The notes beneath the pieces were generated by a model. The model worked only from the letters and a program-made list of their open reading frames with translations, made no database searches and was not told the origin of the DNA. Shown in pieces: positions 1 through 64,000 of a stretch of DNA of 64,000 bases. Numbering within the stretch: position 1 is the first letter of the stretch; each line of letters opens with the position of its first letter. Source of the DNA: a virus; the IMG/VR virus record IMGVR_UViG_3300032242_001752, positions 1 to 64,000 of that record; one strand, 5' to 3'. The translations under genes were made by a program, and so were the position numbers.

Positions 1-4
1 CCCA

Positions 5-70
5 ACTCAACAAAACGCTACAAACAACTTCGTTGTTTGTTTTAAGGGCTTTTGTAGCGTTTTGTTGAGT
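5..70. repeat. Long inverted repeat T1 ending in CAACTCAACA-type arms
   Basis: A 20-bp perfect inverted repeat (5-24 against 51-70) encloses a second palindrome in which ACAAACAAC and GTTGTTTGT (20-28, 32-40) can pair. The outer arm starts with the same ACTCAACAAAA block as the palindromes at 1008-1099 and 2143-2248. It lies downstream of the leftward gene pair ending at 152, so it may be a transcription end or RNA-processing structure. Unlike the other two copies it has only one clear inner arm. The palindrome is certain; the function is not. Confidence 0.75.
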
Positions 71-79
71 CGGGCGTGT

Positions 80-100
80 CGTTATCAAATTGTTATAAAC
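80..100. promoter_or_regulatory. GTTAT tandem box, copy 1
   Basis: One copy of the repeated box CGTTATCAnnTnGTTATAA, which has two GTTAT half-sites 11 bp apart (one helical turn). Eight further copies lie at 959-1005, 2064-2139 and 3306-3384. This one sits between palindrome T1 and the hairpin at 115-144. It is probably a binding site for a phage or host regulator; the protein is unknown. Confidence 0.55.
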
Positions 101-114
101 TCACCCCCGAGGGG

Positions 115-144
115 GCGAGGAGGGCCTGGGCAAACCCTCCTCGC
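115..144 (-). terminator. GC-rich hairpin after the 152-448 gene
   Basis: A perfect 10-bp stem (GCGAGGAGGG with CCCTCCTCGC, 10-nt loop) begins 7 bp after the leftward stop codon at 152. There is no T-tract on the leftward strand, so it is not a textbook intrinsic terminator. GC hairpins hold the same place at 1136-1163 and 2287-2302. Confidence 0.5.
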
Positions 145-151
145 TGTTCAA

Positions 152-448
152 TCAAACTATTGTGATAAGTGAAACTGGTGTGTCTTGTTCAGTGCAATAC
201 TGAAGTTTACCCCAAGGTGTTTCCACGAAGAAGTAATAGCCCTGACAGTCTAATTCGTGAAACGCTTTGAATAGCCCAGATAAGCGTGGATTATTTGGAG
301 GTGATTGACAAGCGCCCAGAAGTTCGATTTTGACTGGCTCAACTAGGAACTCGTCCTCTAAATACCTAAGTATAGCCATTACATAACCGTTCCATAGTTC
401 GCCATCGGCTCCTGTGGTGAGGTGTTGCTCTGTGATTCTAATTTCCAT
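152..448 (-). CDS. Hypothetical protein, 98 aa, last gene of leftward unit A
   Basis: I do not recognise this protein. It has no signal peptide or membrane segment, is mixed acidic and aromatic, and looks like a small soluble alpha/beta protein. The ATG at 448 is preceded by an AAAGGAAACG ribosome site and, 24 bp further up, by the conserved leader hairpin at 472-496. It is the second gene of a two-gene leftward unit that starts with the gene at 857. Accessory early genes of phages often look like this, but no function can be given. Confidence 0.7.
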   Translation of the reverse strand: MEIRITEQHLTTGADGELWNGYVMAILRYLEDEFLVEPVKIELLGACQSPPNNPRLSGLFKAFHELDCQGYYFFVETPWGKLQYCTEQDTPVSLITIV

Positions 449-471
449 TTTTCGTTTCCTTTGGTTAGAAG

Positions 472-496
472 TGAGCCAGTTTTAGGACATGGCTCA
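472..496 (-). promoter_or_regulatory. Leader hairpin, copy a (TGAGCCA/TGGCTCA)
   Basis: A 7-bp perfect stem with an 11-nt loop lies between the two genes of the unit, 24 bp before the start codon at 448. The leftward-strand loop ends in AAAAC. Equivalent hairpins with different but still complementary stems lie at 1444-1468, 2557-2581 and 2882-2905. That covariation supports a selected RNA structure, perhaps a processing or translation-control element. Confidence 0.65.
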
Positions 497-506
497 GGTC
501 GCAAGG

Positions 507-857
507 TTATCTAGGGCTAATTGTCCCAGATTCTACACCCTTGATAAATTCACCAAGAGTGGAGTGGATTAGCACGATTTCGGCTAGTGTGAACTGACCA
601 CGCAATAACTCCGTGTTAGTGTATAGCGTTTCACCATAAAGACCAGTTAGGTAAACCCAAACATCTCGGTCAATGTGGATGGCGTGCTTGCCCTCGTTGC
701 CGTGCCAAACAGACACAGACACAAGGTCGGTTGTGTGAGGACTTACTACATCCTCGCCAGCGATGTTGTTGGTAGAGATTTCGCCCTTTACCCAAGTTTC
801 GTGATTCTCAACTGGTTCGGGTTTCACCTCAACCTTGATTTGGTGCTTAGTGTTCAT
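507..857 (-). CDS. Hypothetical protein, 116 aa, first gene of leftward unit A
   Basis: Unrecognised soluble protein. The N-terminal half is rich in K, E and V and the C-terminal half is more hydrophobic (roughly residues 55-110). The ATG at 857 has an AGGAG ribosome site 6 bp upstream. About 90-120 bp upstream lies a block (TGATAACGA, six bases, GGGTATG) shared with the promoters of the genes at 1961 and 3213, so transcription probably starts between 857 and 950. No function can be assigned. Confidence 0.7.
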   Translation of the reverse strand: MNTKHQIKVEVKPEPVENHETWVKGEISTNNIAGEDVVSPHTTDLVSVSVWHGNEGKHAIHIDRDVWVYLTGLYGETLYTNTELLRGQFTLAEIVLIHSTLGEFIKGVESGTISPR

Positions 858-942
858 ACTGAACTCCTAAATAAGTGTAAAGACTGCCCAGATAACTTTT
901 GTTCTCTCTCGTTCCTTACAAAAACTAATCTAGCCTATTACA

Positions 943-1005
943 CACATACCCCCCCTGTCGTTATCATTTTGTTATAAATCTCTGCTTTATAACGATTTGA
1001 TAACG
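943..1005 (-). promoter_or_regulatory. Promoter/operator region of leftward unit A with GTTAT boxes 2 and 3
   Basis: Box 2 (959-979) and box 3 (986-1005, opposite orientation) form an inverted pair. Next to box 2, reading leftward, is TGATAACGA-N6-GGGTATG, which recurs with identical spacing before the genes at 1961 and 3213. A TGATAA-like -35 is possible, but no convincing sigma-70 -10 sits at standard spacing, so the motif may serve another sigma factor or an activator. Confidence 0.55.
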
Positions 1006-1007
1006 AA

Positions 1008-1099
1008 CCAACTCAACAAAAGCTAATGGCAGCAAGCTGCCTATTAGCTTTATAATACCTAGGCTATATAATTATAGCCAGGTATTATTGTTGAGTTGG
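1008..1099. repeat. Branched palindrome T2
   Basis: The outer stem is 12 bp and perfect (1008-1019 with 1088-1099). Inside are two complete hairpins. Arm 1 pairs AAAGCTAAT with ATTAGCTTT around GGCAGC-AA-GCTGCC. Arm 2 pairs ATAATACCT with AGGTATTAT around GGCTATA-TAAT-TATAGCC. The fold is a T-shaped three-way junction, similar in outline to a viral hairpin terminus. It separates leftward unit B from unit A. Palindrome T3 has the same shape but unrelated inner arms. Confidence 0.8.
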
Positions 1100-1135
1100 C
1101 GCACCTCTGCCCCTCTGCTCCCGAGCACGCCAAAA

Positions 1136-1163
1136 CCAGCCCCCATTGCTGGGGACTGGCTGG
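1136..1163 (-). terminator. GC-rich hairpin after the 1172-1417 gene
   Basis: CCAGCC pairs with GGCTGG around an inner CCCC/GGGG helix. It begins 9 bp after the leftward stop at 1172, the position the hairpin at 115-144 holds in unit A. No T-run follows. Confidence 0.45.
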
Positions 1164-1171
1164 CTGGTTGC

Positions 1172-1417
1172 TTACATCACTTTGTGTTCGCAATCACACT
1201 TTGCATCGTGGTCGCGACCCAGTGAACCTTCGGGCAAGTCTAGACTACGCTCCAACAGGTCTAAGCCTGTCCAGAATGACTCACGCCAGCCTGGGCTGTC
1301 GTCCCAGTCCTGTTGGTGATAATAGTCCAGAGCCGTAGTTATCTTGTCCACTAACTGAGTAGCAGTCTTTGTGATAGCGTGGTTTTGTAGGGTTACCCAG
1401 ATTTGTTCTTCGAACAT
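1172..1417 (-). CDS. Hypothetical protein, 81 aa, second gene of leftward unit B
   Basis: Unrecognised small acidic protein, predicted mostly helical, with a short C-terminal stretch containing CDCEHK that could bind a metal. The ATG at 1417 follows an AAAAGGAAATAA ribosome site and leader hairpin b at 1444-1468. The gene is downstream of the 159-residue gene starting at 1961 and is followed by a GC hairpin and the branched palindrome T2. No function is proposed. Confidence 0.7.
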   Translation of the reverse strand: MFEEQIWVTLQNHAITKTATQLVDKITTALDYYHQQDWDDSPGWRESFWTGLDLLERSLDLPEGSLGRDHDAKCDCEHKVM

Positions 1418-1443
1418 TTTATTTCCTTTTCTTGTTTGTAGGG

Positions 1444-1468
1444 TGAGCCAGTTTAGACACTTGGCTCA
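1444..1468 (-). promoter_or_regulatory. Leader hairpin, copy b
   Basis: The TGAGCCA/TGGCTCA stem has an 11-nt loop whose leftward-strand sequence is AGTGTCTAAAC. After it comes CCCTACAAA, an AAAAGGA ribosome site and the ATG at 1417. Copy d (2882-2905) has the same CCCTACAAA-AAAGG arrangement. Confidence 0.65.
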
Positions 1469-1481
1469 GGTGTTGGTTTTA

Positions 1482-1961
1482 CTAGTTGATTAGTCCTAGT
1501 TCGCGGTGCTCAAACTCAACTTCAAAGGCACTTGCTTTTAGACACTTGCCGTCAGTTAGTTCGTGGTCGCAAACTCCGTCAAAGCAGTCGGACTCTTGCG
1601 TGAATACCACAAAGGTATCTGCTAAGTGGCAACGCTGAGCAGTCCACGTGCTAGGACCATAAAGGTCGTATTCCATAGCCGTCAAAAATACGCCGTCGTG
1701 TTCGCCGTTAGTTGCGTATGTGATGCCGTCCATGTCGCAAGAGTCAAAGAATGACTGAATGCTCGCAAAGTAGTTGCCGAATGCTTCCCAGTATTCAACT
1801 CGTTTGATGTCAGTTCCTGATGTCATACCACGCCAAGTTTGCTGACGTTCATTGACATCTTTCCTGCTATACCAATACTTGACCAGTTCCAAAGGCGTGT
1901 CAAGCGTATAAGTGTAATCGCTAGACTCAACGGAACTGACTAACAAAGGATTTGTATCCAT
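1482..1961 (-). CDS. Hypothetical protein, 159 aa, first gene of leftward unit B
   Basis: The largest gene of the left array and not recognised. It is acidic, rich in aromatic residues and cysteine (for example DSCDMDG near the middle and CFDGVCDHE near the C-terminus), and has no membrane segment. The ATG at 1961 follows a structured leader in which TAGGGAA pairs with TTCCCTA and CCTAGA with TCTAGG (about 1979-2020). The cysteines may hint at metal binding or a regulatory role; that is speculation. Confidence 0.7.
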   Translation of the reverse strand: MDTNPLLVSSVESSDYTYTLDTPLELVKYWYSRKDVNERQQTWRGMTSGTDIKRVEYWEAFGNYFASIQSFFDSCDMDGITYATNGEHDGVFLTAMEYDLYGPSTWTAQRCHLADTFVVFTQESDCFDGVCDHELTDGKCLKASAFEVEFEHRELGLIN

Positions 1962-2048
1962 TGCCCGTTCTCTCTGCTAGGGAACTACTTGCCTAGACAC
2001 TTTATCTAGGTCCCGTTTCCCTAACAAGATAAGACTATGCTATTTTAG

Positions 2049-2139
2049 GCATACCCTATCTCTCGTTATCAATTCGTTATAATCTTTTTTTTCGTTATCA
2101 TTTCGTTATAAACTCTCGCTTTATAACAATTTGATAACG
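2049..2139 (-). promoter_or_regulatory. Promoter/operator region of leftward unit B with GTTAT boxes 4-6
   Basis: Boxes 4 (2064-2083) and 5 (2093-2113) point one way and box 6 (2120-2139) the other. Adjacent to box 4, reading leftward, is TTGATAACGA-N6-GGGTATG, conserved in the other two units. The three boxes fill the space between palindrome T3 and the putative promoter, as expected for an operator cluster. Confidence 0.55.
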
Positions 2140-2142
2140 GCC

Positions 2143-2248
2143 CCAACTCAACAAAACTATTGGCAAAAAGGCCTGACGGCCTTTTAGCCTAATAGTTTTA
2201 GCCCTATACTATGCTAAAGCATATAGTATACGGGCTTTGTTGAGTTGG
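2143..2248. repeat. Branched palindrome T3
   Basis: The outer stem of 13 bp (2143-2155 with 2236-2248) has nearly the same sequence as that of T2. Arm 1 pairs AAAACTATT with AATAGTTTT, then GGC with GCC, then AAAAGGCC-TGAC-GGCCTTTT. Arm 2 pairs AGCCC with GGGCT and TATACTATGC with a two-base-bulged complement around TAAA. Inner arms differ completely from T2 while the shape is kept. Confidence 0.8.
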
Positions 2249-2286
2249 CGCGATCTCTAGGCTGGCTGTGTCCCCGAAGGGAGGGA

Positions 2287-2302
2287 GGCTGGTTTCCCAG
2301 CC
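2287..2302 (-). terminator. GC hairpin after the 2313-2531 gene
   Basis: GGCTGG-TTTC-CCAGCC, a perfect 6-bp stem 10 bp beyond the leftward stop at 2313. It matches the position of the hairpins ending the other two units. No T-tract. Confidence 0.4.
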
Positions 2303-2312
2303 CCCCAGTTGT

Positions 2313-2531
2313 TTATTCTACTTCGTCTAATGCCCACGAAGTAAGTTTGATGTTTGTAATCTGTCTAGACGAATCTAGGCAGGTTTGACACAGGTGAGCG
2401 CCTTCATTTTCCACAGGGATCCACTGAGCCATGTGAGCCTTTGGAAGTGTAACAAAGACGCTAACAACTTTAGCGAAGTGTGTTGCCGGTGTTTCGGTTG
2501 ATGTTTCTAGGCATTTAGCACATAGATTCAT
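2313..2531 (-). CDS. Hypothetical protein with two CxxC pairs, 72 aa
   Basis: The protein begins MNLCAKCLETS and carries a second CxxC (CQTC) near residue 58, so a treble-clef or zinc-ribbon fold is likely; no family is recognised. I chose the ATG at 2531 rather than one at 2573 because the longer version would translate the conserved leader hairpin at 2557-2581, and in the sister genes this hairpin is untranslated leader. It is the last gene of leftward unit C, followed by a GC hairpin and palindrome T3. Confidence 0.65.
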   Translation of the reverse strand: MNLCAKCLETSTETPATHFAKVVSVFVTLPKAHMAQWIPVENEGAHLCQTCLDSSRQITNIKLTSWALDEVE

Positions 2532-2556
2532 TTCATTACTTTCTTGTTTGAGTGAG

Positions 2557-2581
2557 TGAGTCAGTTTATCCACTTGACTCA
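2557..2581 (-). promoter_or_regulatory. Leader hairpin, copy c (TGAGTCA/TGACTCA)
   Basis: It has the same design as copies a and b but with a compensatory base-pair change (GCC/GGC to GTC/GAC) that keeps the 7-bp stem. The loop is 11 nt and its leftward sequence is AGTGGATAAAC. It lies 26 bp before the start at 2531 and fixes that start. Confidence 0.65.
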
Positions 2582-2591
2582 GGTGGTATTG

Positions 2592-2771
2592 CTAGTGGCT
2601 AAATACGCTATGTGTTTCGTGCTTGCCACGTGGTCTTACAAGCATTAGCACCTTGTAAGTTTTGGTGTTGTTGATGTAGCAGTCAGGGTTGTCGCATTTC
2701 CAACAACCCGCTAAACCCTTGCCCATAAAGTAATCAAAGGTCTTGTTGTATAACTTGCAGTAAGTAGTCAT
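2592..2771 (-). CDS. Small zinc-finger-like protein, 59 aa
   Basis: Reading leftward from the ATG at 2771, the protein begins MTTYCKLYNK and contains CWKCDNPDC (CxxC, four residues, C) near residues 23-31, then a basic C-terminus (LVRPRGKHETHS). A small metal-binding, possibly nucleic-acid-binding protein is likely, but the family is unknown. Its start overlaps the stop of the upstream 28-residue gene (TAATG), so translation is probably coupled. Confidence 0.55.
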   Translation of the reverse strand: MTTYCKLYNKTFDYFMGKGLAGCWKCDNPDCYINNTKTYKVLMLVRPRGKHETHSVFSH

Positions 2772-2857
2772 TACTTACCCGCTTTCTGCCATAGTCGCCC
2801 AATGTAGAAAGCGATAATCATTTCAAGTAAGTCTTGCCCATTGAATATGTGAATCAC
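2771..2857 (-). CDS. Small hydrophobic-core peptide, 28 aa, GTG start
   Basis: The reading frame starts with GTG at 2857 after an AAAGG ribosome site and leader hairpin d, in the same arrangement (hairpin, CCCTACAAA, AAAGG, start) seen before the gene at 1417. The peptide (start VIHIFNGQDL, end RLWQKAGK) has a short hydrophobic centre, MIIAFYI. Its stop overlaps the ATG of the next gene by one base. It may be a real micro-gene or a coupling leader peptide. Confidence 0.45.
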   Translation of the reverse strand: MIHIFNGQDLLEMIIAFYIGRLWQKAGK

Positions 2858-2881
2858 TTTGTTGCCTTTCTATTTGTAGGG

Positions 2882-2905
2882 TGGCAGTTTTGGACGGGTC
2901 TGCCA
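2882..2905 (-). promoter_or_regulatory. Leader hairpin, copy d (TGGCAG/CTGCCA)
   Basis: The stem sequence differs from copies a-c but pairs perfectly over 6 bp, with a 12-nt loop ending in AAAA on the leftward strand. It is followed by CCCTACAAATAGAAAGG and the GTG start at 2857. Confidence 0.6.
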
Positions 2906-2922
2906 ACCGTGTTTGTTGCGAA

Positions 2923-3213
2923 CTAGATAGATGCTAAGTCAGCGACTACCCTAGCGTTTACCCTTGCCCAAAACTCAGCGCAGGTAATTTGGAATGGTTT
3001 GCCAAGTTCCAAAGCCGAGACTGTGGTGGCGTATAGTGTTTCCCAGCGTGCCATTTCTAGTTCGTATTCTTGAACCATAAACGCATCGTTGCTCGTAGCC
3101 TTGACTGTGGCTAGTGCTTCACTAGCCTTGTCGTAAGCATCACGAATTACACTAACAAGGTCTAACCCTGTCCTGTAATCCGTCTCTAAAACAATTTCCA
3201 TTGCTCTCTCCAA
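2923..3213 (-). CDS. Hypothetical protein, 96 aa, first gene of leftward unit C
   Basis: Predicted all-helical soluble protein rich in A, E and V, with heptad-like spacing over residues 20-75 suggesting a coiled coil or helical bundle. No family recognised. The ATG at 3213 has a GGAGAG ribosome site 5 bp upstream. The conserved TTGATAACGA-N6-GGGTATG block lies about 80-105 bp upstream. It leads a four-gene leftward unit. Confidence 0.65.
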   Translation of the reverse strand: MERAMEIVLETDYRTGLDLVSVIRDAYDKASEALATVKATSNDAFMVQEYELEMARWETLYATTVSALELGKPFQITCAEFWARVNARVVADLASI

Positions 3214-3289
3214 TTACCAAGCAACTCTCGCCTAAGCCCTTTTGTCTTAGTGTCTTGTTTGCCTGATAAAGCCAAACTATCAGTTTCAC

Positions 3290-3384
3290 CACATACCCCA
3301 TTCGTCGTTATCAATTCGTTATAATGCCGTTATCATTTTGTTATCTAAGGGGGGTAGGGTTAATCGTTATCAAATCGTTATAAT
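3290..3384 (-). promoter_or_regulatory. Promoter/operator region of leftward unit C with GTTAT boxes 7-9
   Basis: Boxes 7 (3306-3325), 8 (3328-3345, second half ends GTTATC) and 9 (3365-3384) are in the same orientation. TTGATAACGA-N6-GGGGTATG at 3290-3316 (leftward) matches the two other unit promoters at identical spacing. Box 9 lies close to the rightward promoter at 3510, so the same regulator could act on both directions. Confidence 0.55.
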
Positions 3385-3509
3385 CCACCAGGCCACAGAT
3401 AGGATTTTTTGATTTAAATAGTCAGGCAGTAGCCTAAATGCGGGATATGCATTTTCAATTAAATATTTGATTAGGTGCGGGATTGGCCGCATTGGCTGCA
3501 TAGCTTATT
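3385..3509. other. Gene-free interval between divergent units
   Basis: Together with the promoter regions on either side, 3214-3578 is the longest stretch here without a gene. This part is AT-rich and carries a direct repeat TGCGGGAT (3439-3446 and 3476-3483) flanking an AT-rich stretch. It could be a regulatory or replication-initiation site, but nothing visible proves that. Confidence 0.3.
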
Positions 3510-3537
3510 TTGCAATGTCAGGGGTCTGTGCTATAAT
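3510..3537 (+). promoter_or_regulatory. Rightward sigma-70-like promoter
   Basis: TTGCAA (3510-3515), a 16-bp spacer and a perfect TATAAT (3532-3537), with TGTGC just before the -10. It would start transcription near 3544, ahead of the small-gene operon that begins at 3579. Confidence 0.7.
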
Positions 3538-3578
3538 TCCGGAAGCTTACGGTGCGGTTTCCCTGGTTTTAATACATA

Positions 3579-3764
3579 ATGGATAACATGGAACCTGATA
3601 AGAACCAATTTGGTAGAATCAAGGACAAGGTTGTAAGCTTCCTTAAGTTTAAAGATAACAAGATAGCTGAGACTACGCCGTTTGGCCCTATGAGCAAGTA
3701 CCAAGAGAATCCTGAGAACAGGATTATACACAAGTCTGTGCGAGAGGACCGCAATGAGCGATGA
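3579..3764 (+). CDS. Hypothetical protein, 61 aa, first gene of rightward small-gene operon
   Basis: Small basic, hydrophilic protein, no family recognised. The start could be the ATG at 3579 or the one at 3588. The second gives an N-terminus MEPDKNQF that resembles MEPSKGQF (gene at 4031) and MNPKEGQF (gene at 5503). It ends inside the next gene, sharing 11 bases, which indicates translational coupling. Confidence 0.6.
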   Translation: MDNMEPDKNQFGRIKDKVVSFLKFKDNKIAETTPFGPMSKYQENPENRIIHKSVREDRNER

Positions 3765-4044
3765 GCACGTGCACGTCATAACAGACTGTAAAGCTTGTGG
3801 AATAAAGCGGTTTGCAGAAGGAAAGCCGCGCGAGTCTCACTCAGTCATCCCAGTTGAAAAGGGAATTAGTGAAGTTCCAGCAACATATACCTTCTTAGCC
3901 GAGAGCTCACACGAATTAAATAACCACAAGCAAGATATGATACATAGAGTGTTTAGACAGACGAAAGGCAAGCCTTTCTTTAACCCTATGAACTCTAGAA
4001 TAGTAAACTTCAATCACGGCAAGGACCACAATGGAACCGAGTAA
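3754..4044 (+). CDS. Hypothetical protein, 96 aa
   Basis: Hydrophilic, His-rich near the N-terminus (MSDEHVHVITDCKACGIKRF) with one CxxC that could be half of a metal site. No family recognised. Start and end both overlap neighbouring genes (11 and 14 bases), typical of a tightly packed phage operon. The location between the rightward promoter and the head genes suggests an accessory role. Confidence 0.6.
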   Translation: MSDEHVHVITDCKACGIKRFAEGKPRESHSVIPVEKGISEVPATYTFLAESSHELNNHKQDMIHRVFRQTKGKPFFNPMNSRIVNFNHGKDHNGTE

Positions 4045-4507
4045 AGGTCAGTTTTACAATGTTAATGGCAACAGACGAGTTGTGACCACTTCTGTGCAGG
4101 AAAAGAACAAGCCTCACTACAAGCTAGTGGGAGAAGGCATCGACCGCGATGTCGCTGACTTGCTAGCCGAGCAAGAGGCCAATCCTACCTCTGGCCTTCG
4201 TGGCCGCAAGACCAAGGCTAGCGATCTAATGGGCAATCAAGAAAAACTACTTGAGAACCTAGGTAAAGACGTTAGAAGAACAGCAAGAGCCGAAGGTGCA
4301 TCAAACAAGTCTGAAAACACTCGTGAGCTAAGGACTGCAGAAGCTTTTAGAACTAACCCTACAATTGCTGAACTAATGAAACGAGAAGAGCCGCTTGAAG
4401 TAAGTGGTGACGCACTAGCCAGAGTTAGACGTGGCGATGCACCGAAGCTTATCGCAACCACCGCAACCTGGGATAAGCGTAAGAAAGACCTTGGTGTAGG
4501 AGAATAA
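4031..4507 (+). CDS. Hypothetical protein, 158 aa
   Basis: Highly charged protein (many K, R, E) with little hydrophobic core, predicted helical or partly disordered. The N-terminus MEPSKGQFYNVNG shares the MxP-xxQF pattern with other proteins of the operon. The last base of its stop codon is the first base of the next start (TAATG). No family recognised. A minor virion or DNA-binding protein is possible from its charge but is not shown. Confidence 0.6.
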   Translation: MEPSKGQFYNVNGNRRVVTTSVQEKNKPHYKLVGEGIDRDVADLLAEQEANPTSGLRGRKTKASDLMGNQEKLLENLGKDVRRTARAEGASNKSENTRELRTAEAFRTNPTIAELMKREEPLEVSGDALARVRRGDAPKLIATTATWDKRKKDLGVGE

Positions 4508-4827
4508 TGAGCAACGGAAGCAAAAAGACTAGAGCTGCGAGCAAGACTGGTAGAACAGCCCACTTTGAGGCTGGAGTCAGTGGTGGCCGCGAGTATTGGG
4601 ATAACAGAGACAATGGTCCTCACAAAAAGACCTATGAAGTGTCTAAGAGAGACACTCTTCCTTTTGGCCCTAAAGAGCAGAAGGCAACAAAACTAGGCTG
4701 GCACATGAAGACCGGTAAGTACCCTACACACCACCCATCTATGGAATATGATGAGCGTTGTTCTAAGTGTGAAGCTTTAGACAGTACTTTTGACCATCCT
4801 AATGGCCGTAAGATAACTGACGACTAA
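4507..4827 (+). CDS. Hypothetical protein with CxxC pair, 106 aa
   Basis: Basic N-terminus (SNGSKKTRAASKTGR) and a C-terminal region with CSKC plus histidines (HHPSMEYDERCSKCEALD), suggesting a partial zinc site. The motif LPFGP resembles TPFGP in the first gene of the operon. Start and stop overlap both neighbours by one base. Function unknown. Confidence 0.6.
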   Translation: MSNGSKKTRAASKTGRTAHFEAGVSGGREYWDNRDNGPHKKTYEVSKRDTLPFGPKEQKATKLGWHMKTGKYPTHHPSMEYDERCSKCEALDSTFDHPNGRKITDD

Positions 4828-5279
4828 TGAAGCCACGCGATAGCCAGCTACCAGAAAAACCTAAGCACGACCACCCGTGGAAGCGTATTGAATGGGGTAA
4901 CGTTGCTCGCAGCAATGACACTGAAGGTAATAAGAGTGGATTTAAAAGCTTAGCTGGGGCAAAAGCAAAAGCCCGCAAGTGGCTAGAGGCTTCCGGATTA
5001 AATAGGCTACACGCACCAAAAGTAGCCGGAGCTGACCACGTTAATATTAAAATTACTAAAGATACCAATGGTGACCACAATATTGAATATCAAAATAAAT
5101 ATTGTGAAGCCTGCGCACCTGAGCGTATCCATACCATTAGCTCTACTCCTATCGAAAGTTGGAAAACAATAGCAGAAGAAGCAGCTGCCGGTAGAGATGT
5201 GCGTCCAGGCGGACACAGAAAATATGCAGTCCCAGCTAACCCAACTGAGACTCCGCCTCCTCATAGGATGGACGCGTAA
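4827..5279 (+). CDS. Hypothetical protein, 150 aa
   Basis: Hydrophilic protein beginning MKPRDSQLPEKPKHDHPWKR, with a middle section of alternating beta-type residues (ADHVNIKITKDTNGDHNIEY) and a CEAC pair near residue 92. Local A/T content is raised around 5040-5110. No family recognised. It overlaps the previous and next genes by one base each. Confidence 0.6.
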   Translation: MKPRDSQLPEKPKHDHPWKRIEWGNVARSNDTEGNKSGFKSLAGAKAKARKWLEASGLNRLHAPKVAGADHVNIKITKDTNGDHNIEYQNKYCEACAPERIHTISSTPIESWKTIAEEAAAGRDVRPGGHRKYAVPANPTETPPPHRMDA

Positions 5280-5506
5280 TGAAGCCACGCGGGCTATTAG
5301 AAGAGTTCCAACACGGCCGTGCGCCGGAGCTCAACCAGGTGCTAGGTGTATTCACCCAAAATAATGCCGTTTTAGGGCTGGATGTACAAGGTGCAATTAG
5401 AATTAATGATGGTATCTTTACCGGGCCTAAAGGTGCATATCAAGGTTATACTAGTTCTGTTAACGCGTCTAATGTTACGCAAATACCTTATGGGAGCGCG
5501 CAATGA
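5279..5506 (+). CDS. Hypothetical protein, 75 aa
   Basis: Begins MKPRG, like the preceding protein's MKPRD, then has a moderately hydrophobic glycine-rich beta-type segment (residues 20-70) with no charged tail, unlike its basic neighbours. No family recognised. Its stop overlaps the next start as ATGA. Confidence 0.55.
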   Translation: MKPRGLLEEFQHGRAPELNQVLGVFTQNNAVLGLDVQGAIRINDGIFTGPKGAYQGYTSSVNASNVTQIPYGSAQ

Positions 5507-5679
5507 ATCCAAAAGAAGGCCAATTTAAAGGCCAGCTAAATGCTGAGCCGTCTGGTGAACTTGAGGTGTTAGAGCATCAATATCAAGAAGCTATGTCTCA
5601 GGACCCTCGCTACCTTACTGATGAGGACAAGCAGGAGATGAGTAACTTCTACGACAAGCAAGCAAAGGAAATGAAATAG
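5503..5679 (+). CDS. Small acidic protein, 58 aa
   Basis: Starts at the ATG overlapping the previous stop (ATGA at 5503-5506). The N-terminus MNPKEGQFKGQ shares the MxPxxGQF pattern with the gene at 4031. The rest is rich in E, Q and D and predicted helical. Its TAG overlaps the GTG start of the next gene. The position in an unbroken chain of overlaps is the main evidence that it is real. Confidence 0.5.
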   Translation: MNPKEGQFKGQLNAEPSGELEVLEHQYQEAMSQDPRYLTDEDKQEMSNFYDKQAKEMK

Positions 5680-5909
5680 TGCACCCTAAGTTTCGTCAAC
5701 TTCCACACAAGCCGCGTAATCCTCTACCAGTACGTTTAGAGGCACCAGAGCACGAGCACGACTTCCGCAGAAAATACTACCCAGATGGTACTTTAAAGTC
5801 TCAGACCAACTGTAAGACGCGTTACTGCAATGTTATGCCAGGAGTAAACGACTATGGAAAGCCGTATCCTGCTACTATTCACGACCCAAAACCTAAAGAG
5901 GATAACTAA
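5679..5909 (+). CDS. Hypothetical protein, 76 aa, GTG start
   Basis: GTG start overlapping the upstream TAG. The protein is rich in P, H, K and R (MHPKFRQLPHKPRNP at the start) with cysteines at about residues 47 and 52. The opening resembles MKPRDSQLPEKP of the gene at 4827, so these N-termini may be related. No known family. Confidence 0.55.
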   Translation: MHPKFRQLPHKPRNPLPVRLEAPEHEHDFRRKYYPDGTLKSQTNCKTRYCNVMPGVNDYGKPYPATIHDPKPKEDN

Positions 5910-6250
5910 TGGCTGAAAAGAAAAAAGCAACTAGTAAGAAGAAGAACAAGACCTTAGCGGGCAAAACTTCTGATGGTAAGAAGGTCTATGGCCCTTTTAA
6001 GGGCTCAAAGAAAAACGGTGGTCGTCCCATGATGTCTGTCGTAAATCCAGATGGCTCACGCACGTCTATCTCAGCTGCTCGTTATAAGTATGAAAAGACT
6101 CACGGCAAGCTTCCTAAGAATGTTGACGTGGACCACAAGAACAATAACCACTCTGATGATAAATCAGGCAACCTTCGCGCTTTAGCTCACGGTAAGAACA
6201 CTGCTAAAGAGAACAAGCGCCGCGCAGGAAAGAAAGAGAACCAGAAGTAA
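5909..6250 (+). CDS. HNH endonuclease-like protein, 113 aa
   Basis: The C-terminal half has the HNH signature: VDVDHKNNN (residues 72-80), SGNLRALAHGKN (86-97) and AKEN (99-102), with His76, Asn88 and Asn97 in the usual places. Residues 1-25 form a lysine-rich tail, and residues 30-65 resemble the DNA-binding segment often placed before HNH_3-type domains. Such enzymes cut DNA with a divalent metal, either as homing endonucleases or, near terminase genes, as packaging helpers. Here it is 5.6 kb before the terminase and part of a basic-protein operon. The fold is fairly sure; the role is open. Confidence 0.75.
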   Translation: MAEKKKATSKKKNKTLAGKTSDGKKVYGPFKGSKKNGGRPMMSVVNPDGSRTSISAARYKYEKTHGKLPKNVDVDHKNNNHSDDKSGNLRALAHGKNTAKENKRRAGKKENQK

Positions 6251-6591
6251 TGGCTACTCCAGCTAAAAAAGTATCAAAGCCTGCTGTAAAGCCGGCTTCT
6301 AAAAAAGTAGCTGCTAAGCCAGCTGCTAGGCCAGCTGTTAAGCCAGCTACTAAACCGGCTGTTAAACCCGCTGCTAAAGAAAAGTACAATCCTAAAGCAG
6401 CTATTTGGGGTTGCTACGGGTGCGGTCACGCAAATGCTCCGGAAGAAAAAACATGCTGGGATTGCGAAACTAGCCACCCAGGACAGATGAGATGGCTTGA
6501 CCCTTCAACAGGTGAAACTGCTTCTGGAAAACAAATTGCTGCTGCGCCTAAGTCTTTGAGAGACAGAGTATCTGCTGCATACAAAGACTAG
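6250..6591 (+). CDS. Lys/Ala/Pro-rich linker plus zinc-finger protein, 113 aa
   Basis: Residues 5-45 are tandem K-P-A-V/A-K-P repeats resembling histone H1 or the C-terminal tails of actinobacterial HU. Residues 55-80 contain CYGCGHANAPEEKTCWDCE, a two-CxxC zinc ribbon close in spacing to RanBP2-type fingers. A DNA- or protein-binding role is likely. The gene ends the small-gene operon and is followed by the hairpin at 6634-6659. Confidence 0.65.
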   Translation: MATPAKKVSKPAVKPASKKVAAKPAARPAVKPATKPAVKPAAKEKYNPKAAIWGCYGCGHANAPEEKTCWDCETSHPGQMRWLDPSTGETASGKQIAAAPKSLRDRVSAAYKD

Positions 6592-6633
6592 CAGTAAAAA
6601 TAATTCAGTTTAGATAAGAAATCTGAAACAACT

Positions 6634-6659
6634 AACGCCATACTTAGTAATATGGCGTT
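6634..6659 (+). terminator. Hairpin between the small-gene operon and the 781-aa gene
   Basis: AACGCCATA and TATGGCGTT pair perfectly over 9 bp with an 8-nt loop. No T-run follows, so it may be a weak terminator or a processing site. Confidence 0.4.
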
Positions 6660-6703
6660 CCGATCAAACGTCTTTAATTAATCTCTAGAGAAAGTACATA
6701 TTC

Positions 6704-9049
6704 ATGTCAAACAACCTAGGTGACTTCCAGGACAGCGGTACGCTAGTCCAAAACACCAATGCAATTGTTAGCGGTGCTACTACAAGCAGCACAACCGTTG
6801 TAATTGCCGCAGCTAACCCTTATATCTTCGTCGGCCAGACCGTAACCGGTTTTGGTATCCAGAACGCTAACGGTATTATCGGTGCTACTAAGGTCACAGC
6901 AATTAGCGCTGATGGTCTAACCCTTACCCTAAGCAACCCTGCAACCCTAGTAGACAAGACAGCTCTTGTTTTCTTATCAGTCTACGCTCCACTTGTAACA
7001 ACTACAGTTAACGGTGCTATTTCAAGTGCTACTCAGTCAGTAACTATTGTTGCTAACACCCTAATCGCTGCTGGTCAGATTGTTTCTGGTGTCGGTATCA
7101 ACGCAGCTACCGCTACAACTCCAAACACTGTAAATAACATTGGTACAACCACTGCCCTAGTTCTTAGTGCCCCTACTTCTGCAGCAGTTGCAGACAAGGC
7201 TGTTCTAGTGTTCTGGTCACTTGCTAACGCTAACATCGGTACTGACTTTGTATGGGGTAACTATGCAATCCAGCCAAACGATGACCGTGCAACTACTCCT
7301 GCTGGTAACTATGCAACCACTGGTGTTCAGTCTGTAACTATCTCCGGCGCAACTAGCGATGGTAAGTTGACTACTTACACAACCTCAGCTGCTCACGGTC
7401 TTGTTGTAGGTCAGGTTATTAGCACAGGTATCTACGCTATCGGCGGTACAGTTGCTTCTCCAACAGCTGGTACAACAGTATCAAATACCACAGGTACTTC
7501 TACTTCAGTAACTCTTGCTGCAACTACTGTTACAGCTGACACTACTCAGAAGACTGTTACTCTAACCACTTCTGCTGCTCACAACATTAGTGTTGGTGAA
7601 ACTGTACTTATCTCCGGTGGTTTGACTACTGCTGCTGTTTACAACGGTACTTTCGTAGCTTTGGCTGGTACAACAGGTTCTACACTAGTAGTTGCTAACG
7701 CTACTGCTGCTGTTGCATCTCCTGCTAACTCGACTACTGCTTGTACACTGACTGTTTACCACTTCGATGTTAACCAGCTTCCAATCGTATCTGTTCCTTC
7801 AACAACTACATTTACAGTTGCTCAGGCACTTTCTAACATCGGTTCAGTTGCTCCTACAGGTAAGACTGCATCGCTAGAGGTTACTTTAGACTCAAGCTGG
7901 TCAGCTACTACTAAGCAGCAGAGCTCTCGTCTATCTGCTACTTCAATCAGCAATACTATCAACGGAAACGCTTACTCTACTCCTGTTTATGATGGCGTTC
8001 TTACTGACGCAGGTTTCTACGGATTCCCTAACTTCAACACCGGTAAGTACTCAGCGTCTGCTGCTACTGTTGGTGGAAGCACAGGTAACTCATATATCGT
8101 AGTAACTTGCCCAAATAACTTTGCTGAAGTACTAACTCTAGGTACTAGCACAGTTAACGTAACTGGTTTCAACAACTCTGCGCTAACCACAGCATTGACA
8201 GGTGCAACAGTTATCTCAGCTACTTCAGACTACTTTGTAGTTGCAGGTACTAACGCACTTCTAGGTACAACCGTAACTGGTACTGCACTTGTGCAGGTTG
8301 TCGGTTGGGGTGTTGCTAACTACAACGTAACTGCCGTTACTGTTGATGGTACTACTAACACCACTTACATCTACACTGCACAGAACAACTTGCAGAAGGG
8401 TGACAAGGTCACAGTAACTGGTTTGGTAAGCAACGCTACGTTGTCGCCAAACGTAAGCAACGTAACCGTGGCTTCTGCTACAGCTACTAGCTTTACAGTA
8501 ACTGGTCAGACTGCGTCAACACTTAACTACGCTCTGACAGGTCAGACTGGTAAGGTTGAATACTACGCTGCTTTGGCTAACGTAGACGGCGCTTACTCAG
8601 CTGGTACTTTCGGTTACCTAGTTCCTAACGTAATTGGTAAGTATGACGCTGTGGCAAACGACGCTCTAAAGGACCGTGGTTTTGTACAGAGCGCTGGTTC
8701 AACTACATCATCAAGCTCTAACGCAGTTGGTGTAAGCTCTGTTGCTCGTACCGCTGGTAGCACCTTGGCTGTTCTTACAAACAGCACAAGCACGGACTTT
8801 ACCAACATCGTTGTAGGTGACGTTCTAACCGTTTCTAGCTCGTCACTTGCAGGTCTTGTGAACGCTCTTGACTACCAGGTTGTAGCCAAGATTGACGCTA
8901 AAAACATCGTGGTTAACTCAGGTTCTAGCGCTGTGCTTTCATCAGGTACGCTAACCCTAACCCCTCGCGTAGGTACTGTACACACTCAGCAGTATGCTGC
9001 TGGTACGTCACAGACTGCTACTGCAATCACTACTGGTCTCTGGGCCTAG
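6704..9049 (+). CDS. Large beta-repeat virion protein, 781 aa
   Basis: Almost entirely Thr, Ser, Val, Ala and Gly with short beta-strand patterns, low charge and no membrane segment. It holds several copies of two module types: one like SAAHN-SVGETVLISG-YNGTF, the other like GQTVTGFGIQ-LTLTLSNPA. Related modules occur in the sheath, connector, baseplate and gpI-like proteins of this phage. The gene has its own leader and a strong terminator at 9061-9090, and a uniform codon pattern like the capsid gene. These features suggest an abundant structural protein such as a decoration, fibre or adhesin. The family name is not known to me. Confidence 0.7.
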   Translation: MSNNLGDFQDSGTLVQNTNAIVSGATTSSTTVVIAAANPYIFVGQTVTGFGIQNANGIIGATKVTAISADGLTLTLSNPATLVDKTALVFLSVYAPLVTTTVNGAISSATQSVTIVANTLIAAGQIVSGVGINAATATTPNTVNNIGTTTALVLSAPTSAAVADKAVLVFWSLANANIGTDFVWGNYAIQPNDDRATTPAGNYATTGVQSVTISGATSDGKLTTYTTSAAHGLVVGQVISTGIYAIGGTVASPTAGTTVSNTTGTSTSVTLAATTVTADTTQKTVTLTTSAAHNISVGETVLISGGLTTAAVYNGTFVALAGTTGSTLVVANATAAVASPANSTTACTLTVYHFDVNQLPIVSVPSTTTFTVAQALSNIGSVAPTGKTASLEVTLDSSWSATTKQQSSRLSATSISNTINGNAYSTPVYDGVLTDAGFYGFPNFNTGKYSASAATVGGSTGNSYIVVTCPNNFAEVLTLGTSTVNVTGFNNSALTTALTGATVISATSDYFVVAGTNALLGTTVTGTALVQVVGWGVANYNVTAVTVDGTTNTTYIYTAQNNLQKGDKVTVTGLVSNATLSPNVSNVTVASATATSFTVTGQTASTLNYALTGQTGKVEYYAALANVDGAYSAGTFGYLVPNVIGKYDAVANDALKDRGFVQSAGSTTSSSSNAVGVSSVARTAGSTLAVLTNSTSTDFTNIVVGDVLTVSSSSLAGLVNALDYQVVAKIDAKNIVVNSGSSAVLSSGTLTLTPRVGTVHTQQYAAGTSQTATAITTGLWA

Positions 9050-9060
9050 TAGTAATTGGA

Positions 9061-9090
9061 AAGCCCCGGTCTTTTGGCCGGGGTTTTCTT
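9061..9090 (+). terminator. Intrinsic terminator
   Basis: CCCCGG (9064-9069) and CCGGGG (9078-9083) form a GC stem followed by TTTTCTTATTT, shortly after the stop of the 781-residue gene. Confidence 0.85.
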
Positions 9091-9132
9091 ATTTAAACTG
9101 ATAAACTCATTAAAAAGAATTAGGATTTAATC

Positions 9133-9930
9133 ATGGCTAATGAAAATGTTGAAGGCTCTGCCGCTAGAAATTTAGCTGGCGGGGGCAAGTACTCAGGCGA
9201 CCATGTAAGAGGTCTTGCTCGTGACGTTCTTTGGAATCGTATCTTTAACGGTCCTGGTAAACGCAATAAAGAAGCTAAAGCTGGTGCAACCGGTATGACC
9301 GCTGAGGACTGGGAAAACCTTTCTATATTCAAAGAGAAAGAGCACGCCCTGGGCCAAGACGCAGCTAATAACGACCTCGGTAGAGCAATGATGCACCTTG
9401 AAAGCGTAAACGCTAATACTCCAACGGGCCGTGCACTAAGCGCCTCTTCATATGACCGCTCCAAAGGCGCGTACTCTGTTAGATTTACTTCTAATCCAAC
9501 TAGAAGTACTGGAACTGGCGTGGCTGCTTCTCAGGCTGAAGGTAGACAAACTGCTGGTAATAAAGGAACTACTGGTAAAGGCGCTAAAGCTGGTAGGGCT
9601 GTAGGCGCTGTTATAGGCGGAGCTGTTACTGAAAATCCAGCAGGAGCTGCGGTTGGAGCAAAGCTTGGTGAAAAAGTCGGCGATGCTATTGAAAAGAAGA
9701 TAACCGGTAGAAAGCCTAGGAACACCGCTGCTTCTACAACTAAACCTACAACTAAAACGACAACTACTCCTCGCACGCGTACCGCAAGACCTAGGCCTTC
9801 TGATTTTTCTGCTCCAGATACTACCACTGGTCCTCAGTTTAGAGATGACCCAACTGAGTATGTTCCTAGAGAAACAACTCCTTTGAACCGCCCTGCACAG
9901 GTTGCAGCTAAGGGTAAAACAGTAAAGTAA
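9133..9930 (+). CDS. Hypothetical virion-region protein with glycine-zipper segment, 265 aa
   Basis: The N-terminal 110 residues are hydrophilic and helical. Residues 155-190 contain a glycine-zipper stretch (VGAVIGGAV, then AGAAVGAKLGEKVGD) able to insert in or cross membranes. The C-terminal 70 residues are a basic Pro/Thr-rich tail. Such glycine zippers occur in ejection and channel-forming proteins, so a role in DNA entry is conceivable; I recognise no family. The ATG at 9133 follows AGGATTTAATC. Confidence 0.6.
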   Translation: MANENVEGSAARNLAGGGKYSGDHVRGLARDVLWNRIFNGPGKRNKEAKAGATGMTAEDWENLSIFKEKEHALGQDAANNDLGRAMMHLESVNANTPTGRALSASSYDRSKGAYSVRFTSNPTRSTGTGVAASQAEGRQTAGNKGTTGKGAKAGRAVGAVIGGAVTENPAGAAVGAKLGEKVGDAIEKKITGRKPRNTAASTTKPTTKTTTTPRTRTARPRPSDFSAPDTTTGPQFRDDPTEYVPRETTPLNRPAQVAAKGKTVK

Positions 9931-9933
9931 TCC

Positions 9934-10137
9934 ATGCCTAGCTTAAAAGTAGACATACGCCGTAAAAACGGCCTAAGAGCCCTTAAAGGGGCTACTACGT
10001 CTACTGACCCGTATGAGAGAGATGAACGCCCTGTAGGGCGCTCCAGAGAGTTTACAGACGCACTTCTGCGCTCTGGAGACAGCGTTATATCCGGCATACC
10101 TACTCACATGAAAGAATGGGGAAGATGGCGGACCTAA
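9934..10137 (+). CDS. Hypothetical basic protein, 67 aa
   Basis: Arg- and Lys-rich small protein (MPSLKVDIRRKNGLRALK at the start, ending MKEWGRWRT), without a hydrophobic core or a known motif. It lies 3 bp after the preceding gene and overlaps the next by 13 bases, so it is read as part of the same operon. Confidence 0.5.
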   Translation: MPSLKVDIRRKNGLRALKGATTSTDPYERDERPVGRSREFTDALLRSGDSVISGIPTHMKEWGRWRT

Positions 10138-10292
10138 AAAGAACTAAAGAGTTTAAAAAAGCGGCTGTTTATAAAGCCGTAAAGATAAATGATCCGCGCT
10201 TCGGTACTCGAAAAATACATTTGAATCAATCGGAAAAGCCAACCACTTTTTCATATGCTAACCCTGGCCGTAACTGGTGGGGCTATAACTAA
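10125..10292 (+). CDS. Small basic protein, 55 aa
   Basis: ATG at 10125 inside the end of the previous gene. The protein starts MADLKRTKEFKKAAVYK and ends with an aromatic motif NPGRNWWGYN. No family recognised. The strong basic and then aromatic character and the operon position support it as a real gene, but only moderately. Confidence 0.45.
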   Translation: MADLKRTKEFKKAAVYKAVKINDPRFGTRKIHLNQSEKPTTFSYANPGRNWWGYN

Positions 10293-10301
10293 TAGGAATC
10301 T

Positions 10302-10571
10302 ATGACTACCGACCAATTAATTGCCCTATTGTCTGCGCTTTGTGCATTTCTTAGCCTAGGTGGATTTATAGTTTCTCGCCTTGTTAAGGGATATACCAGC
10401 GAGATAGTTAGTAGCCTTGTAAAAGACTATTTATCAGAACTTAAGCCAAATCATGGCTCATCTCTTAGAGACGACATCGTCTGCATAAAGACTGATTTGA
10501 CTGAGCTTAAGCTAGATGTGGCTACATTAGAAGGTAAGTTTAGTCAGCACATCAAAGAGAATAATATTTAA
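10302..10571 (+). CDS. Single-span membrane protein with coiled coil, 89 aa
   Basis: Residues 6-28 are hydrophobic (LIALLSALCAFLSLGGFIVSRL), followed by a charged region with heptads (residues 30-85, for example LTELKLDVATLEGKF). This architecture, one N-terminal transmembrane helix and a cytoplasmic coiled coil, is that of small phage membrane proteins such as XhlA-type haemolysins and some holin partners. It is distant from the lysis cassette at 50.5-53.4 kb, so a role in the virion or in lysis is open. The ATG follows TAGGAATCT. Confidence 0.6.
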   Translation: MTTDQLIALLSALCAFLSLGGFIVSRLVKGYTSEIVSSLVKDYLSELKPNHGSSLRDDIVCIKTDLTELKLDVATLEGKFSQHIKENNI

Positions 10572-10589
10572 ATCTGTTATTATTAGTTA

Positions 10590-10754
10590 ATGCGCATAAC
10601 TAATCACCAGGCTTATCAAGCCCATCCAGTACCAAAACATGTTTATTACGCAGAGGGCGAAGACCTGCCTCTGGACTATGAGATTTTACAGGAACCTGAG
10701 CAGGTTTTTGAAGAAGATGACGATAACTTTGATGACTATGAGGATGAAGATTAA
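10590..10754 (+). CDS. Small acidic-tailed protein, 54 aa
   Basis: ATG at 10590 with no clear ribosome site. It encodes MRITNHQAYQ and then a C-terminal third that is almost wholly D and E (EEDDDNFDDYEDED). The acidic tail could mimic DNA or mask a basic partner. Its TAA overlaps the ATG of the next gene. Confidence 0.45.
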   Translation: MRITNHQAYQAHPVPKHVYYAEGEDLPLDYEILQEPEQVFEEDDDNFDDYEDED

Positions 10755-11239
10755 TGGCAAATAAAGGCAATAATCCTTGGGCTAATCAAAGAAAAAAGGA
10801 TGCGCAAACTAAAAATACTGAGTATTGGTTAGATGTGCTAGCTGGAGAAGAAAATCCAGATCTTGAAATACCTAAAGATGAAAACTTTGAAGTAGAGCAA
10901 AAAGAAAAAGAGCAGGATAGTTTTCCGTCTTTAATGACCACTATCTCTACTAATCCAGAGCGCCCTAGAACTCTTAAAGCCGGATATGATTTTCAAAACG
11001 AAAATCTAATAGTAATTTTTAGAGACGGTACCTGGTGGGAGTACAGAGGTGTTCCTGTGTATATGTGGTATGATTTTCTTTCAGCAGAATCTAAAGGCAG
11101 GTTTTTAAGAGAATCTGGGCTAGACCACTGGTCAGATATGGGCCCAGTAGACATTAACTCAATGCCTAAACATAGAAGAGTTCAGATGAGTAACATTAAA
11201 GAGTTTTCAGACCGTATGTACCTAGGAGCTAAGGAATAA
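10754..11239 (+). CDS. KTSC-domain-like protein, 161 aa
   Basis: Residues about 70-130 fit the KTSC pattern: a strand pair (AGYDFQNENLIVIFRDGTWWEY), then VPVYMWYDFLSAESKGRFLRE, matching the family's Y-x-x-x-V-P...F-x-x-x-x-S-x-G-x-(F/Y). The N-terminal 55 residues are charged and probably flexible. KTSC domains occur in phage and RNase or replication-linked proteins and are thought to bind nucleic acid. The exact role here is unknown. Confidence 0.55.
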   Translation: MANKGNNPWANQRKKDAQTKNTEYWLDVLAGEENPDLEIPKDENFEVEQKEKEQDSFPSLMTTISTNPERPRTLKAGYDFQNENLIVIFRDGTWWEYRGVPVYMWYDFLSAESKGRFLRESGLDHWSDMGPVDINSMPKHRRVQMSNIKEFSDRMYLGAKE

Positions 11240-11242
11240 GAC

Positions 11243-11497
11243 GTGAAATCAGTCGGATCACTATACGTTGATACTATTAAATTAAAACACCCTATTACCC
11301 CAGTATTTGAGTGGGGCTGGAGCCAGGAAACAGAGCATCCATACCGTGCAAGTAAAGTGTGTGTTGTACTTTGGGTACCTTTCATTAAGCGAGGCTATGC
11401 CATTGGTCTATGGGGTAATCCTATTGATGAAGACGAAGCCCTTGGTAAAGTACTACGCCAGCTAGATACTCCTAGCGAGGAGATTAAGAAATGGTAA
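11243..11497 (+). CDS. Hypothetical protein, 84 aa, GTG start
   Basis: GTG start preceded by AAGGAATAAGAC. Predicted alpha/beta with a hydrophobic strand (SKVCVVLWVPFIKRGYAIGLWG, roughly residues 37-58) that is short for a membrane helix. The acidic helical C-terminus overlaps the next gene by 7 bases. No known family. Confidence 0.55.
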   Translation: MKSVGSLYVDTIKLKHPITPVFEWGWSQETEHPYRASKVCVVLWVPFIKRGYAIGLWGNPIDEDEALGKVLRQLDTPSEEIKKW

Positions 11498-11736
11498 GTT
11501 TTAAGAAGAAAAAATGGGATAAGCCATTTCCTGAAAAAATTGCTAAAAGAGTAGCCCGCATCGGCACTATAGATTTGACTATGTGGGCAGACCAGTCTTT
11601 ATATGAGCTTGGTCGATTACTCAGTATTTACGAAAAAACCCGTACCCCAGAAGCTATGAAAGAGCTAATAACTGGTGTGGAAGCTTTACACGCTGTGGTA
11701 GAAGAGCTAAATAGAAGAACTAATATTACCTTATAA
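11491..11736 (+). CDS. Hypothetical protein, 81 aa
   Basis: Basic start (MVSFKKKKWDKPFPEK) and a helical remainder (residues 25-78) with coiled-coil spacing. Being the last gene before the terminase and next to a terminator, its place is that of a small terminase subunit, but it is short and lacks an obvious helix-turn-helix, so I do not assign that name. Confidence 0.5.
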   Translation: MVSFKKKKWDKPFPEKIAKRVARIGTIDLTMWADQSLYELGRLLSIYEKTRTPEAMKELITGVEALHAVVEELNRRTNITL

Positions 11737-11746
11737 GGTTTAATAT

Positions 11747-11762
11747 TTATTTATGGTATCAT
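11747..11762 (+). promoter_or_regulatory. Candidate extended -10 promoter before terminase
   Basis: TTTATTTATGGTATCAT contains TATGG plus a -10-like TATCAT (11757-11762). Very similar TATGGTAAAAT elements precede the genes at 54291 and 55247. No clear -35 is present, as is normal for TGn-extended -10 promoters. Confidence 0.45.
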
Positions 11763-11799
11763 GAGTATGCCAACCTTCCTTCTCTCCCGTGTGGCACTT

Positions 11800-11836
11800 A
11801 GTAGCCCTGAGTCATATTGGCTCAGGGCTACTTTAA
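11800..11836 (+). terminator. Strong hairpin just before terL
   Basis: AGTAGCCCTGAG pairs perfectly over 12 bp with CTCAGGGCTACT (11821-11832), followed by TTAATCT. It lies between the small genes and the terminase start at 11850 and rules out the in-frame TTG at 11817, which would lie in its loop. Confidence 0.65.
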
Positions 11837-11849
11837 TCTAAGGCGATAT

Positions 11850-13430
11850 ATGAATGACAATGAAGAGTACTATGACGATGAACTCGATGAATATGAGGAC
11901 TCTGTTGATAGTGAGTTTGAGCCGTATGACGATGGCTTAGATGAATTATCTCGTGAATTTGTAGACCAATTAATTGATAAAATTATGGTTTTTATGCACG
12001 CTCTTATTGGACATGAACTACGCACTTATCAAAAGCCTTTAGCACGCCGTATCATCGAATCTGTGGTTATCAATGAGGGTGAAGAAATTACCGCACTGGC
12101 TTCTCGTCAGTCCGGTAAGTCTGAGACTGTAGCCGATACCGTAGCCGCTCTTATGGTTATTCTTCCTAGGCTCGCCAAGATGTACCCTGACCTACTAGGT
12201 CGTTTCAAAGACGGACTGTGGGTAGGCTTATTCGCCCCTGTAGAAAGCCAGGCAGAAACTCTATTTAGTCGTGTCATTACTCGCCTTACAAGTGAACACG
12301 CTCTAGCTGTGCTTGAAGACCCTGAGATTGACGATGAGGCTAAGAAGGTTGCTGGTGTTACCAAGCAGGTTAAACTTCTTAACTCTGGCTCATCAGTAAT
12401 GATGATGACTGCCAACCCTAGAGCCAAAATTGAGTCTAAGACTTTCCATCTTATCGTTATTGATGAGTGTCAGGAAGCGGATGACTTTATCGTAGCTAAG
12501 TCTATCGGTCCTATGCTTGCGTCTACAAACGGTACTATGGTAAAAACCGGTACCCCTACTACACATAAAAACAATTTCTATCGCGCAATCCAACTCAACA
12601 AACGCCGTGCTACTGGCCGAGGCGGAAAGCAAAATCACTTTCAGTGGGACTGGCGCGATGTCGCTAAGGTAAGCGAAGAGTACGGTAAGTTCGTTCGTAA
12701 AGAGATGCTCCGTATCGGCGAGGACTCTGACGAGTTCCAGATGGCCTATAACTGTAAGTGGCTTCTAGAACGCGGTATGTTTGTGTCATCTACCGTCATG
12801 GATGAGCTAGGCGATACATCCATGAAGACTATAAAGGCCTGGCACCGTACCCCAGTTATCGTAGGTATTGACCCTGCCCGTAAAATGGACTCGACAGTAG
12901 TAACTGTTATTTGGGTGGACTGGGATAGGCCCGATGAGTTTGGTTACTATGACCACCGCGTGTTTAACTGGCTAGAGATTCAAAATGATGACTGGGAAGA
13001 CCAGTACTTTCAAATCGTTAACTTCCTAGAAAACTATAACGTCCTGTATGTTGGCGTAGATGCCAATGGTGTTGGGGATGCAGTAGCTCAACGTCTACGT
13101 TTATTGTTGCCTAGAGCCGAGGTTATTTCTGTAAGCAGTAGCCAGCAAGAGCAGTCTAAACGTTGGAAGCACTTAAAGACCTTGATTGAACGCCGCCTTA
13201 TCGGGTGGCCTGCTCACGCTGAAACTCGTAGGTCTAGGTCATGGAAGCGTTTTTATCAGCAAATGACTGACCTAGAGATTAAGTTCCAGGGTCCTAATTT
13301 CCTAGCCCATGCGCCTGAAGAAGCCCATGCTCACGATGACTATGCTGATAGTTTGGCTATTGCAGTAAGCTTAACGCTAGATCTTACGATGCCTTCTGTA
13401 GAAGTAAGTTCTTCACCATTTTTTAGATAA
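11850..13430 (+). CDS. terL: Terminase large subunit
   Basis: ATP-driven DNA packaging motor and nuclease docking on the portal. The ATPase domain has Walker A SRQSGKSE (residues 85-92) and Walker B LIVIDECQEAD (201-211). The nuclease domain shows the RNase-H-like acidic residues GIDPARKMDS (D341), VGVDANGVGD (D404) and the C-terminal HDDYADS (D496-D500). At 526 residues it has normal length. The ATG at 11850 has AAGG six bases upstream. An upstream in-frame TTG at 11817 falls in the terminator hairpin and is rejected. The N-terminus is unusually acidic (about 20 D/E in the first 40 residues). Confidence 0.95.
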   Translation: MNDNEEYYDDELDEYEDSVDSEFEPYDDGLDELSREFVDQLIDKIMVFMHALIGHELRTYQKPLARRIIESVVINEGEEITALASRQSGKSETVADTVAALMVILPRLAKMYPDLLGRFKDGLWVGLFAPVESQAETLFSRVITRLTSEHALAVLEDPEIDDEAKKVAGVTKQVKLLNSGSSVMMMTANPRAKIESKTFHLIVIDECQEADDFIVAKSIGPMLASTNGTMVKTGTPTTHKNNFYRAIQLNKRRATGRGGKQNHFQWDWRDVAKVSEEYGKFVRKEMLRIGEDSDEFQMAYNCKWLLERGMFVSSTVMDELGDTSMKTIKAWHRTPVIVGIDPARKMDSTVVTVIWVDWDRPDEFGYYDHRVFNWLEIQNDDWEDQYFQIVNFLENYNVLYVGVDANGVGDAVAQRLRLLLPRAEVISVSSSQQEQSKRWKHLKTLIERRLIGWPAHAETRRSRSWKRFYQQMTDLEIKFQGPNFLAHAPEEAHAHDDYADSLAIAVSLTLDLTMPSVEVSSSPFFR

Positions 13431-13507
13431 ATCACGTTTATCCTGCGGATTATTGTATTTAGTATAAAACTTATATAGAGGCCCTCAACCTTTATTAGGA
13501 GATATTA

Positions 13508-13906
13508 ATGTCAATTGCACCAGACCCACAGTTCCCGGAACGCGCACCTATTGCTTACGACCGTAAGGTAGCATCTGCACTTCCTGGCCAGCGCGGACCT
13601 CTTCGTTTCGAAGAAGGTATCGGCACTGACACAGACGTACCAAACGAGTTCATGCTCGGAGCTCAGCAGGGGTACACCCCGGCTGCAGGTCGTCCAAACC
13701 GTAACGCCCCTGTACACACTAAGACTGCAGAAGAGACTATGGGCGAACGTGCTCACGTTGGCTCAGCTGCATGGGTAGAAGCACAGGATTACCTAAGCGA
13801 GTTCTCAGGCGCAGCCTTCGAGGACCACGGCTCAAACGTCATTGAAGAAGTTTTCCGCAATGGCTCACGTCAGCAGCACCCGAACCCAGCACAGGTTCAG
13901 GACTAG
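13508..13906 (+). CDS. Hypothetical protein between terL and portal, 132 aa
   Basis: Hydrophilic, Pro- and Gly-rich, low in hydrophobic residues, probably extended. No family recognised. It has its own AGGAG ribosome site, an AT-rich leader and a strong terminator behind it (13915-13962). A separate transcript and a codon pattern like that of the capsid gene suggest high expression, so a minor head protein is plausible. Confidence 0.55.
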   Translation: MSIAPDPQFPERAPIAYDRKVASALPGQRGPLRFEEGIGTDTDVPNEFMLGAQQGYTPAAGRPNRNAPVHTKTAEETMGERAHVGSAAWVEAQDYLSEFSGAAFEDHGSNVIEEVFRNGSRQQHPNPAQVQD

Positions 13907-13914
13907 GTTCTAGC

Positions 13915-13962
13915 GCTTAACCCCGTCTGTCCTAATAGATGGGCGGGGTTAAGCTTCTTATA
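13915..13962 (+). terminator. Intrinsic terminator
   Basis: An 11-bp perfect stem (GCTTAACCCCG with CGGGGTTAAGC, 13915-13925 and 13944-13954) followed by TTCTTATAA. Confidence 0.75.
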
Positions 13963-13974
13963 AGGCGGTGAATT

Positions 13975-14292
13975 ATGGCTCTGATTAAGGGTCAAGAAGT
14001 AAAAGAGACTCCCCATCAATACCCCGCTAATCCTCGTCTCTGGAACTTAATCACTACTCAAGCCAAAACTCGTTTTGCTAAATATCCTTCTCCTGCTGCG
14101 GCTCACTGGGTTCACACCAAGTATATTCAGCTAGGCGGTCAGTTCGTTGACCGTGAAAAAGACGTTGACCCTCGTATGCGCGACAGGGCTCAAGAAGCTA
14201 TGGATAAAAAAGAAGAAGCGCAAAAGTCTGCCGTACGAAAAGATGTACAAAAAAAGGTGACTAAAAAAGTTACCCGCCCTATTGCTAAATAG
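13975..14292 (+). CDS. Conserved-looking head-region protein, 105 aa
   Basis: The N-terminal 60 residues look folded (PANPRLWNLITTQAKTRF, then a segment with HWVHTKY). The C-terminal 40 residues are a K/R/E-rich helix ending in a basic tail. Small proteins of this kind sit between terminase and portal genes in several actinobacterial phages as far as I recall; their function is not known to me. Start ATG with GGCGGTGAATT upstream. Confidence 0.55.
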   Translation: MALIKGQEVKETPHQYPANPRLWNLITTQAKTRFAKYPSPAAAHWVHTKYIQLGGQFVDREKDVDPRMRDRAQEAMDKKEEAQKSAVRKDVQKKVTKKVTRPIAK

Positions 14293-14368
14293 TAATACTC
14301 TAAAAAATAATTCTATTTTGCGGTACACTATTAGTACTTACGCTAATTTAACCGGAAGCTCTTTATAG

Positions 14369-16090
14369 ATGTCAATTGACTTTTCACCCCCGTCATATAG
14401 AGCCGCATCTTCTGACCTTGCTATTAGCATCTCTCCACTTGGGCTTGTAGAACTTGCGGATGAAGAGTTTGAGGTTCACGGTCCTCGCCTAAACCGTTAC
14501 AGCCTTAACTGGGCGATGTACCTAGGTCACCACACTTCTTATCGTCGCCAAGCCGGTGAACCTTCAGTTGTCCTTAATTATTACCGTGCTATTACGGACT
14601 TTATTATTAACTTCACATTTAGCAAGGGTGTTCAGTTCCGTAGCGCTAAGGCTAACGAGGCAATTGTCCCACAGCTTCTAGAGCGTGTTTGGGAAGTAGA
14701 TAATAATAAGGCTACTGTACTTTGGGAAATCGGTCAGCAGGGCGGTGTTTCTGGAGACTGTTTTATTAAAGTAGCTTACGAAGAAGGCTACGAAGACCCT
14801 GCCGGAGGTATCCATCCAGGCCGTGTTCGTATCCTGCCTCTTAACTCCTCATTTGCTTTCCCAGAGTTTCACCCTCACGACCGCGAGCGTTTAATCAGAT
14901 TTAAACTTAAGTACCGTTTCTGGGGAACTTCTTTAGAAGGAACTCGCCAGGTTTACACCTATACTGAGATTCTCACAGAAGACACAATTGAAGAATACAT
15001 CAACGATGAGATGGTGGATTCAAGACCTAATCCATTGGGCATGATCCCTATCGTTCATATCCCTAACGTTCGTGTATCCGGTTCTCCTTGGGGCCTATCT
15101 GACTGTAACGAAATTATTAGCATTAACCGCGTCTACAATGAGACTGCTACAGACATCGCTGACATTATTAACTACCACGCTGCCCCTGTAACTGTTATTA
15201 TCGGTGCTAAGGCTAGCCAGTTGGAAAAGGGCGCTAACAAAGTATGGGGTGGACTACCTAAAGACGCTAAGGTAGAGAATCTTGAAGGCGGAGGCCAGGG
15301 ACTAAAAGGCGCTATGGACTTTATGGCACAGCTTAAAAAAGCTATGCACGAAATGACAGGTGTTCCTGAGACTGCTCTTGGACAAGCTCAGGCTATTTCT
15401 AACACATCTGGTGTTGCTCTTTCTATCCAGTTCCAGCCTTTGATGAACCGCTATCACCAAAAGATTGTGCAGTATGCTCACGGACTAGAAAGAGTTAATG
15501 AACTTGTACTACGCACTTTGGCATTTAAAGAACCAGAGACTTTTGCGATAAATCCTGACCTGGATGTTATGCCTAAGCCAGACCAGGTTATTGAACTTGA
15601 CCCAGCAGACCCAGAGACTTATCGCACATATGCTCATTTTCCTCCACCGCTCCCTCTTGACAAGCTAATTGTATTGAACGAAATTCAGTCATTGCTATCT
15701 CTAGGACTACAGTCTAAAGAAGGCGCTTTGCGTGACCTTGGTGAAGAGTTCCCTGCATCTAAGCTTGACGAAATACGTAGAGAACTTATTGACGACGCAG
15801 TTGCCGATGGCGCTTTGCGTCTTGTACAGACTGAAATTGACCAAGACATTATGTCTATGACAGGCCAGATGGCTCCGCCTGACGGAACCAGTGCTGGTGG
15901 TGGAGCTGCTCCTGGAGCCGCTGGCGCTGCTGCCGCAGGCGCTATACCTGCCGCTCCTGCTCCAGTGCTTGACCCAAACACCATGGATAAGCTAGCTCTA
16001 GGTGAATCAGAACTTAGAAACCGCTTAGTAACAGAAGCTTACGGAACTAAACTTCCGCAAAGAAATGTCCCGCAAGATTATGAAAAATAA
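14369..16090 (+). CDS. Portal protein
   Basis: Dodecameric channel at the head vertex through which DNA is packaged and ejected. It directly follows terminase, has 573 residues, and shows the typical portal order: N-terminal clip/wing (LNRYSLNWAMYLGHH, YYRAITDFIINFTFSKG), a beta-rich stem-wing segment (FKLKYRFWG, YTEILTEDTIEEYINDE), and a helical crown region with MHEMTGVPETALGQAQAISNTSGVAL near residues 325-355, a conserved portal motif. The C-terminus carries a Gly/Ala/Pro-rich flexible stretch (about 510-535). Confidence 0.9.
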   Translation: MSIDFSPPSYRAASSDLAISISPLGLVELADEEFEVHGPRLNRYSLNWAMYLGHHTSYRRQAGEPSVVLNYYRAITDFIINFTFSKGVQFRSAKANEAIVPQLLERVWEVDNNKATVLWEIGQQGGVSGDCFIKVAYEEGYEDPAGGIHPGRVRILPLNSSFAFPEFHPHDRERLIRFKLKYRFWGTSLEGTRQVYTYTEILTEDTIEEYINDEMVDSRPNPLGMIPIVHIPNVRVSGSPWGLSDCNEIISINRVYNETATDIADIINYHAAPVTVIIGAKASQLEKGANKVWGGLPKDAKVENLEGGGQGLKGAMDFMAQLKKAMHEMTGVPETALGQAQAISNTSGVALSIQFQPLMNRYHQKIVQYAHGLERVNELVLRTLAFKEPETFAINPDLDVMPKPDQVIELDPADPETYRTYAHFPPPLPLDKLIVLNEIQSLLSLGLQSKEGALRDLGEEFPASKLDEIRRELIDDAVADGALRLVQTEIDQDIMSMTGQMAPPDGTSAGGGAAPGAAGAAAAGAIPAAPAPVLDPNTMDKLALGESELRNRLVTEAYGTKLPQRNVPQDYEK

Positions 16091-16216
16091 TTACCATTTA
16101 GCGTGACAAAATAAAGATATCGAGTAAAACTTGATATTAGAACACATCGAGTGGCTATACGTGATACGTGTCTAAGACACATTTGAAGAACGCCCCCTAG
16201 AAAATAAGGATATACA

Positions 16217-17020
16217 TTGAGTACAGCAGAAACATCACCGAATGCTGAAGCCTTCCAGGCAGAAGCAGGAGTAGCTCCAACAGTAGCAACGCCTGACGCT
16301 GATGCGTCAATTGCTACGTCAGTGTCTTCAACCGAAGCGCCTGCAACACCTAGTCGAGTCTATACAGACGATGACCTAGCTAAAGTTCGCGCTCAGGAAA
16401 AAGACAAACTTTACCCTCAAATCGATTCACTAAAAGCTGAACTTGCAGAGATTAAACGTCAACGCGATGAAGAGCTTGCAGCGAAACGTGCGGAAGAAGA
16501 GGCTCGTGCCGCTGAAGAGCGTGCAAAAGCCGAAGCTGATATGGACGTTCGTGACCTTCTAAAACAGAAGGAAGCTGAATGGCAGGAGCAATTGGAGCGT
16601 GAGCGTCAAGAACGCGAACGCGCATTTGCACTATGGGAGCGCGAAAAGAACTACGCTGAACTTACCAGTTACAAGCAGCAAGTGCTTGAAGCTGAGCGGG
16701 ATAATATTATGCCCGAGTTGTTAGACCTTCTAAAGGGCGAAACCCCTGAAGAAATTAATGCGAGTGTAGCGGACCTAAAAGAACGCTCTGCTCGTATCCT
16801 TGATTCGGCACAGGCAGCAATGCAGAATGCCCGCAAGGAAATGACGGGTAGTCGGGTAACCGCACCACCCACCGGACCATTGGATATTAATTCGGAGCAA
16901 CGTACGCTTACGGCACAAGAAATTGCTGCCATGCCGATGAATGAATACGCACAATATCGTCAACGTCTATTGAGTGACAAAGCTCGTGGACGCGGACAGG
17001 GTTTGTTCGGGAACCCATAA
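16217..17020 (+). CDS. Scaffolding protein (coiled coil), 267 aa, TTG start
   Basis: Located between portal and capsid genes, where head scaffolds belong. Residues 1-45 are disordered. Residues 50-140 are a long E/R/K/A coiled coil. Residues 140-215 are a second helical part (AELTSYKQQVLEAERDNIMPELLDLL). The C-terminus (TAQEIAAMPMNEYAQYRQRLL) resembles the capsid-binding helix of scaffolds. The TTG at 16217 follows AAGGATATACA at suitable spacing. Scaffolds guide capsid assembly and leave or are cleaved before packaging. Confidence 0.8.
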   Translation: MSTAETSPNAEAFQAEAGVAPTVATPDADASIATSVSSTEAPATPSRVYTDDDLAKVRAQEKDKLYPQIDSLKAELAEIKRQRDEELAAKRAEEEARAAEERAKAEADMDVRDLLKQKEAEWQEQLERERQERERAFALWEREKNYAELTSYKQQVLEAERDNIMPELLDLLKGETPEEINASVADLKERSARILDSAQAAMQNARKEMTGSRVTAPPTGPLDINSEQRTLTAQEIAAMPMNEYAQYRQRLLSDKARGRGQGLFGNP

Positions 17021-17058
17021 AACCAAAAAGTCAAAATTCTATTTAGGAGCCCACACAA

Positions 17059-18147
17059 ATGGCATCAGGTATTACGGGTACCGGCAATCTAGCTGCCGCC
17101 CCAACCTCGTACTCAGGTACAAACACCCAGCTAACTCAGGCGATTCAGCAAATCTGGTCAAAGGAAATCCTTTTCCAGGCTATGCCGATTCTTCGCTTCG
17201 AGCAGTTCGCAGTTAAGAAGACAGAACTTGGTGTCGCACCGGGTCTTCAGATTAACTTCCTGCGTTACAACAACCTCGGATTTGCTTCGGCACTTGTTGA
17301 AGGTGTACGTATGCAGACCAACGCTCTGACTGCACAGCAGTTCTCAATCACCGTTTCAGAGCACGGATACGCACTTGCAGTTTCAGAGCTATTGCTAAAC
17401 GCATCTTTCGATGACGTTATGGCATCTGCTTCTCGTCTGCTTGGTCGTAACATGGCCCTTTACCTAGACAAGCTAAGCCGCGACACCCTTTACGGTGCGA
17501 CTTCTCAGGTTTGGGGTGAAGACCGTACCAACATGACCGCTATCACTAACGGTACTGGTAACTTCAACCAGTACGGTTACGGTACTAACGGTTCAAGCAA
17601 CGCTGGTATGACAGGTAACTACTTCTTGACTCCACGTACCGTTAAGGACGTAGTAGAGAACCTAGCGACCAAGAACATTCCAAGGCTTGGAGAAACTTAC
17701 GTTGCCTTCGTTCACCCTCACCAGTCACGTCGTCTACGCGACACTGCTGAGTTCATCGAAGTAACTAAGTACGCTGCTCCTGGTAACTTCATGCTAGGTG
17801 AAATCGGTCGTCTATACGACACCGTATTCATCGAGACTACTCAGGTCCGTAAGGTCACCAACGGTGCAGGTACTAACTGGACAGTTGACACAGCGGTTTC
17901 TAACCCAGTTCCAGCTGCTGGTGGAGGTTATGTAAGCCCTTCTGAGTGGACTGGTAACGGTTCATCTGACCGCTACGACGCTATCTTCATTGGAGATAAC
18001 GCATTCGGTCACGCTATTTCACTTCCTGTTGAGCTACGTGACGGTGGTATTCTAGACTTCGGTCGTGAACACGCACTAGCATGGTACTCAATCTTCGGTC
18101 TAGGTCTAATCACTGACCAGGCTGTGATTGTAGCTTCAACCAACTAA
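17059..18147 (+). CDS. Major capsid protein, N4-gp56-like
   Basis: Main shell protein with the HK97 fold. Features seen: the N-terminal arm SYSGTNTQLTQAIQQIWSKEILFQAM, an E-loop-like region around residues 45-100, and the P-domain motif YVAFVHPHQSRRLRDTAEF, all typical of the N4-gp56 family as I know it. Length (362 aa) is in the usual range. Codon use is uniform, as in highly expressed genes. It is followed by a terminator hairpin at 18155-18180. Confidence 0.9.
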   Translation: MASGITGTGNLAAAPTSYSGTNTQLTQAIQQIWSKEILFQAMPILRFEQFAVKKTELGVAPGLQINFLRYNNLGFASALVEGVRMQTNALTAQQFSITVSEHGYALAVSELLLNASFDDVMASASRLLGRNMALYLDKLSRDTLYGATSQVWGEDRTNMTAITNGTGNFNQYGYGTNGSSNAGMTGNYFLTPRTVKDVVENLATKNIPRLGETYVAFVHPHQSRRLRDTAEFIEVTKYAAPGNFMLGEIGRLYDTVFIETTQVRKVTNGAGTNWTVDTAVSNPVPAAGGGYVSPSEWTGNGSSDRYDAIFIGDNAFGHAISLPVELRDGGILDFGREHALAWYSIFGLGLITDQAVIVASTN

Positions 18148-18154
18148 TTGTGAC

Positions 18155-18180
18155 AGGGGGGTCAGCAATGGCCCCCCTTT
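18155..18180 (+). terminator. Intrinsic terminator after capsid gene
   Basis: AGGGGGG pairs with CCCCCCT and is followed by TTTTA. It may only partly stop transcription so that capsid mRNA exceeds that of the next gene. Confidence 0.75.
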
Positions 18181-18224
18181 TACAGCCCCCCGCAATACCG
18201 AGACACTAATTAGGAGAATACCCC

Positions 18225-18593
18225 GTGGCAACACAAAAGAAACCGGCTGACTTTACAGGTCGCCAAAGAGATGCCCTTGTCGCACAGCAGATTGAGGACC
18301 AAGCAGCTCGCGCAAGCGAACTAGCTATGGCTACCGCAGAGGCTGCTCGTAAAGTAGAGACTGAAGTCATCGACGCTACTAAGCCTAATCAAGCACAGCC
18401 AATCCTGCTTGACCAGGTTGTAAAGAGCGAAGATAAGGCTGCAACAGTCACTATCAGAATCTCGGACGATATCGAAGGTATGACTTTCGGTCCTGGAAAC
18501 TATTACACCTTTAAGGCTGGACAGAAGTATGAAGTTACTCCTGAACTAGCAGCTCACTTGGAGCTAAAGGGTTACGTATCCGCGAGATACTAA
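18225..18593 (+). CDS. Capsid-adjacent small protein, 122 aa, GTG start
   Basis: Helical N-terminal half (residues 10-55, A/E/Q-rich) and a small beta C-terminal part (TVTIRISDDIEGMTFGPGNYYTFKAGQKYEVTPEL in shortened form; residues about 72-122). Its place immediately after the capsid gene and before the connector suggests a head decoration or completion protein. GTG start with AGGAGAAT ribosome site. No family name recalled with certainty. Confidence 0.6.
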   Translation: MATQKKPADFTGRQRDALVAQQIEDQAARASELAMATAEAARKVETEVIDATKPNQAQPILLDQVVKSEDKAATVTIRISDDIEGMTFGPGNYYTFKAGQKYEVTPELAAHLELKGYVSARY

Positions 18594-18611
18594 AAACTAC
18601 TTCAGACGGGG

Positions 18612-18640
18612 CAGCGGGCTATTATGCCCGCTGTTTCGTT
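18612..18640 (+). terminator. Intrinsic terminator
   Basis: CAGCGGGC pairs with GCCCGCTG (18612-18619, 18626-18633) and is followed by TTTCGTTT. Confidence 0.75.
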
Positions 18641-18706
18641 TATCCAGACTTTTTGTACGTTCTAAGTCATTATAGAAATGACTACTTTTGTTAGGTTGGG
18701 CTTAAT

Positions 18707-19978
18707 ATGGCAACTCTTACAGACCTCATTACTAAGGTCCGTACTGAAATTAACGACCAGGCAAAACAATTTACTAAGACTTTTACTGGCGATGGTGTTA
18801 CCACTACTTTTAATTTAGGGGTTAAACCAGTTGACTCTTCAACTCTTTTAGTTAAAGACAACACCACTACTCTTCTTAATCCAGCTGACTACACAATAGA
18901 AACTGTTTATGGAGTTATCCATACAACTACAGCTCCTGCATCTGGTCATACATTAAGCGTAAATGGAAATGTGTGGCGTTATTTTTCAGATGCTGAGATT
19001 ACAGACTTTGTTAATACCGCTCTTTTACAGCACACTAATAACCGCACAGATGCCTTTGGAAGCGCTATAACTATCTCTACCCTACCTGAGATTGAAGTTT
19101 ATCCATTGACCATCCTATCGGTCGTAGAAGCCCTATATGCCCTAGCTACGGACGCGTCCTTTGACATCAATATTAGCGCCCCAGATGGTGTTACTATCCC
19201 TCGTAGCCAGCGATTTAGTCAAATAAGTGCTTTAATCAATCAGCGTATGGAAAACTATAAGAGCATTTGTGCCGCTCTTAACATTGGTCTATGGCGCATC
19301 GAGATTGGAACTCTACGCAGAGTGAGTCGTACTACTAATAAGCTTGTTCCAGTTTATGTTCCTCAAGAAATTGATGACTCAAGTAGTCCGGACAGAGTTT
19401 ACTTGCAAAATGACTTAAATGGATATGCTCCAATTGCATCCACAGCAACCACTCTAGACTTGAAGGCTTACCAGGGTGACACGTTTACCCAGACTATTAC
19501 GCTTCCATCTACAGTTGGATTTACAACTTCTGCTAGCGTAACGGCTAACGTAGCGGCAAATACAAATATAACTATCCCTGCAAATACTAATATCACTGTA
19601 GGCATGAATGTTACCGCAAGCGGAGGAACTGTTACCACCTTCCCTGCTGGAGTAACTGTGACTAAGATAGTTAACTCTACAACTATTTGGCTAAGCGCTG
19701 CGGTAAATGTTTCAGGAACTACTTTGACATTTATTAACCAGACTCTAGCTGCTCAAGTTAGAACTTACCCAGGCTCTCCTACCCTCTGGGCAACATTTAC
19801 TATTGCTATCGTTGACCCAGTAGCTAGAACTGTTAGTTTGACTCTGCCAAGCGCAGCAACTACTTCACTACCTGTTAGAACGTTCTGGGATATCCAAGGA
19901 ACATCTACCACTAATCAGGCTGTTACTACTTACTTTAAAGGCCAAATCTTTACCACGCAGCAAGTCACGATTGTATAG
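18707..19978 (+). CDS. Head-tail connector-like protein with beta modules, 423 aa
   Basis: The N-terminal 30 residues (MATLTDLITKVRTEINDQ) and a later helical part (SDAEITDFVNTALLQHTNNR, ERF-type helices to residue 210) resemble gp6-type adaptor proteins that bind under the portal. A short beta module (FTGDGVTTTFNLG) is inserted early. Residues about 245-420 contain LDLKAYQGDTFTQTITLP, like the N-terminal domain of BppU baseplate proteins, plus a GMNVTASG-type beta module also found elsewhere in this phage. The connector call is moderately sure. Confidence 0.6.
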   Translation: MATLTDLITKVRTEINDQAKQFTKTFTGDGVTTTFNLGVKPVDSSTLLVKDNTTTLLNPADYTIETVYGVIHTTTAPASGHTLSVNGNVWRYFSDAEITDFVNTALLQHTNNRTDAFGSAITISTLPEIEVYPLTILSVVEALYALATDASFDINISAPDGVTIPRSQRFSQISALINQRMENYKSICAALNIGLWRIEIGTLRRVSRTTNKLVPVYVPQEIDDSSSPDRVYLQNDLNGYAPIASTATTLDLKAYQGDTFTQTITLPSTVGFTTSASVTANVAANTNITIPANTNITVGMNVTASGGTVTTFPAGVTVTKIVNSTTIWLSAAVNVSGTTLTFINQTLAAQVRTYPGSPTLWATFTIAIVDPVARTVSLTLPSAATTSLPVRTFWDIQGTSTTNQAVTTYFKGQIFTTQQVTIV

Positions 19979-20053
19979 TTCACGCTCTATTAGTCGTGGT
20001 TTTCCCGTAAAATAAAACCAGGTTCATGCTTTAACCAAATTTAGGAATGTAAA

Positions 20054-22930
20054 ATGACCGTAAATAATCCTCAGTTAGACCCTACCAATAAGCTACGCGT
20101 TACGCAGCCACAGGCTCTAATCGATACAGACTTTGAATATGGTACTCAGGTATCTAAGTGGGAGAACGTTGCTCTTACTAATAACCGCCCATTTGTTTAC
20201 CCTAGCTCAGCTTTAGCTATTACTAACGTAGCTATTGACGCTACTGACCCTACTCAAATTAACGTGACTAGCACGGCTAACCCAGGCGTTAACTCCGTGG
20301 TAATTGTAAACGATACGCTTTTAGTAGCGGCTAATGGTACTTTCGTAGTAACTGCTAGCTCTGGTTCTGCTTTCTCTTACAAAATGAAAACCGCTGGTAC
20401 TACAAGCCAGGTTATTTATGACGCAAATAAGACCGGTATATCTAAAGGCGCTTTGTACACAGGCGCTCAAATTGGTGGAGATCTTGCCCAAACTGCTTTT
20501 TCACTAGCTCCATTTGATGGTTCTACACCAATCACAGTAACTACTACAGTACCTCACGGCCTTTCTATTGGAAATGAAATTGCAGTCACAGCTACAGGTG
20601 CAACAGCTGGAGTTACAGGGTCCTTCTTAGTTAGCCGTGTAAATAGCGCTACCCAGTTTACTTACAATGCAAGGGTTACCGTTGGCTCACTTGGTACCTT
20701 TACTGATGGCCGTATTTATGTTCGCCCACAGGCCCAGTTCTTACACCGTCCTTATGATGGCGGTGTTATCTTTACAAGTAACGGTCAGTCATCTTGGCAG
20801 TCAGCTGCTCGTCAGACTCGTCGTTACTTCCGCTATCAGTCAGGTAAGGGTATTCAGATTTCATCTGGAACTATTTTAAAGCCTAATTTCCAAGCAGATA
20901 CTTTGATTTATACTCAAGCAACTGGTTTGATCACGGTTACTACAAAAGACCAGCACAATCTACAGACCGTACCGCCTGACGCTACTGTGACTATTTATGG
21001 CGCTAATGAGTCTGGTTTTAATGGTACTTTCCAAATTACCAGCGTTACTTCTGGTAATACGTTTACTGTAACTCCAGTAGCTAACGCCTTTAGCGCAGAC
21101 ACTACCGCGTCTGGAAACTTTTATGTTTCTACATCAGGTTGGTGGGGGGCTAGAAACCGCTTGGGTATCTTTGACCAACAGAACGGTTTATTTTTTGAGT
21201 TTGATGGCCAACAGCTATATGCTGTTCGCCGTAACTCAACTTACCAGATTGCTGGTCGTGTAGACGTCACTAACGGTAGCACCAACGTTACTGCTAGCAC
21301 TGCGGCAGGTAACGCGTTTATTGGAACATTATTCTCTAAGCAACTTACTCCAGGTGACTTTATCGTTATTAAAGGTCAATCATATCGTGTAGAAGGAATT
21401 ACCTCTGATACATCTATGATTATTTCTCCAGCGTATCGTGGTACAACCGCTACTGCAATTATGGTATCAAAGACCGTAGACACCCGTGTTCCACAATCAC
21501 AGTGGAACCTTGACAAAATGGATGGAAGCGGACCTAGCGGAACTAACGGTAGCAGCCTTACCTCTCCTTCAGGCTACACAATTGACTTAACCAGGATGCA
21601 AATGTTCTACATCGACTTCTCTTGGTACGGTGCCGGATTCGTTCGTTGGGGCCTTCGTGGCACCGATGGTGACGTAACTTATGTCCACAAAATGCAAAAC
21701 AACAACGTAAACGCTGAAGCATATATGCGTTCTGGTAACTTGCCTGGTCGTTATGAAAGCGCAACTATTCCTCCAGTAACTACCGCTACCGCAAGCATTA
21801 GTTCTACTGACCTTGTAATTAACGTTGCAGACACTAGCCAGTTCCCATCAACTGGTGTTTTGCAAATTAAACAATACACAAGCGCGACTGCTGCAAAAAT
21901 TGAGCACGTTTACTATTCAAGTAAAACTGCTACAAAGTTTATTATCCCAGCGTATAGCGGAACGGTTAATACTTCACTAGGCCGTGCTGGCGCAGGCGCT
22001 ACTTTTACAACTACTACATTCGGTTCAGGAGCTACCGCTAACCGAATTACAGTAAGCCCTGCTTCTAGCTTGTCAACTGTTCAAATTGGTATGCGCTTGC
22101 AATCAGTAGGAAATACTACGGGCGGTACTGTAAACGCCTTTACTGATGCTACCTACATTACTAACTTAGACACAGTAAATGGTTACGTTTACACTAGCCA
22201 AACTCCTTTGGTTACTACAGCTAATACCAAGGTTACAGCTCTAAGTATGAGTGCAAGCACCCCTCAGGCATTTACTTATTCATCTACTCAGCCTATTGCA
22301 GTTGAATTGGCTTACCCTACTTTGGCCCCTACAATCAGCCACTGGGGTACTTCGGTAATCATGGATGGTCGTTTTGATGATGACAAGTCTTTGCTATTTA
22401 CCTACGGTCAAACAGCAAAGACTACAATTGCGGCATCTGCAACTAACGCTCTTATGTCCATCCGTATCGCTCCTTCTGTGGATAACGGTACAATTGGTGC
22501 GTTTGGTTCAAGAGAGCTTATTAACCGTATGCAATTGGTTCTTCGTGCCCTAGATATATCACTCCTAACTGCAAACAGTAACATCCTAGTAACAGCTGTG
22601 CTTAACGGTGTACCAGGTTCTGCTGTGGCATGGTCAGGAATTGGTACTCCAACATCAAGCCTTGCACAAATCGCAGACTATGCAGGAACTACAGTTACAG
22701 CTACTGGTGGTGAAACTACTGGTGGATTCTTTGTATCTACCACTGCCAGCGTTGATTTATCCCTAGTTCGTGACTTAGGTAACGCAGTACTTGGTGGAGG
22801 AAGCACTAACTCTAACACCGGTATTTACCCAGATGGACCAGATACGCTGACTATTTTGGTTAAGAACCTAAGCACAACTGCTAGTGTTGACGTAGTAGGC
22901 CGTCTATCTTGGACCGAAGCTCAGGCTTAA
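20054..22930 (+). CDS. Large virion structural protein, 958 aa
   Basis: The opening DPTNKLRVTQPQALIDTDFEYG followed by KWENVALTNNRPFVYPS is a pattern I associate with large structural proteins of myophages, but the function is not established. The protein alternates strands and loops, contains modules of the VPHGLSIGNEIAVTATG and GFNGTFQITSVTSGNTFTV kind, and a central domain with WWGARNRLGIFDQQNGLFFEFDGQQLY that looks like a jelly-roll or lectin-like fold. Size and position between connector and neck genes point to a head whisker, collar or decoration protein. Confidence 0.6.
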   Translation: MTVNNPQLDPTNKLRVTQPQALIDTDFEYGTQVSKWENVALTNNRPFVYPSSALAITNVAIDATDPTQINVTSTANPGVNSVVIVNDTLLVAANGTFVVTASSGSAFSYKMKTAGTTSQVIYDANKTGISKGALYTGAQIGGDLAQTAFSLAPFDGSTPITVTTTVPHGLSIGNEIAVTATGATAGVTGSFLVSRVNSATQFTYNARVTVGSLGTFTDGRIYVRPQAQFLHRPYDGGVIFTSNGQSSWQSAARQTRRYFRYQSGKGIQISSGTILKPNFQADTLIYTQATGLITVTTKDQHNLQTVPPDATVTIYGANESGFNGTFQITSVTSGNTFTVTPVANAFSADTTASGNFYVSTSGWWGARNRLGIFDQQNGLFFEFDGQQLYAVRRNSTYQIAGRVDVTNGSTNVTASTAAGNAFIGTLFSKQLTPGDFIVIKGQSYRVEGITSDTSMIISPAYRGTTATAIMVSKTVDTRVPQSQWNLDKMDGSGPSGTNGSSLTSPSGYTIDLTRMQMFYIDFSWYGAGFVRWGLRGTDGDVTYVHKMQNNNVNAEAYMRSGNLPGRYESATIPPVTTATASISSTDLVINVADTSQFPSTGVLQIKQYTSATAAKIEHVYYSSKTATKFIIPAYSGTVNTSLGRAGAGATFTTTTFGSGATANRITVSPASSLSTVQIGMRLQSVGNTTGGTVNAFTDATYITNLDTVNGYVYTSQTPLVTTANTKVTALSMSASTPQAFTYSSTQPIAVELAYPTLAPTISHWGTSVIMDGRFDDDKSLLFTYGQTAKTTIAASATNALMSIRIAPSVDNGTIGAFGSRELINRMQLVLRALDISLLTANSNILVTAVLNGVPGSAVAWSGIGTPTSSLAQIADYAGTTVTATGGETTGGFFVSTTASVDLSLVRDLGNAVLGGGSTNSNTGIYPDGPDTLTILVKNLSTTASVDVVGRLSWTEAQA

Positions 22931-22933
22931 TAT

Positions 22934-23467
22934 ATGCGTTCCTACAACGTTGGTGGTAGGTTTGATTCTGACTTTGAGTCCGATCAAATCAGCGATGGCA
23001 TATCTGCCGACCTCACCAACACTGTAGGAACCACAGCTGAGTGGTGGAAGTTTGATGCTACCAACTCTGTAAAAGATACTATCTATGACGTTGAGCCTAT
23101 TGGCACTGGCCGTGTTTGGATAGGTCCAGCTATTATTCCTGTAATCCGTGCTACGGTAACTGAAGGCTCATCGCTTCTTAATGAACGCGGTTTCTACAAC
23201 GTAGATGCGTTGCACCTTACTCTCAATATTGACGACGTTTACGCAATTTCCCCTGAGCTATTCTACGATAAAGGTTTAGTTAAGACCACAATTGACCTAG
23301 TAGATAAGTATAGAATTGTATTTAAGAATCAAGTATTTAGGCCTACTAAGACTCAACCAGCTGGTTTAGTTTCTAATCGCCACACTTTGATTATTGTCGA
23401 GTTAACCCAGCTTGCGCCAGATGAGTTAGTAAATGACTCTCAGTTCTTGGCGTACGCCCAACCATAG
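22934..23467 (+). CDS. Neck/head-completion candidate, 177 aa
   Basis: Compact mixed protein with conserved-looking stretches (GRVWIGPAIIPVIRATV, RGFYNVDALHLTLNI, YRIVFKNQVFRPTKTQPAG). It starts 4 bp after the 958-residue gene. Proteins at this place in contractile phages form the neck or stopper ring that seals the head; that role is inferred from order only. No database family recalled. Confidence 0.5.
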   Translation: MRSYNVGGRFDSDFESDQISDGISADLTNTVGTTAEWWKFDATNSVKDTIYDVEPIGTGRVWIGPAIIPVIRATVTEGSSLLNERGFYNVDALHLTLNIDDVYAISPELFYDKGLVKTTIDLVDKYRIVFKNQVFRPTKTQPAGLVSNRHTLIIVELTQLAPDELVNDSQFLAYAQP

Positions 23468-23475
23468 GAGCTAAA

Positions 23476-23922
23476 ATGGCTAAGAAAAAAGACGGCCTGC
23501 CAGAAGTTACTGATTACGGTACGCCTAAGTATCACCCTCAAACTCACATGGGAGTCATTCACGGGTACACCGAAAAAGGTGACCTAGTGGGAGTGACAAA
23601 GGCAGCAGACCCTGAAGCAGGTAATCCAGCTGGAAAGCCATGGGACATTATCCGTTTGCACAATGAAATGGATAACATGTCTAAAAAGGGAATTACTCCT
23701 AAGTTTAGTCTTGTAGAGCGCCCAAAGACAGAATCCGCAGATGACAAAAGTGCTGAAGCTCGCGCTAAGGGCAGTGCTACTACTCCTATGAATAAAAATA
23801 GAGGTGTAGCTAAACCCAAGCCAAAAGCTCCTGCTAAGAAGGCAGCCATTGCTAAAAAGCCTGCTGCTAAAACTGCTGCAAAGCCAGCTGCCAAGAAACC
23901 TGTGGCCAAGAAGACTAAGTAA
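23476..23922 (+). CDS. Protein with histone-like Lys/Ala/Pro tail, 148 aa
   Basis: Residues 1-70 form a plausible folded domain (PEVTDYGTPKYHPQTHMG, PWDIIRLHNEM). Residues 95-148 are PAKKA-type repeats close in style to actinobacterial HU C-terminal tails and to histone H1. Such tails bind DNA without sequence preference. It opens a run of tiny overlapping basic genes (23476-25416). Function unknown; a packaged DNA-condensing protein is one idea. Confidence 0.55.
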   Translation: MAKKKDGLPEVTDYGTPKYHPQTHMGVIHGYTEKGDLVGVTKAADPEAGNPAGKPWDIIRLHNEMDNMSKKGITPKFSLVERPKTESADDKSAEARAKGSATTPMNKNRGVAKPKPKAPAKKAAIAKKPAAKTAAKPAAKKPVAKKTK

Positions 23923-24059
23923 TGCCGTTCAAGTCTAAGGACCAAGAAAAGTGGATGTTTGCTAATTATCCACAAATGGCTAAACAATGGGCTGCAGTTA
24001 CCCCAGATCAAAAAGCTTTACCTAAAAAAGTAAAAAAGAAAAAGAAGAAGAAGAAATGA
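23922..24059 (+). CDS. Tiny basic protein, 45 aa, poly-Lys end
   Basis: ATG overlaps the previous TAA (TAATG). Starts MPFKSKDQEKWMFANYPQMAKQW and ends in a run of lysines. The first part resembles a short motif found in small phage proteins beginning 'FKSKAQ-WMF', but I cannot name a family. Its TGA overlaps the next ATG. Confidence 0.5.
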   Translation: MPFKSKDQEKWMFANYPQMAKQWAAVTPDQKALPKKVKKKKKKKK

Positions 24060-24166
24060 CTATCGATTTACCTTACGCTACCGGAATAGCGCTTATTGTC
24101 GGATTAACTATCGTGTCTATTGTGTTTATTATTGCTAAAGCAGTAGTGGCAGTGAAGAGGAAATAA
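24056..24166 (+). CDS. Single-span membrane peptide, 36 aa
   Basis: One hydrophobic helix (ATGIALIVGLTIVSIVFIIA, residues 8-27) with a basic C-terminus (KAVVAVKRK). It is translationally coupled by overlaps at both ends. It is the only non-basic core in this run of genes. A membrane-anchoring role is possible. Confidence 0.5.
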   Translation: MTIDLPYATGIALIVGLTIVSIVFIIAKAVVAVKRK

Positions 24167-24330
24167 TGGCAGATAAACCTGTTTGGGATAAAAAGAATCC
24201 TAAGAAGAATCACAAAGACTTAAGCCCTAAACAAGAATCGGCCGCTAAAGCCAGAGCTAAAGCTGCTGGTCGTCCTTACCCTAACCTAGTTGATAATATG
24301 GCAGTTGCCAAAAAGGCAAAGAAGAAATAA
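24166..24330 (+). CDS. Tiny basic protein, 54 aa
   Basis: Starts MADKPVWDKKNPKKNHKDLS, with about one third Lys/Arg. A middle part (SPKQESAAKARAKAAGRPYPNLVDNMA) looks like a helix-loop DNA-binding segment. Overlaps the previous stop by one base and is directly followed by the next ATG. No known function. Confidence 0.5.
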   Translation: MADKPVWDKKNPKKNHKDLSPKQESAAKARAKAAGRPYPNLVDNMAVAKKAKKK

Positions 24331-24564
24331 ATGGCTAAGGTAACTGCTGGTGGTCTAAAGCACAACGTCACTAAAAAACAAGAAGACCGTGGTGCCGGTA
24401 ATAAAGGCGACATCATTGTCGAACAAAATAGCAAGTCTGGCAAAAAAGAACGCATGAACCTTACTAAATTAGCTGGTGCCAAGACTGTTAAGCAAGGCAT
24501 TAAGGCTACTAAGGCATACCATAAGAAACACCCTAATATTGCAAAAGGAAAAAGAAATGGCTAA
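24331..24564 (+). CDS. Basic protein, 77 aa
   Basis: Lys/Gly-rich (KVTAGGLKHNVTKKQEDRGA at the start) with predicted short helices. The gene begins immediately after the previous stop and ends 8 bases inside the next gene. No family recognised. Confidence 0.5.
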   Translation: MAKVTAGGLKHNVTKKQEDRGAGNKGDIIVEQNSKSGKKERMNLTKLAGAKTVKQGIKATKAYHKKHPNIAKGKRNG

Positions 24565-24868
24565 AACACCTGCTTGGGAGCGTAAAGAAGGCAAGAACCC
24601 TAATGGCGGATTAAACGCCAAGGGCCGTGCTTCTGCTAAAGCTCAGGGCCACAATCTAAAGGCCCCAGTAAAATCTGGCGATAATCCTCGTCGCGCATCT
24701 TTCCTTGCTCGTATGGCTGGTAATCCAGGCCCAGAGCGTAAGCCTAATGGCGAACCTACAAGACTTCTACTTAGTCTACAGGCATGGGGAGCTTCCTCAA
24801 AAGCTGACGCTAAGAAGAAAGCAGCAGCTATGTCAAAACGACTAGATGCTAAAAAGAAAAAGAAGTAA
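24557..24868 (+). CDS. DUF6321-like protein, 103 aa
   Basis: The core carries GGLNAKGRASAKAQGHNLKA, then PVKSGDNPRRASFLARMAG and EPTRLLLSLQAWGASSKADA, which I associate with the uncharacterised DUF6321 family of phage proteins. It ends in a lysine-rich tail. The ATG at 24557 is preceded by AAAAGGAAAAAGA; the reading frame is open further upstream but that part overlaps the previous gene in another frame. Function unknown. Confidence 0.6.
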   Translation: MAKTPAWERKEGKNPNGGLNAKGRASAKAQGHNLKAPVKSGDNPRRASFLARMAGNPGPERKPNGEPTRLLLSLQAWGASSKADAKKKAAAMSKRLDAKKKKK

Positions 24869-24876
24869 GGAGCATT

Positions 24877-24933
24877 ATGCCAGAGTGTAAATGCGATAAT
24901 TGTAAATGTCGAAAGGACCAGCCAAATGGCTAA
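24877..24933 (+). CDS. Cys-rich micro-protein, 18 aa
   Basis: Very short frame, MPECKCDNCKCRKDQPNG, with an AAGGAG ribosome site four bases before the ATG and an 8-base overlap with the next gene. The CxCxxCxC pattern is that of a metal-binding knuckle and matches the CSCGKCSAC start of the next protein. It could be a real micro-gene or a coupling leader. Confidence 0.4.
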   Translation: MPECKCDNCKCRKDQPNG

Positions 24934-25174
24934 AGAAAAGATTTGTAGTTGCGGTAAGTGTTCCGCATGTAAGGCTAAGGCTAAGAAGAAAGCTCCTAAG
25001 AAAGCTCCTCTAGGCCAGGGCGGTAGATTTAAGGCTATTGAAAAAGAAGCCGCCAAATCTGGCGCAAAAAACCCAGCCGCTGTTGCCGCAGCTGCCGGCA
25101 TGAAAAAGTACGGCAAAAAGAAAATGGTAAAGCTTGAACAAAAAGGCAAGCGCGACGCTAAGAAAGGCAAATAA
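24926..25174 (+). CDS. Basic protein with N-terminal Cys cluster, 82 aa
   Basis: Residues 7-15 (CSCGKCSAC) probably bind zinc. Residues 16-82 are K/A-rich with a helical middle (FKAIEKEAAKSGAKNPAAVAAAAGMKKYG in shortened view). A zinc-knuckle plus basic tail fits nucleic-acid binding. Family unknown. Confidence 0.5.
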   Translation: MAKEKICSCGKCSACKAKAKKKAPKKAPLGQGGRFKAIEKEAAKSGAKNPAAVAAAAGMKKYGKKKMVKLEQKGKRDAKKGK

Positions 25175-25176
25175 CC

Positions 25177-25416
25177 ATGGCAATGCACTCAAAGAAGAAC
25201 GCAGCTAATAAAGGCAAGAACCCTTGGACCGGCTCAAAGGCTGATGAAAAAGCCGATAAGAAAGAAATGCAGGGCATGAGCCCTAAGCAGAAGGCTGCCT
25301 TTAAGAAGGGCGACAAGAAGATGGATGCTAAGAACCCATCTAAAAAGGCTGACATGAAGATGGATGCTGCTTTGGCTAAGAAGGTCAAGAAGACTGTTCC
25401 TGCTAAAAAGAAGTAA
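25177..25416 (+). CDS. Basic Lys/Met-rich protein, 79 aa
   Basis: Repeats of KKxDAKNPSKK-like units and MDA segments, about 35 percent lysine, no hydrophobic core. Last gene of the basic run, ended by the terminator at 25429-25455. No family recognised. Confidence 0.5.
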   Translation: MAMHSKKNAANKGKNPWTGSKADEKADKKEMQGMSPKQKAAFKKGDKKMDAKNPSKKADMKMDAALAKKVKKTVPAKKK

Positions 25417-25428
25417 ATAAAAAAGTTT

Positions 25429-25455
25429 AGCCCCCTAACTGGGGGCTTTTCTTTT
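25429..25455 (+). terminator. Intrinsic terminator
   Basis: AGCCCCC-TAACT-GGGGGCT followed by TTTTCTTTTA; it closes the basic-protein operon. Confidence 0.85.
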
Positions 25456-25527
25456 ATCCTATAAGTGACCCCATGCGGGGGTTGATTCAAACTTGCGTTT
25501 TACTTTGCGACTCCAATGGAGATTACT

Positions 25528-25560
25528 ATGTCATATCTTGAAAGCCCGAGGGCTCGATAA
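25528..25560 (+). CDS. Possible 10-aa leader peptide
   Basis: ATG with a GGAG ribosome site six bases upstream encodes MSYLESPRAR and its TAA overlaps the ATG of the next gene. The next gene has no ribosome site of its own at normal spacing, so termination-reinitiation is likely. Confidence 0.35.
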   Translation: MSYLESPRAR

Positions 25561-25886
25561 TGACCGCTAAGTTTATAAACGCCTCTGTAACTTCCCTAAA
25601 GGGCCTAGACAAGTCCCTTACTACAGAGCTACGCGCCGATGCTGTTAAAGCTGGTTGGCCTGCAAAAGTAGCTAAAAACCTAACTGTAACTGTAGATAAA
25701 CTGTCTATTCTTATTAAGTACCCTGACGAGTATAACCAGCAGGTAGACGATTTAGAATACGGTACAGAGGATCTTACCCCTAAGCCTATATTTCGCACTT
25801 TCTTAAACAAGCACTCTGATTTAATAGATAATCAGGTTTCTGAGTGGTCATTAGACTATTTAATTAATGGAGATATTATCCCATGA
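25560..25886 (+). CDS. Neck/tail-completion candidate, 108 aa
   Basis: Small alpha/beta protein (ASVTSLKGLDKSLTTELRAD, then LTVTVDKLSILIKYPDEY) just upstream of another tail-completion candidate and the sheath. HK97-gp10-type proteins have similar length and position, but the sequence match is weak. It overlaps the next gene by four bases. Confidence 0.5.
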   Translation: MTAKFINASVTSLKGLDKSLTTELRADAVKAGWPAKVAKNLTVTVDKLSILIKYPDEYNQQVDDLEYGTEDLTPKPIFRTFLNKHSDLIDNQVSEWSLDYLINGDIIP

Positions 25887-26494
25887 GTTTTATCTTAAGT
25901 GAGGACCTAGCTCTTAAAACGCTACTTACAGGAATTACTGTAACAGACGACAAGAACGCTAGCCGTGCTGTGGGAGTTTGGTTTGCTAACCCTGACGTGG
26001 AATCTCGTAGCCAAAGCTACCCATACATTACTATTGAGCTACTAGATTTTGACCCAGCCGGCTACCGTCAGCATTCTGGTATTTTCGTAGATAATGACCT
26101 TCAGGGTACAATAACCCCAGCGTCAGGCACAGACTACATCTATGAGATTCCTATTGCCTGGGACTTAATGTACCAGATTACTACCTATTCTCGTCATCCT
26201 AGGCATGACAGAACCATTATTGCTTACCTTTTAAATAAGGTATTTGTATCAAAACGCGGCTATTTGACCGTCCCTAACGACCTGGGAACTGAGTCATCTT
26301 ATCGCCATTTGATATTAGAAGAGTTCACAAAACGTGATACCATTGAAGATAACCGCAGGTTATATAGAAATGTATTCACTGTAACTGTGAGTAGCGAAGG
26401 TACTGTCGCGTCGTACACATCGACTAAGGAAGTATCTACAGTTAAAATTAACGCTGAAATAAACGACATCCCATCTGGCAAACAACCTATCTAA
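25883..26494 (+). CDS. Tail terminator/completion-like protein, 203 aa
   Basis: Gene order in contractile phages places the tail completion ring (T4 gp15-like) directly before the sheath. The protein has the expected size and a mixed fold with strand-rich segments (YPYITIELLDFDPAG, YEIPIAWDLMYQITTYSRHPRHDR) and the phrase TYSRHPRHDRTIIAYLL typical of tail completion proteins. It caps the tube and joins it to the neck. The call rests on order and overall look. Confidence 0.6.
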   Translation: MSFILSEDLALKTLLTGITVTDDKNASRAVGVWFANPDVESRSQSYPYITIELLDFDPAGYRQHSGIFVDNDLQGTITPASGTDYIYEIPIAWDLMYQITTYSRHPRHDRTIIAYLLNKVFVSKRGYLTVPNDLGTESSYRHLILEEFTKRDTIEDNRRLYRNVFTVTVSSEGTVASYTSTKEVSTVKINAEINDIPSGKQPI

Positions 26495-26533
26495 TATTTG
26501 ATAACCCCCTAACTATTATCAAGGAGAAATCTA

Positions 26534-29260
26534 ATGGCGACATATAACCGCCCTGGAGTGTACATCGAAGAAGTCGCAACCACTCCACCAGTACCAGGCA
26601 CATCTACTGCCTCTGTAGCTACCTTTATGGGCGCGCTAGTTAAAGGCCCACTAGACGCTACTTTGGTAACATCATGGGTACAGTTTACTTCACTGTACGG
26701 TGATGTTACAGCTAACTCAGTTGACCCAGATGTCCCAACTGCAGTTTACCTATTTTTTGCAAATGGTGGAAGCCAGTGCTACATTCAGCGTGTAGTTGTA
26801 ACCATGGCTGCTGTACAGTCTGGTGCAACAACTACTGCTAGCAAGACACTTAACGTAGGTGCTGTATCTAGCCTACTTACTTCTGACGGTGGTGCTTCTG
26901 GTTCTATATCTGTAGGTATGTTTATTACCGGTACAGGTATCCCAGCTGGAACTACTGTTACTGCAATTAACTCTCTTGCTCTTACCCTAAGCCAGAACGC
27001 CACTGTTCCTGCTAATACTACTTTGACTATTGGTACTCCAATATCATCTTCTGCGATTATTTACGGAAGCACAACTTCTGGAACCACAGCGACACTTGCT
27101 ATTCAGACCCCTGTTACAAGCACAACTATTGGTACCCAGTCTGTAGTTGGTAGCGCAACAATTGCTACTCAGACACCTACTGGTACTACTAACATCACTA
27201 TTGCTACCGGTACTCAAGCATTTACTTCAGGTCAATCTGTAACTATTTCAGGTGTTACGCCTGCAGGATACAACGGAACTTGGGTTGTTCAGGCTGGTAC
27301 AACATCTACAAGCCTTATTGTTGCAATCGGTTCTAACCCAGGAGCTATTACAGTTGCTGGTTCAGTAGCTCCTGCACAAGCTAATATTACTACTGGAACT
27401 CAATCATTTACTGCTGGTCAGTTTGTTACTATTGCAGGTGTTACTCCAGCTGGTTACAATGGTACTTGGACTGTGCAAACTGGTACTACTGCAACTAACC
27501 TTATTATTAACACTACCTCTAACCCAGGAGCTATTACAGTTGCTGGTGCGGTAGCCCCCGCTGGTCAGACTCTTACTACGTACACTACTAGCTCAGCTCA
27601 CAATCTAAAGGTTGGTCAGACTGTAGTTATCGGAGGAACTAACCTTGCTCCAACTATTCACGCAGGTAATTTCGTAGTCACTGCTGTCCCATCTGCAACC
27701 ACTTTCTCTGTAGTAAACCCATTGGCACCTATTGCTCCTATTACAGCTGCAGGTACAGTTACAGTTCCAAACAACTCGGTAACTACTGGAGAACTTGTAC
27801 TTACCGCTAAGAATCCTGGTGTATGGAGTAACGGTCTATACTACGAAATCTCTAGCTCAACCACTAGCGGAACATACCCAGGTAAGTACTTTAACTTGGC
27901 TATCTACTCTGGTGGAACAAGCTCAGGATTTATTGTAGAACGCTTTAGCGACCTTACAATGTTGACTACAGACTCTTCATATGCGCCTACTATTATTAAC
28001 GCATCATCTTCATACATAATTGCCACAGACCCTAACTCTGCAAACCACGGTTCTGATAAGTTTACCGCCGCAAATAATCCATTATCAGTTGCTTTAACAG
28101 CTGTTTCTGGTATTAACTCTGCGACAGTAACTTCAAGCACAACTGTAATTCTTACATCAGACCCTGGTGTAAGCACTGGTATGTATGTTTATGGTAGCGG
28201 TATTACTAACGGAACTACAGTATCTACTTACGTACCATCTACTAAGACCGTTACATTAAGCGCTGCTATGTCAATTTCAGCTGGAGCGGTTATCACATTT
28301 GTAAATACTCCGCTTACAGGTGGTAGCGATGGAACGACTGTAAACAATACAGCTATTGCTGCTACTGCTTCTTTGGCAAAGTTGGACGTTCTTGCATCTC
28401 CACTATTGCTGAACGCTCCTGGTGTTACTGAAGTAACTAACGTAAACAACATGCTTAACTACGCTTATAACCGTAGTGACTGCTTTGTTATCATCGACCC
28501 TACTCAGACCACTACTGATAGCGTAAGCCAGCTAGCGCTTGCAAATAACTATACAGGTGGTTCAGGAGGTTCTGCAGCTCTTGGTTTTGGAGCAGTTTAC
28601 TATCCCAACTTAACAATCCCAAGCCTTACTTCAACAGCTCCTGGAGCAACTTCTACGGCTTATCCAGGTGGTGCAGTTGCAGCTAAGTACGTCACAACTG
28701 ATGCATCTCGCGGTGTGTTTAAGTCACCTGCTGGTCTAGAAGCTAGATTGGCTGGAGTAGTATCAGTAGCTAAGCTAACTAACACAGAACTGGACTACCT
28801 AAACAACGGTAGCAGCAGCACTACGTTTGCTAACGCAACTCCAGTTAATGCTATTCGTTACATTCCAGGCTCTGGAATTGTAGTTATGGGAGCTCGTACT
28901 CTTAGCACCTCATATAACAATAAGTATGTTTCAGTTCGTCGTAGCTTGATTCAGCTACGTAGACAACTTACTGATGCTACAGCTTTTGCTGTATTTGAGC
29001 CAAATGACCAGCGTCTATGGAACCGCATTAAGACCACATGTGAAGTTAACCTAATTGGCTTCTGGCAGTCAGGTGGTTTGCGTGGAAGTACTCCATCAGA
29101 TGCGTTCTATGTAAAGTGTGACAGCACCATTAACACTGTATCAAGCATTGCTGCTGGTGAAGTTCACGTTGAAGTCGGTGTGGCTCTACAGCGCCCTGCT
29201 GAATTCATTGTAATCCGTATTAGCCAGTACGACAGTGGTTCTGTTGTCACAGTCCTTTAG
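26534..29260 (+). CDS. Tail sheath protein with beta-module insert, 908 aa
   Basis: Contractile sheath subunit. The N-terminus YNRPGVYIEEVATTPPVPGTSTASVATFMGA and the C-terminal domain (VSVRRSLIQLRRQLTDATAF, EPNDQRLWNRIKTTCEVNLIGFW) are the sheath hallmarks. Residues about 95-430 are an inserted series of beta modules, including two tandem 62-residue copies (27209-27376 and 27395-27562), and another module lies at about 530-600. The insert makes it far longer than ordinary sheaths of 450-660 residues and would decorate the outside of the tail. Confidence 0.92.
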   Translation: MATYNRPGVYIEEVATTPPVPGTSTASVATFMGALVKGPLDATLVTSWVQFTSLYGDVTANSVDPDVPTAVYLFFANGGSQCYIQRVVVTMAAVQSGATTTASKTLNVGAVSSLLTSDGGASGSISVGMFITGTGIPAGTTVTAINSLALTLSQNATVPANTTLTIGTPISSSAIIYGSTTSGTTATLAIQTPVTSTTIGTQSVVGSATIATQTPTGTTNITIATGTQAFTSGQSVTISGVTPAGYNGTWVVQAGTTSTSLIVAIGSNPGAITVAGSVAPAQANITTGTQSFTAGQFVTIAGVTPAGYNGTWTVQTGTTATNLIINTTSNPGAITVAGAVAPAGQTLTTYTTSSAHNLKVGQTVVIGGTNLAPTIHAGNFVVTAVPSATTFSVVNPLAPIAPITAAGTVTVPNNSVTTGELVLTAKNPGVWSNGLYYEISSSTTSGTYPGKYFNLAIYSGGTSSGFIVERFSDLTMLTTDSSYAPTIINASSSYIIATDPNSANHGSDKFTAANNPLSVALTAVSGINSATVTSSTTVILTSDPGVSTGMYVYGSGITNGTTVSTYVPSTKTVTLSAAMSISAGAVITFVNTPLTGGSDGTTVNNTAIAATASLAKLDVLASPLLLNAPGVTEVTNVNNMLNYAYNRSDCFVIIDPTQTTTDSVSQLALANNYTGGSGGSAALGFGAVYYPNLTIPSLTSTAPGATSTAYPGGAVAAKYVTTDASRGVFKSPAGLEARLAGVVSVAKLTNTELDYLNNGSSSTTFANATPVNAIRYIPGSGIVVMGARTLSTSYNNKYVSVRRSLIQLRRQLTDATAFAVFEPNDQRLWNRIKTTCEVNLIGFWQSGGLRGSTPSDAFYVKCDSTINTVSSIAAGEVHVEVGVALQRPAEFIVIRISQYDSGSVVTVL
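27209..27562 (+). repeat. Tandem 186-bp coding repeat in sheath gene
   Basis: Two copies with a period of 186 bp (62 residues) encode modules with VTPAGYNGTW at the core and SNPGAITVAG at the end. They are diverged at synonymous positions, so the duplication is not recent. Confidence 0.8.
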
Positions 29261-29272
29261 GAGGAAAAATAA

Positions 29273-29902
29273 ATGGCACAAAGCGCAATTTCACGCTTTT
29301 CTAAACTAGCGACTGACCCGTTAAGAAATTTCAGGTTCGTTGTTGATTTTCGCGTAACTGGTGACACAGGTGTACCTGGGTCAGCTCAACCGGGAACTAG
29401 CAGCTTCTTGAACTTCAAGGGTGGGTTTACATCAATCGATGGTCTAAACATCAGCACTCAGAGCATCAGCTACCGTGAGGGCGGTATGAACACTACCCTT
29501 CACCAAGTTCCTGGTATGACTTCATTCTCACAGATTACTCTTAACCGTGGTGTTATTTTGGGTCAGTCTGAAGGAATCAACTGGATGAAGCAGCTATTTG
29601 CAGCTTCAGCTGGTGAAGGTATCCCGGGTGTTGATGGCTCTAGCTTCCGTTGCGACCTAGACATCTACGTACTAGACCACCCAATTACAGGTTCTCCGCT
29701 AATTGCTGCTGGAGATATCGTAAGCACCTCAGCCTACAAGATGAAGTTTATTGTGCACAATGCGTTCATCGTAAACCTATCTTACTCAAACCTGAATGCT
29801 ACAGATAACCAGTTGATGTACGAAACTCTATCTCTAGTACACGAAGGTCTATCAGTGCAGCTAGCTAACTTCGGTTCTAGCGTCTCAGCTACACTGACAT
29901 AA
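29273..29902 (+). CDS. Tail tube protein
   Basis: Forms the inner tube through which DNA passes, below the sheath. 209 residues, T4 gp19/CIS tube-like: start RFSKLATDPLRNFRFVVDF, then FTSIDGLNISTQSISYREGG, LHQVPGMTSFSQITLNRGV and WMKQLFA. Directly follows the sheath gene with an AGGAGG ribosome site. Confidence 0.92.
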   Translation: MAQSAISRFSKLATDPLRNFRFVVDFRVTGDTGVPGSAQPGTSSFLNFKGGFTSIDGLNISTQSISYREGGMNTTLHQVPGMTSFSQITLNRGVILGQSEGINWMKQLFAASAGEGIPGVDGSSFRCDLDIYVLDHPITGSPLIAAGDIVSTSAYKMKFIVHNAFIVNLSYSNLNATDNQLMYETLSLVHEGLSVQLANFGSSVSATLT

Positions 29903-29918
29903 TTTAATAATTAAAATC

Positions 29919-29927
29919 TGGTAAAAT
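29919..29927 (+). promoter_or_regulatory. Candidate extended -10 (TGGTAAAAT)
   Basis: TGG plus TAAAAT at 29922-29927, 26 bp before the start at 29953. It is the same element as at 54191-54199 and 55232-55240. No clear -35. Confidence 0.4.
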
Positions 29928-29952
29928 ATCTATATCTAATTAGGAGTATAAA

Positions 29953-30753
29953 ATGGCAGACAATTTGACTAACGACCCAGCCGTGTTAGCGGAAGCGGTA
30001 AAAGAACTAAATAGTACAGATGATACAAAGATAACTACTTTGTCTCCTTCTAACTCTGATGTTATTTTGCCGGGTGGGTTTATCGCCAAAGATGGTTCTG
30101 TAATTAAGTTTGCCGAAGTGCGTGAGCTAAACGGCATTGATGAAGAAGCAATCTCTAAGGCAGGTTCTGTAGGCCGCGCCCTTGCTGCAATGTTGCAGCG
30201 AGGCGTGGTATCTATTGGAGCTAATCCAGCAGATAAGAATGACATTGATGGTTTGCTTAGCGGAGACCGTGACGCACTACTACTAGGTATTAGAAGGGTA
30301 ACTTTCGGAGATACCGTAGAGTTTGAGTTTCCATGTCCTCACTGTAAGACAGACCTAGATGTAATAGTAGACCTGGGTAAGGATATTCCAGTTGTAGAAT
30401 TGGATGACCCTATTCAAGGCAGAACTTTTACCTATGTTTCAAAAAAGCATGGAGCAATTGTAGTAGGTCTGCCTACAGGTAACGTTCAGAAGAAGCTAGT
30501 AGAGAACTCTGACAAGACTGTTTCTGAATTAAATACTATTCTTTTGGCTGGCTGTATTAAAACCATTAATGGTTCTGCATCATTAGGTGCTACCTCAGCT
30601 CTAGCACTTGGCATGGTTGACCGCGAGGCAATCGTTGCTGAGATTGTAAAGAACAACCCGGGCCCACGCCTCGGGGAGGTGAAGACGACTTGCGAGGCTT
30701 GTGGCGAGGATATTCCTATGCCACTGTCGTTAGCTGACTTGTTTCGTCTATAA
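29953..30753 (+). CDS. Tail assembly chaperone / gp26-like protein, 266 aa
   Basis: Lies between tube and tape-measure genes, the standard place of tail assembly chaperones. It has a zinc-finger pair CPHCKTD (about residue 129) and CEACGED (near residue 250), as in T4 gp26/gp51-like baseplate-assembly proteins. The last codons TTG TTT CGT CTA TAA are followed by a second open frame (+1) ending at 30892 that encodes a protein-like sequence without a start codon. A +1 slip at TTT C (30742-30745) would give a 312-residue form. Confidence 0.75.
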   Translation: MADNLTNDPAVLAEAVKELNSTDDTKITTLSPSNSDVILPGGFIAKDGSVIKFAEVRELNGIDEEAISKAGSVGRALAAMLQRGVVSIGANPADKNDIDGLLSGDRDALLLGIRRVTFGDTVEFEFPCPHCKTDLDVIVDLGKDIPVVELDDPIQGRTFTYVSKKHGAIVVGLPTGNVQKKLVENSDKTVSELNTILLAGCIKTINGSASLGATSALALGMVDREAIVAEIVKNNPGPRLGEVKTTCEACGEDIPMPLSLADLFRL

Positions 30754-30892
30754 AGAAAAAGATTACGAACAACTACTCGACCAATACGAAGTACTATCTC
30801 GATCATTTCCTGGCTGGACCCTGTCTGACATAAGAGAGTTGTCCGTAAGAGAACGTAAGAACTGGCTGTCTAGGGCAGCCCGAGGTAAGTAA
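30743..30892 (+). CDS. +1 frameshift extension of the tail chaperone (about 48 aa)
   Basis: This frame continues as VYKEKDYEQLLDQYEVLSR, then SFPGWTLSDIRELSVRERKNW and LSRAARGK, with no usable start codon and an upstream TAG, so it must be reached by frameshifting. A G/GT-type arrangement between tube and tape measure is classic; most known cases are -1, whereas +1 is needed here. Phe-tRNA moving from UUU to UUC is a good +1 slip. Confidence 0.6.
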   Translation, partial: FVYKEKDYEQLLDQYEVLSRSFPGWTLSDIRELSVRERKNWLSRAARGK

Positions 30893-30901
30893 GGCGAGTA
30901 C

Positions 30902-32992
30902 ATGGCTGACGTAAAATCCAGTATGAATTTAGGTAGCACAGGTTCTACCTCTAAGTCGTCGCGCCTAGTCGCTGACCTTAAAGATAATTATGTAAAGCTA
31001 GACCAAGTTCTTGCTGGCATTGAAAAAAAGTCTAAATCAATTGCGGAAAATCTAAAGAGCGCATTCCCTGGAGGTATGGGCGGAGGCTCAGGCCCAGGTG
31101 CTGGAAGTTCTATGAACTTCGTTGATGGCGGAACAGTGCCGGTAGGCGGACGCTCTAATAGCGGATTTGTTCAACAGGCTACCGGAGGTAAGTTTGACTG
31201 GAAGGGCGCAGCCGGAACTATGGCTGCCGCTGCTTTTTCTGGAGCCTCAAAGCTAGTTGTTCCTGGCGACTATATAACCAATGACATAGCTAAAAATAGA
31301 TATTCATTCTTTAATAGCGGTGCTCCAGGAACTAACTCTAGTGCATTTACAGGAATGATGAATGCCGGAACACCTATTAGCAATATGGATGCTACAAATG
31401 CTATTATGGCTGGTTCTAGCATGGGATTCATGCCGGGACTAAAAAATTATAGTACTATCAGCAATAGCGCAGCTGGGATATCTAACCTGGTACCTGGTGT
31501 AGGTCTTGAAGCTGGTATGAATGCTACTGCAGCACTTAACCAAGGCTCAAGCGTTAATAAGCTTCGTATGATTGGTATTCAAGTCCGTGACAATAACGGA
31601 TTTATGCGCGGTGTTGAAGACATTGCTAAAGATTTATGGAATACCTTAAATAGAAATAAGACTAGCGGTGGCGGCACTCGTAGCGGCAAAATTACTCAAG
31701 AGGACCTGTCTTACTCTTTACAGCCTGGTATGTCTTTGGATATGCTATTAAACCAATATTTTGGTAGCGATGCTGTTTTACGTCAAAGCGTTATTTCATA
31801 CCTATATCAGTTTGCTTCTCAGGGAACAGGGGCAGTTACTAAAGATACGCTTCAGGCTAGTGGTGCAATGCCTGGAATTTCTGCAAGTATGGGTGCTAGA
31901 GAAGCAGCTTCTTATAAGTTTACGGACACCTATACCGACTCCGGTATTCAAGGCATTATGTCGGCTAATGGTGTTATTACGGGAGCAGCTAATTTTCTAT
32001 CAGATAGTGCAACCGCATTAGGTAAACCTGCAGTCACTGCTGCAACATTTTTAGAGACTATGGGTGGTGCCGGTAATGGCGCTGGAGCTGATATTTTTGG
32101 TGGTTTTGGTAAGCTAATACAGGGTAGGAGTTTAAGCACAGCGCTTGAAAAAGCTGGTGGTGCGATTGCATCACGTGCTTTAGAAACATCAGTAGGACTT
32201 GCTTATGTGGGAATTACCGCTGCAGCTTTATCTATAATTAATGACGCTATGACAAGCGTTACTGCAGATAAACTTACTCCTTTTCAAAAAGTAGCTTTTG
32301 GAGTTAACGTTGCCACCCAAGGTTCCCCTAAAAATGGTGGATTTGGTACCGGTGTTGCCCTTTCTAATTCTGACCTAGGTATTGGTTCTGGTTCCGTAGT
32401 GACTATGGACCCATGGAATGATAAGTACGGTGTTACAAGCGGATGGCATGAACACCGTACGTATAAAATAGGAAATAGAAGCATTACTGATATTCACGAC
32501 GGTGTTGACTACGGTGCTCCTGGAGGAACTCCAATTAATCCAGTAGCTGATGGAATGGTTGTAGCTAATAAATGGGAGCCAGGCGGTAAAGGTAATTACT
32601 TAGTAGTTGCACACCGAAATGGTTATCAAACTATCTATGGCCACATGAAAGATAAAAGTGCTTTGCCTACAGGTATGCACGTATCTACTGATACTGTACT
32701 AGGTCAAGTAGGTAAAACCGGAGCTGCTACTGGAAATCACTTGCACCTTGGTGTTCAAGATAGTCACGGAAAATTATATAACCCTAATGACTTTTTAAAT
32801 AATAAACTTCCGGCTATTGGCGGCGGAAGTGGTATGGGTGTAGCTACCTCTGATTACACCAATAATTACGGCGGAGTAACTGTCAACATTAACATGCCTG
32901 CTAATGCTGCTATTAATGAAAATACTTTAGCTCAGGAAATTAAACGCGTACTTACTCAAGACGCTAGAATCAAAGAGGCGGTAAGAGCTTAA
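30902..32992 (+). CDS. Tape measure protein with M23 peptidase domain, 696 aa
   Basis: Follows the chaperone frames, as tape measures do. The N-terminal 60 residues are helical (LVADLKDNYVKLDQVLAGIEK), the middle is Gly/Ser/Ala-rich with hydrophobic helices, and residues about 510-630 are an M23 (LytM-like) metallopeptidase with HDGVDYG (Zn ligands His, Asp), YGHM and NHLHLGV (HxH). It sets tail length and probably cuts peptide cross-links in the cell wall during DNA entry. The size would give a tail near 100 nm at the usual 1.5 angstroms per residue. Confidence 0.8.
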   Translation: MADVKSSMNLGSTGSTSKSSRLVADLKDNYVKLDQVLAGIEKKSKSIAENLKSAFPGGMGGGSGPGAGSSMNFVDGGTVPVGGRSNSGFVQQATGGKFDWKGAAGTMAAAAFSGASKLVVPGDYITNDIAKNRYSFFNSGAPGTNSSAFTGMMNAGTPISNMDATNAIMAGSSMGFMPGLKNYSTISNSAAGISNLVPGVGLEAGMNATAALNQGSSVNKLRMIGIQVRDNNGFMRGVEDIAKDLWNTLNRNKTSGGGTRSGKITQEDLSYSLQPGMSLDMLLNQYFGSDAVLRQSVISYLYQFASQGTGAVTKDTLQASGAMPGISASMGAREAASYKFTDTYTDSGIQGIMSANGVITGAANFLSDSATALGKPAVTAATFLETMGGAGNGAGADIFGGFGKLIQGRSLSTALEKAGGAIASRALETSVGLAYVGITAAALSIINDAMTSVTADKLTPFQKVAFGVNVATQGSPKNGGFGTGVALSNSDLGIGSGSVVTMDPWNDKYGVTSGWHEHRTYKIGNRSITDIHDGVDYGAPGGTPINPVADGMVVANKWEPGGKGNYLVVAHRNGYQTIYGHMKDKSALPTGMHVSTDTVLGQVGKTGAATGNHLHLGVQDSHGKLYNPNDFLNNKLPAIGGGSGMGVATSDYTNNYGGVTVNINMPANAAINENTLAQEIKRVLTQDARIKEAVRA

Positions 32993-34323
32993 TGGGAAAT
33001 ACTAGTAGCAGTCCTAGCAATAGAGGCGGAGCGGCTTGGAGTACTCCTGCAACTTACGCTTACACATTGGGTAATGCTTACAACTATCCTGACTTTAATA
33101 TCTCCTCAAGTAACCCGTTGAACTTTGAAGTCCAACCATTTTTATTTGACTTGATAAAAAGAAATGAAGATGTTGTACAACTTTATAAAGCCCCGTACGC
33201 TGACGCAAATGGGGACCAGAAAATATATTCTTCTGAGCTTGAAGCCAGCGTAGCTGCCTCTCCTACTCTTTACCACAAAGTAGGAACTCCTGTACACCTT
33301 ACAAAAAGGGGTACAAATGAAACTTTAGATTTGGCTTATTACTATGTACCTGGCCCTGAAGCTATTAAAAAAACTCCTGAGATTAATAGCGCTCCGGCAG
33401 AGGACATCATAATTCCTGCCGGTCCACAAGACCCAAATCAGTATCAATGGAACTTGCCGCCTCACAAGTGGAGCTTGCCGTTTACTCCAGGAACTGATTT
33501 GAATAACATGCCTACTGGTCACAGAAAATCTCCGTCTGATGACAGATATCGTAGAGGACGTATTTGGTGGAGAGCTACTGATACCACAATTACTACTACA
33601 GATGGCACAGGAAAATCCGTTCCTATTGATAACTCTGATAGAAAATACGGATTCCAATTCCTATGGAATCCTGAAAGTTTTAGCACCGCTGTGTCTGTTC
33701 AAATGGACGCAACCCCTCAGGTACAAGATAGATTTGCCTCTACTGTAGGAGCGTTCCCTGCTACTGAGACTATTAGTTTTACTTTAAGAATTGATAGAAC
33801 AAACGACTTTGCCGCTGCTAATGCGTACTTTAAGAGACCTACTAATATTATTCAGGACACCACTAATAATGGCGCTAATAACTTTATTAGCAATAAAGAT
33901 ACTGCTCGTTTTATTAAGTACTACCAAAACTCTGGAAGTTTTAATAGCGCTTTAATAAAAGATGGTAAAACAATCACAGTTGAGCAGAAGCTGGTTGACT
34001 TATTTCAGCGCGGTACCTTAGCCGATATCGAGTACTTGTATAAGGCAATTAACGGTGCTGGCCCAGGCGGAGGCTCTTCTATTGCGGACCGTTGGAAAAA
34101 TGGTCGTGGAATAGTTACAGCTGATATTGGTTGGCTAATGCCTACCCTATTAAATATTGATATTGGTCCATTAGCCTATGTAGGATATGTGACCGGTATG
34201 AGTGTTACCCATATTGGATTCACTCCCGACATGATTCCTATTAGAAGCGATGTGACAGTATCGTTCAACTTGCTTGCGACTGCTGGACTTAACACCACTT
34301 CTAATACCGGAGGTACTAAGTAA
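32992..34323 (+). CDS. Baseplate/tube-initiator protein, CIS-tube-like, 443 aa
   Basis: The central motif YGFQFLWNPESFSTAVSVQMDATP is like the F-x-F-x-N-P-E-x-(F/L) signature of tube-related baseplate proteins of contractile injection systems. It is followed by a conserved FTLRIDRTNDF segment and ends with a DIGPLAYVGYVTGMSVTHIGF stretch. It overlaps the tape measure stop by one base and precedes the LysM protein, the usual order. Likely a ring at the base of the tube. Confidence 0.65.
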   Translation: MGNTSSSPSNRGGAAWSTPATYAYTLGNAYNYPDFNISSSNPLNFEVQPFLFDLIKRNEDVVQLYKAPYADANGDQKIYSSELEASVAASPTLYHKVGTPVHLTKRGTNETLDLAYYYVPGPEAIKKTPEINSAPAEDIIIPAGPQDPNQYQWNLPPHKWSLPFTPGTDLNNMPTGHRKSPSDDRYRRGRIWWRATDTTITTTDGTGKSVPIDNSDRKYGFQFLWNPESFSTAVSVQMDATPQVQDRFASTVGAFPATETISFTLRIDRTNDFAAANAYFKRPTNIIQDTTNNGANNFISNKDTARFIKYYQNSGSFNSALIKDGKTITVEQKLVDLFQRGTLADIEYLYKAINGAGPGGGSSIADRWKNGRGIVTADIGWLMPTLLNIDIGPLAYVGYVTGMSVTHIGFTPDMIPIRSDVTVSFNLLATAGLNTTSNTGGTK

Positions 34324-34610
34324 TGCCTATTTATCTTGGCTCTAGATATGAAAAAATGCCAGTTAAGTTCTTTACGTTTAATCCCAATAGAGACCCTGGA
34401 CCTGTAGTTTACTACGAATTTTCTTCAGTACCTACATCTAAAATGAACTACTCCGTATATCAGTGGAAGACCGGTGACCGCATAGAATCTTTGGCTGCCC
34501 AGTTTTATTCTTACCCTACTAAATGGTGGATTATTGCTGACCATAACCCGCAGATTTCTGACTGGTTAAACGTTCCTATTGGCACAGAGATTAGGATTCC
34601 GCGTGCCTAG
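34323..34610 (+). CDS. LysM-like baseplate protein (gp53/gpX type), 95 aa
   Basis: Residues 45-92 fit a LysM domain: YQWKTGDRIESLAAQFYSYPTKWWIIADHN, then GTEIRIP at the end. In contractile phages such proteins clamp tube and hub together. Its stop overlaps the GTG start of the hub gene. Confidence 0.75.
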   Translation: MPIYLGSRYEKMPVKFFTFNPNRDPGPVVYYEFSSVPTSKMNYSVYQWKTGDRIESLAAQFYSYPTKWWIIADHNPQISDWLNVPIGTEIRIPRA

Positions 34611-35949
34611 TACAGTTAGTCTACTAGCAGATAACGGCGCAGTTACCTCTGGTTATGCGTCTGTTTATTTTCCTGAAAGCCCTAATGCTCCTAGAAGGGT
34701 ATATAAAGTTACCCTTCGGCAAGAAGTATTTTCGCATGACTATGCTGATATTTATTTCAGGGACTGGAAAGTAAATCCTTCTACTATTAAACCAATGACT
34801 AAAATAGTATTAACTATTAGAAATAAGAAATACCACGGATTTGTTCATAATGTTGAGAATGTTCAGGAGTCCGCTAAGAACTTTACAAAGATTGGTTTCA
34901 TAGGTGCTTCACACGTATTTAGGCAGTCTAGCCAAAAGATTTATCGTGATGTAACTGCTAGCCAGGTGATTGTTGAGTTGGCAAAGAAGTATAACTTTGC
35001 ATATAAAGTTACCCCACATAAGAGAGTCTATTCTTCTATTGTTCAAGGTGGCCGAACTGATTGGCAGCTAATGGTAGATTTAGCTAATGAATGTGGTTAC
35101 TTCTTACGAGCAGAAAACACCGAGATTTACTTTCACCCATTAATGGAAGACTTTAACTACTATATAAATGAAGCTGTAATTTTTGATAAGGGCGACGCTG
35201 GATTTAAAGGCAGAAGACCAATCTATAATTTTAGTCCGGTAATTAGCGAAACCATGACCCACTTTGGTTTTAAAAAAGCCGCTACTTCTATTGCTGGTGT
35301 TAACCCTATTGACGGAACTACCTTTAAAATTACTAATCAAGACCCGTTTACCCCTAACCGTGTAAGCTCAAACCCTGAATCTTTTGACGACCATGATACT
35401 ACTGCTGTAGCAAATGACTATACTACTGCATCACTTTTGGCTAAAAGTTCAGATGACTATAGTAGCTTTCCATACATTGCGGATGTAGACACCATCGGTA
35501 TTGAAAAAGTACGCCCATGCCTTCCCGTATACCTAAATAACGTAGGTGACCAATACTCAGGATACTGGACGGTCTTAAGTATTAGGCATGAAGTAATTGA
35601 GGCTCAGTTAAATCAGCCGCTATACACATGTTCCATGACCGTAGCCACTGACTCTTTAGGGCAAATATCTGATCCTAATAAGCCTGTTATTCCACCAACT
35701 AATCCAGTTAGAACTATTATTCCTAATGTAGATAATACGGTTATTGTTCCACAAACTGTTATTAATAGTCCTGGTTTATCTATTATTCCAATTCCACAAT
35801 ACGAAATTGTTGATAGAATTAACCGTCCAGGTATTGATGTTCAGCTAGCTTCTGTGTCTAAGTGGGCATCTACTCACGGCGACCTTAATTACAGATATAG
35901 TGAAAATAACATGCCGCCTATTGTCCGTGCAAAGGTGATTACGATATGA
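34603..35949 (+). CDS. Tail hub protein (gp27/gpD-like), 448 aa
   Basis: Centre of the baseplate under the tube, carrying the spike. Recognisable hub features: YKVTLRQEVFSHDYADIYFRDW, a domain with ASQVIVELAKKYNFAY, then TDWQLMVDLANECGYFLR, a gpD signature. I prefer the GTG at 34603 (AGGATT eight bases upstream, overlap with the previous stop) to an in-frame TTG at 34579. The C-terminal 80 residues are Pro-rich and extended. Confidence 0.8.
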   Translation: MPSTVSLLADNGAVTSGYASVYFPESPNAPRRVYKVTLRQEVFSHDYADIYFRDWKVNPSTIKPMTKIVLTIRNKKYHGFVHNVENVQESAKNFTKIGFIGASHVFRQSSQKIYRDVTASQVIVELAKKYNFAYKVTPHKRVYSSIVQGGRTDWQLMVDLANECGYFLRAENTEIYFHPLMEDFNYYINEAVIFDKGDAGFKGRRPIYNFSPVISETMTHFGFKKAATSIAGVNPIDGTTFKITNQDPFTPNRVSSNPESFDDHDTTAVANDYTTASLLAKSSDDYSSFPYIADVDTIGIEKVRPCLPVYLNNVGDQYSGYWTVLSIRHEVIEAQLNQPLYTCSMTVATDSLGQISDPNKPVIPPTNPVRTIIPNVDNTVIVPQTVINSPGLSIIPIPQYEIVDRINRPGIDVQLASVSKWASTHGDLNYRYSENNMPPIVRAKVITI

Positions 35950-36674
35950 GTCGCGTAGGTCAGTATTTTGGTATTTATAGAGGAGTAGTTGTTGCTACTA
36001 ACGACCCTCTTAATAAAAATAGAGTCATGCTTAAGGTTCCACAGGTTTCGGGAGAAGAAGTCACTAACTGGGCCTGGCCTATTATCGGCGCATCTGCAAA
36101 TAAAAAAACACCGTACGGTTCTTGGATTAGCACAGCCACGCAAACAACTGCAGATAGTACTATAAATAACATAATTGCTTTGGACACTGTAGAAGGAAGC
36201 TACGGCATAGATTTAATTAACCCTAGTACTACGACCCCGGCCACTTCTGCAATTAAGTTTAGCTATGCTGGCACGTACAATATTCAGATATCTGCTCAGT
36301 TATACACCACTATCGGTGGAAATGGTTTTTTAAACGCGGATATGTGGATGAGACAGAATGGTATAGATGTGCCAAATTCTGTGGGTTCTATATCTGTCGG
36401 TTCTAAAAACCCTTATACAGTTGCTAGCTGGAATTACATAATAGATATTTCTGCTGGTGATACTTTACAGTGGATTTGGCACGTAAATACCTCTACGTCC
36501 ACCTCTTTGCTTGCCACCTCTGCACAAGCTGGTCCGCCTGCTCAACCTGAAACTCCTTCATTTACCGTGTCTGCTACGCATGTGAGTGGCTATTTACCTA
36601 GTCCTGGAAATCCTTGCTGGGTTATGTTTGAGGGCGGAAACCCTAATTTTCCACTATGGTTAGGAACATTCTAA
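35946..36674 (+). CDS. Baseplate spike OB-fold protein with inserted jelly-roll-like domain, 242 aa
   Basis: Residues 1-47 (GQYFGIYRGVVVATNDPLNKNRVMLKVPQ in part) and the last 30 residues (LPSPGNPCWVMFEGGNPNFPLWLGTF in part) are the two halves of a gp5-type OB fold. Between them, about residues 55-200 form a separate beta domain with FSYAGTYNIQISAQL and DTLQWIWHV, similar in style to C1q/TNF-like jelly rolls. A nested insertion in the spike would expose a possible receptor-binding domain. The OB call is good; the insert's family is inferred. Confidence 0.7.
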   Translation: MSRVGQYFGIYRGVVVATNDPLNKNRVMLKVPQVSGEEVTNWAWPIIGASANKKTPYGSWISTATQTTADSTINNIIALDTVEGSYGIDLINPSTTTPATSAIKFSYAGTYNIQISAQLYTTIGGNGFLNADMWMRQNGIDVPNSVGSISVGSKNPYTVASWNYIIDISAGDTLQWIWHVNTSTSTSLLATSAQAGPPAQPETPSFTVSATHVSGYLPSPGNPCWVMFEGGNPNFPLWLGTF

Positions 36675-37100
36675 ATGAGTGAAATGCAATTAAATTATCC
36701 ATTTGCTTTTGGTAAAAGCGGAGATAGCGCTTATATTACTGGAGTATCTGATACTAACGACTATAGGATTATTTGGCAAAATAGAATCCTTCTTACGCTT
36801 GGAACTAGGCCCGGAGAACGGGTTATGCGACCAGATTTTGGCAGCAACCTATATAGCGCATTATACGAAAATGAATCTACGGCTGCTGAAATAGCCCATG
36901 ACAGCATTGTTCAAGCATTTAGCAAGTGGCTATCTGACCTAGAACTTAAGACCATAACTCCGTTATTTGACGCAAATACCGGGTTAATGACTGTGACAAT
37001 TGTCTACGGACTGCCAAATGGTGAAGTAGATAGTGTTACAATTAATACAGGTATTTTTAACCGAGCTGGCGAGCTTATTCAGGAGATAAAGAATGTCTAG
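36675..37100 (+). CDS. Baseplate wedge protein, gp25-like, 141 aa
   Basis: Contains the gp25/gpW hallmark LLTLGTRPGERVMRPDFGSNLYSAL with the E-R-x-M-x-P-x-F-G-S pattern. In T4, gp25 helps start sheath assembly on the baseplate. It starts immediately after the previous stop and overlaps the next gene by 8 bases. Confidence 0.9.
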   Translation: MSEMQLNYPFAFGKSGDSAYITGVSDTNDYRIIWQNRILLTLGTRPGERVMRPDFGSNLYSALYENESTAAEIAHDSIVQAFSKWLSDLELKTITPLFDANTGLMTVTIVYGLPNGEVDSVTINTGIFNRAGELIQEIKNV

Positions 37101-39261
37101 TACAGTAACCTCTACTGTAACTTATATCCCGCAAATTGATTACACTTCTAGGGATTATGTTTCCATAGTCAACGATTTGACTACTATTGCCCAGCAGTTC
37201 AACCCTACCTGGAGTGCTAGCGATCCTACGGATATCGGTGTTACTCTAATTGAGCTATTTGCCTATTTAGGTGACCTATTAAATTATTATGCAGACCGTT
37301 CTGCATCAGAAGGGTTCCTAGCTACAGCTAGTCAGAGACAAAGCATTTTGCAATTAGCAGCTATGTTTGGATATACCGTTACTACTAATCAACCAGCGGT
37401 TGCAACAATTACGCTTGCAAATACTTCTGGAAGCTCTGTCACTGTGCCTGCATTAACCCAATTAAAATCTACCCAGGTAGTTAACGGACAAAATACAGAT
37501 GTTACTTTTGAACTAGATGCTGATACTACTATTTCAGCAAACAGTTCTGTTACCACTACGGCTACTCAGGGCATTACATATTCGAATGTTACTCTAGGAA
37601 CTTCCACAGGCGCGCCTAATCAAGTATTTAAAATTAATGCTATTGGCGTAATAGTTAATGGCGTAGGAGCTACTGCAAGCCTTAAAGTGTATGTCGGTAC
37701 TACACAGTACACTTATGTGTCTTCTCTAATTGACAGCGCTTCTTATGACTCTACATTTACTACATCAATTGATGCTGATGGTTACACCTACATCATTTTT
37801 GGAGATGGAGTAGCTGGCCGTATTCCACCAGCATCTTTGACTGTAAGCGCTACTTATAGACTTGGAGTAGGTTCTCAAGGAAACGTCCCCGCAGGTACTA
37901 TTCTAAGCCTAGCTACTAATAACGTATCTAACGTTACCGTTACTCAACCTTCTGCTGCCACTGGCGGAGCTGATATAGAAAGCAGCGACTCAATTAGAGT
38001 TAATGCTCCAAGAGCGTTAAGAACTTTGCGCAGAGCAGTTTCATTAAAAGATTATGCTTACATGGCTTTACAAGTAGCCGGTGTAGCAAAAGCTATTGCA
38101 GACTCATCTGTATGGACCACAGTTAACTTATATATTGGACCTTACAGCACTGCCGCTACAAGTACATATGGGCCTTACACCGGTGTTACTGCCATTGCTG
38201 CCACTGCATCAGACAGTACTACCGGAAGCGGTTATCTAACCTACACTTGTGCAAACTCCGGATTAGCTGTTGGTCAATATGTAACAGTTACAGGTATGGC
38301 ACCTGTTAACTATAATATTTACACTCCCGCATTAATAACATACGCAGATACTACGAAGTTTACTGTTGCGGGTAGCATAGCAGGAACATTTAATCAGTCG
38401 TTATCTGCTACAGCCCAAGTAACATCTACAGGCTCTAACTCATCTGATTTTAATACTTTAGCTAGCACAGTTCTTACCTACTTCACTGATAAGGTAGCTC
38501 CAAACGTTACGCTTAACGTACTTCCTCCTACATATGTGCAACTTAACTTAGATATGACTGTTCAAGTTTTAAAACAGTATCAGCAATCAGCTGTTTTGGC
38601 TCAAGTAAATAACGTTTTATCAAATCTATTTGATTATACAAACGCATTCTTTGCTGATAAAGTTCCGCAGCAGTATATTCTTCAGGCTTTAAGTAATATT
38701 GATGGTGTAGACATCACTACAAAAGTAACTCATCTTCGCAAAAATAAAGATGAAAAAATCTTTAGCGTGGCTAGCTGGACAGCTACTACCTCAGCAGTTA
38801 CTCTAACAACTACTGCTGCGCACACAATAACTGTGGGCTCTACGATTAGGGTTTATAACGTAGACCCTACTATTGATGGCTCATATACAGTAACCTCTGT
38901 GGGAAGCACGACAGTTACGTTTAACCTAACTGGAACTGCTACTCCTACAGGTATTACGGCATCTGCATGGACTACTGCGTCTACACAGTTAACTGGTTTA
39001 TCAAGCGTTGCAGGTATTACTGTCGGTATGAACGTTACTGGAACTAACTTAGTAAGCACTGTAAAATCGGTTGGTACTACAACTATTGACCTTGTTACTA
39101 AGCCAACGGGCTCTGGTTCAGGAGCGCTTACGTTTACTAAGCCATATACAGCTGCAGATAACTACGTTAAAGTAGTTGCTGTAGATGACATTGTATGTGC
39201 TACAAATGAAATTCCTATTCAAGGCATATTTAATATTACCGCTGTTGGCGGACTTTCTTAA
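37093..39261 (+). CDS. Baseplate J-like wedge protein (gp6-like) with beta inserts, 722 aa
   Basis: The N-terminus (IDYTSRDYVSIVNDLTTIA; DIGVTLIELFAYLGDLLNYYADR) and the middle (FGDGVAGRIPP; SIRVNAPRALRTLRRAVSLKDY) are baseplate J hallmarks. The C-terminal third carries beta modules (CANSGLAVGQYVTVTG; TTAAHTITVGSTIRVYN; VGMNVTGTNL) that standard J proteins lack. It forms the wedge ring that triggers sheath contraction. Confidence 0.85.
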   Translation: MSSTVTSTVTYIPQIDYTSRDYVSIVNDLTTIAQQFNPTWSASDPTDIGVTLIELFAYLGDLLNYYADRSASEGFLATASQRQSILQLAAMFGYTVTTNQPAVATITLANTSGSSVTVPALTQLKSTQVVNGQNTDVTFELDADTTISANSSVTTTATQGITYSNVTLGTSTGAPNQVFKINAIGVIVNGVGATASLKVYVGTTQYTYVSSLIDSASYDSTFTTSIDADGYTYIIFGDGVAGRIPPASLTVSATYRLGVGSQGNVPAGTILSLATNNVSNVTVTQPSAATGGADIESSDSIRVNAPRALRTLRRAVSLKDYAYMALQVAGVAKAIADSSVWTTVNLYIGPYSTAATSTYGPYTGVTAIAATASDSTTGSGYLTYTCANSGLAVGQYVTVTGMAPVNYNIYTPALITYADTTKFTVAGSIAGTFNQSLSATAQVTSTGSNSSDFNTLASTVLTYFTDKVAPNVTLNVLPPTYVQLNLDMTVQVLKQYQQSAVLAQVNNVLSNLFDYTNAFFADKVPQQYILQALSNIDGVDITTKVTHLRKNKDEKIFSVASWTATTSAVTLTTTAAHTITVGSTIRVYNVDPTIDGSYTVTSVGSTTVTFNLTGTATPTGITASAWTTASTQLTGLSSVAGITVGMNVTGTNLVSTVKSVGTTTIDLVTKPTGSGSGALTFTKPYTAADNYVKVVAVDDIVCATNEIPIQGIFNITAVGGLS

Positions 39262-39272
39262 GGAGAAAATAA

Positions 39273-39983
39273 ATGGCAAGCTATCCAAGTAACGTTAAAT
39301 CGTTTACAACTAAGGTTGACGGAGTCACTACAGTCGCCGCCGCTGACATTAATGACGTTCAAAGTGAAATTGTAGCTGTTGAGACAGCTCTGGGCACTAA
39401 CCCTGCTACTTCTGTGCTAGGTTCTGGCTCTATTGGCTCATACACAGCTGCTCCGGGCACACTAACTAACGTGAGTGCCAGGCTTCAAAATATTGAGGCC
39501 GGACTTAGTGCCAGCTCTACAGACGGTTCTCGCATTGGATACACTCAATTAGCCACTGGTTCTGTTGGTACATCTACTTCTATCACGGTTGCTGGTGCTA
39601 GCTATGTAAAACTTGTTGTAGTAATAAATATTACTACTATTGGTTCTGGTACAGCTATTACTATGGGCGCAAACAGTGCCACCTCATCTAAATACGGTCA
39701 CTTTAGCTTTGCCGCTACTCCAGCAGGTTTGGGTAGCGCAGCTGGTTCTGGTGGTATTCCGGTGTCTAGCGCACAGGTTCCTGCAAGCGGTGACACTATC
39801 ACAGTTGAATTCTACAACGTTGCTGGTGCTGGAGTTAAGCCTGTTAGCTTTATTAACGCGTATGGTTGGGGTACCGGCGCTTTGATTTCTGGTGGAACAG
39901 TTACCTCTGCTATTACTACAATTACTATAACCTGTAGCACAGCTCCAACTACATCTACTTACACAGTTTACGGCGTTAAGTAA
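39273..39983 (+). CDS. Tail fibre-like protein, 236 aa
   Basis: The N-terminus YPSNVKSFTTKVDGVTTVAAADINDVQSEIVAVETALG is a motif common at the start of short fibre or receptor-binding proteins; the rest is a glycine- and serine-rich beta domain (SSKYGHFSFAATPAG, TITVEFYNVAG). Location after baseplate J supports a host-binding role. Confidence 0.65.
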   Translation: MASYPSNVKSFTTKVDGVTTVAAADINDVQSEIVAVETALGTNPATSVLGSGSIGSYTAAPGTLTNVSARLQNIEAGLSASSTDGSRIGYTQLATGSVGTSTSITVAGASYVKLVVVINITTIGSGTAITMGANSATSSKYGHFSFAATPAGLGSAAGSGGIPVSSAQVPASGDTITVEFYNVAGAGVKPVSFINAYGWGTGALISGGTVTSAITTITITCSTAPTTSTYTVYGVK

Positions 39984-39994
39984 CAGGAAAATAA

Positions 39995-42900
39995 ATGACA
40001 ATCTATGGTTCTAAACCCTATTACTCTTTTACATACGGTTCTCCGGCTGTATTAGACTTTAGCATATCTCCGTTTAAAGCGATTGCTACGGACTATGGAA
40101 CTATATCTTTGTCTTGGTATATGCCTGGTTATGATGCTACTTTCTCAAAGTTAATCGTATTAAGAAGCGCACTAGGATTTCCTACAACTGCTGACGAAGG
40201 CGATTTAATTTATTCCACGACTAAGGTTGCTTTGTCTGTTGGAGGAAGCGGAACCCCAGTTACTTTAACTGGAGTAACATCATCCGGAACTAAATTTACA
40301 GTGTCTAGCACTACTGGTTTATCTGTAGGACAAACTATTACAGTGACTTCAGGTACGGGTACTTTATCCACTTCCGATATTACATATATTTCACAAATAC
40401 TTAGTTCTACAACTTTTTCAGTTAATCTGGCACCTAGCGTTGCGCTCTCTGGAGCTACCATAACTGCAACTAATTCTTTGTTAAATAAGAAGTTTACCTA
40501 TGTAGATAGTGGTGCGTATATCGACCAGCTAACTGGCTCTACAACTCCTACATACACTGCAACTACAGCGTTAGCTGTAAATAATGACACTCGCGTTACG
40601 CTAAAAGCAAGCAATTCAAACATTGCTGTTAAACAGTCAGTTACATATAAATCCAGCGGAAAAACTACAGGTCCTAACTCCGGTAGCGGTATCGTTGGTG
40701 GAACTACTGTTGCATCTATCAACGGAACTTCTTTAGTTCTTAGCGACTACGCTAATATCCCATCTGATACCGTACTAACATTTTCCCCTGTTTCTTTAGA
40801 TACAGGGCAGACTTATTACTACTCTATCTTTGTATATTCAAATAACTATTGGCAAAGAGTAGGTAAGCCTGCTGCCGGAGTTTCTATTAAAAATTATAAT
40901 ACCGCAACAACGATGTATGAACATTTGCCAGAGGTGTATCGTTCTCCTGCCGCGCTATCGTCATTCTCCACTGCTACTCAAAACGTAGATCTGTATAACT
41001 TTTTACGAGTATTTGCTGTTCAGTACGATCTTACAAAGACTATGATTGATAACGCTAAGAATAGATATGATGTTAAAAATCTTGATGGTCGTATGATTCC
41101 CGCTATGCTGGCGAGTTTTGGATTTAACTATGAAAGTGTTTTAGGGCTTCAGCAAGCTAGAAGGCTGCTTCAATACGCATCCTTTATTTATTTGAATAAA
41201 GGCTCTGTAAAAGGGCTTAAAGAGTTTATTGCAGCATTTGCGGGTTATAACGTGACTATTGGTAGCATAAAAAATCTTCTGCTTACACTAGACTGCTCTT
41301 CTTTTGAAAACGGAACTGGTTTTTGGGATATTACTTCCGGTACAGCCACTATAACTAATACCAACTCAACAACAGAAGGCGGAAGTCCGGCCCCTTATTT
41401 AGAGGCTAATTCTCCAGTGGGTTACTTAAATAAACAGGCTGGTTATCTAAAAGTATCTGCAACCTCCGGCGCGTCTGCTGTAACTATCAGCTACGGAAAC
41501 TCATTAGATGATTATGCAATTAGCACAACGGTTACTACAACCACTACGGGTTATGTAACCTTAACTACTGATAAATCTAACCCATTTACTGTAGGTCAAT
41601 CGGTAAATATTAAAGGCCTTTCCCCAGCATCTGTAAACGGTGTTTATAAAATAGTTAGCGTAAGTTCCTCCAGAGTATTTACTTTAGCTAATGCCGCTGT
41701 TTCATCAGGAACTGCTATTTCGGGGTCAGGTTTTGCATCCGTATTTGATCCTACTTTGTATGGAGTACCTGTAACTGCCGGTAACTACTATAAATTAGGT
41801 ATTTATAGCCAACCAAAAACTGGAAGCAGTTGCAGTATTACAGTTGGTATTAACTGGTATGACCAATTTGGGTCATACTTAAGCACTGTATTTGATGGCC
41901 CTTACGGTGCAACTACCCCTGGTTCTTGGACTCAAACTATAAATACTGCCCAGCTTGCTCCGGCAAGAGCCGCATACGCTGTTCCTTACTTTACCCTAGA
42001 TACATTTACTGGTACTCCGGACGTAGAATACTTTGATGCAGCGCAGTTTGAACAAGCCTATAGTACGGCATATAATCCGCTTCCATACACAGACGCTAGA
42101 CGTTTAGATTTGTATTTAACTCCTACCAGAGCTAATGAAATTATTAATCCTGGTTTTGAAACATCTGTAGCTAACTGGTCAGTTACTAATGGAAGCATTG
42201 CTCTAGAAACTGGGGCATCTAATATTTATCCAACCGCTAGCATTGGCGCAGGTACTTCTGTAAGTGCTGGATCAGCTAAGATTACGGCAACAGGTTCGAT
42301 TACCACACTTACTCAACTACTTTCAATATCTAACGTGTCCGTAGCCACTAGCGGAAGGTTACTTATTGGAACAGGGTATAGCACTTATGGAACCAATAAT
42401 TTATCCCTAGGCCAAACTATAACTAAAATATCTGGAACGGGTACTTTAGCAGCTAGTACCTTGATATCGTCTATTCAATCTTCTTCAAGATTTACAGTTA
42501 GCCCTAACCCAACTGGTAGTGGAAATATGACTATTGGTGTATCTGGCACTAAAATACTTCCAAATTTATCTTATGCACTTAGTATGTACGTAAGCGGAAC
42601 AGCCGGAGCAACAATAACTCCTACAGTTGTTTGGAAAAATTCTTCTGGAACTACTGTTCAAACAGATACTGGCTCAGCTACTACGCTAACTTCTTCGTTC
42701 CAGAGAGTATCTTTACTGCCATCTTCTATTTTTGGAACGGTATCTACTTCTTCATTATTTAGCACATCATTAGTTTTAACAACTGACATTTCTGCAGTCA
42801 CTGGTCAATCGGTAAGCGGTGCAGGCATTTTAGCCGGAACTACCGTATCTTCTTACAATAGTAGTACTAAAACTATTACGCTTAGCCAAGCCGCAACTGT

Positions 42901-43240
42901 AACTGCTGGAACAACTATTACCATAAGCCAAATGGTATCTCCGGCAACGGCATCTATTGCAGTAATTAACTTTGTATTTAATGGAGCTAACGGAAACGTG
43001 TACTATGTAGACTCCGTGCTTTTTGAGCTTGCAGCCAGTGCCTTGCCGTACTTTGATGGAGGAACTGGCTATAGGATGACTGACGACCTTATCTGGGAAA
43101 GTAATTCTGTTACAGATGGTAGAGGATTGTACTACAAAAATAGGTCTGCGGCTATTGCTAGACTTAATACAGAGTTAACTGAGTATATTCCTATGGGAGC
43201 TACTTTTGCCTTAATCACAGGCCGCTCAGCATTGTATTGA
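39995..43240 (+). CDS. gpI-like tail protein with FN3-like and carbohydrate-binding-like domains, 1081 aa
   Basis: Residues about 20-100 and 260-300 have an FN3-like look (ISLSWYMPGYDATFSKLIVLRS; DTGQTYYYSIFVYSNN). Residues about 310-430 are the gpI region: MYEHLPEVYR, YNFLRVFAVQYDLTKTMIDNA and LLQYASFIYLNKGSVKGLKEFI. Later parts are two carbohydrate-binding-type beta sandwiches (GTGFWDITSGTATITN; NPGFETSVANWSVTNGS), with GQSVNIKGLSP-type modules between. It links baseplate to fibres and may bind the host surface. Confidence 0.75.
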   Translation: MTIYGSKPYYSFTYGSPAVLDFSISPFKAIATDYGTISLSWYMPGYDATFSKLIVLRSALGFPTTADEGDLIYSTTKVALSVGGSGTPVTLTGVTSSGTKFTVSSTTGLSVGQTITVTSGTGTLSTSDITYISQILSSTTFSVNLAPSVALSGATITATNSLLNKKFTYVDSGAYIDQLTGSTTPTYTATTALAVNNDTRVTLKASNSNIAVKQSVTYKSSGKTTGPNSGSGIVGGTTVASINGTSLVLSDYANIPSDTVLTFSPVSLDTGQTYYYSIFVYSNNYWQRVGKPAAGVSIKNYNTATTMYEHLPEVYRSPAALSSFSTATQNVDLYNFLRVFAVQYDLTKTMIDNAKNRYDVKNLDGRMIPAMLASFGFNYESVLGLQQARRLLQYASFIYLNKGSVKGLKEFIAAFAGYNVTIGSIKNLLLTLDCSSFENGTGFWDITSGTATITNTNSTTEGGSPAPYLEANSPVGYLNKQAGYLKVSATSGASAVTISYGNSLDDYAISTTVTTTTTGYVTLTTDKSNPFTVGQSVNIKGLSPASVNGVYKIVSVSSSRVFTLANAAVSSGTAISGSGFASVFDPTLYGVPVTAGNYYKLGIYSQPKTGSSCSITVGINWYDQFGSYLSTVFDGPYGATTPGSWTQTINTAQLAPARAAYAVPYFTLDTFTGTPDVEYFDAAQFEQAYSTAYNPLPYTDARRLDLYLTPTRANEIINPGFETSVANWSVTNGSIALETGASNIYPTASIGAGTSVSAGSAKITATGSITTLTQLLSISNVSVATSGRLLIGTGYSTYGTNNLSLGQTITKISGTGTLAASTLISSIQSSSRFTVSPNPTGSGNMTIGVSGTKILPNLSYALSMYVSGTAGATITPTVVWKNSSGTTVQTDTGSATTLTSSFQRVSLLPSSIFGTVSTSSLFSTSLVLTTDISAVTGQSVSGAGILAGTTVSSYNSSTKTITLSQAATVTAGTTITISQMVSPATASIAVINFVFNGANGNVYYVDSVLFELAASALPYFDGGTGYRMTDDLIWESNSVTDGRGLYYKNRSAAIARLNTELTEYIPMGATFALITGRSALY

Positions 43241-43264
43241 CGTTTTATATTTTTTGTGTATACT
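43237..43264 (+). promoter_or_regulatory. Sigma-70-like promoter of the replication operon
   Basis: TTGACG (43237-43242), 16-bp spacer, TATACT (43259-43264). The -35 overlaps the stop codon of the gpI-like gene. It starts the operon from 43291 to 50465. Confidence 0.8.
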
Positions 43265-43290
43265 GATACTTCCGTTCATAGGAGGTAAAT

Positions 43291-43911
43291 ATGAGACGAG
43301 TAACCATCGCGGTTATAGGTAACGCAAAAACAACCAGGGCTAACGTAGAGGCCCTAATTAGTGATGTAGTGGATTCGGTTGACGAAGCTGCTATTGCCAC
43401 AGTATATGATGAGACCCCATCTGAGGGCATTGTCTGGGCTCAACAGTGGGCTGCCGATAAAGGCATCAAGTTAAATAATTATCCGAGCAATAACTACACT
43501 CAGTTATTTGAAGATTACAAGGCTGAAGACGTAAAGTTCTTCATGCTTTGGTCTGATGAAGATACCGAGTGTCAACTAGCGGCCTCAAAGGCTCAGGAAG
43601 CCCGTGTAATGGCTTATGACCTTACAGACGGACTTATACACATACCGCTCAATTCTAACCCCATCTTGCGCCCACAGGAGCCCAAAATACCGGTAGCTGA
43701 AACTGTTACGGTAGTTACACCAGAGCCAGCTGTGGAAATTAAAGCAACTCCTGATATTGAAGTGGCCGAGGAAGATGAAGAAATCATCGACAATGTTGAT
43801 TACGATAGTGAGTATGACCTAGAGGAAACTCTAACTGTGCTAGTATCTGAACTTGGTAAAATCTTTGCGCGTTCATTCGCCAAAGAGTTTAAAAAAATTA
43901 TCAAGGACTAG
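43291..43911 (+). CDS. Rossmann-like protein, possibly SLOG-type, 206 aa
   Basis: Residues 1-125 start with RRVTIAVIGNAKTTRANVEALI and include an alternating strand-helix series (VKFFMLWSDED), like small nucleotide-sensing (SLOG) or DprA-type folds. Residues 135-190 are Pro/Glu-rich and flexible, and the last 15 residues are a basic helix (FAKEFKKIIKD). First gene of the replication operon, with an AGGAGG ribosome site. The fold is a guess from pattern. Confidence 0.45.
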   Translation: MRRVTIAVIGNAKTTRANVEALISDVVDSVDEAAIATVYDETPSEGIVWAQQWAADKGIKLNNYPSNNYTQLFEDYKAEDVKFFMLWSDEDTECQLAASKAQEARVMAYDLTDGLIHIPLNSNPILRPQEPKIPVAETVTVVTPEPAVEIKATPDIEVAEEDEEIIDNVDYDSEYDLEETLTVLVSELGKIFARSFAKEFKKIIKD

Positions 43912-43912
43912 T

Positions 43913-44785
43913 ATGCCAATTGAACTAAGTAGGCAAGCGCAGGATTGCCTAGCATTCCTGTACCTAAATCCTACACTTACAATTAATCACCGTACCCTGA
44001 TGGAGCACAAGGGCTTAAGCAGACGAAAGAGCCTATCTGTCCTACAGGAGCTACGAGACGCAAACTGCCTCAAAATGACTAGACTAGTCGGAGGCGGAAC
44101 TAAAACTAAAGTGGTAATGTCAGACGTGACCAAATCGGTATTGTCTGGTTATCGCCATATAGCAGTACAGCTAGTAAGCAGTATTTACAATAGCTATACA
44201 GCTAGTACTACTAATATAGCTACAAATAAATTCCTCGACGAGGTCGAGGGGAAGGAAAAGCAAGTGGGTTATGATTTCTTTGAAAAGACTTCGTCTCCGG
44301 ATGATGAGACTCTGGTGGAGCGTGCAAAGCACATGGCTGCTAAGAAAGCTGAGTACGCGGAGGTTCGCGAGGCTAAGGCGCAAAAACACAAGGACCAACA
44401 CCGCTCTAAGATCGCACCGGTACACTGGACCTGCAAGGATGTCGCGTACGAGTTTGCCGATAGGATGGCAGACATATGGACTATCAAACCATTCAATGTC
44501 ACGCAGTCAAGATTCGTACAGGCCCTTTCCGTATTCCGGAAACAGCAGGATACGAATGGAGAGTTGGAGCTTAAGCTCATCGAACTATTCTTCAGCACCA
44601 TCAAGCATGACAAATACACAGATGGCAACCATCTCTGGAGAGCCTTCCTCTACAAAGCCCCCAGTTTGCTAACGCAGGCTCGAGAGAGTATTATCACCGT
44701 AGAGCAGATGGAAACGAATATTATTCGGGACCAAGAATTAACTAACCGTAAGCTTGCTCTGCTAGACGAGGATGACGATGTATAA
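43913..44785 (+). CDS. Winged-helix replication initiator-like protein, 290 aa
   Basis: Residues 1-70 look like a winged helix (SRQAQDCLAFLYLNPTLTINHRTLMEHKGLSRRKSLSVLQELRDAN in outline). A charged coiled part (about 120-170) and a C-terminal helical domain with PFNVTQSRFVQALSVFRKQQD follow. Phages often pair such a protein with a DnaC-like loader, which is the next gene, overlapping by 14 bases. It may bind the origin or bridge to the helicase. I chose the ATG at 43913 because AAGGA precedes it; an in-frame ATG at 43853 lies inside the previous gene. Confidence 0.6.
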   Translation: MPIELSRQAQDCLAFLYLNPTLTINHRTLMEHKGLSRRKSLSVLQELRDANCLKMTRLVGGGTKTKVVMSDVTKSVLSGYRHIAVQLVSSIYNSYTASTTNIATNKFLDEVEGKEKQVGYDFFEKTSSPDDETLVERAKHMAAKKAEYAEVREAKAQKHKDQHRSKIAPVHWTCKDVAYEFADRMADIWTIKPFNVTQSRFVQALSVFRKQQDTNGELELKLIELFFSTIKHDKYTDGNHLWRAFLYKAPSLLTQARESIITVEQMETNIIRDQELTNRKLALLDEDDDV

Positions 44786-45464
44786 GCCAGATGAACTACC
44801 TGCCCGTAGACGCACTTGGGTAAAGATTGCAAGTATTCCACCAGCCAAACTAGGTTGGACCCTAGAGGATTGCACAGCGGTTCCTAGTGATGTTATGACA
44901 GCAGTTACCAAGTGGACTTCGGCGATTACATCAAACAAAGTAATTCGCGCTGAGGGTAAAGCAACCTGTGGACTTGGTCTGATGCTATATGGACTACCTG
45001 GTCGTGGTAAAACCACAATGGCAAATACTTTGCTACAAGAAGTTTTACGAACCGCTGCCCCTGAAGTTCTAGGCATGACACCGGGTAAGATTGTTTCTAG
45101 ACCTGCCTACTTTATTACCTACAACGCTCTTCTTGACCTTAAGGGCGCAATCATGGAAGACCATGACAATGATGACGAGCTGCTTTATAACGGCATCCTT
45201 GGCGAAGCGTATGATGACGCTTACAATGTTCGAGTATTAGTCCTAGACGATGTAGGCAAGGAACACGCAAGCGCTTCGGGGTGGCAAAAGAATATGCTGC
45301 ACCATGTGCTTCGTACGCGGTTTAATAATGGACTGCCAACTATCGTTACGACTAATCTAAAGATTGATGACTGGGAGGCTCACTACGGGTCTGCTACGCA
45401 GTCGTTCGTACACGAATCGTTTATATATGTAAACATGGATTCGATTTCAGATTTGAGAAAATAA
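44772..45464 (+). CDS. DnaC-like AAA+ helicase loader, 230 aa
   Basis: Walker A YGLPGRGKTT (residues 73-82) and Walker B VRVLVLDDVGKE (about 153-164), with sensor-1 TIVTTNLK further on. DnaC/IstB-type ATPases of this length load the replicative helicase on DNA. A DnaB-like helicase is encoded 0.7 kb downstream. Confidence 0.85.
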   Translation: MTMYKPDELPARRRTWVKIASIPPAKLGWTLEDCTAVPSDVMTAVTKWTSAITSNKVIRAEGKATCGLGLMLYGLPGRGKTTMANTLLQEVLRTAAPEVLGMTPGKIVSRPAYFITYNALLDLKGAIMEDHDNDDELLYNGILGEAYDDAYNVRVLVLDDVGKEHASASGWQKNMLHHVLRTRFNNGLPTIVTTNLKIDDWEAHYGSATQSFVHESFIYVNMDSISDLRK

Positions 45465-45465
45465 C

Positions 45466-45765
45466 ATGGCAGGTAAGCGATTACTACAGGTCTTTTTAAG
45501 TCCTACTTCAGATAATCCAGGCCCAGGAATTTTTGAGGTAAACACAGATGCTTTTAAGCACCTAACTTGCAACTGTCCAGGATTTATAGCAAAAAATACT
45601 TGCAAGCATACGTCATTAATTGAGCGCAGGATAGAAGAGAACAATGGCCTATATCCATTTGATTTTGCAGAGAAAGTTACAAATACTGAAATAATTGAGG
45701 CCATGAGTAGTGAACAAAACTTTAGAGAATTTGTAATTAAATACGCTAAAGTAGAAATTTACTGA
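45466..45765 (+). CDS. SWIM-type zinc-finger protein, 99 aa
   Basis: CNCPGFIAKNTCKH (Cys35, Cys37, Cys46, His48) is a CxCx(n)CxH SWIM motif, usually binding DNA or proteins. The rest is a small helical domain. It starts one base after the loader stop and overlaps the next gene. Such short SWIM proteins in phage replication operons are not well understood. Confidence 0.6.
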   Translation: MAGKRLLQVFLSPTSDNPGPGIFEVNTDAFKHLTCNCPGFIAKNTCKHTSLIERRIEENNGLYPFDFAEKVTNTEIIEAMSSEQNFREFVIKYAKVEIY

Positions 45766-46172
45766 TGCAAGGTAATGATATTAGCAATTCCTTACCTCAG
45801 CGGATTATAGTAACCGCAGAGGTAATTACAGACGTGAGTGAAGAAACTACAAAAGTTTTAGGATTCGTGCCTGTAAAAAGAAGGCGCAAAGAGTACAACC
45901 GATTGGTGCTTAGTCACCTATACATGGTAACTTTAAAGCGTGGTATTACAATGGAGCTGGTCAGCTTTACACATTCAGATGATGACATGGTAGAGTTGAT
46001 GCTTCATCTAGATAAGGTCGGAACGAATCCGTTTCGTTACGGCACATCTTACAAGTCGGTTGATAAGTTAGTTTCAGAACTTCCTTACCGACCAGAAGTC
46101 ATCGGCGTAATTGATATTCCATCGCGACTACTTAGGTACGGTCGATGGGGAATGGACTTTCCTAGTTTATGA
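45765..46172 (+). CDS. Hypothetical replication-operon protein, 135 aa
   Basis: Mixed alpha/beta with a basic patch VPVKRRRKEYNR near residue 40 and a conserved-looking C-terminus (IDIPSRLLRYGRWGMDF). No family recognised. Overlaps both neighbours by 1-4 bases, so it is expressed with the helicase. Confidence 0.6.
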   Translation: MQGNDISNSLPQRIIVTAEVITDVSEETTKVLGFVPVKRRRKEYNRLVLSHLYMVTLKRGITMELVSFTHSDDDMVELMLHLDKVGTNPFRYGTSYKSVDKLVSELPYRPEVIGVIDIPSRLLRYGRWGMDFPSL

Positions 46173-47395
46173 GTACAGAAACAAAACTAATTGGAGCGGC
46201 TATCCGTGTCCGAGATTTAGCACCGCTATTTGAGCGCGGAGTATCCGACAACTGGTTTTCTAATGAAGATGACAAGCGTGTCTGGTCATTTATGCGAACT
46301 CACTTTGCTAAGTATGGTGAAAGCCCTAGCGAAGAAGTAGTAGCTGCTAACTTTCCGACCTATCGAATCGCAGAACTAACTGACTCGATGGATTTCCTAC
46401 TAGACGACCTAGTAGATAAACGTCGCAAACTTTCTATTAGCAATACTCTACGCTCTGCTGTAGAGGCTATTCAAACGGATAAAGACCATGAGTCAGCTTT
46501 GCTTATTATGCAAAGTGGGTTGGTCAAGCTTGAGGAAGAGGGACTGAACAAGACCTCAGATATCAACTTGATTACCACAACAGAATCTCGCTGGGAAGAC
46601 TATCTGTTCCGTAAGAATAATCCTGGCCTACTAGGTGTTGCCACCGGTTTTCCTACAATTGACGCTGTCACTAACGGCCTACAGAATGGTCAGTTAATCG
46701 TTATCGTGGCTACGCCTAAGACAGGTAAGTCAACGCTTGCTTTGCAGATTGCTAATAATATTCACAAGCAAGATATGTCGCCTATGTTCCAGTCATTTGA
46801 GATGACTAACCGCGAACAGCAAAACCGATATGACTCAATGCGAGCTTTGGTTTCGCACAACAGACTTATCTCAGGTACTCTTAACAAAGATGAAGAAAAG
46901 CGCTTTCAAGATTCCCTAACTGCAATGGCTGATGACCCTACAAATTTCTGGCTTGTAGATGCGGCCCACGGAATTACCGTGTCAGCTATCCAGAGTAAGA
47001 TTCAAACCCTAAACCCAGACGTTGTATTCATCGATGGTGTTTATCTGATGATGGACGAGCAGACTGGTGAGTCAAACACGCCACAGGCTTTGACAGGCAT
47101 TACTCGTTCACTAAAGCGCTTGGCTCAAAGAACTAATAAGCCTATCGTGATTACCACTCAGGCCCTTAACTGGAAAACTAAAAAGGGTAAAGTATCCACA
47201 GACTCTATCGGTTACTCATCATCATTCCTACAGGATGCTGACGTAGTATTCGGACTTGAACGTGAGGACGAGAACGTAGATGACACCAGAACGCTAAAGG
47301 TTATGGCTGCTCGTAACAGCGGTAACGTAGAGGCCTCTCTGATGTGGGACTGGGCCAGTGGTCTATTCCGTGAGATGACTGGAGATGACGTATGA
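46169..47395 (+). CDS. Replicative DNA helicase, DnaB-like
   Basis: Residues 1-125 are a short helical N-domain. The RecA-like motor holds Walker A VATPKTGKST (180-189), the segment DVVFIDGVYLM (Walker B, about residue 290) and KVMAARNSGNVEASLMWD (the DnaB arginine-finger/beta-hairpin region) near the end. At 408 residues it is somewhat shorter than host DnaB. It unwinds DNA 5' to 3' at the fork and is loaded by the AAA+ protein at 44772. Confidence 0.9.
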   Translation: MSTETKLIGAAIRVRDLAPLFERGVSDNWFSNEDDKRVWSFMRTHFAKYGESPSEEVVAANFPTYRIAELTDSMDFLLDDLVDKRRKLSISNTLRSAVEAIQTDKDHESALLIMQSGLVKLEEEGLNKTSDINLITTTESRWEDYLFRKNNPGLLGVATGFPTIDAVTNGLQNGQLIVIVATPKTGKSTLALQIANNIHKQDMSPMFQSFEMTNREQQNRYDSMRALVSHNRLISGTLNKDEEKRFQDSLTAMADDPTNFWLVDAAHGITVSAIQSKIQTLNPDVVFIDGVYLMMDEQTGESNTPQALTGITRSLKRLAQRTNKPIVITTQALNWKTKKGKVSTDSIGYSSSFLQDADVVFGLEREDENVDDTRTLKVMAARNSGNVEASLMWDWASGLFREMTGDDV

Positions 47396-48342
47396 GACTA
47401 GAAGAAATGGAAAAAGTCCTAGAAAGGCTTAGCATTGAGCCAATAAATTCTAGAGGCTCAGAAATTCTTGCACTATGCCCAGGCCACAAAGAGCTAACAG
47501 GCAAGGAAGATAGAAACCCATCTTGGTGGATTAACTCAGAGACCGGTGCGCACATCTGTTTTTCTTGCGGGTTTAAAGGCAATATCTGGTCTTTGATTGC
47601 TACCGTACAAGGGTATAAAGACGCAAATGGTTTTCTAGATTATGCAGACGCTAAAGACTGGTTGTATTTATCATTTGACAATATACAGCTCGGTCCTGCA
47701 GAAGAAGACCAAGAGCAAGAGTCTATTTTTAAAGAAGTAACTAATATTACAGAATCAAGACTTGCTCTATTTACCTTGCCGCCTGCTCATGCTTTGGCTG
47801 CCAGGGGACTCACACTTCAAGCAGCTGAGCAATACCAGCTACTATGGGACACAGCTCATTCAAACTGGATTACGGTAATTAGAGATCCGTATTCAAATAA
47901 ATTATTAGGATGGCAGGAGAAAGGCTATTCCCGTCGTTATTTCAGGAATTACCCACAAGGCGTAGAAAAGTCTACGACCCTGTTCGGATATAAGCAATAC
48001 ACGGGAGGACGCATGATTGTGGTAGAATCTCCTTTAGACGTAGTTAGGCTAGCATCTGTGGGAATTCAAGGTGGCGTATCTACTTACGGGTCTATCATCT
48101 CTAATACTCAACTAGAGCTAATTAAAGATGCAGATGAAATCGTATTTGCTTTAGATAATGATGAGTCAGGAATGAACTCTACGAAAAAGATGCTCGAACA
48201 AAATTTCGAAGCATGGTACTTCAACTATTCGAACACAGATATGAAAGATATAGGCGCTATGAGCAAGGCTGAAATCCTTAATGGATTATCTACAGCTAAA
48301 CACTCTGTGCACGGATTAGGGGCACTTACATGGGATTTGTAG
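47392..48342 (+). CDS. DNA primase, DnaG-like, 316 aa
   Basis: Zinc-binding CHC2-type domain: CPGHKELTGKEDRNPSWW (Cys29, His32) and CFSCGFKG (Cys56, Cys59). TOPRIM core: MIVVESPLDVVRLAS with the catalytic Glu, and EIVFALDNDESG (DxD). It makes RNA primers for lagging-strand synthesis and overlaps the helicase gene by four bases. It is shorter than host DnaG and lacks a C-terminal helicase-binding domain. Confidence 0.88.
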   Translation: MRLEEMEKVLERLSIEPINSRGSEILALCPGHKELTGKEDRNPSWWINSETGAHICFSCGFKGNIWSLIATVQGYKDANGFLDYADAKDWLYLSFDNIQLGPAEEDQEQESIFKEVTNITESRLALFTLPPAHALAARGLTLQAAEQYQLLWDTAHSNWITVIRDPYSNKLLGWQEKGYSRRYFRNYPQGVEKSTTLFGYKQYTGGRMIVVESPLDVVRLASVGIQGGVSTYGSIISNTQLELIKDADEIVFALDNDESGMNSTKKMLEQNFEAWYFNYSNTDMKDIGAMSKAEILNGLSTAKHSVHGLGALTWDL

Positions 48343-49913
48343 GAACACTTCTTCCTTATCAGCCAGAGGCTGTAGATAAGATGACCGAACGCGGAAAAAT
48401 GCTTGTTGCATACGATTTAGGATTAGGTAAAACAGTTCTAACTATTGCCGCAGTAGAAAAACTTATGGATGACCAAAAGATTACTGAGCCAGGATTAATT
48501 ATCTGTTTATCCAGCCTGAAGTATCAATGGGAATCATCTATTACAAAATTTACTAACGGCTCAAAAGCTATTGTAATTGATGGCTCACCTGAGCAAAGAA
48601 AAAAGCAATATGAAAGAGCTATGCGCTGGCGACTATCTGGAATTGACTATATCATCATGAACTATGAGCAAGTAGTTAATGACTGGGCATATGTAAGTAA
48701 ATTGCCTAGAGGTTTTATTGTGTTGGACGAAGCCACTGCAATTAAATCTTTTAAATCAAAACGCGCTAAAGCAGTTAAGCGATTGGCTACTTGTGACTAT
48801 CGATTTGCGCTTACAGGAACCCCTATCGAAAACGGTAAACCAGAAGAACTATTCAGCATCATGCAGTTTGTAGATGACAGTGTTCTTGGTCGATTCGACA
48901 AGTTTGATATGACCTTTATCGTTCGTAATGGCTGGGGTGGAGTAGACCGCTATCGCAACTTACCTACCTTACATGAGAGGATGAAAGAAGCATCTGTTCG
49001 TAAAGCACAAAAAGACCCAGATGTAGCACCTTTCTTGCCCGCCACTATTCACAAAGACCCTGTATACGTAACTATGGACAGAAAGACATCTAAACTATAT
49101 AAACGTATTTCAGATGATTTACTTATGGACCTAGATAATGCTCAAACACTATTTGGTAGTTCATTTAATATAATGTCGCATTATGGGTTTGAAAAATCAT
49201 GGGGAGGCCCTGCAGACGAGCTCCGGGGACAAGTTATGTCTAAAATAGGCGCTCTAAAAATGCTGACATGCTCCCCAGATTTGCTAAAAACAAGTGCTAA
49301 AAAGTTCAGGGACGGCAATGGTGAAGGGTCTGCTTATGCGGATATTTTAGATCAAGAGGGTTTACTAGACAGTATGCCAAATACAAAACTAGATTCCTTT
49401 ATCGCCTATGCCAAAGATTTCCTAGAGCAAGATGAAAAAAATAAGCTAGTTGTATTTTGCTCTTATGTAGATATGGTTGATATAATTGCAGATAGGATTG
49501 GCCGAGACATTAGCGTTACTTATACCGGTCAACTAGATGCTAAGACTAAGGAGAATCATAAAAATGCGCTTAACAATGACCCTAATATTCGTGTGTTCAT
49601 TAGTTCTGATGCCGGCGGTTATGGCGTTGACCTTCCGGCTGCGAACATGCTCATTAACTATGATTTACCTTGGTCTTCTGGTCTGGCTACTCAGCGTAAC
49701 GGGCGCATTCGTAGAGCTTCTTCTGAGTGGAAAACCATAGTTATTCAAGACTTTTTAGTTTCTGGCTCAGTAGAAGTTAGGCAATACGCAGCTCTTCAAC
49801 AAAAAAATGCAGTAGCTTCGGCCGTTATTGATGGCGAAGGAATTAATGATAAAGGAGGGGTGGACTTTACCATCGGAACTCTTCGCGGGTTCTTATTGGA
49901 TACGTCTGTATAA
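48330..49913 (+). CDS. SNF2-family DNA helicase/translocase, 527 aa
   Basis: Motif I YDLGLGKT (residues 28-35), motif Ia LIICLSSLKYQW, motif II DEAT (133-136), motif III FALTGTPIEN, then the C-terminal lobe with KLVVFCSYVDMVD, FISSDAGGYGVDLPAANMLI and the motif VI QRNGRIRR. Phage SNF2 proteins are thought to remodel forks or displace bound proteins. Standard length for phage members. Confidence 0.9.
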   Translation: MGFVGTLLPYQPEAVDKMTERGKMLVAYDLGLGKTVLTIAAVEKLMDDQKITEPGLIICLSSLKYQWESSITKFTNGSKAIVIDGSPEQRKKQYERAMRWRLSGIDYIIMNYEQVVNDWAYVSKLPRGFIVLDEATAIKSFKSKRAKAVKRLATCDYRFALTGTPIENGKPEELFSIMQFVDDSVLGRFDKFDMTFIVRNGWGGVDRYRNLPTLHERMKEASVRKAQKDPDVAPFLPATIHKDPVYVTMDRKTSKLYKRISDDLLMDLDNAQTLFGSSFNIMSHYGFEKSWGGPADELRGQVMSKIGALKMLTCSPDLLKTSAKKFRDGNGEGSAYADILDQEGLLDSMPNTKLDSFIAYAKDFLEQDEKNKLVVFCSYVDMVDIIADRIGRDISVTYTGQLDAKTKENHKNALNNDPNIRVFISSDAGGYGVDLPAANMLINYDLPWSSGLATQRNGRIRRASSEWKTIVIQDFLVSGSVEVRQYAALQQKNAVASAVIDGEGINDKGGVDFTIGTLRGFLLDTSV

Positions 49914-49914
49914 T

Positions 49915-50091
49915 ATGCCTAGTTATAGTTTTAAATGCCCAAACTGTGAAGCAACAGCTACGGTTACTCAAGATGTAAGCGATAATCCAAAAACTCCTGA
50001 GTGTCTTAGCTGTGAAACAGATATGATTAGAGTATACGGAGGCCTTTCTGTACAATTCAGAGGCGGCGGATGGGGAAGTAGTCGCGGATGA
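49915..50091 (+). CDS. FmdB-like zinc ribbon protein, 58 aa
   Basis: Two CxxC pairs: YSFKCPNCEA at residues 4-13 and CLSCETDMIRVY about residues 32-43, the spacing of FmdB-type regulators. The ATG at 49915 follows directly after the helicase stop; a longer in-frame version would overlap the helicase. It ends in a Gly/Ser/Arg tail and overlaps the next gene. Confidence 0.65.
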   Translation: MPSYSFKCPNCEATATVTQDVSDNPKTPECLSCETDMIRVYGGLSVQFRGGGWGSSRG

Positions 50092-50324
50092 CATTTGAAG
50101 AATGGTTGCAGTACGGCCTTACACAGGGTTGGTGTGGCCCATCTATTTGCGAAATACATGATGGCTTACCGATGAGTGTTGAGGAAGAAATAGCTTATGA
50201 AAATGGAGAAGACCCGTGCATCCATATCATAAGACTTTACGAAACTCAGCTAGACAAAGCTGAGGTGGAAAAAAATCACGCCCCAAGCATCTGGAGAGCA
50301 ACAAACTCTGGATATGAGCTATAA
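50088..50324 (+). CDS. Hypothetical protein, 78 aa, 'WCGP..C..HDG' type
   Basis: Carries the motif GWCGPSICEIHDGLPMSVEEE, which I remember from small uncharacterised proteins of many actinobacterial phages. The three Cys and His could bind metal. Overlaps the zinc ribbon gene by four bases. Confidence 0.6.
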   Translation: MTFEEWLQYGLTQGWCGPSICEIHDGLPMSVEEEIAYENGEDPCIHIIRLYETQLDKAEVEKNHAPSIWRATNSGYEL

Positions 50325-50333
50325 GGAGATAAA

Positions 50334-50465
50334 ATGGCAAAAGGAAAGCCAGCACCAGCAGCGCCTGTTAAATCAGGCAGCGGTCGTAACAACGGTAAAG
50401 CGTTTAAAAAGCGTCCTAAAGTTTGGGATGCAATTAAGCGTAAGTTAGTCACTAAAAAAGACTAA
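50334..50465 (+). CDS. Small basic protein, 43 aa
   Basis: ATG with an AAGGAG ribosome site. It begins MAKGKPAPAAPVKSGSGRNN and ends with a basic helix (KVWDAIKRKLVTKKD). Last gene of the replication operon, before a bidirectional terminator. Confidence 0.5.
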   Translation: MAKGKPAPAAPVKSGSGRNNGKAFKKRPKVWDAIKRKLVTKKD

Positions 50466-50470
50466 AATAA

Positions 50471-50506
50471 AATCCCCCTGCCAAATAAGCAGGGGGATTT
50501 TTATTT
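50471..50506. terminator. Bidirectional intrinsic terminator
   Basis: AATCCCCCTGC and GCAGGGGGATT (50471-50481, 50489-50499) form an 11-bp stem with A-rich and T-rich flanks on either side. It ends the rightward replication operon and the leftward lysis operon. Confidence 0.9.
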
Positions 50507-50511
50507 ACAGA

Positions 50512-50904
50512 CTAGGCTGTTGGTGGAGTTTCTTCTGCAGGTTCTTCTGCAGGAGCATCTACATGGTCTTCTAGTTCAGACAAGTCACCAAAGTCAGATA
50601 GCTGAGGTGTTTCAGCTGCTGATTCTTCAAGCGCCTTTTTGATTTCAGGGTCATTAGCCGACTGCTTTGCGACAGCCGCACGGAATCCTTTTTCAATGTC
50701 TTCGTCAGAGATGCTAGCATCCCAAGCAAGTTGAACACCAAAATAAATGATGATAGAAGCAAATACGGTCATAACACCGTTTATAGCTCCTAGAAGTGGG
50801 CCAATACCGCTAGCGGAACCTGTGGCCATACCCGGAATAGCTGCAAAGAAAATTACACCTACTGAACGGACAATTAAATTCTTTAATTTATTTAGCAATT
50901 GCAA
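50512..50904 (-). CDS. Two-span membrane protein, holin candidate, 130 aa
   Basis: Two hydrophobic segments, about residues 12-35 (VRSVGVIFFAAIPGMATGSA region) and 38-62 (LLGAINGVMTVFASIIIYFGVQLAW in shortened form), followed by a long acidic tail (residues 65-130, many E, D, P). Membrane hairpin plus charged tail next to an endolysin is a typical holin layout. It overlaps the endolysin gene by 17 bases. Alternative: a membrane regulator of lysis. Confidence 0.65.
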   Translation of the reverse strand: MQLLNKLKNLIVRSVGVIFFAAIPGMATGSASGIGPLLGAINGVMTVFASIIIYFGVQLAWDASISDEDIEKGFRAAVAKQSANDPEIKKALEESAAETPQLSDFGDLSELEDHVDAPAEEPAEETPPTA

Positions 50905-51439
50905 TCTCCTGTTTACAAGTTGGGCAAACCTTTACGTCTGCGTGAACGGGTGCAGCGACTGGTGCAGCGGGAGCAGCAGGTGCAACAGCTGGCTTTGCAG
51001 CCTTCTGTTTTGCAATCTGGCCTTTAATGTAATCGTGAGCGTTAAATACTTTACCGCCAAACACGCCTTCTACAGTTGTGCTTAGAGTAAAGTGAAGGTG
51101 GCAACCAAAGCTCGCTGAGCCTGTGTTACCTGCTTTACCAACTACGTCTCCTGACTTCACGACTGTTCCAACCGGTAGCGGCGATGGTTCATTCATGTGG
51201 CAGTAACCAAAGTAGTGATTATTGTCGGTTTTTAGTACAACAACGTTACCAAGAACGGTGCTTTGTGCTAGAGGTCTGTTAAGTACGATTGTTCCATCGT
51301 TTACAGCGAGCAAAGGCTCGCCAACTGCAAAACCGTTATAGTCGGTTCCACGGTGACCAGGAGCTTTGTGCCACTGGTCTACTGCGCCAAATAGTGATCC
51401 GAGTTTGACCTTCTTTACTGGGAAAATCCAGTTACCCAT
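50888..51439 (-). CDS. M23 metallopeptidase endolysin, 183 aa
   Basis: Cell-wall endopeptidase: HRGTDYNG (His29, Asp33 zinc ligands), YCHM (about 79-82) and CHLHFTL (HxH, His114 and His116). The C-terminal 45 residues are an Ala/Pro/Val linker and a small CPTCKQE motif. The ATG at 51439 has AAAGGA seven bases upstream; an upstream in-frame GTG at 51472 lacks one. It has no signal peptide, so it needs a holin. Confidence 0.85.
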   Translation of the reverse strand: MGNWIFPVKKVKLGSLFGAVDQWHKAPGHRGTDYNGFAVGEPLLAVNDGTIVLNRPLAQSTVLGNVVVLKTDNNHYFGYCHMNEPSPLPVGTVVKSGDVVGKAGNTGSASFGCHLHFTLSTTVEGVFGGKVFNAHDYIKGQIAKQKAAKPAVAPAAPAAPVAAPVHADVKVCPTCKQEIAIAK

Positions 51440-51487
51440 AGTGGGATTCCTTTCGAAGGGTTGGAGGGACACTTCTATTGTCGCTTA

Positions 51488-51649
51488 TTAATCCCTATTT
51501 CGCAGTGGATACGTGGCTATCCAGATGACTAGCGAGCCGATAATACACCAGCCAACTACGACTTTAGCAGACCCTTCTAGGACTACCCAGGCCACAAACA
51601 TGCCCAAAAGCGTCCATAATTGGCCTAGGAGGTCATTTAAGAACTTCAT
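51488..51649 (-). CDS. Small membrane protein, holin candidate, 53 aa
   Basis: Leftward ATG at 51649 overlapping the previous stop (ATGA) with a GAAGGAAAG ribosome site. Two hydrophobic stretches: residues 11-24 (LWTLLGMFVAWVVL) and 30-46 (VVVGWCIIGSLVIWIAT), with a short basic end (RNRD). Small size and place between the PA14 protein and the endolysin fit a holin or antiholin. Confidence 0.6.
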   Translation of the reverse strand: MKFLNDLLGQLWTLLGMFVAWVVLEGSAKVVVGWCIIGSLVIWIATYPLRNRD

Positions 51650-51939
51650 TTAACTTTCCTTCGATTAGAACCAGATGAGCCGGAAGACGCGCCTCCAGCG
51701 GCATTAGCTGCGGCACTAGCAGCGCTTTGAGCTGCCATTAGCCCGGCTTGGGTTGCTACTTGCGTAACGATAATTGCCGAAATAACCACCTTCTGTGCCT
51801 TTTTACGGACAGCAGGTGGCAAATCAGCACCGATGTTGTTCAAAGCATTGGCAACATCAGTAAACCCTTGAAATACTGCCCCCAGTACCGGAACTGCTGC
51901 AATAGGGTTATTATTGCTATAGTCCTTTGGGGGTATTAT
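51646..51939 (-). CDS. -1 frameshift extension with membrane segment (97 aa)
   Basis: Open frame from the slip site of the PA14 gene to TGA at 51646-51648, encoding a start IIPPKDYSNNNPIAAVP, a hydrophobic helix (VVISAIIVTQVATQAGLMAA; about residues 51-70) and a Gly/Ser/Lys tail. It has no ATG or GTG; the only in-frame start is a TTG at 51843 without a ribosome site, which would skip a protein-like first third. The frame joins exactly the -1 frame of the upstream gene at the TTTAAAA heptamer. Confidence 0.6.
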   Translation of the reverse strand: MIPPKDYSNNNPIAAVPVLGAVFQGFTDVANALNNIGADLPPAVRKKAQKVVISAIIVTQVATQAGLMAAQSAASAAANAAGGASSGSSGSNRRKVK

Positions 51940-53399
51940 TTTAAAACTAAAACAAACTGCTGTCTAGAAAGGTACGCACCGTCAGCGTAATATTTAGGAT
52001 TACTTTTCTTTGGCCGTCTTTTGTCAGCGGCAGTTGGTTTAGGAATATTTGCTAAGTCAATCTTGGCCTGAGCAAGTTGCGCCTCTAAACTGTCTACCTT
52101 TTGAGCGGCATTGTCAATTCCAGAGAAAGTAACGCTGTATTGATTCTTTAAGTCCCTTAAATTAGCATCGGCTACTGCTTTAGTATCACTACTAGTTTGC
52201 CAAGTATTTTCCGCAGATTGTACGTCTGAATTCTTTTGGTTTAAAACAGCCCGTTTTCCGGATAACGTGGCACCGGCATATCCATAAGCAGTTACCTTAC
52301 CGTCATAGGCATCGCAAGCATTTTGGTAAACAACATTTGCCTGCTCTTCAGCAGCCACTGCTTGAACATAATCGTTTGTCTTTTGGTCCAAGATAGTCTT
52401 TAGGGCTGGGTCTTTAACCATAGTTACTACTGCATCTTGGGTAAAGAAGGATGCTGGAGCTACTGCATAAGCGCTACCATTTAAAGGCTTGTAGTTCAAG
52501 GTAGAACAAGCACCACCAGTCCACTCGTAGAACCAAGCATCTACAGCGTAAGATTTACCACCAGTAAAGCTAAACAGGCCAGTTGAGTTTGCTCCACAGC
52601 CTTTTAGTGACCAGTCATTGATTACCTGAGTACCGTTGATAGACATGTAGAAACCGTCATCAGCAGGGGCCTGGAAGTAAACTTTAGTGGTAGTTGGATA
52701 TGTAATGTAACCACGGTAGTGAAGCATAATGTAATCAGAGCCACAGCCAAGAATATCTCCATTACCCCAGTTAGCGTTAATCTGCGTAACTGTAGTTGTC
52801 TTACACTTTGTGTAGGCAGTATCTGACTTCTGTGGGGGATTACCGTTACGGCTAATTCCTGTATAGACATCTACTTTCAAACCAGGTGTACTACCAGAAC
52901 CGCCAGCGTTAATCAACTTAGTGTCGTAATCATTTTGTGCTTGGTTCATGGCTGCCTGAGCATTATCGCTATTTTGCTGGGCGGTTACATAATTTGCGTA
53001 TGTGCTATCTACAAGGTCACTAGCTGCATTGACTGCATCTACGGCTTTAGAAACAGCCGCTTCCGCAGCTTGCTCATCAGCAAATGCTGCATCGTAGCTT
53101 GCTCTTTTATCTGTGTAGTCAGCTTGAGCAGCGTCTAGGGCATCTTGCGCCTGAGTAACAGCTGTTTGGGCATCATTAATTTGATTTGCCTGGTCATTAG
53201 AAGAGTTAGTCCAGCTGTCTAATTCAGCTTGGGCGCTATTTAGCTGAGATTGTAAATCAGCAATTTTAGCTTGGGCAGCTGCAACTTGATTATTGTAATC
53301 AGTGGTGCTGTCAGCAGAGGCAGGGCTTGATAAAAAGAATACGAACAGTAGTGCGAGAGGGGTTACGAATAGTGCTGCGAACTTACGCAGTCTAGACAC
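51936..53399 (-). CDS. Secreted PA14-domain coiled-coil protein, 487 aa
   Basis: Signal peptide: basic start (MSRLRKF), hydrophobic core to about residue 25 and SPASA before the likely cut. Residues 30-150 and 330-460 are long A/Q/D/N coiled coils. Between them, about 170-320, is a PA14-like beta barrel (VDVYTGISRNGNPPQ; GYITYPTTTKVYFQAPADDGFYMSINGTQVI, split here for length). PA14 domains often bind carbohydrate. I prefer the GTG at 53399 (AAGGA five bases before) to a TTG at 53414. The gene ends at a slippery heptamer that may add a membrane segment. Confidence 0.8.
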   Translation of the reverse strand: MSRLRKFAALFVTPLALLFVFFLSSPASADSTTDYNNQVAAAQAKIADLQSQLNSAQAELDSWTNSSNDQANQINDAQTAVTQAQDALDAAQADYTDKRASYDAAFADEQAAEAAVSKAVDAVNAASDLVDSTYANYVTAQQNSDNAQAAMNQAQNDYDTKLINAGGSGSTPGLKVDVYTGISRNGNPPQKSDTAYTKCKTTTVTQINANWGNGDILGCGSDYIMLHYRGYITYPTTTKVYFQAPADDGFYMSINGTQVINDWSLKGCGANSTGLFSFTGGKSYAVDAWFYEWTGGACSTLNYKPLNGSAYAVAPASFFTQDAVVTMVKDPALKTILDQKTNDYVQAVAAEEQANVVYQNACDAYDGKVTAYGYAGATLSGKRAVLNQKNSDVQSAENTWQTSSDTKAVADANLRDLKNQYSVTFSGIDNAAQKVDSLEAQLAQAKIDLANIPKPTAADKRRPKKSNPKYYADGAYLSRQQFVLVLK

Positions 53400-53467
53400 T
53401 TGGTTCCTTTTCAAAAATAGGGGATAATTTATTGTCCCTCATAAGGGTGTATTTTTTCTGCTTAAAC

Positions 53468-53498
53468 TTGACAAAGCCCCTAAAACCTGTGCTATGGT
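53468..53498 (+). promoter_or_regulatory. Promoter for the NlpC/P60 gene
   Basis: TTGACA (53468-53473) and TATGGT (53493-53498) with TGTGC before it. The spacer of 19 bp is longer than usual, partly offset by the extended -10. Confidence 0.5.
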
Positions 53499-53576
53499 TT
53501 TACCCATAACTGAATATAGTGTCACTTCGACAATAAACGACCCCAGCACTAAAGCAATGAAAGGTAAGGTCGCCAA

Positions 53577-54101
53577 ATGAAAAAGTACGTAATAATCGCC
53601 AGCGTAATGTTAACTCTCGCTGGTTGTTCTGCTTCTGCAGCAACTGCTGTAGTTACAGATTTACAAAAAACAAATACACAGGTTTCACATGTGTCTTTTA
53701 ACCAAGCTTTAACATCTAAAGCTAATGGTAAAAAAATGATTCGCACTGTGAACTACCTAATATCACGCGTAGGAAGAACCTCTTACGTATTCTCAGGAGA
53801 AACCCCATATGGTTGGGATTGCTCCGGTATGGTCCGTTGGACATACAAACAATTTGGTATCACGCTCCCTCACTCTGCTAATAAACAGGGTCATTTGGGA
53901 GCCCGTGTAAACAAACCTAAAATAGGCGACATAGTTGTTTTTGCCTATAAGGGACGCACGGATTTCTACCACGCCGCCATCTACATTGGTAAAGGCAAAG
54001 TAATCAACGCTAACTACGGCTCAGGCACCACTATAATCGAGCCATTATCGGACTACAAAGGTAGCGAAATTCGGTTTATCCGAGTGTTACCTACGATATA
54101 A
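53577..54101 (+). CDS. NlpC/P60 lipoprotein, 174 aa
   Basis: Lipoprotein signal with lipobox LAGC (residues 14-17). Residues 50-174 are an NlpC/P60 cysteine peptidase: WDCSGMVRW (catalytic Cys82), FYHAAIYIG (His132) and a following polar residue in NANYG. Such enzymes cut stem peptides of the wall. As an outward-facing lipoprotein it would be placed outside the cell membrane of the infected host, so it may block a second phage's wall digestion or help lysis rather than act as a normal endolysin. It is transcribed away from the PA14 gene. Confidence 0.85.
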   Translation: MKKYVIIASVMLTLAGCSASAATAVVTDLQKTNTQVSHVSFNQALTSKANGKKMIRTVNYLISRVGRTSYVFSGETPYGWDCSGMVRWTYKQFGITLPHSANKQGHLGARVNKPKIGDIVVFAYKGRTDFYHAAIYIGKGKVINANYGSGTTIIEPLSDYKGSEIRFIRVLPTI

Positions 54102-54111
54102 TGTAACGGTC

Positions 54112-54184
54112 GCCTCAATAGCTCAGTTGGTAGAGCGCAATACTTGTAATATTGATGTCGCGGGTTCGATTCCTGCTTGAGGCT
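54112..54184 (+). tRNA. tRNA-Thr (anticodon TGT)
   Basis: Full cloverleaf: acceptor GCCTCAA/TTGAGGC, D arm GCTC-AGTTGGTA-GAGC, anticodon stem CAATA/TATTG with loop CTTGTAA, and T arm GCGGG-TTCGATT-CCTGC. CCA is not encoded. It would supply ACA-reading tRNA. Confidence 0.95.
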
Positions 54185-54186
54185 CT

Positions 54187-54199
54187 TTTATGGTAAAAT
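54187..54199 (+). promoter_or_regulatory. Extended -10 promoter of the heat-shock gene
   Basis: TTTTATGGTAAAAT just after the tRNA: TATGG plus TAAAAT (54194-54199). The same element recurs at 55229-55240. Transcription from about 54206 would give an 85-nt structured leader. Confidence 0.55.
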
Positions 54200-54205
54200 C
54201 TTCTT

Positions 54206-54290
54206 AGACACGCCAATCGGGTGTCATAAATAATACTGTGCTACGGGCAGTAAAAGTACCAAGGCACAGTTGTCGTCTAAAGGAGACAAC
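54206..54290 (+). promoter_or_regulatory. Structured 5' leader, candidate RNA thermometer
   Basis: Three hairpins can form: GACAC/GTGTC (about 54208-54226), ACTGTGC/GCACAGT (about 54234-54270) and GTTGTC/GACAAC (54269-54290). The last places the ribosome site AAAGGAG in its loop and 3' stem, directly before the ATG at 54291. Heat-shock genes are often controlled by thermolabile leaders that hide the ribosome site. Confidence 0.5.
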
Positions 54291-54845
54291 ATGAACATAT
54301 TAAGTGATGAGTTCCCAGACCCATGGGATAAGCACAGAAATCCATATGACCCATATGGTAAAGCAATTCCAAATCCGCATGACCCTGCGGATGTTTATAA
54401 AAAGTGGCAAAAACCTGCCGCCCCTAAAGTCATTACTATTAATGACTTGTTTCCCAGCTTAGACCGCTGGGCTATTGGCTATTCGTCAATCCTAGAACAA
54501 CTTAAGGAAATGTCTGCTGTAAAGGCGAGCTACCCTCCTTATGACATTATTGACCAAAACCCATTTTCCACCCTTATCAACGTCGCTGTGGCTGGTTTCA
54601 CTAAAAAGGACCTTACAATCACAGTCGAAGAAAGGACGTTGAAAATTGAAGGAACAAAAGAAGAAAAAGAATCAGAAGGAACGCTCGTTCACAACGGCAT
54701 TGCTGGACGCGATTTTAAACTCACCTTTGCCTTGGCTGAGTTTTATGAAGTAGAGTCAGCTGCTGTTAAAGACGGTATCCTAACGGTCAAGCTCATTAAA
54801 AATATTCCTGATGAAAAAAAGCCAAAGGTTATTGACATCAAGTAA
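54291..54845 (+). CDS. Small heat-shock protein (Hsp20), 184 aa
   Basis: Chaperone holding unfolded proteins. Residues 80-184 are an alpha-crystallin domain: YPPYDI, NVAVAGFTKKDLTITVEERTLKIEG, and AAVKDGILTVKLIK, the A-x-x-x-(D/N)-G-x-L signature. The first 75 residues are Pro/Asp-rich and aromatic. Start ATG at 54291 with AAAGGAG five bases before. Phage Hsp20 genes are known from cyanophages and may protect virion proteins or photosystem-like host complexes. Confidence 0.9.
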   Translation: MNILSDEFPDPWDKHRNPYDPYGKAIPNPHDPADVYKKWQKPAAPKVITINDLFPSLDRWAIGYSSILEQLKEMSAVKASYPPYDIIDQNPFSTLINVAVAGFTKKDLTITVEERTLKIEGTKEEKESEGTLVHNGIAGRDFKLTFALAEFYEVESAAVKDGILTVKLIKNIPDEKKPKVIDIK

Positions 54846-54859
54846 TTTTGATGTAAACT
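54832..54859 (+). promoter_or_regulatory. Promoter for the tmRNA-like RNA
   Basis: TTGACA (54832-54837), 16-bp spacer, TAAACT (54854-54859). It overlaps the end of the heat-shock gene and would start a transcript near 54866, 40 nt before the tmRNA-like RNA. Confidence 0.55.
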
Positions 54860-54866
54860 AAAAGTC

Positions 54867-54902
54867 CTCCCGGCAAGCTTTCGACGTGTTTGCCGGGGGG
54901 AG
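54867..54902 (+). terminator. GC hairpin before the tmRNA-like RNA
   Basis: CCCGGCAA pairs with TTGCCGGG over 8 bp (54869-54876, 54890-54897), extendable by CT/AG. No T-run follows. It may end the heat-shock transcript, or be the 5' leader removed when the RNA at 54906 is processed. Confidence 0.4.
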
Positions 54903-54905
54903 CTA

Positions 54906-54985
54906 GGGCCTGAAATGGTGTCGATTGCAGAACAAAGCCTCCAGTAGGAATCTGTAAGACCACAGTTCAATTCTGTGCAGGTCCA
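54906..54985 (+). ncRNA. tmRNA-like RNA reduced to the tRNA-like domain, about 80 nt
   Basis: The 5' part, GGGCCTGAAATGGTGTCGA, matches the start of tmRNA (GGGGCTGAA-GG-TCGA type). The 3' part, GGAATCTGTAAGAC then CACAG-TTCAATT-CTGTG then CAGGTCC-A, matches the 3' end of tmRNA (GGAAT...GAC, T arm, CAGCTCC-A). The acceptor stem is 7 bp with a G3-U70 wobble, the alanine identity pair. A 7-bp stem TTGCAGA/TCTGTAA closes a 19-nt loop in place of the 200-300 nt that carry the tag reading frame and pseudoknots. It is either a new kind of TLD-only RNA or a remnant. CCA is not encoded (ACGA). Confidence 0.7.
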
Positions 54986-55150
54986 CGATGCACGCATGTC
55001 CAGCGGCATTGGGGTCACGTACCTCACCTTAGTCGCGAGGCTAGGCGTTTAAGGCTCTTTACTGCTGAGTCCACAAAACCAACCAGCAGAGCGAAAGCTT
55101 GAGACGACTCGCAAGAGTGGGAACGCCCGAAAGGGTCAGTACTAGGTTTT
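54986..55150 (+). ncRNA. Structured RNA of unknown family
   Basis: Between the tmRNA-like RNA and tRNA-Asn lies a non-coding stretch with several strong hairpins: CCTTA/TAAGG around CGC/GCG, CTGCTG/CAGCAG, and three GNRA-loop stems (AGC-GAAA-GCT, ACTC-GCAA-GAGT, GCCC-GAAA-GGGT). The loop of CTGCTG/CAGCAG contains AAAACC, which can pair with GGTTTT at about 55145-55150 to make a pseudoknot. I know no family with this outline. It could belong to the same transcript as the RNA at 54906. Confidence 0.5.
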
Positions 55151-55154
55151 CCAA

Positions 55155-55226
55155 TGACCATTAGCTCAATGGCAGAGCAGAGAGCTGTTAACTCTAAGGT
55201 TCCTGGTTCGAGTCCAGGATGGTCAG
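55155..55226 (+). tRNA. tRNA-Asn (anticodon GTT)
   Basis: Acceptor TGACCAT/ATGGTCA, D arm GCTC-AATGGCA-GAGC, anticodon loop CTGTTAA in stem GAGAG/CTCTA (outermost pair mismatched), T arm CCTGG-TTCGAGT-CCAGG, discriminator G. CCA not encoded. Confidence 0.92.
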
Positions 55227-55228
55227 CT

Positions 55229-55240
55229 TTATGGTAAAAT
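55229..55240 (+). promoter_or_regulatory. Extended -10 promoter, leaderless start
   Basis: TTATGGTAAAAT with -10 TAAAAT at 55235-55240. The usual distance to +1 puts the transcript start at the A of the ATG at 55247, so the mRNA of the RHH gene would be leaderless, as is common in actinobacteria. Confidence 0.5.
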
Positions 55241-55246
55241 ATAGGT

Positions 55247-55411
55247 ATGCCAAACGCACCTAAGACCCCGACGCGCACCGTAAGAGTGCCTGATGATCTG
55301 TGGCTTGCCGCTCAAAAAGAAGCCGCCAAGCAGGGAATCACCGTAACCAGCGTCCTTCTAGAAGCTCTAGAAAAATTTATTTCTGAGGGACTTGACAAAG
55401 TCTCAGAGTAA
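55247..55411 (+). CDS. Ribbon-helix-helix protein, 54 aa
   Basis: Residues 9-46 (RTVRVPDDLWLAAQKEAAKQG then VTSVLLEALEKFI) are a CopG/Arc-type RHH fold: one strand followed by two helices. Such dimers bind operators, often repeated short sites. It has no Shine-Dalgarno sequence and probably a leaderless mRNA. It might regulate the phage's own promoters; the GTTAT boxes at the left end are one candidate target, which is speculation. Confidence 0.75.
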   Translation: MPNAPKTPTRTVRVPDDLWLAAQKEAAKQGITVTSVLLEALEKFISEGLDKVSE

Positions 55412-55420
55412 GTGTTAGCG

Positions 55421-55473
55421 TTGTACCGCTAAGACATAGCATCCCCTACGGGGGTTAGACTACAGAGGTACAA
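55421..55473 (+). promoter_or_regulatory. Hairpin covering the start region of the next gene
   Basis: TTGTAC (55421-55426) can pair with GTACAA (55468-55473) right before the ATG at 55474, with an inner CCCC-TAC-GGGG hairpin. The ribosome site AGAGG lies just inside the outer stem. Possible translational control. Confidence 0.35.
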
Positions 55474-55908
55474 ATGCCAATTAATCAAGAAACACCAAGC
55501 CCGGATATTGAACGTGTCCGCAAAGAAGTTCAGCAATACGTCTTTCTAAAAGACGAAGTATCTGGAATTGAAACTAGAGTAGGCGAGCTAAGAAAGCGTA
55601 TTCTATCCCTAGTTGAAGAACTGGGCGAAACTAACGACAAGGGAAGCATTGTACTTCCTATTTCCGATTCTGTCAGCAACACAGCTAGCGTGGTAAAGCA
55701 GCGCCGTGTGTCTAAAGTATTCGACGAAGACAAAGCCCACAACCTATTAGCAGAAAAAGGTTTAACTGAGTTTTGCACAAAAACCATTGTGGTACTTGAC
55801 CAAGATGCTGTCATGGCTGCATACTATGATGGTAAGTTAACCGATGCAGACATCGAAACAATGTTCCCTGAGAAAGTTTCATGGGCACTAATTTTGGAGA
55901 AGAACTAA
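55474..55908 (+). CDS. Hypothetical coiled-coil protein, 144 aa
   Basis: Residues 10-52 form a coiled coil (IERVRKEVQQYVFLKDEVSG; ETRVGELRKRILSLVEEL). Then comes a beta strand with SIVLPISDSV and a helical end (DKAHNLLAEKGLTEFCTK; ALILEKN). The outline is similar to phage proteins near DNA polymerase and repair genes, but I cannot name it. It is acidic and without membrane parts. Confidence 0.6.
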   Translation: MPINQETPSPDIERVRKEVQQYVFLKDEVSGIETRVGELRKRILSLVEELGETNDKGSIVLPISDSVSNTASVVKQRRVSKVFDEDKAHNLLAEKGLTEFCTKTIVVLDQDAVMAAYYDGKLTDADIETMFPEKVSWALILEKN

Positions 55909-56141
55909 TGGCTAAGATGGCAGAACTACACGCAGAACTAACTGAACTACCTGACTCAGAAAAGTCATATATGGAAGGCTTTTTTAGAGGCCGCGCCGAA
56001 GGACTTGCTATCGGTCAAGAAGAGGGCGAATTCACAGAACGTGAACGCATTATCAAGCTGCTAGAAACTAATTTGCCTTTGGTATTTACTGAAACAGTTG
56101 CTCAAGTAACCGTAGCTTTAATTAAAGTAGAAGATAAATGA
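55908..56141 (+). CDS. Hypothetical acidic protein, 77 aa
   Basis: ATG at 55908 overlaps the previous stop and has GGAGAAG five bases before; an in-frame ATG at 55881 is less well placed. The protein is helical and Glu-rich (MAKMAELHAELTELPDSEKS at the start, GRAEGLAIGQEEGEFTERERI in the middle). No family recognised. Confidence 0.55.
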   Translation: MAKMAELHAELTELPDSEKSYMEGFFRGRAEGLAIGQEEGEFTERERIIKLLETNLPLVFTETVAQVTVALIKVEDK

Positions 56142-56206
56142 GTTTCCTTATCGGATGCTTCATTGTTCTAGTCGTATTTGGAATTATAAGTTTTTTTAAC
56201 GCATGA
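56138..56206 (+). CDS. Membrane micro-protein, 22 aa
   Basis: MSFLIGCFIVLVVFGIISFF plus NA: one transmembrane helix, coupled by four-base overlaps at both ends (ATGA). Such micro-proteins can be regulators of larger membrane proteins; it could also be only a coupling frame. Confidence 0.4.
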   Translation: MSFLIGCFIVLVVFGIISFFNA

Positions 56207-56640
56207 CCCAAATAAACCCAGGGCTATACTCCAGTGCTACTGATGACTGGGGTACGCCTAAACCATTATTTGATGAACTAGACTCTGAGTTTAGTTTTAC
56301 CCTAGATGCCTGTGCTAGTGCTCATAACTTCAAAGTAAACAAGTATTTTACTAAAGAAGACAACGCGCTAGTGCAGGACTGGGTAGGGATTGTCTGGATG
56401 AATCCGCCTTATGGACGTACTATTGGTCAGTGGATGAAAAAGGCATTTGACGAATCTCAAAAAGGTGCTACAGTAGTCTGTCTAGTACCTGCTAGAACTG
56501 ATACCGCGTGGTGGCACGATTACGCTATGAAAGGCGAAATTCGTTTTCTACGTGGTAGAGTAAAGTTTCAACAACCGGGTAAGAGCGGAAAAGACTCCGC
56601 TCCATTCCCGAGTGCTATAGTAATTTTTAGGAGCAACTAA
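56203..56640 (+). CDS. dam: DNA N6-adenine methyltransferase (phage Dam type), 145 aa
   Basis: Catalytic NPPYG (residues 67-71) and SAM-binding TLDACASA (33-40), followed by KYFTKEDNAL, match the phage Dam family. It would methylate adenine to protect phage DNA against host restriction or regulate it. Length is typical; no partner restriction enzyme is near, so it is an orphan methylase. Confidence 0.88.
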   Translation: MTQINPGLYSSATDDWGTPKPLFDELDSEFSFTLDACASAHNFKVNKYFTKEDNALVQDWVGIVWMNPPYGRTIGQWMKKAFDESQKGATVVCLVPARTDTAWWHDYAMKGEIRFLRGRVKFQQPGKSGKDSAPFPSAIVIFRSN

Positions 56641-57131
56641 TGCAAACATTTCTGCCGTATAAAAACTTTGCCGAATCGGCCAGCGCTTTAGATAATAAGC
56701 GTTTAAACAAACAAATACTTGAAGGCTATCAAATCCTCAAGGTACTTAATAATGATGACCCTAAAGCTGGTTGGAGAAATCACCCAGCTGTAAAAATGTG
56801 GAAAGGCCACGAAGGACAGCTTTGGCTATACATCATGAACATGGTAGATGAAGCCAATAAGCGTGGAATTAAGACCGAAAACAACATGGACAACCTCCGT
56901 GTACTAAAAAAATACACCTCAAGAAATTGGGGATGGGCTTTACCTAAGTGGTATACAGACCCCTTCACAATGCGTAGAGTCCTTGCTACCCATAAAGCTA
57001 ACCTTTTCCGTAAAGACCCTGTATACTATTTTGAGTTTGCCTCGTCAGTTACCGATAAAGCAAATACACCATGTTGCGAAAAATGCAACTATTACTGGGT
57101 AACCCATAAGGAGAAATCTAATGAAAGTTAA
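56640..57131 (+). CDS. DenV-like pyrimidine-dimer DNA glycosylase family protein, 163 aa
   Basis: The start MQTFLPYKNFAESASALDNKRLNKQILEG and the GWRNHPAVKMWKGHEG motif (residues 44-59) are those of the MSMEG_6728/pyrimidine-dimer glycosylase family. T4 DenV cuts at UV dimers using its N-terminal threonine; here the residue after Met is Gln, so catalysis may differ. It ends with a CCEKC pair. Fits the UV exposure of surface water phages. Confidence 0.75.
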   Translation: MQTFLPYKNFAESASALDNKRLNKQILEGYQILKVLNNDDPKAGWRNHPAVKMWKGHEGQLWLYIMNMVDEANKRGIKTENNMDNLRVLKKYTSRNWGWALPKWYTDPFTMRRVLATHKANLFRKDPVYYFEFASSVTDKANTPCCEKCNYYWVTHKEKSNES

Positions 57132-57369
57132 AGTTTATACAAATCCAAACTGTGTACAGTGCGATGCAACGAAGCGTTGGCTAACCGCAAACAAAATTAA
57201 CTTTGAAACCAAGCTAATTTCAGAAAGCCCTGAAATTGAGGACCTTATCAAAGAAAAAGGGTTTGTTGCTGCCCCAGTTGTGACCGCAGATGAAATGTCA
57301 TGGTCAGGGTTTAGACTAGAAAAGCTTAAAACAATCAACAATATAATTTTTTCTGAGGAACACAAGTGA
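57121..57369 (+). CDS. Glutaredoxin/NrdH-like protein, 82 aa
   Basis: Thioredoxin-fold start KVKVYTNPNCVQCDATKRWL with the active-site CVQC (11-14), and VAAPVVTAD containing the cis-proline (Pro near residue 57), then WSGFRLEKL. NrdH proteins (with CxxC of the CVQC type) reduce class Ib ribonucleotide reductase, supplying dNTPs. No reductase gene is in the window, so it likely serves the host enzyme or one outside the window. Confidence 0.85.
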   Translation: MKVKVYTNPNCVQCDATKRWLTANKINFETKLISESPEIEDLIKEKGFVAAPVVTADEMSWSGFRLEKLKTINNIIFSEEHK

Positions 57370-57548
57370 GCGATAAAATAACTCTTACCAAAAAAGATGT
57401 TTTTGGATTTGCGTTAATTATAGTACTTATGCTAGGCTCTTTGGTCTATGGATTTTTTCTATTAAAAAACAAGACCCCAGAAAACTGTTGGGGTCAGTAT
57501 ACGACAGAAGATGCAGCTATTTATAACTGCGAAAAACATCATGGCTGA
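57366..57548 (+). CDS. Single-span membrane protein, 60 aa, GTG start
   Basis: GTG at 57366 overlapping the previous stop. Residues 13-32 are hydrophobic (FGFALIIVLMLGSLVYGFFLL). The exposed end (NCWGQYTTEDAAIYNCEKHHG) has two cysteines that may form a disulfide outside the membrane. Function unknown. Confidence 0.5.
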   Translation: MSDKITLTKKDVFGFALIIVLMLGSLVYGFFLLKNKTPENCWGQYTTEDAAIYNCEKHHG

Positions 57549-58011
57549 AAAAGATTTTATTGACGACATGTTCGGAGAACTTGATGTTTACTACCCAGGT
57601 AGTAAACGTAAAAGACTTCAACCTGTAGAAAAGCCTGCTCTGGACACAGACTGGCAAAAAGATTCATATAAAAAAACTTTGCCAAATGGTAGAGAAATTG
57701 AAGTTTATACGCTAGGCTCATTAGCTAAAGCACTAAACCGAACAATTCCAACGCTAAGGCAATGGATGCAAAGAGGAAAACTTCCTCAAGCTCCGTACCG
57801 TTTACCAGCTAAAGCTGATAAAAACGGTAAGGTGTTTGAAGGCAGGCGACTCTACAGTAAGGAAATGGTAGAAGTTACAGTAAATTTGTTTCTAAAGGCT
57901 GGACTTTTAGACACAGATCGTATAGACTGGAACATACACCGGAATCTTACTAGTAGGATTGCCGAGGCGTGGGAAACAATCCGCGCAGAAGAAAACAAAA
58001 CAATCGATTAA
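57541..58011 (+). CDS. MerR-like helix-turn-helix protein, 156 aa
   Basis: Residues 55-95: EVYTLGSLAKALNRTIPTLRQWMQRGKLPQAPYR (a segment longer than 20; key residues T-L-G-S-L-A-K-A, T-L-R-Q-W), a winged HTH of the MerR/excisionase type. The N-terminus is acidic, and the C-terminus has a helical part ending AWETIRAEEN. It could regulate transcription or bind the origin. The ATG at 57541 lies inside the previous gene; the longer frame from 57511 has no better site. Confidence 0.6.
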   Translation: MAEKDFIDDMFGELDVYYPGSKRKRLQPVEKPALDTDWQKDSYKKTLPNGREIEVYTLGSLAKALNRTIPTLRQWMQRGKLPQAPYRLPAKADKNGKVFEGRRLYSKEMVEVTVNLFLKAGLLDTDRIDWNIHRNLTSRIAEAWETIRAEENKTID

Positions 58012-58020
58012 GGAAAATAA

Positions 58021-58677
58021 ATGCCAATCAACAATGCCCCAGATGCCGCTAGCTACCTTGCCGACGACATCGATGCCCGTCCATCACAGGCCACCGCAAC
58101 ATCCACATCAGTTCAGTCTGGTTGGGATGCAGCAGGTAGCCTAAGCACCTCAAGTGACTTCCCAACAGAAGTTAAGTTTGAGGAAAACAAGCACCAGGTC
58201 TTCAAGTTTCTTGACGAGAATGGCCCATTTGCTATTTACAAGCAGCACTTTCTAAAGCAGAAGACAAGCGGTAAGCGCTCGTATGTCTGCATCGGTGCTA
58301 ACTGCCCACTCTGTGTCAAGCTTGAAGACAGACCAGAGAACAAGCGCGCATTTACAGTTGTAACCCTAAACTCACCAGAGAGTATGCAGCGTCAGATGCT
58401 CATTTCAGGTGCACGCCTATATCAGGCCTTGCATGCCGCACACTACTCACCACAGGGTCCTTTGACTAAGGGATACTGGGCTGTCGTGCGTATCGGTAAG
58501 GGTCCACAGACCAATTACACAGTAACTCCAATTAAGGAACGCGACCTAGGCGAAGACTGGAACCTAGATGCAGATGCAGCCGCTAAGGTTGTAGAGGCAT
58601 CAGACGTTTACACCCGTAGCCTAATCAAAGAGCACTCATTTGAAGAGCTTGACGAAATCGCAGATTCTTTAATCTAG
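58021..58677 (+). CDS. Single-stranded DNA-binding protein-like, 218 aa
   Basis: Residues 50-120: HQVFKFLDENGPFAIYKQHF, then KRSYVCIGANCPLCVKLEDRPE with a zinc-like CxxC and nearby Cys. This pattern is known to me from phage ssDNA-binding proteins of actinophages. The end is acidic (HSFEELDEIADSLI), as usual for SSBs that contact partner proteins. Next to DNA polymerase and RecA genes, it probably coats ssDNA during replication. Confidence 0.65.
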   Translation: MPINNAPDAASYLADDIDARPSQATATSTSVQSGWDAAGSLSTSSDFPTEVKFEENKHQVFKFLDENGPFAIYKQHFLKQKTSGKRSYVCIGANCPLCVKLEDRPENKRAFTVVTLNSPESMQRQMLISGARLYQALHAAHYSPQGPLTKGYWAVVRIGKGPQTNYTVTPIKERDLGEDWNLDADAAAKVVEASDVYTRSLIKEHSFEELDEIADSLI

Positions 58678-58691
58678 ATTCGATAGTAGTG

Positions 58692-58718
58692 GGCGGGGAT
58701 TTGACATCCCCGCCTATT
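58692..58718 (+). terminator. Strong hairpin, terminator candidate
   Basis: GGCGGGGAT-TTGAC-ATCCCCGCC (58692-58714): a 9-bp stem followed by TATT. It lies between the SSB-like gene and the polymerase gene and may cut down read-through. Confidence 0.55.
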
Positions 58719-58737
58719 ACGCTATTGTGGAGATACT

Positions 58738-60720
58738 ATGAATATTATTACTACTGCCGAACAACTTTCCGAAATGGTAGATTACTACCTAACTCAAAAT
58801 GCCTTTGCCTTTGACGTTGAAACCGTAGGCCCTCGTAGAGGTATGACCCCCGTAAATGAAGTCCTGTGGATTACATTTGCAACTAATGGTCGCTGCGATG
58901 TTATTCCTATGGGACATCCAAATGGCGACTTTATCGAAGAAGTTTTCCCACTGACCGGTCAGGGAGAAATTCGTAAGGAAAAGGGATTACCCCTTAGACC
59001 TAGCGACTACAGCCGTGACTCAAAGAAAGCAACCAAGGTCTTTGGACCTGCACCAGAACAGCTATATCCAGCTGAGGTGTTCAAGGCCCTAGAGCCACTT
59101 ATGTTTTCTGAAACTATCCTAACTATTGGTCATAATTTAGTATTTGACTTGACATCAGTAGCTAAGTACTACGGTGGTCGAGTTCCTACTGGTCCATACT
59201 TTGACACGATGATTGCATCGTTTATCTCAGACAACCGTAATAAGAATAAGTGCGGTCTTGCTGACTGCCTTAAGCGCGAGTTTGGGTATGAAATGGAAAA
59301 AGGCGTGGGTAAAGAGGTTGAGGTTTATGACTTTAACACCGTAGCCAAGTACGCCTATCTGGACTCAAAGTACACTTTCTTATTGTGGAAGTCACTTGTA
59401 CCAAAGCTAGAGGATGCCGACCTTAACCGCGTTATGTCCTTAGAAATGGACGTGCTTGCTGTTCTATGCGACATGAAATTAACCGGTGCAACTATTGATA
59501 CCGAATCACTTAAAAACCTTAAGTTTGAGTTAGAACTAAAGGTAGATGAGACTCGTGCAAGAATTTATTTAATTGCAGGTCGAGAGTTTAATATTAATTC
59601 CAACCAAGAAAAGCAGGCACTTCTATACGGGTCTAAAGAAGAAGGCGGTAGAGGCTTAAAAGCTAAAGTGCTTACCACAAAAGGTAATGAAAAGGATAAA
59701 GCCGGAACTTCATTATCTGAATCAGATTACTCAGTATCTGCAGAGGCGCTAGAGCCTTACAGAGATAAGGATGATTTAGTAACAGCTTTGCTAGAGTATG
59801 CAGATTATAATAAGCTACTTTCAACCTATGTAATTCCATATCTTGGAGGAGAAGTTGAGCGCACAACCGCTGGAAAGACTCGCACAGAGACCAAAGATAC
59901 GCTGCTAATTGACGGCAGACTTCACGGAGACTTTGTGCAACACGGTGCTGAAACCGGTCGTTTCTCTAGCCGCAACCCTAACTTGCAAAATGTTCCGGCA
60001 CCTAGCACTATTCATGGTAAGGCCATTCGTAATCTATTTGTGGCTCCGCCAGGACATAAGTTAGTTGTAGCTGACTACTCACAGATTGAACCTAGAGTCA
60101 TTGCCTCATTCTCGGAAGATCCGATTATGATGGATAACTATTTGACCGGCCAAGATATATATACAACCATTGGTAACACAATGAATGTAGGGCGTAAAGC
60201 AGGTAAGGTACTTGTTCTAGCCATGGCGTACGGAGTAGGTCCTGACAAGATTGCTAGCCAGATTGGCTGTACCAAGACTGAGGCTAAAAATCTATTAGAT
60301 AGGTTTGCCAGAGAGTTCCCAGCCATTTCTGCTTACCGTTCTAAAGTAATCGGTGCAACTCGAGCAGGTAAACCTGTTCCTCACATCAAGACCCTTACAG
60401 GTCGTCGTCGCTATCTTCCAGAGATTATGTCAAGAGATAACGGGCTACGAGCAGGTGCTGAGCGTCAAGCGTTTAATACTAAAATCCAAGGCAGTGCCGC
60501 AGATATTATTAAGATTGCTATGGTTCGCGCCTGGAACATGATTCCAAAAGAAGCAAAGATTATACTCACAGTTCACGATGAACTAGTATTAACTACACCA
60601 GCAGAACTTGCTGATGAAACTGCAGAAAAACTGCGCCAAGCGATGGAAGAGATTGAGGTTTTAAAAGTGCCTTTAATTGCTGACATCACAATAGTAGATA
60701 GGTGGGGTGAGGCAAAGTGA
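58738..60720 (+). CDS. polA: DNA polymerase A family (Pol I-like), 660 aa
   Basis: N-terminal 3'-5' exonuclease: FAFDVETVG (D26, E28), IGHNLVFDL, then DTMIASFISD. Polymerase domain: motif A VVADYSQIEPRVIA, motif B KAGKVLVLAMAYGVG, motif C VHDELVL. Also ETGRFSSRNPNLQN. It lacks the 5' nuclease domain, like T7-type enzymes. It replicates the phage genome with the helicase and primase. GTG of the next gene overlaps the stop. Confidence 0.95.
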   Translation: MNIITTAEQLSEMVDYYLTQNAFAFDVETVGPRRGMTPVNEVLWITFATNGRCDVIPMGHPNGDFIEEVFPLTGQGEIRKEKGLPLRPSDYSRDSKKATKVFGPAPEQLYPAEVFKALEPLMFSETILTIGHNLVFDLTSVAKYYGGRVPTGPYFDTMIASFISDNRNKNKCGLADCLKREFGYEMEKGVGKEVEVYDFNTVAKYAYLDSKYTFLLWKSLVPKLEDADLNRVMSLEMDVLAVLCDMKLTGATIDTESLKNLKFELELKVDETRARIYLIAGREFNINSNQEKQALLYGSKEEGGRGLKAKVLTTKGNEKDKAGTSLSESDYSVSAEALEPYRDKDDLVTALLEYADYNKLLSTYVIPYLGGEVERTTAGKTRTETKDTLLIDGRLHGDFVQHGAETGRFSSRNPNLQNVPAPSTIHGKAIRNLFVAPPGHKLVVADYSQIEPRVIASFSEDPIMMDNYLTGQDIYTTIGNTMNVGRKAGKVLVLAMAYGVGPDKIASQIGCTKTEAKNLLDRFAREFPAISAYRSKVIGATRAGKPVPHIKTLTGRRRYLPEIMSRDNGLRAGAERQAFNTKIQGSAADIIKIAMVRAWNMIPKEAKIILTVHDELVLTTPAELADETAEKLRQAMEEIEVLKVPLIADITIVDRWGEAK

Positions 60721-61175
60721 CCTCTTGGCCATTTGTAAATCCAGATGAGGATGGGGACATCCACAAAATACCAGTTAGTACATTATATAGATGGTACCTG
60801 TACGATACCCTAGGCGATGAAGCTAATCAATATATTGATGTGTTTAACTTATCACCTGTCAGTGAAGAGGGCGATGAAAAAGAGATTGAAGAGTCGGAAC
60901 GCAGACTAGGCGTAATAGATTCACTACTTCCATTTATTTCGCTATATGCAACTATGACGGCGCAATGCTCGTTCGAAGCACACCGCAAGGAGATGTTAAA
61001 AATTCCGGGTGTTACTGAAAGTGTGTTAGAATCTAGTGCAGATACTTTAAAAGAGTTTTATAGCGCATTAACTTTTAATGGTCTAGTGTCAGCTTTTGCA
61101 GCTGCTGTTGACCTTAAATTAGTTACATTACCAGGATTTAGAACAGGAATCCAAAAGGAGAAAAATGAACAGTAG
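60717..61175 (+). CDS. Hypothetical protein, 152 aa, GTG start
   Basis: GTG overlapping the polymerase stop. Helical, acidic protein (STLYRWYLYDTLGDEANQYI; a mid region with LGVIDSLLPFISLYATM). No family recognised. Its position between polymerase and recombinase suggests a replication accessory factor. Confidence 0.5.
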   Translation: MTSWPFVNPDEDGDIHKIPVSTLYRWYLYDTLGDEANQYIDVFNLSPVSEEGDEKEIEESERRLGVIDSLLPFISLYATMTAQCSFEAHRKEMLKIPGVTESVLESSADTLKEFYSALTFNGLVSAFAAAVDLKLVTLPGFRTGIQKEKNEQ

Positions 61176-61593
61176 TTCATGGTGGGCAGATAAGCTCGGT
61201 ACACCAAGACAATCGCAACCACAACCTAGATTACCGGAGCAACAGGTTCCGGTAGTAAACCCAGGAGTAACCCCACAGTACCCAGGGTATACGCCTAATC
61301 AAGGATATCCACCGGTAACTCAGCAACCTGTATATAACCCAGAGCTAGAGGGACACAGATTGCCAGCTAGCGCAATGACACCAAGTCGTTGTCCAAACTG
61401 TTCCAGCGGTAACTATGGCAAGATGACCCCAGAGACAGCCCCACGTTGCTATGACTGCGGATATCCAATTCAACAGTCAGGCTCAGGTATGCCAGGAGTT
61501 AGAATTCCTACAAACGGAAATACTGAAGCTGCTAAGCAAATCAGTACCCAAAATAATTTTAATCCAAATACGATCATCGATAGGATTGGCTAA
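61165..61593 (+). CDS. Pro/Gln-rich protein with zinc ribbon, 142 aa
   Basis: Residues 1-70 are disordered (P, Q, Y, N-rich, many YPGYTPNQGYPP-like repeats). Residues 75-98 hold CPNCSSGNYGKM then CYDCGYP, a two-CxxC ribbon. It may be an RNA- or DNA-binding or phase-separating adaptor; no family is known to me. Overlaps the next gene by one base. Confidence 0.55.
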   Translation: MNSSSWWADKLGTPRQSQPQPRLPEQQVPVVNPGVTPQYPGYTPNQGYPPVTQQPVYNPELEGHRLPASAMTPSRCPNCSSGNYGKMTPETAPRCYDCGYPIQQSGSGMPGVRIPTNGNTEAAKQISTQNNFNPNTIIDRIG

Positions 61594-62609
61594 TGTCACT
61601 TCAAAAAGTTCTAGCACAAATTAATAAAAAGTATGGCGAAAACACCGTTGTACTAGCATCAGACGTAGCTGCACCAACTCGTTTTACATCAGGTTCATTG
61701 TCGCTAGATATGATTTTGGGTGGAGGTTGGCCAACCAACCAGTGGCATGAAATTATCGGTGAGGCAAGCAATGGTAAGACTGCTTTGGCACTTAAGACCA
61801 TTGCCGCTAACCAAAAGCGTGACCCTAACTTTACAACTATTTGGATTGCTGCTGAGCAGTGGGTACCAGAGTACGCAGAGATGTGTGGCGTAGACCAAAC
61901 TCGCGTTCACGTATTTACCAGCAATGTCATGGAAACAGCCCTTACAGCGGTCCTAGAGTTCATTGAAACCAAAGAAGTAGACTGTGTGGTAATTGACTCA
62001 CTTCCAGCCCTCGTGCCTTCAGCAGAAGACGAGAAAGAGATGGATGAGTTTACCGTTGGCCGTGGAGCTATGCTTATGGGCAAGTTTTTCCGCAAGATGG
62101 AAAAGGCGGGTAAACGTGACCTACTAGGTGGCGAACGTCCTTTCATCGGTCTAATCATCAACCAGTTCCGTATGAAGATTGGTGTCATGTATGGTGACCC
62201 TCGTACCACTCCAGGCGGAGAGGCTAAAAACTATTTCTTCTTTACTCGTATTGACGTTAAGCGTGACGAGTGGATTGAGATTGGCACAGGCCAGGAAAAG
62301 CGTAAAGTTGGTCAGACTATTAAGTTCCAAACTAGAAAGAACAAGTCAGCTCCTCCGGGACAAACTGCCTTTGTAGATTTCTACTTCGACGACGGCTCAG
62401 GCATCGACAAGGGCGAGTATGACTTTGCTAAAGAAATCGTATCGCTAGCAATCATTAATAAAATTGTTACACGCGCTGGCGCGTATTACCGTTATTCAGA
62501 ACGTCAGTGGCAGGGTGCAGATGCGTTGCTTAATTCAATTCGTGAAGAAGTTGATTTGCAAGAGCAGTTGACTAAGGACGTGATGAGCACCCTAAAGGGA
62601 GTGCTATAA
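61593..62609 (+). CDS. RecA/UvsX-like recombinase, 338 aa
   Basis: RecA fold: GSLSLDMILGGGWPTNQWHEI, Walker A GEASNGKT (56-63), Walker B VDCVVIDSLPALVP, and the L2-like KNKSAPPGQTAFVDFYF. The P-loop (G-E-A-S-N-G-K-T) differs from bacterial RecA GPESSGKT. It promotes strand exchange, repair and replication restart. Length is near that of bacterial RecA. Confidence 0.92.
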   Translation: MSLQKVLAQINKKYGENTVVLASDVAAPTRFTSGSLSLDMILGGGWPTNQWHEIIGEASNGKTALALKTIAANQKRDPNFTTIWIAAEQWVPEYAEMCGVDQTRVHVFTSNVMETALTAVLEFIETKEVDCVVIDSLPALVPSAEDEKEMDEFTVGRGAMLMGKFFRKMEKAGKRDLLGGERPFIGLIINQFRMKIGVMYGDPRTTPGGEAKNYFFFTRIDVKRDEWIEIGTGQEKRKVGQTIKFQTRKNKSAPPGQTAFVDFYFDDGSGIDKGEYDFAKEIVSLAIINKIVTRAGAYYRYSERQWQGADALLNSIREEVDLQEQLTKDVMSTLKGVL

Positions 62610-62812
62610 TGCCTAGAGTTAAGTTTATTAGAGCCTGCTCCATTATCGACTGTGCTGTAGACCATTATGCTAAAGGATTTTGTAAACAGCATTACATGGC
62701 TGCAAACAGGGAAAAGTTTAATCCTAGTAAAAATCCAAATAAGCCAGCGGCACCAGAGTTTGACTATGAAGACTTTTGGCAATTTGTGAAGAAAGAATTA
62801 AAAATTGGCTAA
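62609..62812 (+). CDS. Small zinc-finger protein, 67 aa
   Basis: CSIIDCAVDHYAKGFCKQHY: C-x4-C-x8-C-x2-H, a treble-clef-like finger common in small phage proteins, sometimes linked with HNH nucleases. The C-terminal 25 residues are a charged helix. It overlaps both neighbours by 1-8 bases. Confidence 0.6.
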   Translation: MPRVKFIRACSIIDCAVDHYAKGFCKQHYMAANREKFNPSKNPNKPAAPEFDYEDFWQFVKKELKIG

Positions 62813-63149
62813 ATCAGAGGGTCAAAAGCAATCCCTTAAACACGAGAAGCGTCTTGCCAAAGCTGTCGGAGGTCAACGTAATGTTGCCTCCGGCGCTTTT
62901 TGGTTTCGTAAAGGTGATGTCAGGTCTCAAGACCTTCTAATTGAGCATAAATGGACCGGTAAAAAGTCATTTACCCTTAAGTCAGATATCCTAGAGAAGA
63001 TTACCACTGAAGCCCTCCTAGACAGTCGTACGCCTGTTTTAGGCATAAGCCTAAATGACGTTAATTATGTAGTCATGGACGAAAATGACTTTTTAACTAT
63101 GCGCGAGTTTCTGATACAATGTATAGAGGAGCACACGGAAGAGAAGTGA
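62805..63149 (+). CDS. Holliday-junction-resolvase-like nuclease, 114 aa, TTG start
   Basis: PD-(D/E)xK-like core: SGAFWFRKGDVRSQDLLIEHKWTGKKSF with Asp near 38 and IEHK (E-x-K) near 45. A common phage form of small nucleases resolving branched DNA before packaging. TTG start at 62805 inside the previous gene; a plausible ribosome site is AAGAATTAAAAA. The family is fairly sure; the substrate is inferred. Confidence 0.65.
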   Translation: MAKSEGQKQSLKHEKRLAKAVGGQRNVASGAFWFRKGDVRSQDLLIEHKWTGKKSFTLKSDILEKITTEALLDSRTPVLGISLNDVNYVVMDENDFLTMREFLIQCIEEHTEEK

Positions 63150-63168
63150 CCCTACCATCGGAGTTCAT

Positions 63169-63543
63169 TTGTCCAACCCCTTTATTAGCCTATTTTCTGA
63201 GCCGGAAGAGTGGCAAAATCAAGCCAAGTGTGGCACTAGAGACTATAATGAAATCACTAAAGAATATACGTCTGTGTATGACCCAGACTTGTGGTTTCCG
63301 CCTCGTGATAAAGATTTATATAAACCAATAGCAGATAGAGCTAAATCAATTTGTTTTGGTAGAGATGGTCGCGGAGAATGCCCTGTAAGACTACAGTGTT
63401 TAATGTTCGCAGATAAGACCGAAGAGGTGCACGGAATCTGGGGCGGAATGAGCCACAGAGAAAGAAATGCACTAAAGCGTAAAGCAGAAAAACAAGGAAC
63501 CACTCTAGAAGAACTTGCAAAAAAATCTAGTAGACAAACTTAA
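63169..63543 (+). CDS. whiB: WhiB-family iron-sulfur regulator, 124 aa, TTG start
   Basis: Four Cys for a [4Fe-4S] cluster: Cys21 (AKC), Cys62, Cys71 and Cys77 (ICFGRDGRGECPVRLQC), with DPDLWFPP before and the GIWGGMSHRER turn after them. WhiB proteins occur in actinobacteria and their phages and act on sigma-factor A-driven transcription. The spacing between Cys62 and Cys71 (eight residues) is longer than the usual two. TTG at 63169 has GGAG five bases before. It links this phage to an actinobacterial host. Confidence 0.88.
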   Translation: MSNPFISLFSEPEEWQNQAKCGTRDYNEITKEYTSVYDPDLWFPPRDKDLYKPIADRAKSICFGRDGRGECPVRLQCLMFADKTEEVHGIWGGMSHRERNALKRKAEKQGTTLEELAKKSSRQT

Positions 63544-63580
63544 AAAAGTATGCTAGGTTCTTCAGTGGAGGAAATAAAAT

Positions 63581-64000
63581 ATGCCAGATAAAAAACTGAA
63601 AAAGATACCTGCCGGTGCACTGAAGAACTTTGTAGATGCGGGTAAAGCAACAACTAGAGTGATTAGCAAAGTTGAACGCTTTGTATTATCACAGCCAATT
63701 GATAACTCGCGTGCATTTAACGGGCTACATCCATCAGCCATGGTAAGCGAATACTGGTGCCATCGTGCATCCTATTTCCACTTAAAAGGAAATATTCCAG
63801 CCCCACAAGACCGTAACTTTAAACGCGAATTAATTTTTGCGCAGGGTCATGGAATCCACAATACGTGGCAGAACTGGCTACGCGACATGGGTAAGCTGTA
63901 TGGCGTTTGGAAATGCCTTAACTGTGACGCACACTTCTGGGATACTAGCCCAGTAAACTGTGATGCCTGCCAAACAAATGGTCCATTGGTATATAAAGAA
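63581..64000 (+). CDS. Cas4/RecB-like exonuclease, partial (5' end, 140 aa seen)
   Basis: Starts with a GGAGG ribosome site and runs off the window. Visible parts: HPSAMVSEYWCHRASYFHL (a Cys/His motif seen in Cas4-like nucleases), RELIFAQGHGIHNTWQNWL (the H-x-x-x-Q/W region), and CLNCDAHFW-CDACQ (zinc-like pairs). Phage Cas4-like nucleases process DNA ends for recombination or replication. The PD-ExK core would lie beyond 64000. Confidence 0.7.
   Translation, partial: MPDKKLKKIPAGALKNFVDAGKATTRVISKVERFVLSQPIDNSRAFNGLHPSAMVSEYWCHRASYFHLKGNIPAPQDRNFKRELIFAQGHGIHNTWQNWLRDMGKLYGVWKCLNCDAHFWDTSPVNCDACQTNGPLVYKE

What the first reader, a model, noticed from the sequence alone, without database searches (positions are those of the whole stretch)
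54906..54985. A tmRNA-like RNA with no tag-coding domain
Seen: 5' and 3' parts match the ends of tmRNA (GGG-CTGAA-GG-TCGA; GGAAT...GAC, T arm, CAGxTCC-A), including the G3-U70 alanine wobble. The 200-300 nt between them in tmRNA are replaced by a 19-nt loop on a 7-bp stem, so no resume codon or tag frame can fit. Known: tmRNA acts with SmpB to free stalled ribosomes, and phage-encoded full-length tmRNA genes exist. Inference: this RNA could be charged with alanine and bind SmpB but could not supply a tag, making it a possible decoy or inhibitor of trans-translation, or a donor for an unknown reaction.
Basis: partly seen in the sequence, partly recalled or inferred. Interest (0 to 1): 0.88.

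Follow-up and report, generated by a model that had tools for sequence, protein, structure and literature searches.

The report
Tagless tmRNA in a virus
A bacterial virus from environmental DNA encodes a cut-down copy of the ribosome-rescue RNA tmRNA that keeps every part needed to be loaded with alanine and to bind its helper protein but has lost the tag message; the same RNA turns out to be widespread in bacterial viruses yet almost never annotated, and it probably jams or redirects the host's ribosome-rescue pathway.

Summary
Window 54906-54985 (+) is an 80-nt tRNA-like domain of tmRNA without an mRNA-like domain. A covariance model built only from other viruses' copies hits it at 55.6 bits (E 3e-13); the window's tRNA-Asn scores 14. 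G3-U70 and A73, the alanine identity, are essentially invariant even in an acceptor-blind search (61 and 62 of 62), while neighbouring pairs change freely. Rfam's tmRNA model passes its cut-off in 33 of 43 carriers; none encodes SmpB. Isolated Streptomyces and Stenotrophomonas phages carry it. The kind is not new: a 'TLD-only' tmRNA was reported from mycobacteriophage DS6A, and such a molecule inhibits E. coli tmRNA. New are the scale, selection for alanine charging, the inner hairpin, placement beside capsid genes in one lineage, and co-occurrence with full tmRNA in two viruses, which simple SmpB titration explains poorly. Most likely function (inferred): an alanylated decoy that enters stalled ribosomes with host SmpB and blocks tagging.

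The parts
54906..54985 (+). Tagless tmRNA (tRNA-like domain only), 80 nt
   Evidence: Covariance model R1, 55.6 bits, E 3.3e-13; covariation
54906..54912 (+). Acceptor stem, 5' strand GGGCCUG; G3 pairs with U70
   Evidence: G3-U70 in 61 of 62 acceptor-blind members
54913..54924 (+). tmRNA-type D loop AAAUGGUGUCGA (no D stem); corresponds to the E. coli tmRNA D loop up to A20, which contacts SmpB
   Evidence: Alignment to Rfam tmRNA for sibling LuckySocke; SmpB contacts at U17, C18, G19 in PMC8363625
54925..54931 (+). P2-like stem, 5' strand UUGCAGA
   Evidence: All 7 pairs covary in 18 sequences and in 100 sequences
54938..54948 (+).
   Evidence: 3 of 3 pairs covary and, 2 of 3 in the window subclade; column table
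54951..54957 (+). P2-like stem, 3' strand UCUGUAA
54958..54960 (+). GAC linker between P2 and T arm (its A corresponds to E. coli A334, part of the SmpB Trp122 pocket)
   Evidence: GA invariant in 101 copies, partly by search design; contact in PMC8363625
54961..54977 (+). T arm CACAG-UUCAAUU-CUGUG
   Evidence: 99.8% of T-stem cells paired, 4 of 5 pairs with double changes
54978..54985 (+). Acceptor stem 3' strand CAGGUCC and discriminator A73; CCA not encoded
54867..54899 (+). 10-bp hairpin directly upstream; relatives L002 and L012 have different long hairpins at the same place (possible processing or insulation element)
   Evidence: Sequence and relatives
54112..54185 (+). tRNA-Thr(tgt), same RNA-rich locus
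   Evidence: ARAGORN, Rfam
55155..55227 (+). tRNA-Asn(gtt), same RNA-rich locus
   Evidence: ARAGORN, Rfam

Best explanation
Shown here: the element is a member of a broad virus-borne family of tagless tmRNAs, the tRNA-like domain of tmRNA closed by a short P2 stem with a conserved inner hairpin and no mRNA-like domain. It is under selection for structure and for alanine identity. Inferred mechanism: the transcript is trimmed like a tRNA, receives CCA, is alanylated by host AlaRS, binds host SmpB and EF-Tu, and enters ribosomes stalled on broken mRNA. It can take the nascent chain but offers no resume codon, so tagging by host tmRNA is competed out and the substrate is left untagged for another pathway. 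In short, a competitive, alanylated antagonist of trans-translation supplied by the virus.
For: Structure and family. tmRNA ancestry: RF00023 aligns model ends 1-374 to short RNAs (70-92 nt) with the middle missing, over cut-off in 33 of 43 carriers. Charging is selected: in 62 distinct members found by a search blind to the acceptor, 61 have G3-U70 and 62 have A73, while pairs 4-6 take four or more standard types. SmpB-contact bases U17, C18, G19 and A334 and their neighbours G13, G14, A20 are kept (partly by search design); G19 and A20 persist in divergent copies found by BLAST without that constraint (Riptide, BRock, Alone3). Carriers encode no SmpB (0 of 43), so host SmpB must serve. A truncated tmRNA with SmpB and EF-Tu can bind a ribosome (structure cited in PMC8363625). 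A DS6A-like TLD-only molecule strongly inhibits E. coli tmRNA (PMC4131195, PMC11915505). In one lineage the RNA lies between head maturation protease and major capsid genes, a site expected to be strongly expressed.
Against: [quoted passage not shown] Two carriers also encode a full-length tmRNA (G008 and G014), which a general antagonist would also hamper. No transcript, charging or binding data were available.
Confidence: 0.5

Rival explanations
1. Tagless ribosome rescue: the alanylated RNA enters stalled ribosomes with SmpB and resets them (adds one alanine, displaces the broken mRNA), after which a release factor such as ArfB frees the chain untagged. It helps the virus recover ribosomes rather than blocking the host.
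For: Selection for alanine charging fits productive peptidyl transfer; mitochondrial tmRNAs also lack a tag and are kept with SmpB, and are thought to help deal with incomplete mRNAs (PMC11915505); two carriers keep it beside full tmRNA; one carrier (G024) encodes a 122-aa GGQ-motif RF-1-domain protein about 4.6 kb away.
Against: No stop codon can be supplied; a peptidyl hydrolase of the RF-1 or Pth type is present in only 1 of 43 carriers; outside data on a similar molecule show inhibition.
Confidence: 0.22
2. SmpB sponge only: it sequesters SmpB off the ribosome and charging is irrelevant.
For: A similar TLD-only molecule inhibits tmRNA with or without charging, perhaps by titrating SmpB (PMC4131195).
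Against: G3-U70 and A73 are essentially invariant while the rest of the acceptor stem varies; a sponge would not need them.
Confidence: 0.13
3. Alanine donor or AlaRS/EF-Tu ligand for a reaction outside trans-translation.
For: Alanine identity kept; many carriers' loci have no tRNA at all (55 of 82), so the RNA has a job of its own.
Against: The tmRNA-specific D loop and GGAC linker, which contact SmpB, are kept as well; no single partner gene was found near the RNA across lineages.
Confidence: 0.07
4. Remnant or passenger: a decaying copy of a tmRNA gene, or a spacer in tRNA arrays.
For: Presence is patchy among close relatives; some copies lie in tRNA arrays.
Against: Compensatory changes in every stem, including between near relatives; essentially absent from cellular genomes (1 of 396) yet common in viruses; only 22 of 82 copies have a tRNA within 600 bp.
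Confidence: 0.04

Closest known systems
TLD-only tmRNA of Mycobacterium phage DS6A (tmRNA Website tmID 11587; Mao et al. 2009 as cited in PMC4131195 and PMC11915505)
   Same: Phage-encoded, little more than the tmRNA tRNA-like domain, no tag; proposed to act on SmpB and tmRNA.
   Different: DS6A's sequence was not in the collections, so direct homology could not be tested. The window copy comes from another virus group. The literature read names one phage and counts 9 'standard, no CDS' sequences in all.
Standard tmRNA (ssrA, Rfam RF00023), including full phage tmRNAs of mycobacteriophages and Streptomyces phage Forrest
   Same: Acceptor with G3-U70 and A73, D loop GG-UUCGA, GGAC, T arm; the Rfam model aligns end to end in relatives.
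   Different: About 300 internal positions are absent: no resume codon, tag frame or pseudoknots. P2 is a 7-bp stem closed by a conserved inner hairpin.
Mitochondrial tmRNA of jakobids and oomycetes (RF02544) and plastid CDS-less tmRNA of Mallomonadaceae
   Same: tmRNA without a tag reading frame.
   Different: Mitochondrial forms are usually circularly permuted and co-occur with nucleus-encoded SmpB; these are single unpermuted viral RNAs.
tRNA-Ala
   Same: Acceptor identity G3-U70, A73; T arm.
   Different: No D stem and no anticodon arm; the RNA model scores the window's true tRNA-Asn at only 14 bits.

Membership tests
Phage TLD-only (tagless) tmRNA | tRNA-like domain of tmRNA present (acceptor, D loop, GGAC, T arm) | tested here: met
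   siblings pass RF00023 cut-off
Phage TLD-only (tagless) tmRNA | No tag reading frame or resume codon between the P2 strands | tested here: met
   19 nt between P2 strands, of which 6 are paired
Phage TLD-only (tagless) tmRNA | Encoded by a virus | tested here: met
   88.6-kb IMG/VR record; complete isolated-phage genomes carry relatives
Phage TLD-only (tagless) tmRNA | Inhibits tmRNA activity | not testable with these tools
   Reported for a DS6A-like molecule only
Standard tmRNA (RF00023) | Alanine identity G3-U70 and A73 | tested here: met
Standard tmRNA (RF00023) | Score over the Rfam cut-off | tested here: not met
   Window copy not found at E up to 10; 33 of 43 carriers over the cut-off
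Standard tmRNA (RF00023) | mRNA-like domain with resume codon, tag and stop | tested here: not met
   No room; no full tmRNA elsewhere in the record
Standard tmRNA (RF00023) | Binds SmpB | not testable with these tools
   Contact bases are kept; binding not measured
tRNA | Cloverleaf with D stem and anticodon arm | tested here: not met
   ARAGORN no call; Rfam tRNA aligns only by dropping 33 positions, 20.2 bits, below the cut-off of 29

The most novel reading that the evidence does not exclude
A large, old virus-specific family of alanylated tagless tmRNAs performs an active step on stalled ribosomes (a reset or untagged release that spares viral proteins), with the conserved inner hairpin as a ribosome- or protein-contact element, rather than merely soaking up SmpB.
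Probability: 0.3. Interest if true: 0.85.

Novelty: new member of a known kind. Interest (0 to 1): 0.62.

Why it matters
Trans-translation is nearly universal in bacteria. A common viral RNA that imitates its key molecule without the tag would make ribosome rescue a widespread point of virus-host conflict or cooperation. Only one phage example was named in the literature read here, and standard annotation misses the rest: ARAGORN gives no tRNA or tmRNA call to 81 of 82 copies. Carriers include phages grown on laboratory Streptomyces lividans, so deletion, charging and SmpB-binding tests are practical. The retained alanine identity and the co-occurrence with full tmRNA pose sharp questions for the existing SmpB-titration idea.

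Tried and rejected
Circularly permuted or two-piece tmRNA: rejected, the 5' acceptor strand lies upstream of the 3' strand within 80 nt. Ordinary tRNA or tRNA-Ala: rejected. Rfam-known RNA downstream: no match up to E 10. Coding ORF across the element: only a minus-strand ORF overlaps it; not pursued. A codon-free 'instant stop' rescue, with UAA or UGA in the A-rich inner loop: rejected by inspecting the aligned copies, since LuckySocke and the window have no stop there. First patterns failed because the GGAC-to-GTTC spacing was one base too long (and, mostly false hits); corrected. False positives (for example L167, L170, L193, L206, L214, L219, L232) were dropped. L180 is ambiguous: ARAGORN reads a tmRNA at 2976-3318 sharing its 3' end, so it may be a full tmRNA. 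L015 (30 bits) and the Pseudomonas SM1, FLC9, Tunturi_5 and NoPa hits (22-35 bits) were not accepted as members. DS6A records JN698994 and NC_023744 are not in the collection; Mao et al. 2009 is not held.

Full report
OBSERVATION. ARAGORN finds only the flanking tRNA-Thr and tRNA-Asn, and Rfam at E up to 10 finds no tmRNA. Folding energy alone is unconvincing (z -1.8), so the case rests on homology.

FINDING THE FAMILY. Relatives fetched through the neighbouring Hsp20 gene carry the element at the same site in L002 and L012, with compensatory changes (GCAGA/UCUGU to GCACA/UGUGU; CCU..AGG to CCG..CGG). Loci fetched through the DNA polymerase yielded divergent copies in L121, L122, L124, L136, L139 and L141. 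Of the 80 loci from it printed about 65-70 are members; the loci fetched beyond those were printed and most are members as well. A second pattern with no constraint on the acceptor also reached the limit. The same pattern in 396 actinobacterial genomes matched once, at a locus already known (Cellulosimicrobium, L293). The family is thus mainly virus-borne.

COVARIATION. On 18 copies without the window: 22 pairs, 96.4% of cells paired, 18 pairs with double changes, covariation 0.719 against 0.156 +/- 0.022 shuffled (0 of 500) and at most 0.153 for slid structures. On 100 distinct copies: 96.3% paired, 681 double-change cells against 193 +/- 12, covariation 0.779 against 0.171; that alignment is fitted to the model, so it leans towards the structure, and with so many rows two of the five measures do not exceed the shuffles clearly. 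On the gap-free 11-member window subclade: 100% paired, 14 pairs with double changes, 0 of 500. The inner hairpin covaries in all three tests. R1 finds the window copy at 55.6 bits, E 3.3e-13.

ALANINE IDENTITY. U70 was imposed in the first pattern, so I repeated the count on the acceptor-blind search. Of 62 distinct new copies, 61 have G3-U70 (the exception carries a small deletion in the arm) and 62 have A73, while acceptor pairs 4 to 6 change freely. Charging with alanine therefore appears to be under selection; charging itself was not measured.

RELATION TO tmRNA. For the Streptomyces phage LuckySocke copy RF00023 gives 48.6 bits over a cut-off of 47, aligning model ends 1 and 374 with about 300 positions missing. 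Across 43 carriers 33 pass the cut-off, 31 of them through short hits of 70-92 nt only; G008 and G014 also have full-length hits. The bases that touch SmpB in cryo-EM (U17, C18, G19 and A334, PMC8363625) are kept. Part of that is search design, but G19 and A20 also persist in copies found by BLAST. No carrier encodes SmpB, and only one of 43 has an RF-1-type peptidyl hydrolase; none has Pth. Many of the records are fragments, so absence is not complete proof.

CONTEXT. Isolated phages carry it unannotated: LuckySocke, pSt2308, BRock, Shaeky, Alone3, Riptide, GiJojo and Stenotrophomonas Jojan60. In Shaeky it fills a gap in a packed tRNA array. Overall only 22 of 82 copies have another tRNA within 600 bp (7% at random positions; 58 of 60 neighbours on the same strand), and 55 lie in loci without any tRNA. 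In one lineage of about ten loci it sits between head maturation protease and major capsid protein genes. Two viruses, G008 and G014, also encode a full-length tmRNA; G008's has a canonical tag ending in ALAA. One contig carries two different copies (L264 and L326).

MECHANISM. Shown: structure, ancestry, virus association, selection for alanine identity. Inferred: charging, SmpB and EF-Tu binding, entry into stalled ribosomes, failure to resume, suppression of tagging. Literature supports the last steps for a similar molecule: the DS6A TLD-only form inhibits E. coli tmRNA, perhaps by titrating SmpB, whether or not it can be charged (PMC4131195, PMC11915505; I could not read Mao et al. 2009 itself). 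My data add a tension: if titration were all, charging identity should drift, yet it does not. I therefore favour an alanylated decoy that acts on the ribosome, with tagless rescue as the main rival.

NOVELTY. The kind (phage TLD-only tmRNA) is known from DS6A, and the 2025 tmRNA database lists 9 'standard, no CDS' sequences. This is a new member; the breadth of the family, the inner hairpin, the selection for charging and the co-occurrence with full tmRNA appear undescribed in the papers I could search.

Noticed in passing
window 55053-55153 (+): A second structured RNA of about 100 nt (AGGCUCUUUACUGC...GGUUUUCCA) with three GNRA-type hairpins and a possible pseudoknot; compensatory changes between window/L012 (CUGCUG/CAGCAG) and L004 (CUGCAG/CUGCAG). 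No Rfam match; only two other contigs in IMG/VR match its core pattern.
   Followed up: partly
window 54986-55045 (+): A third conserved RNA stretch directly after the tagless tmRNA, shared with L002, with a compensatory change GGGG/CCUC to GGAG/CUUC.
   Followed up: partly
L002 about 1210-1290, L003 about 800-880: Another tRNA-like RNA (GGACUG...CAGUCCA with a UGCAAAU T-like loop) just before tRNA-Trp, not called by ARAGORN; one hairpin shows a C-G to U-A change between the two.
   Followed up: no
between window 54846 and 55246 and the same site in L002-L014: The site between hsp20 and an Arc-like repressor gene is a hot spot of exchangeable small RNAs: tagless tmRNA, tRNA-Asn, tRNA-Trp, other RNAs, or a small ORF in different relatives.
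   Followed up: partly
L383 275-643 (G024): A carrier phage encodes a 122-aa RF-1-domain protein with a GGQ motif about 4.6 kb from its tagless tmRNA.
   Followed up: partly
L304 289-680 (G014): Full-length phage tmRNA for which ARAGORN proposes an atypical tag (SPEYRIRLLTNTKW); the true tag frame is unclear.
   Followed up: no
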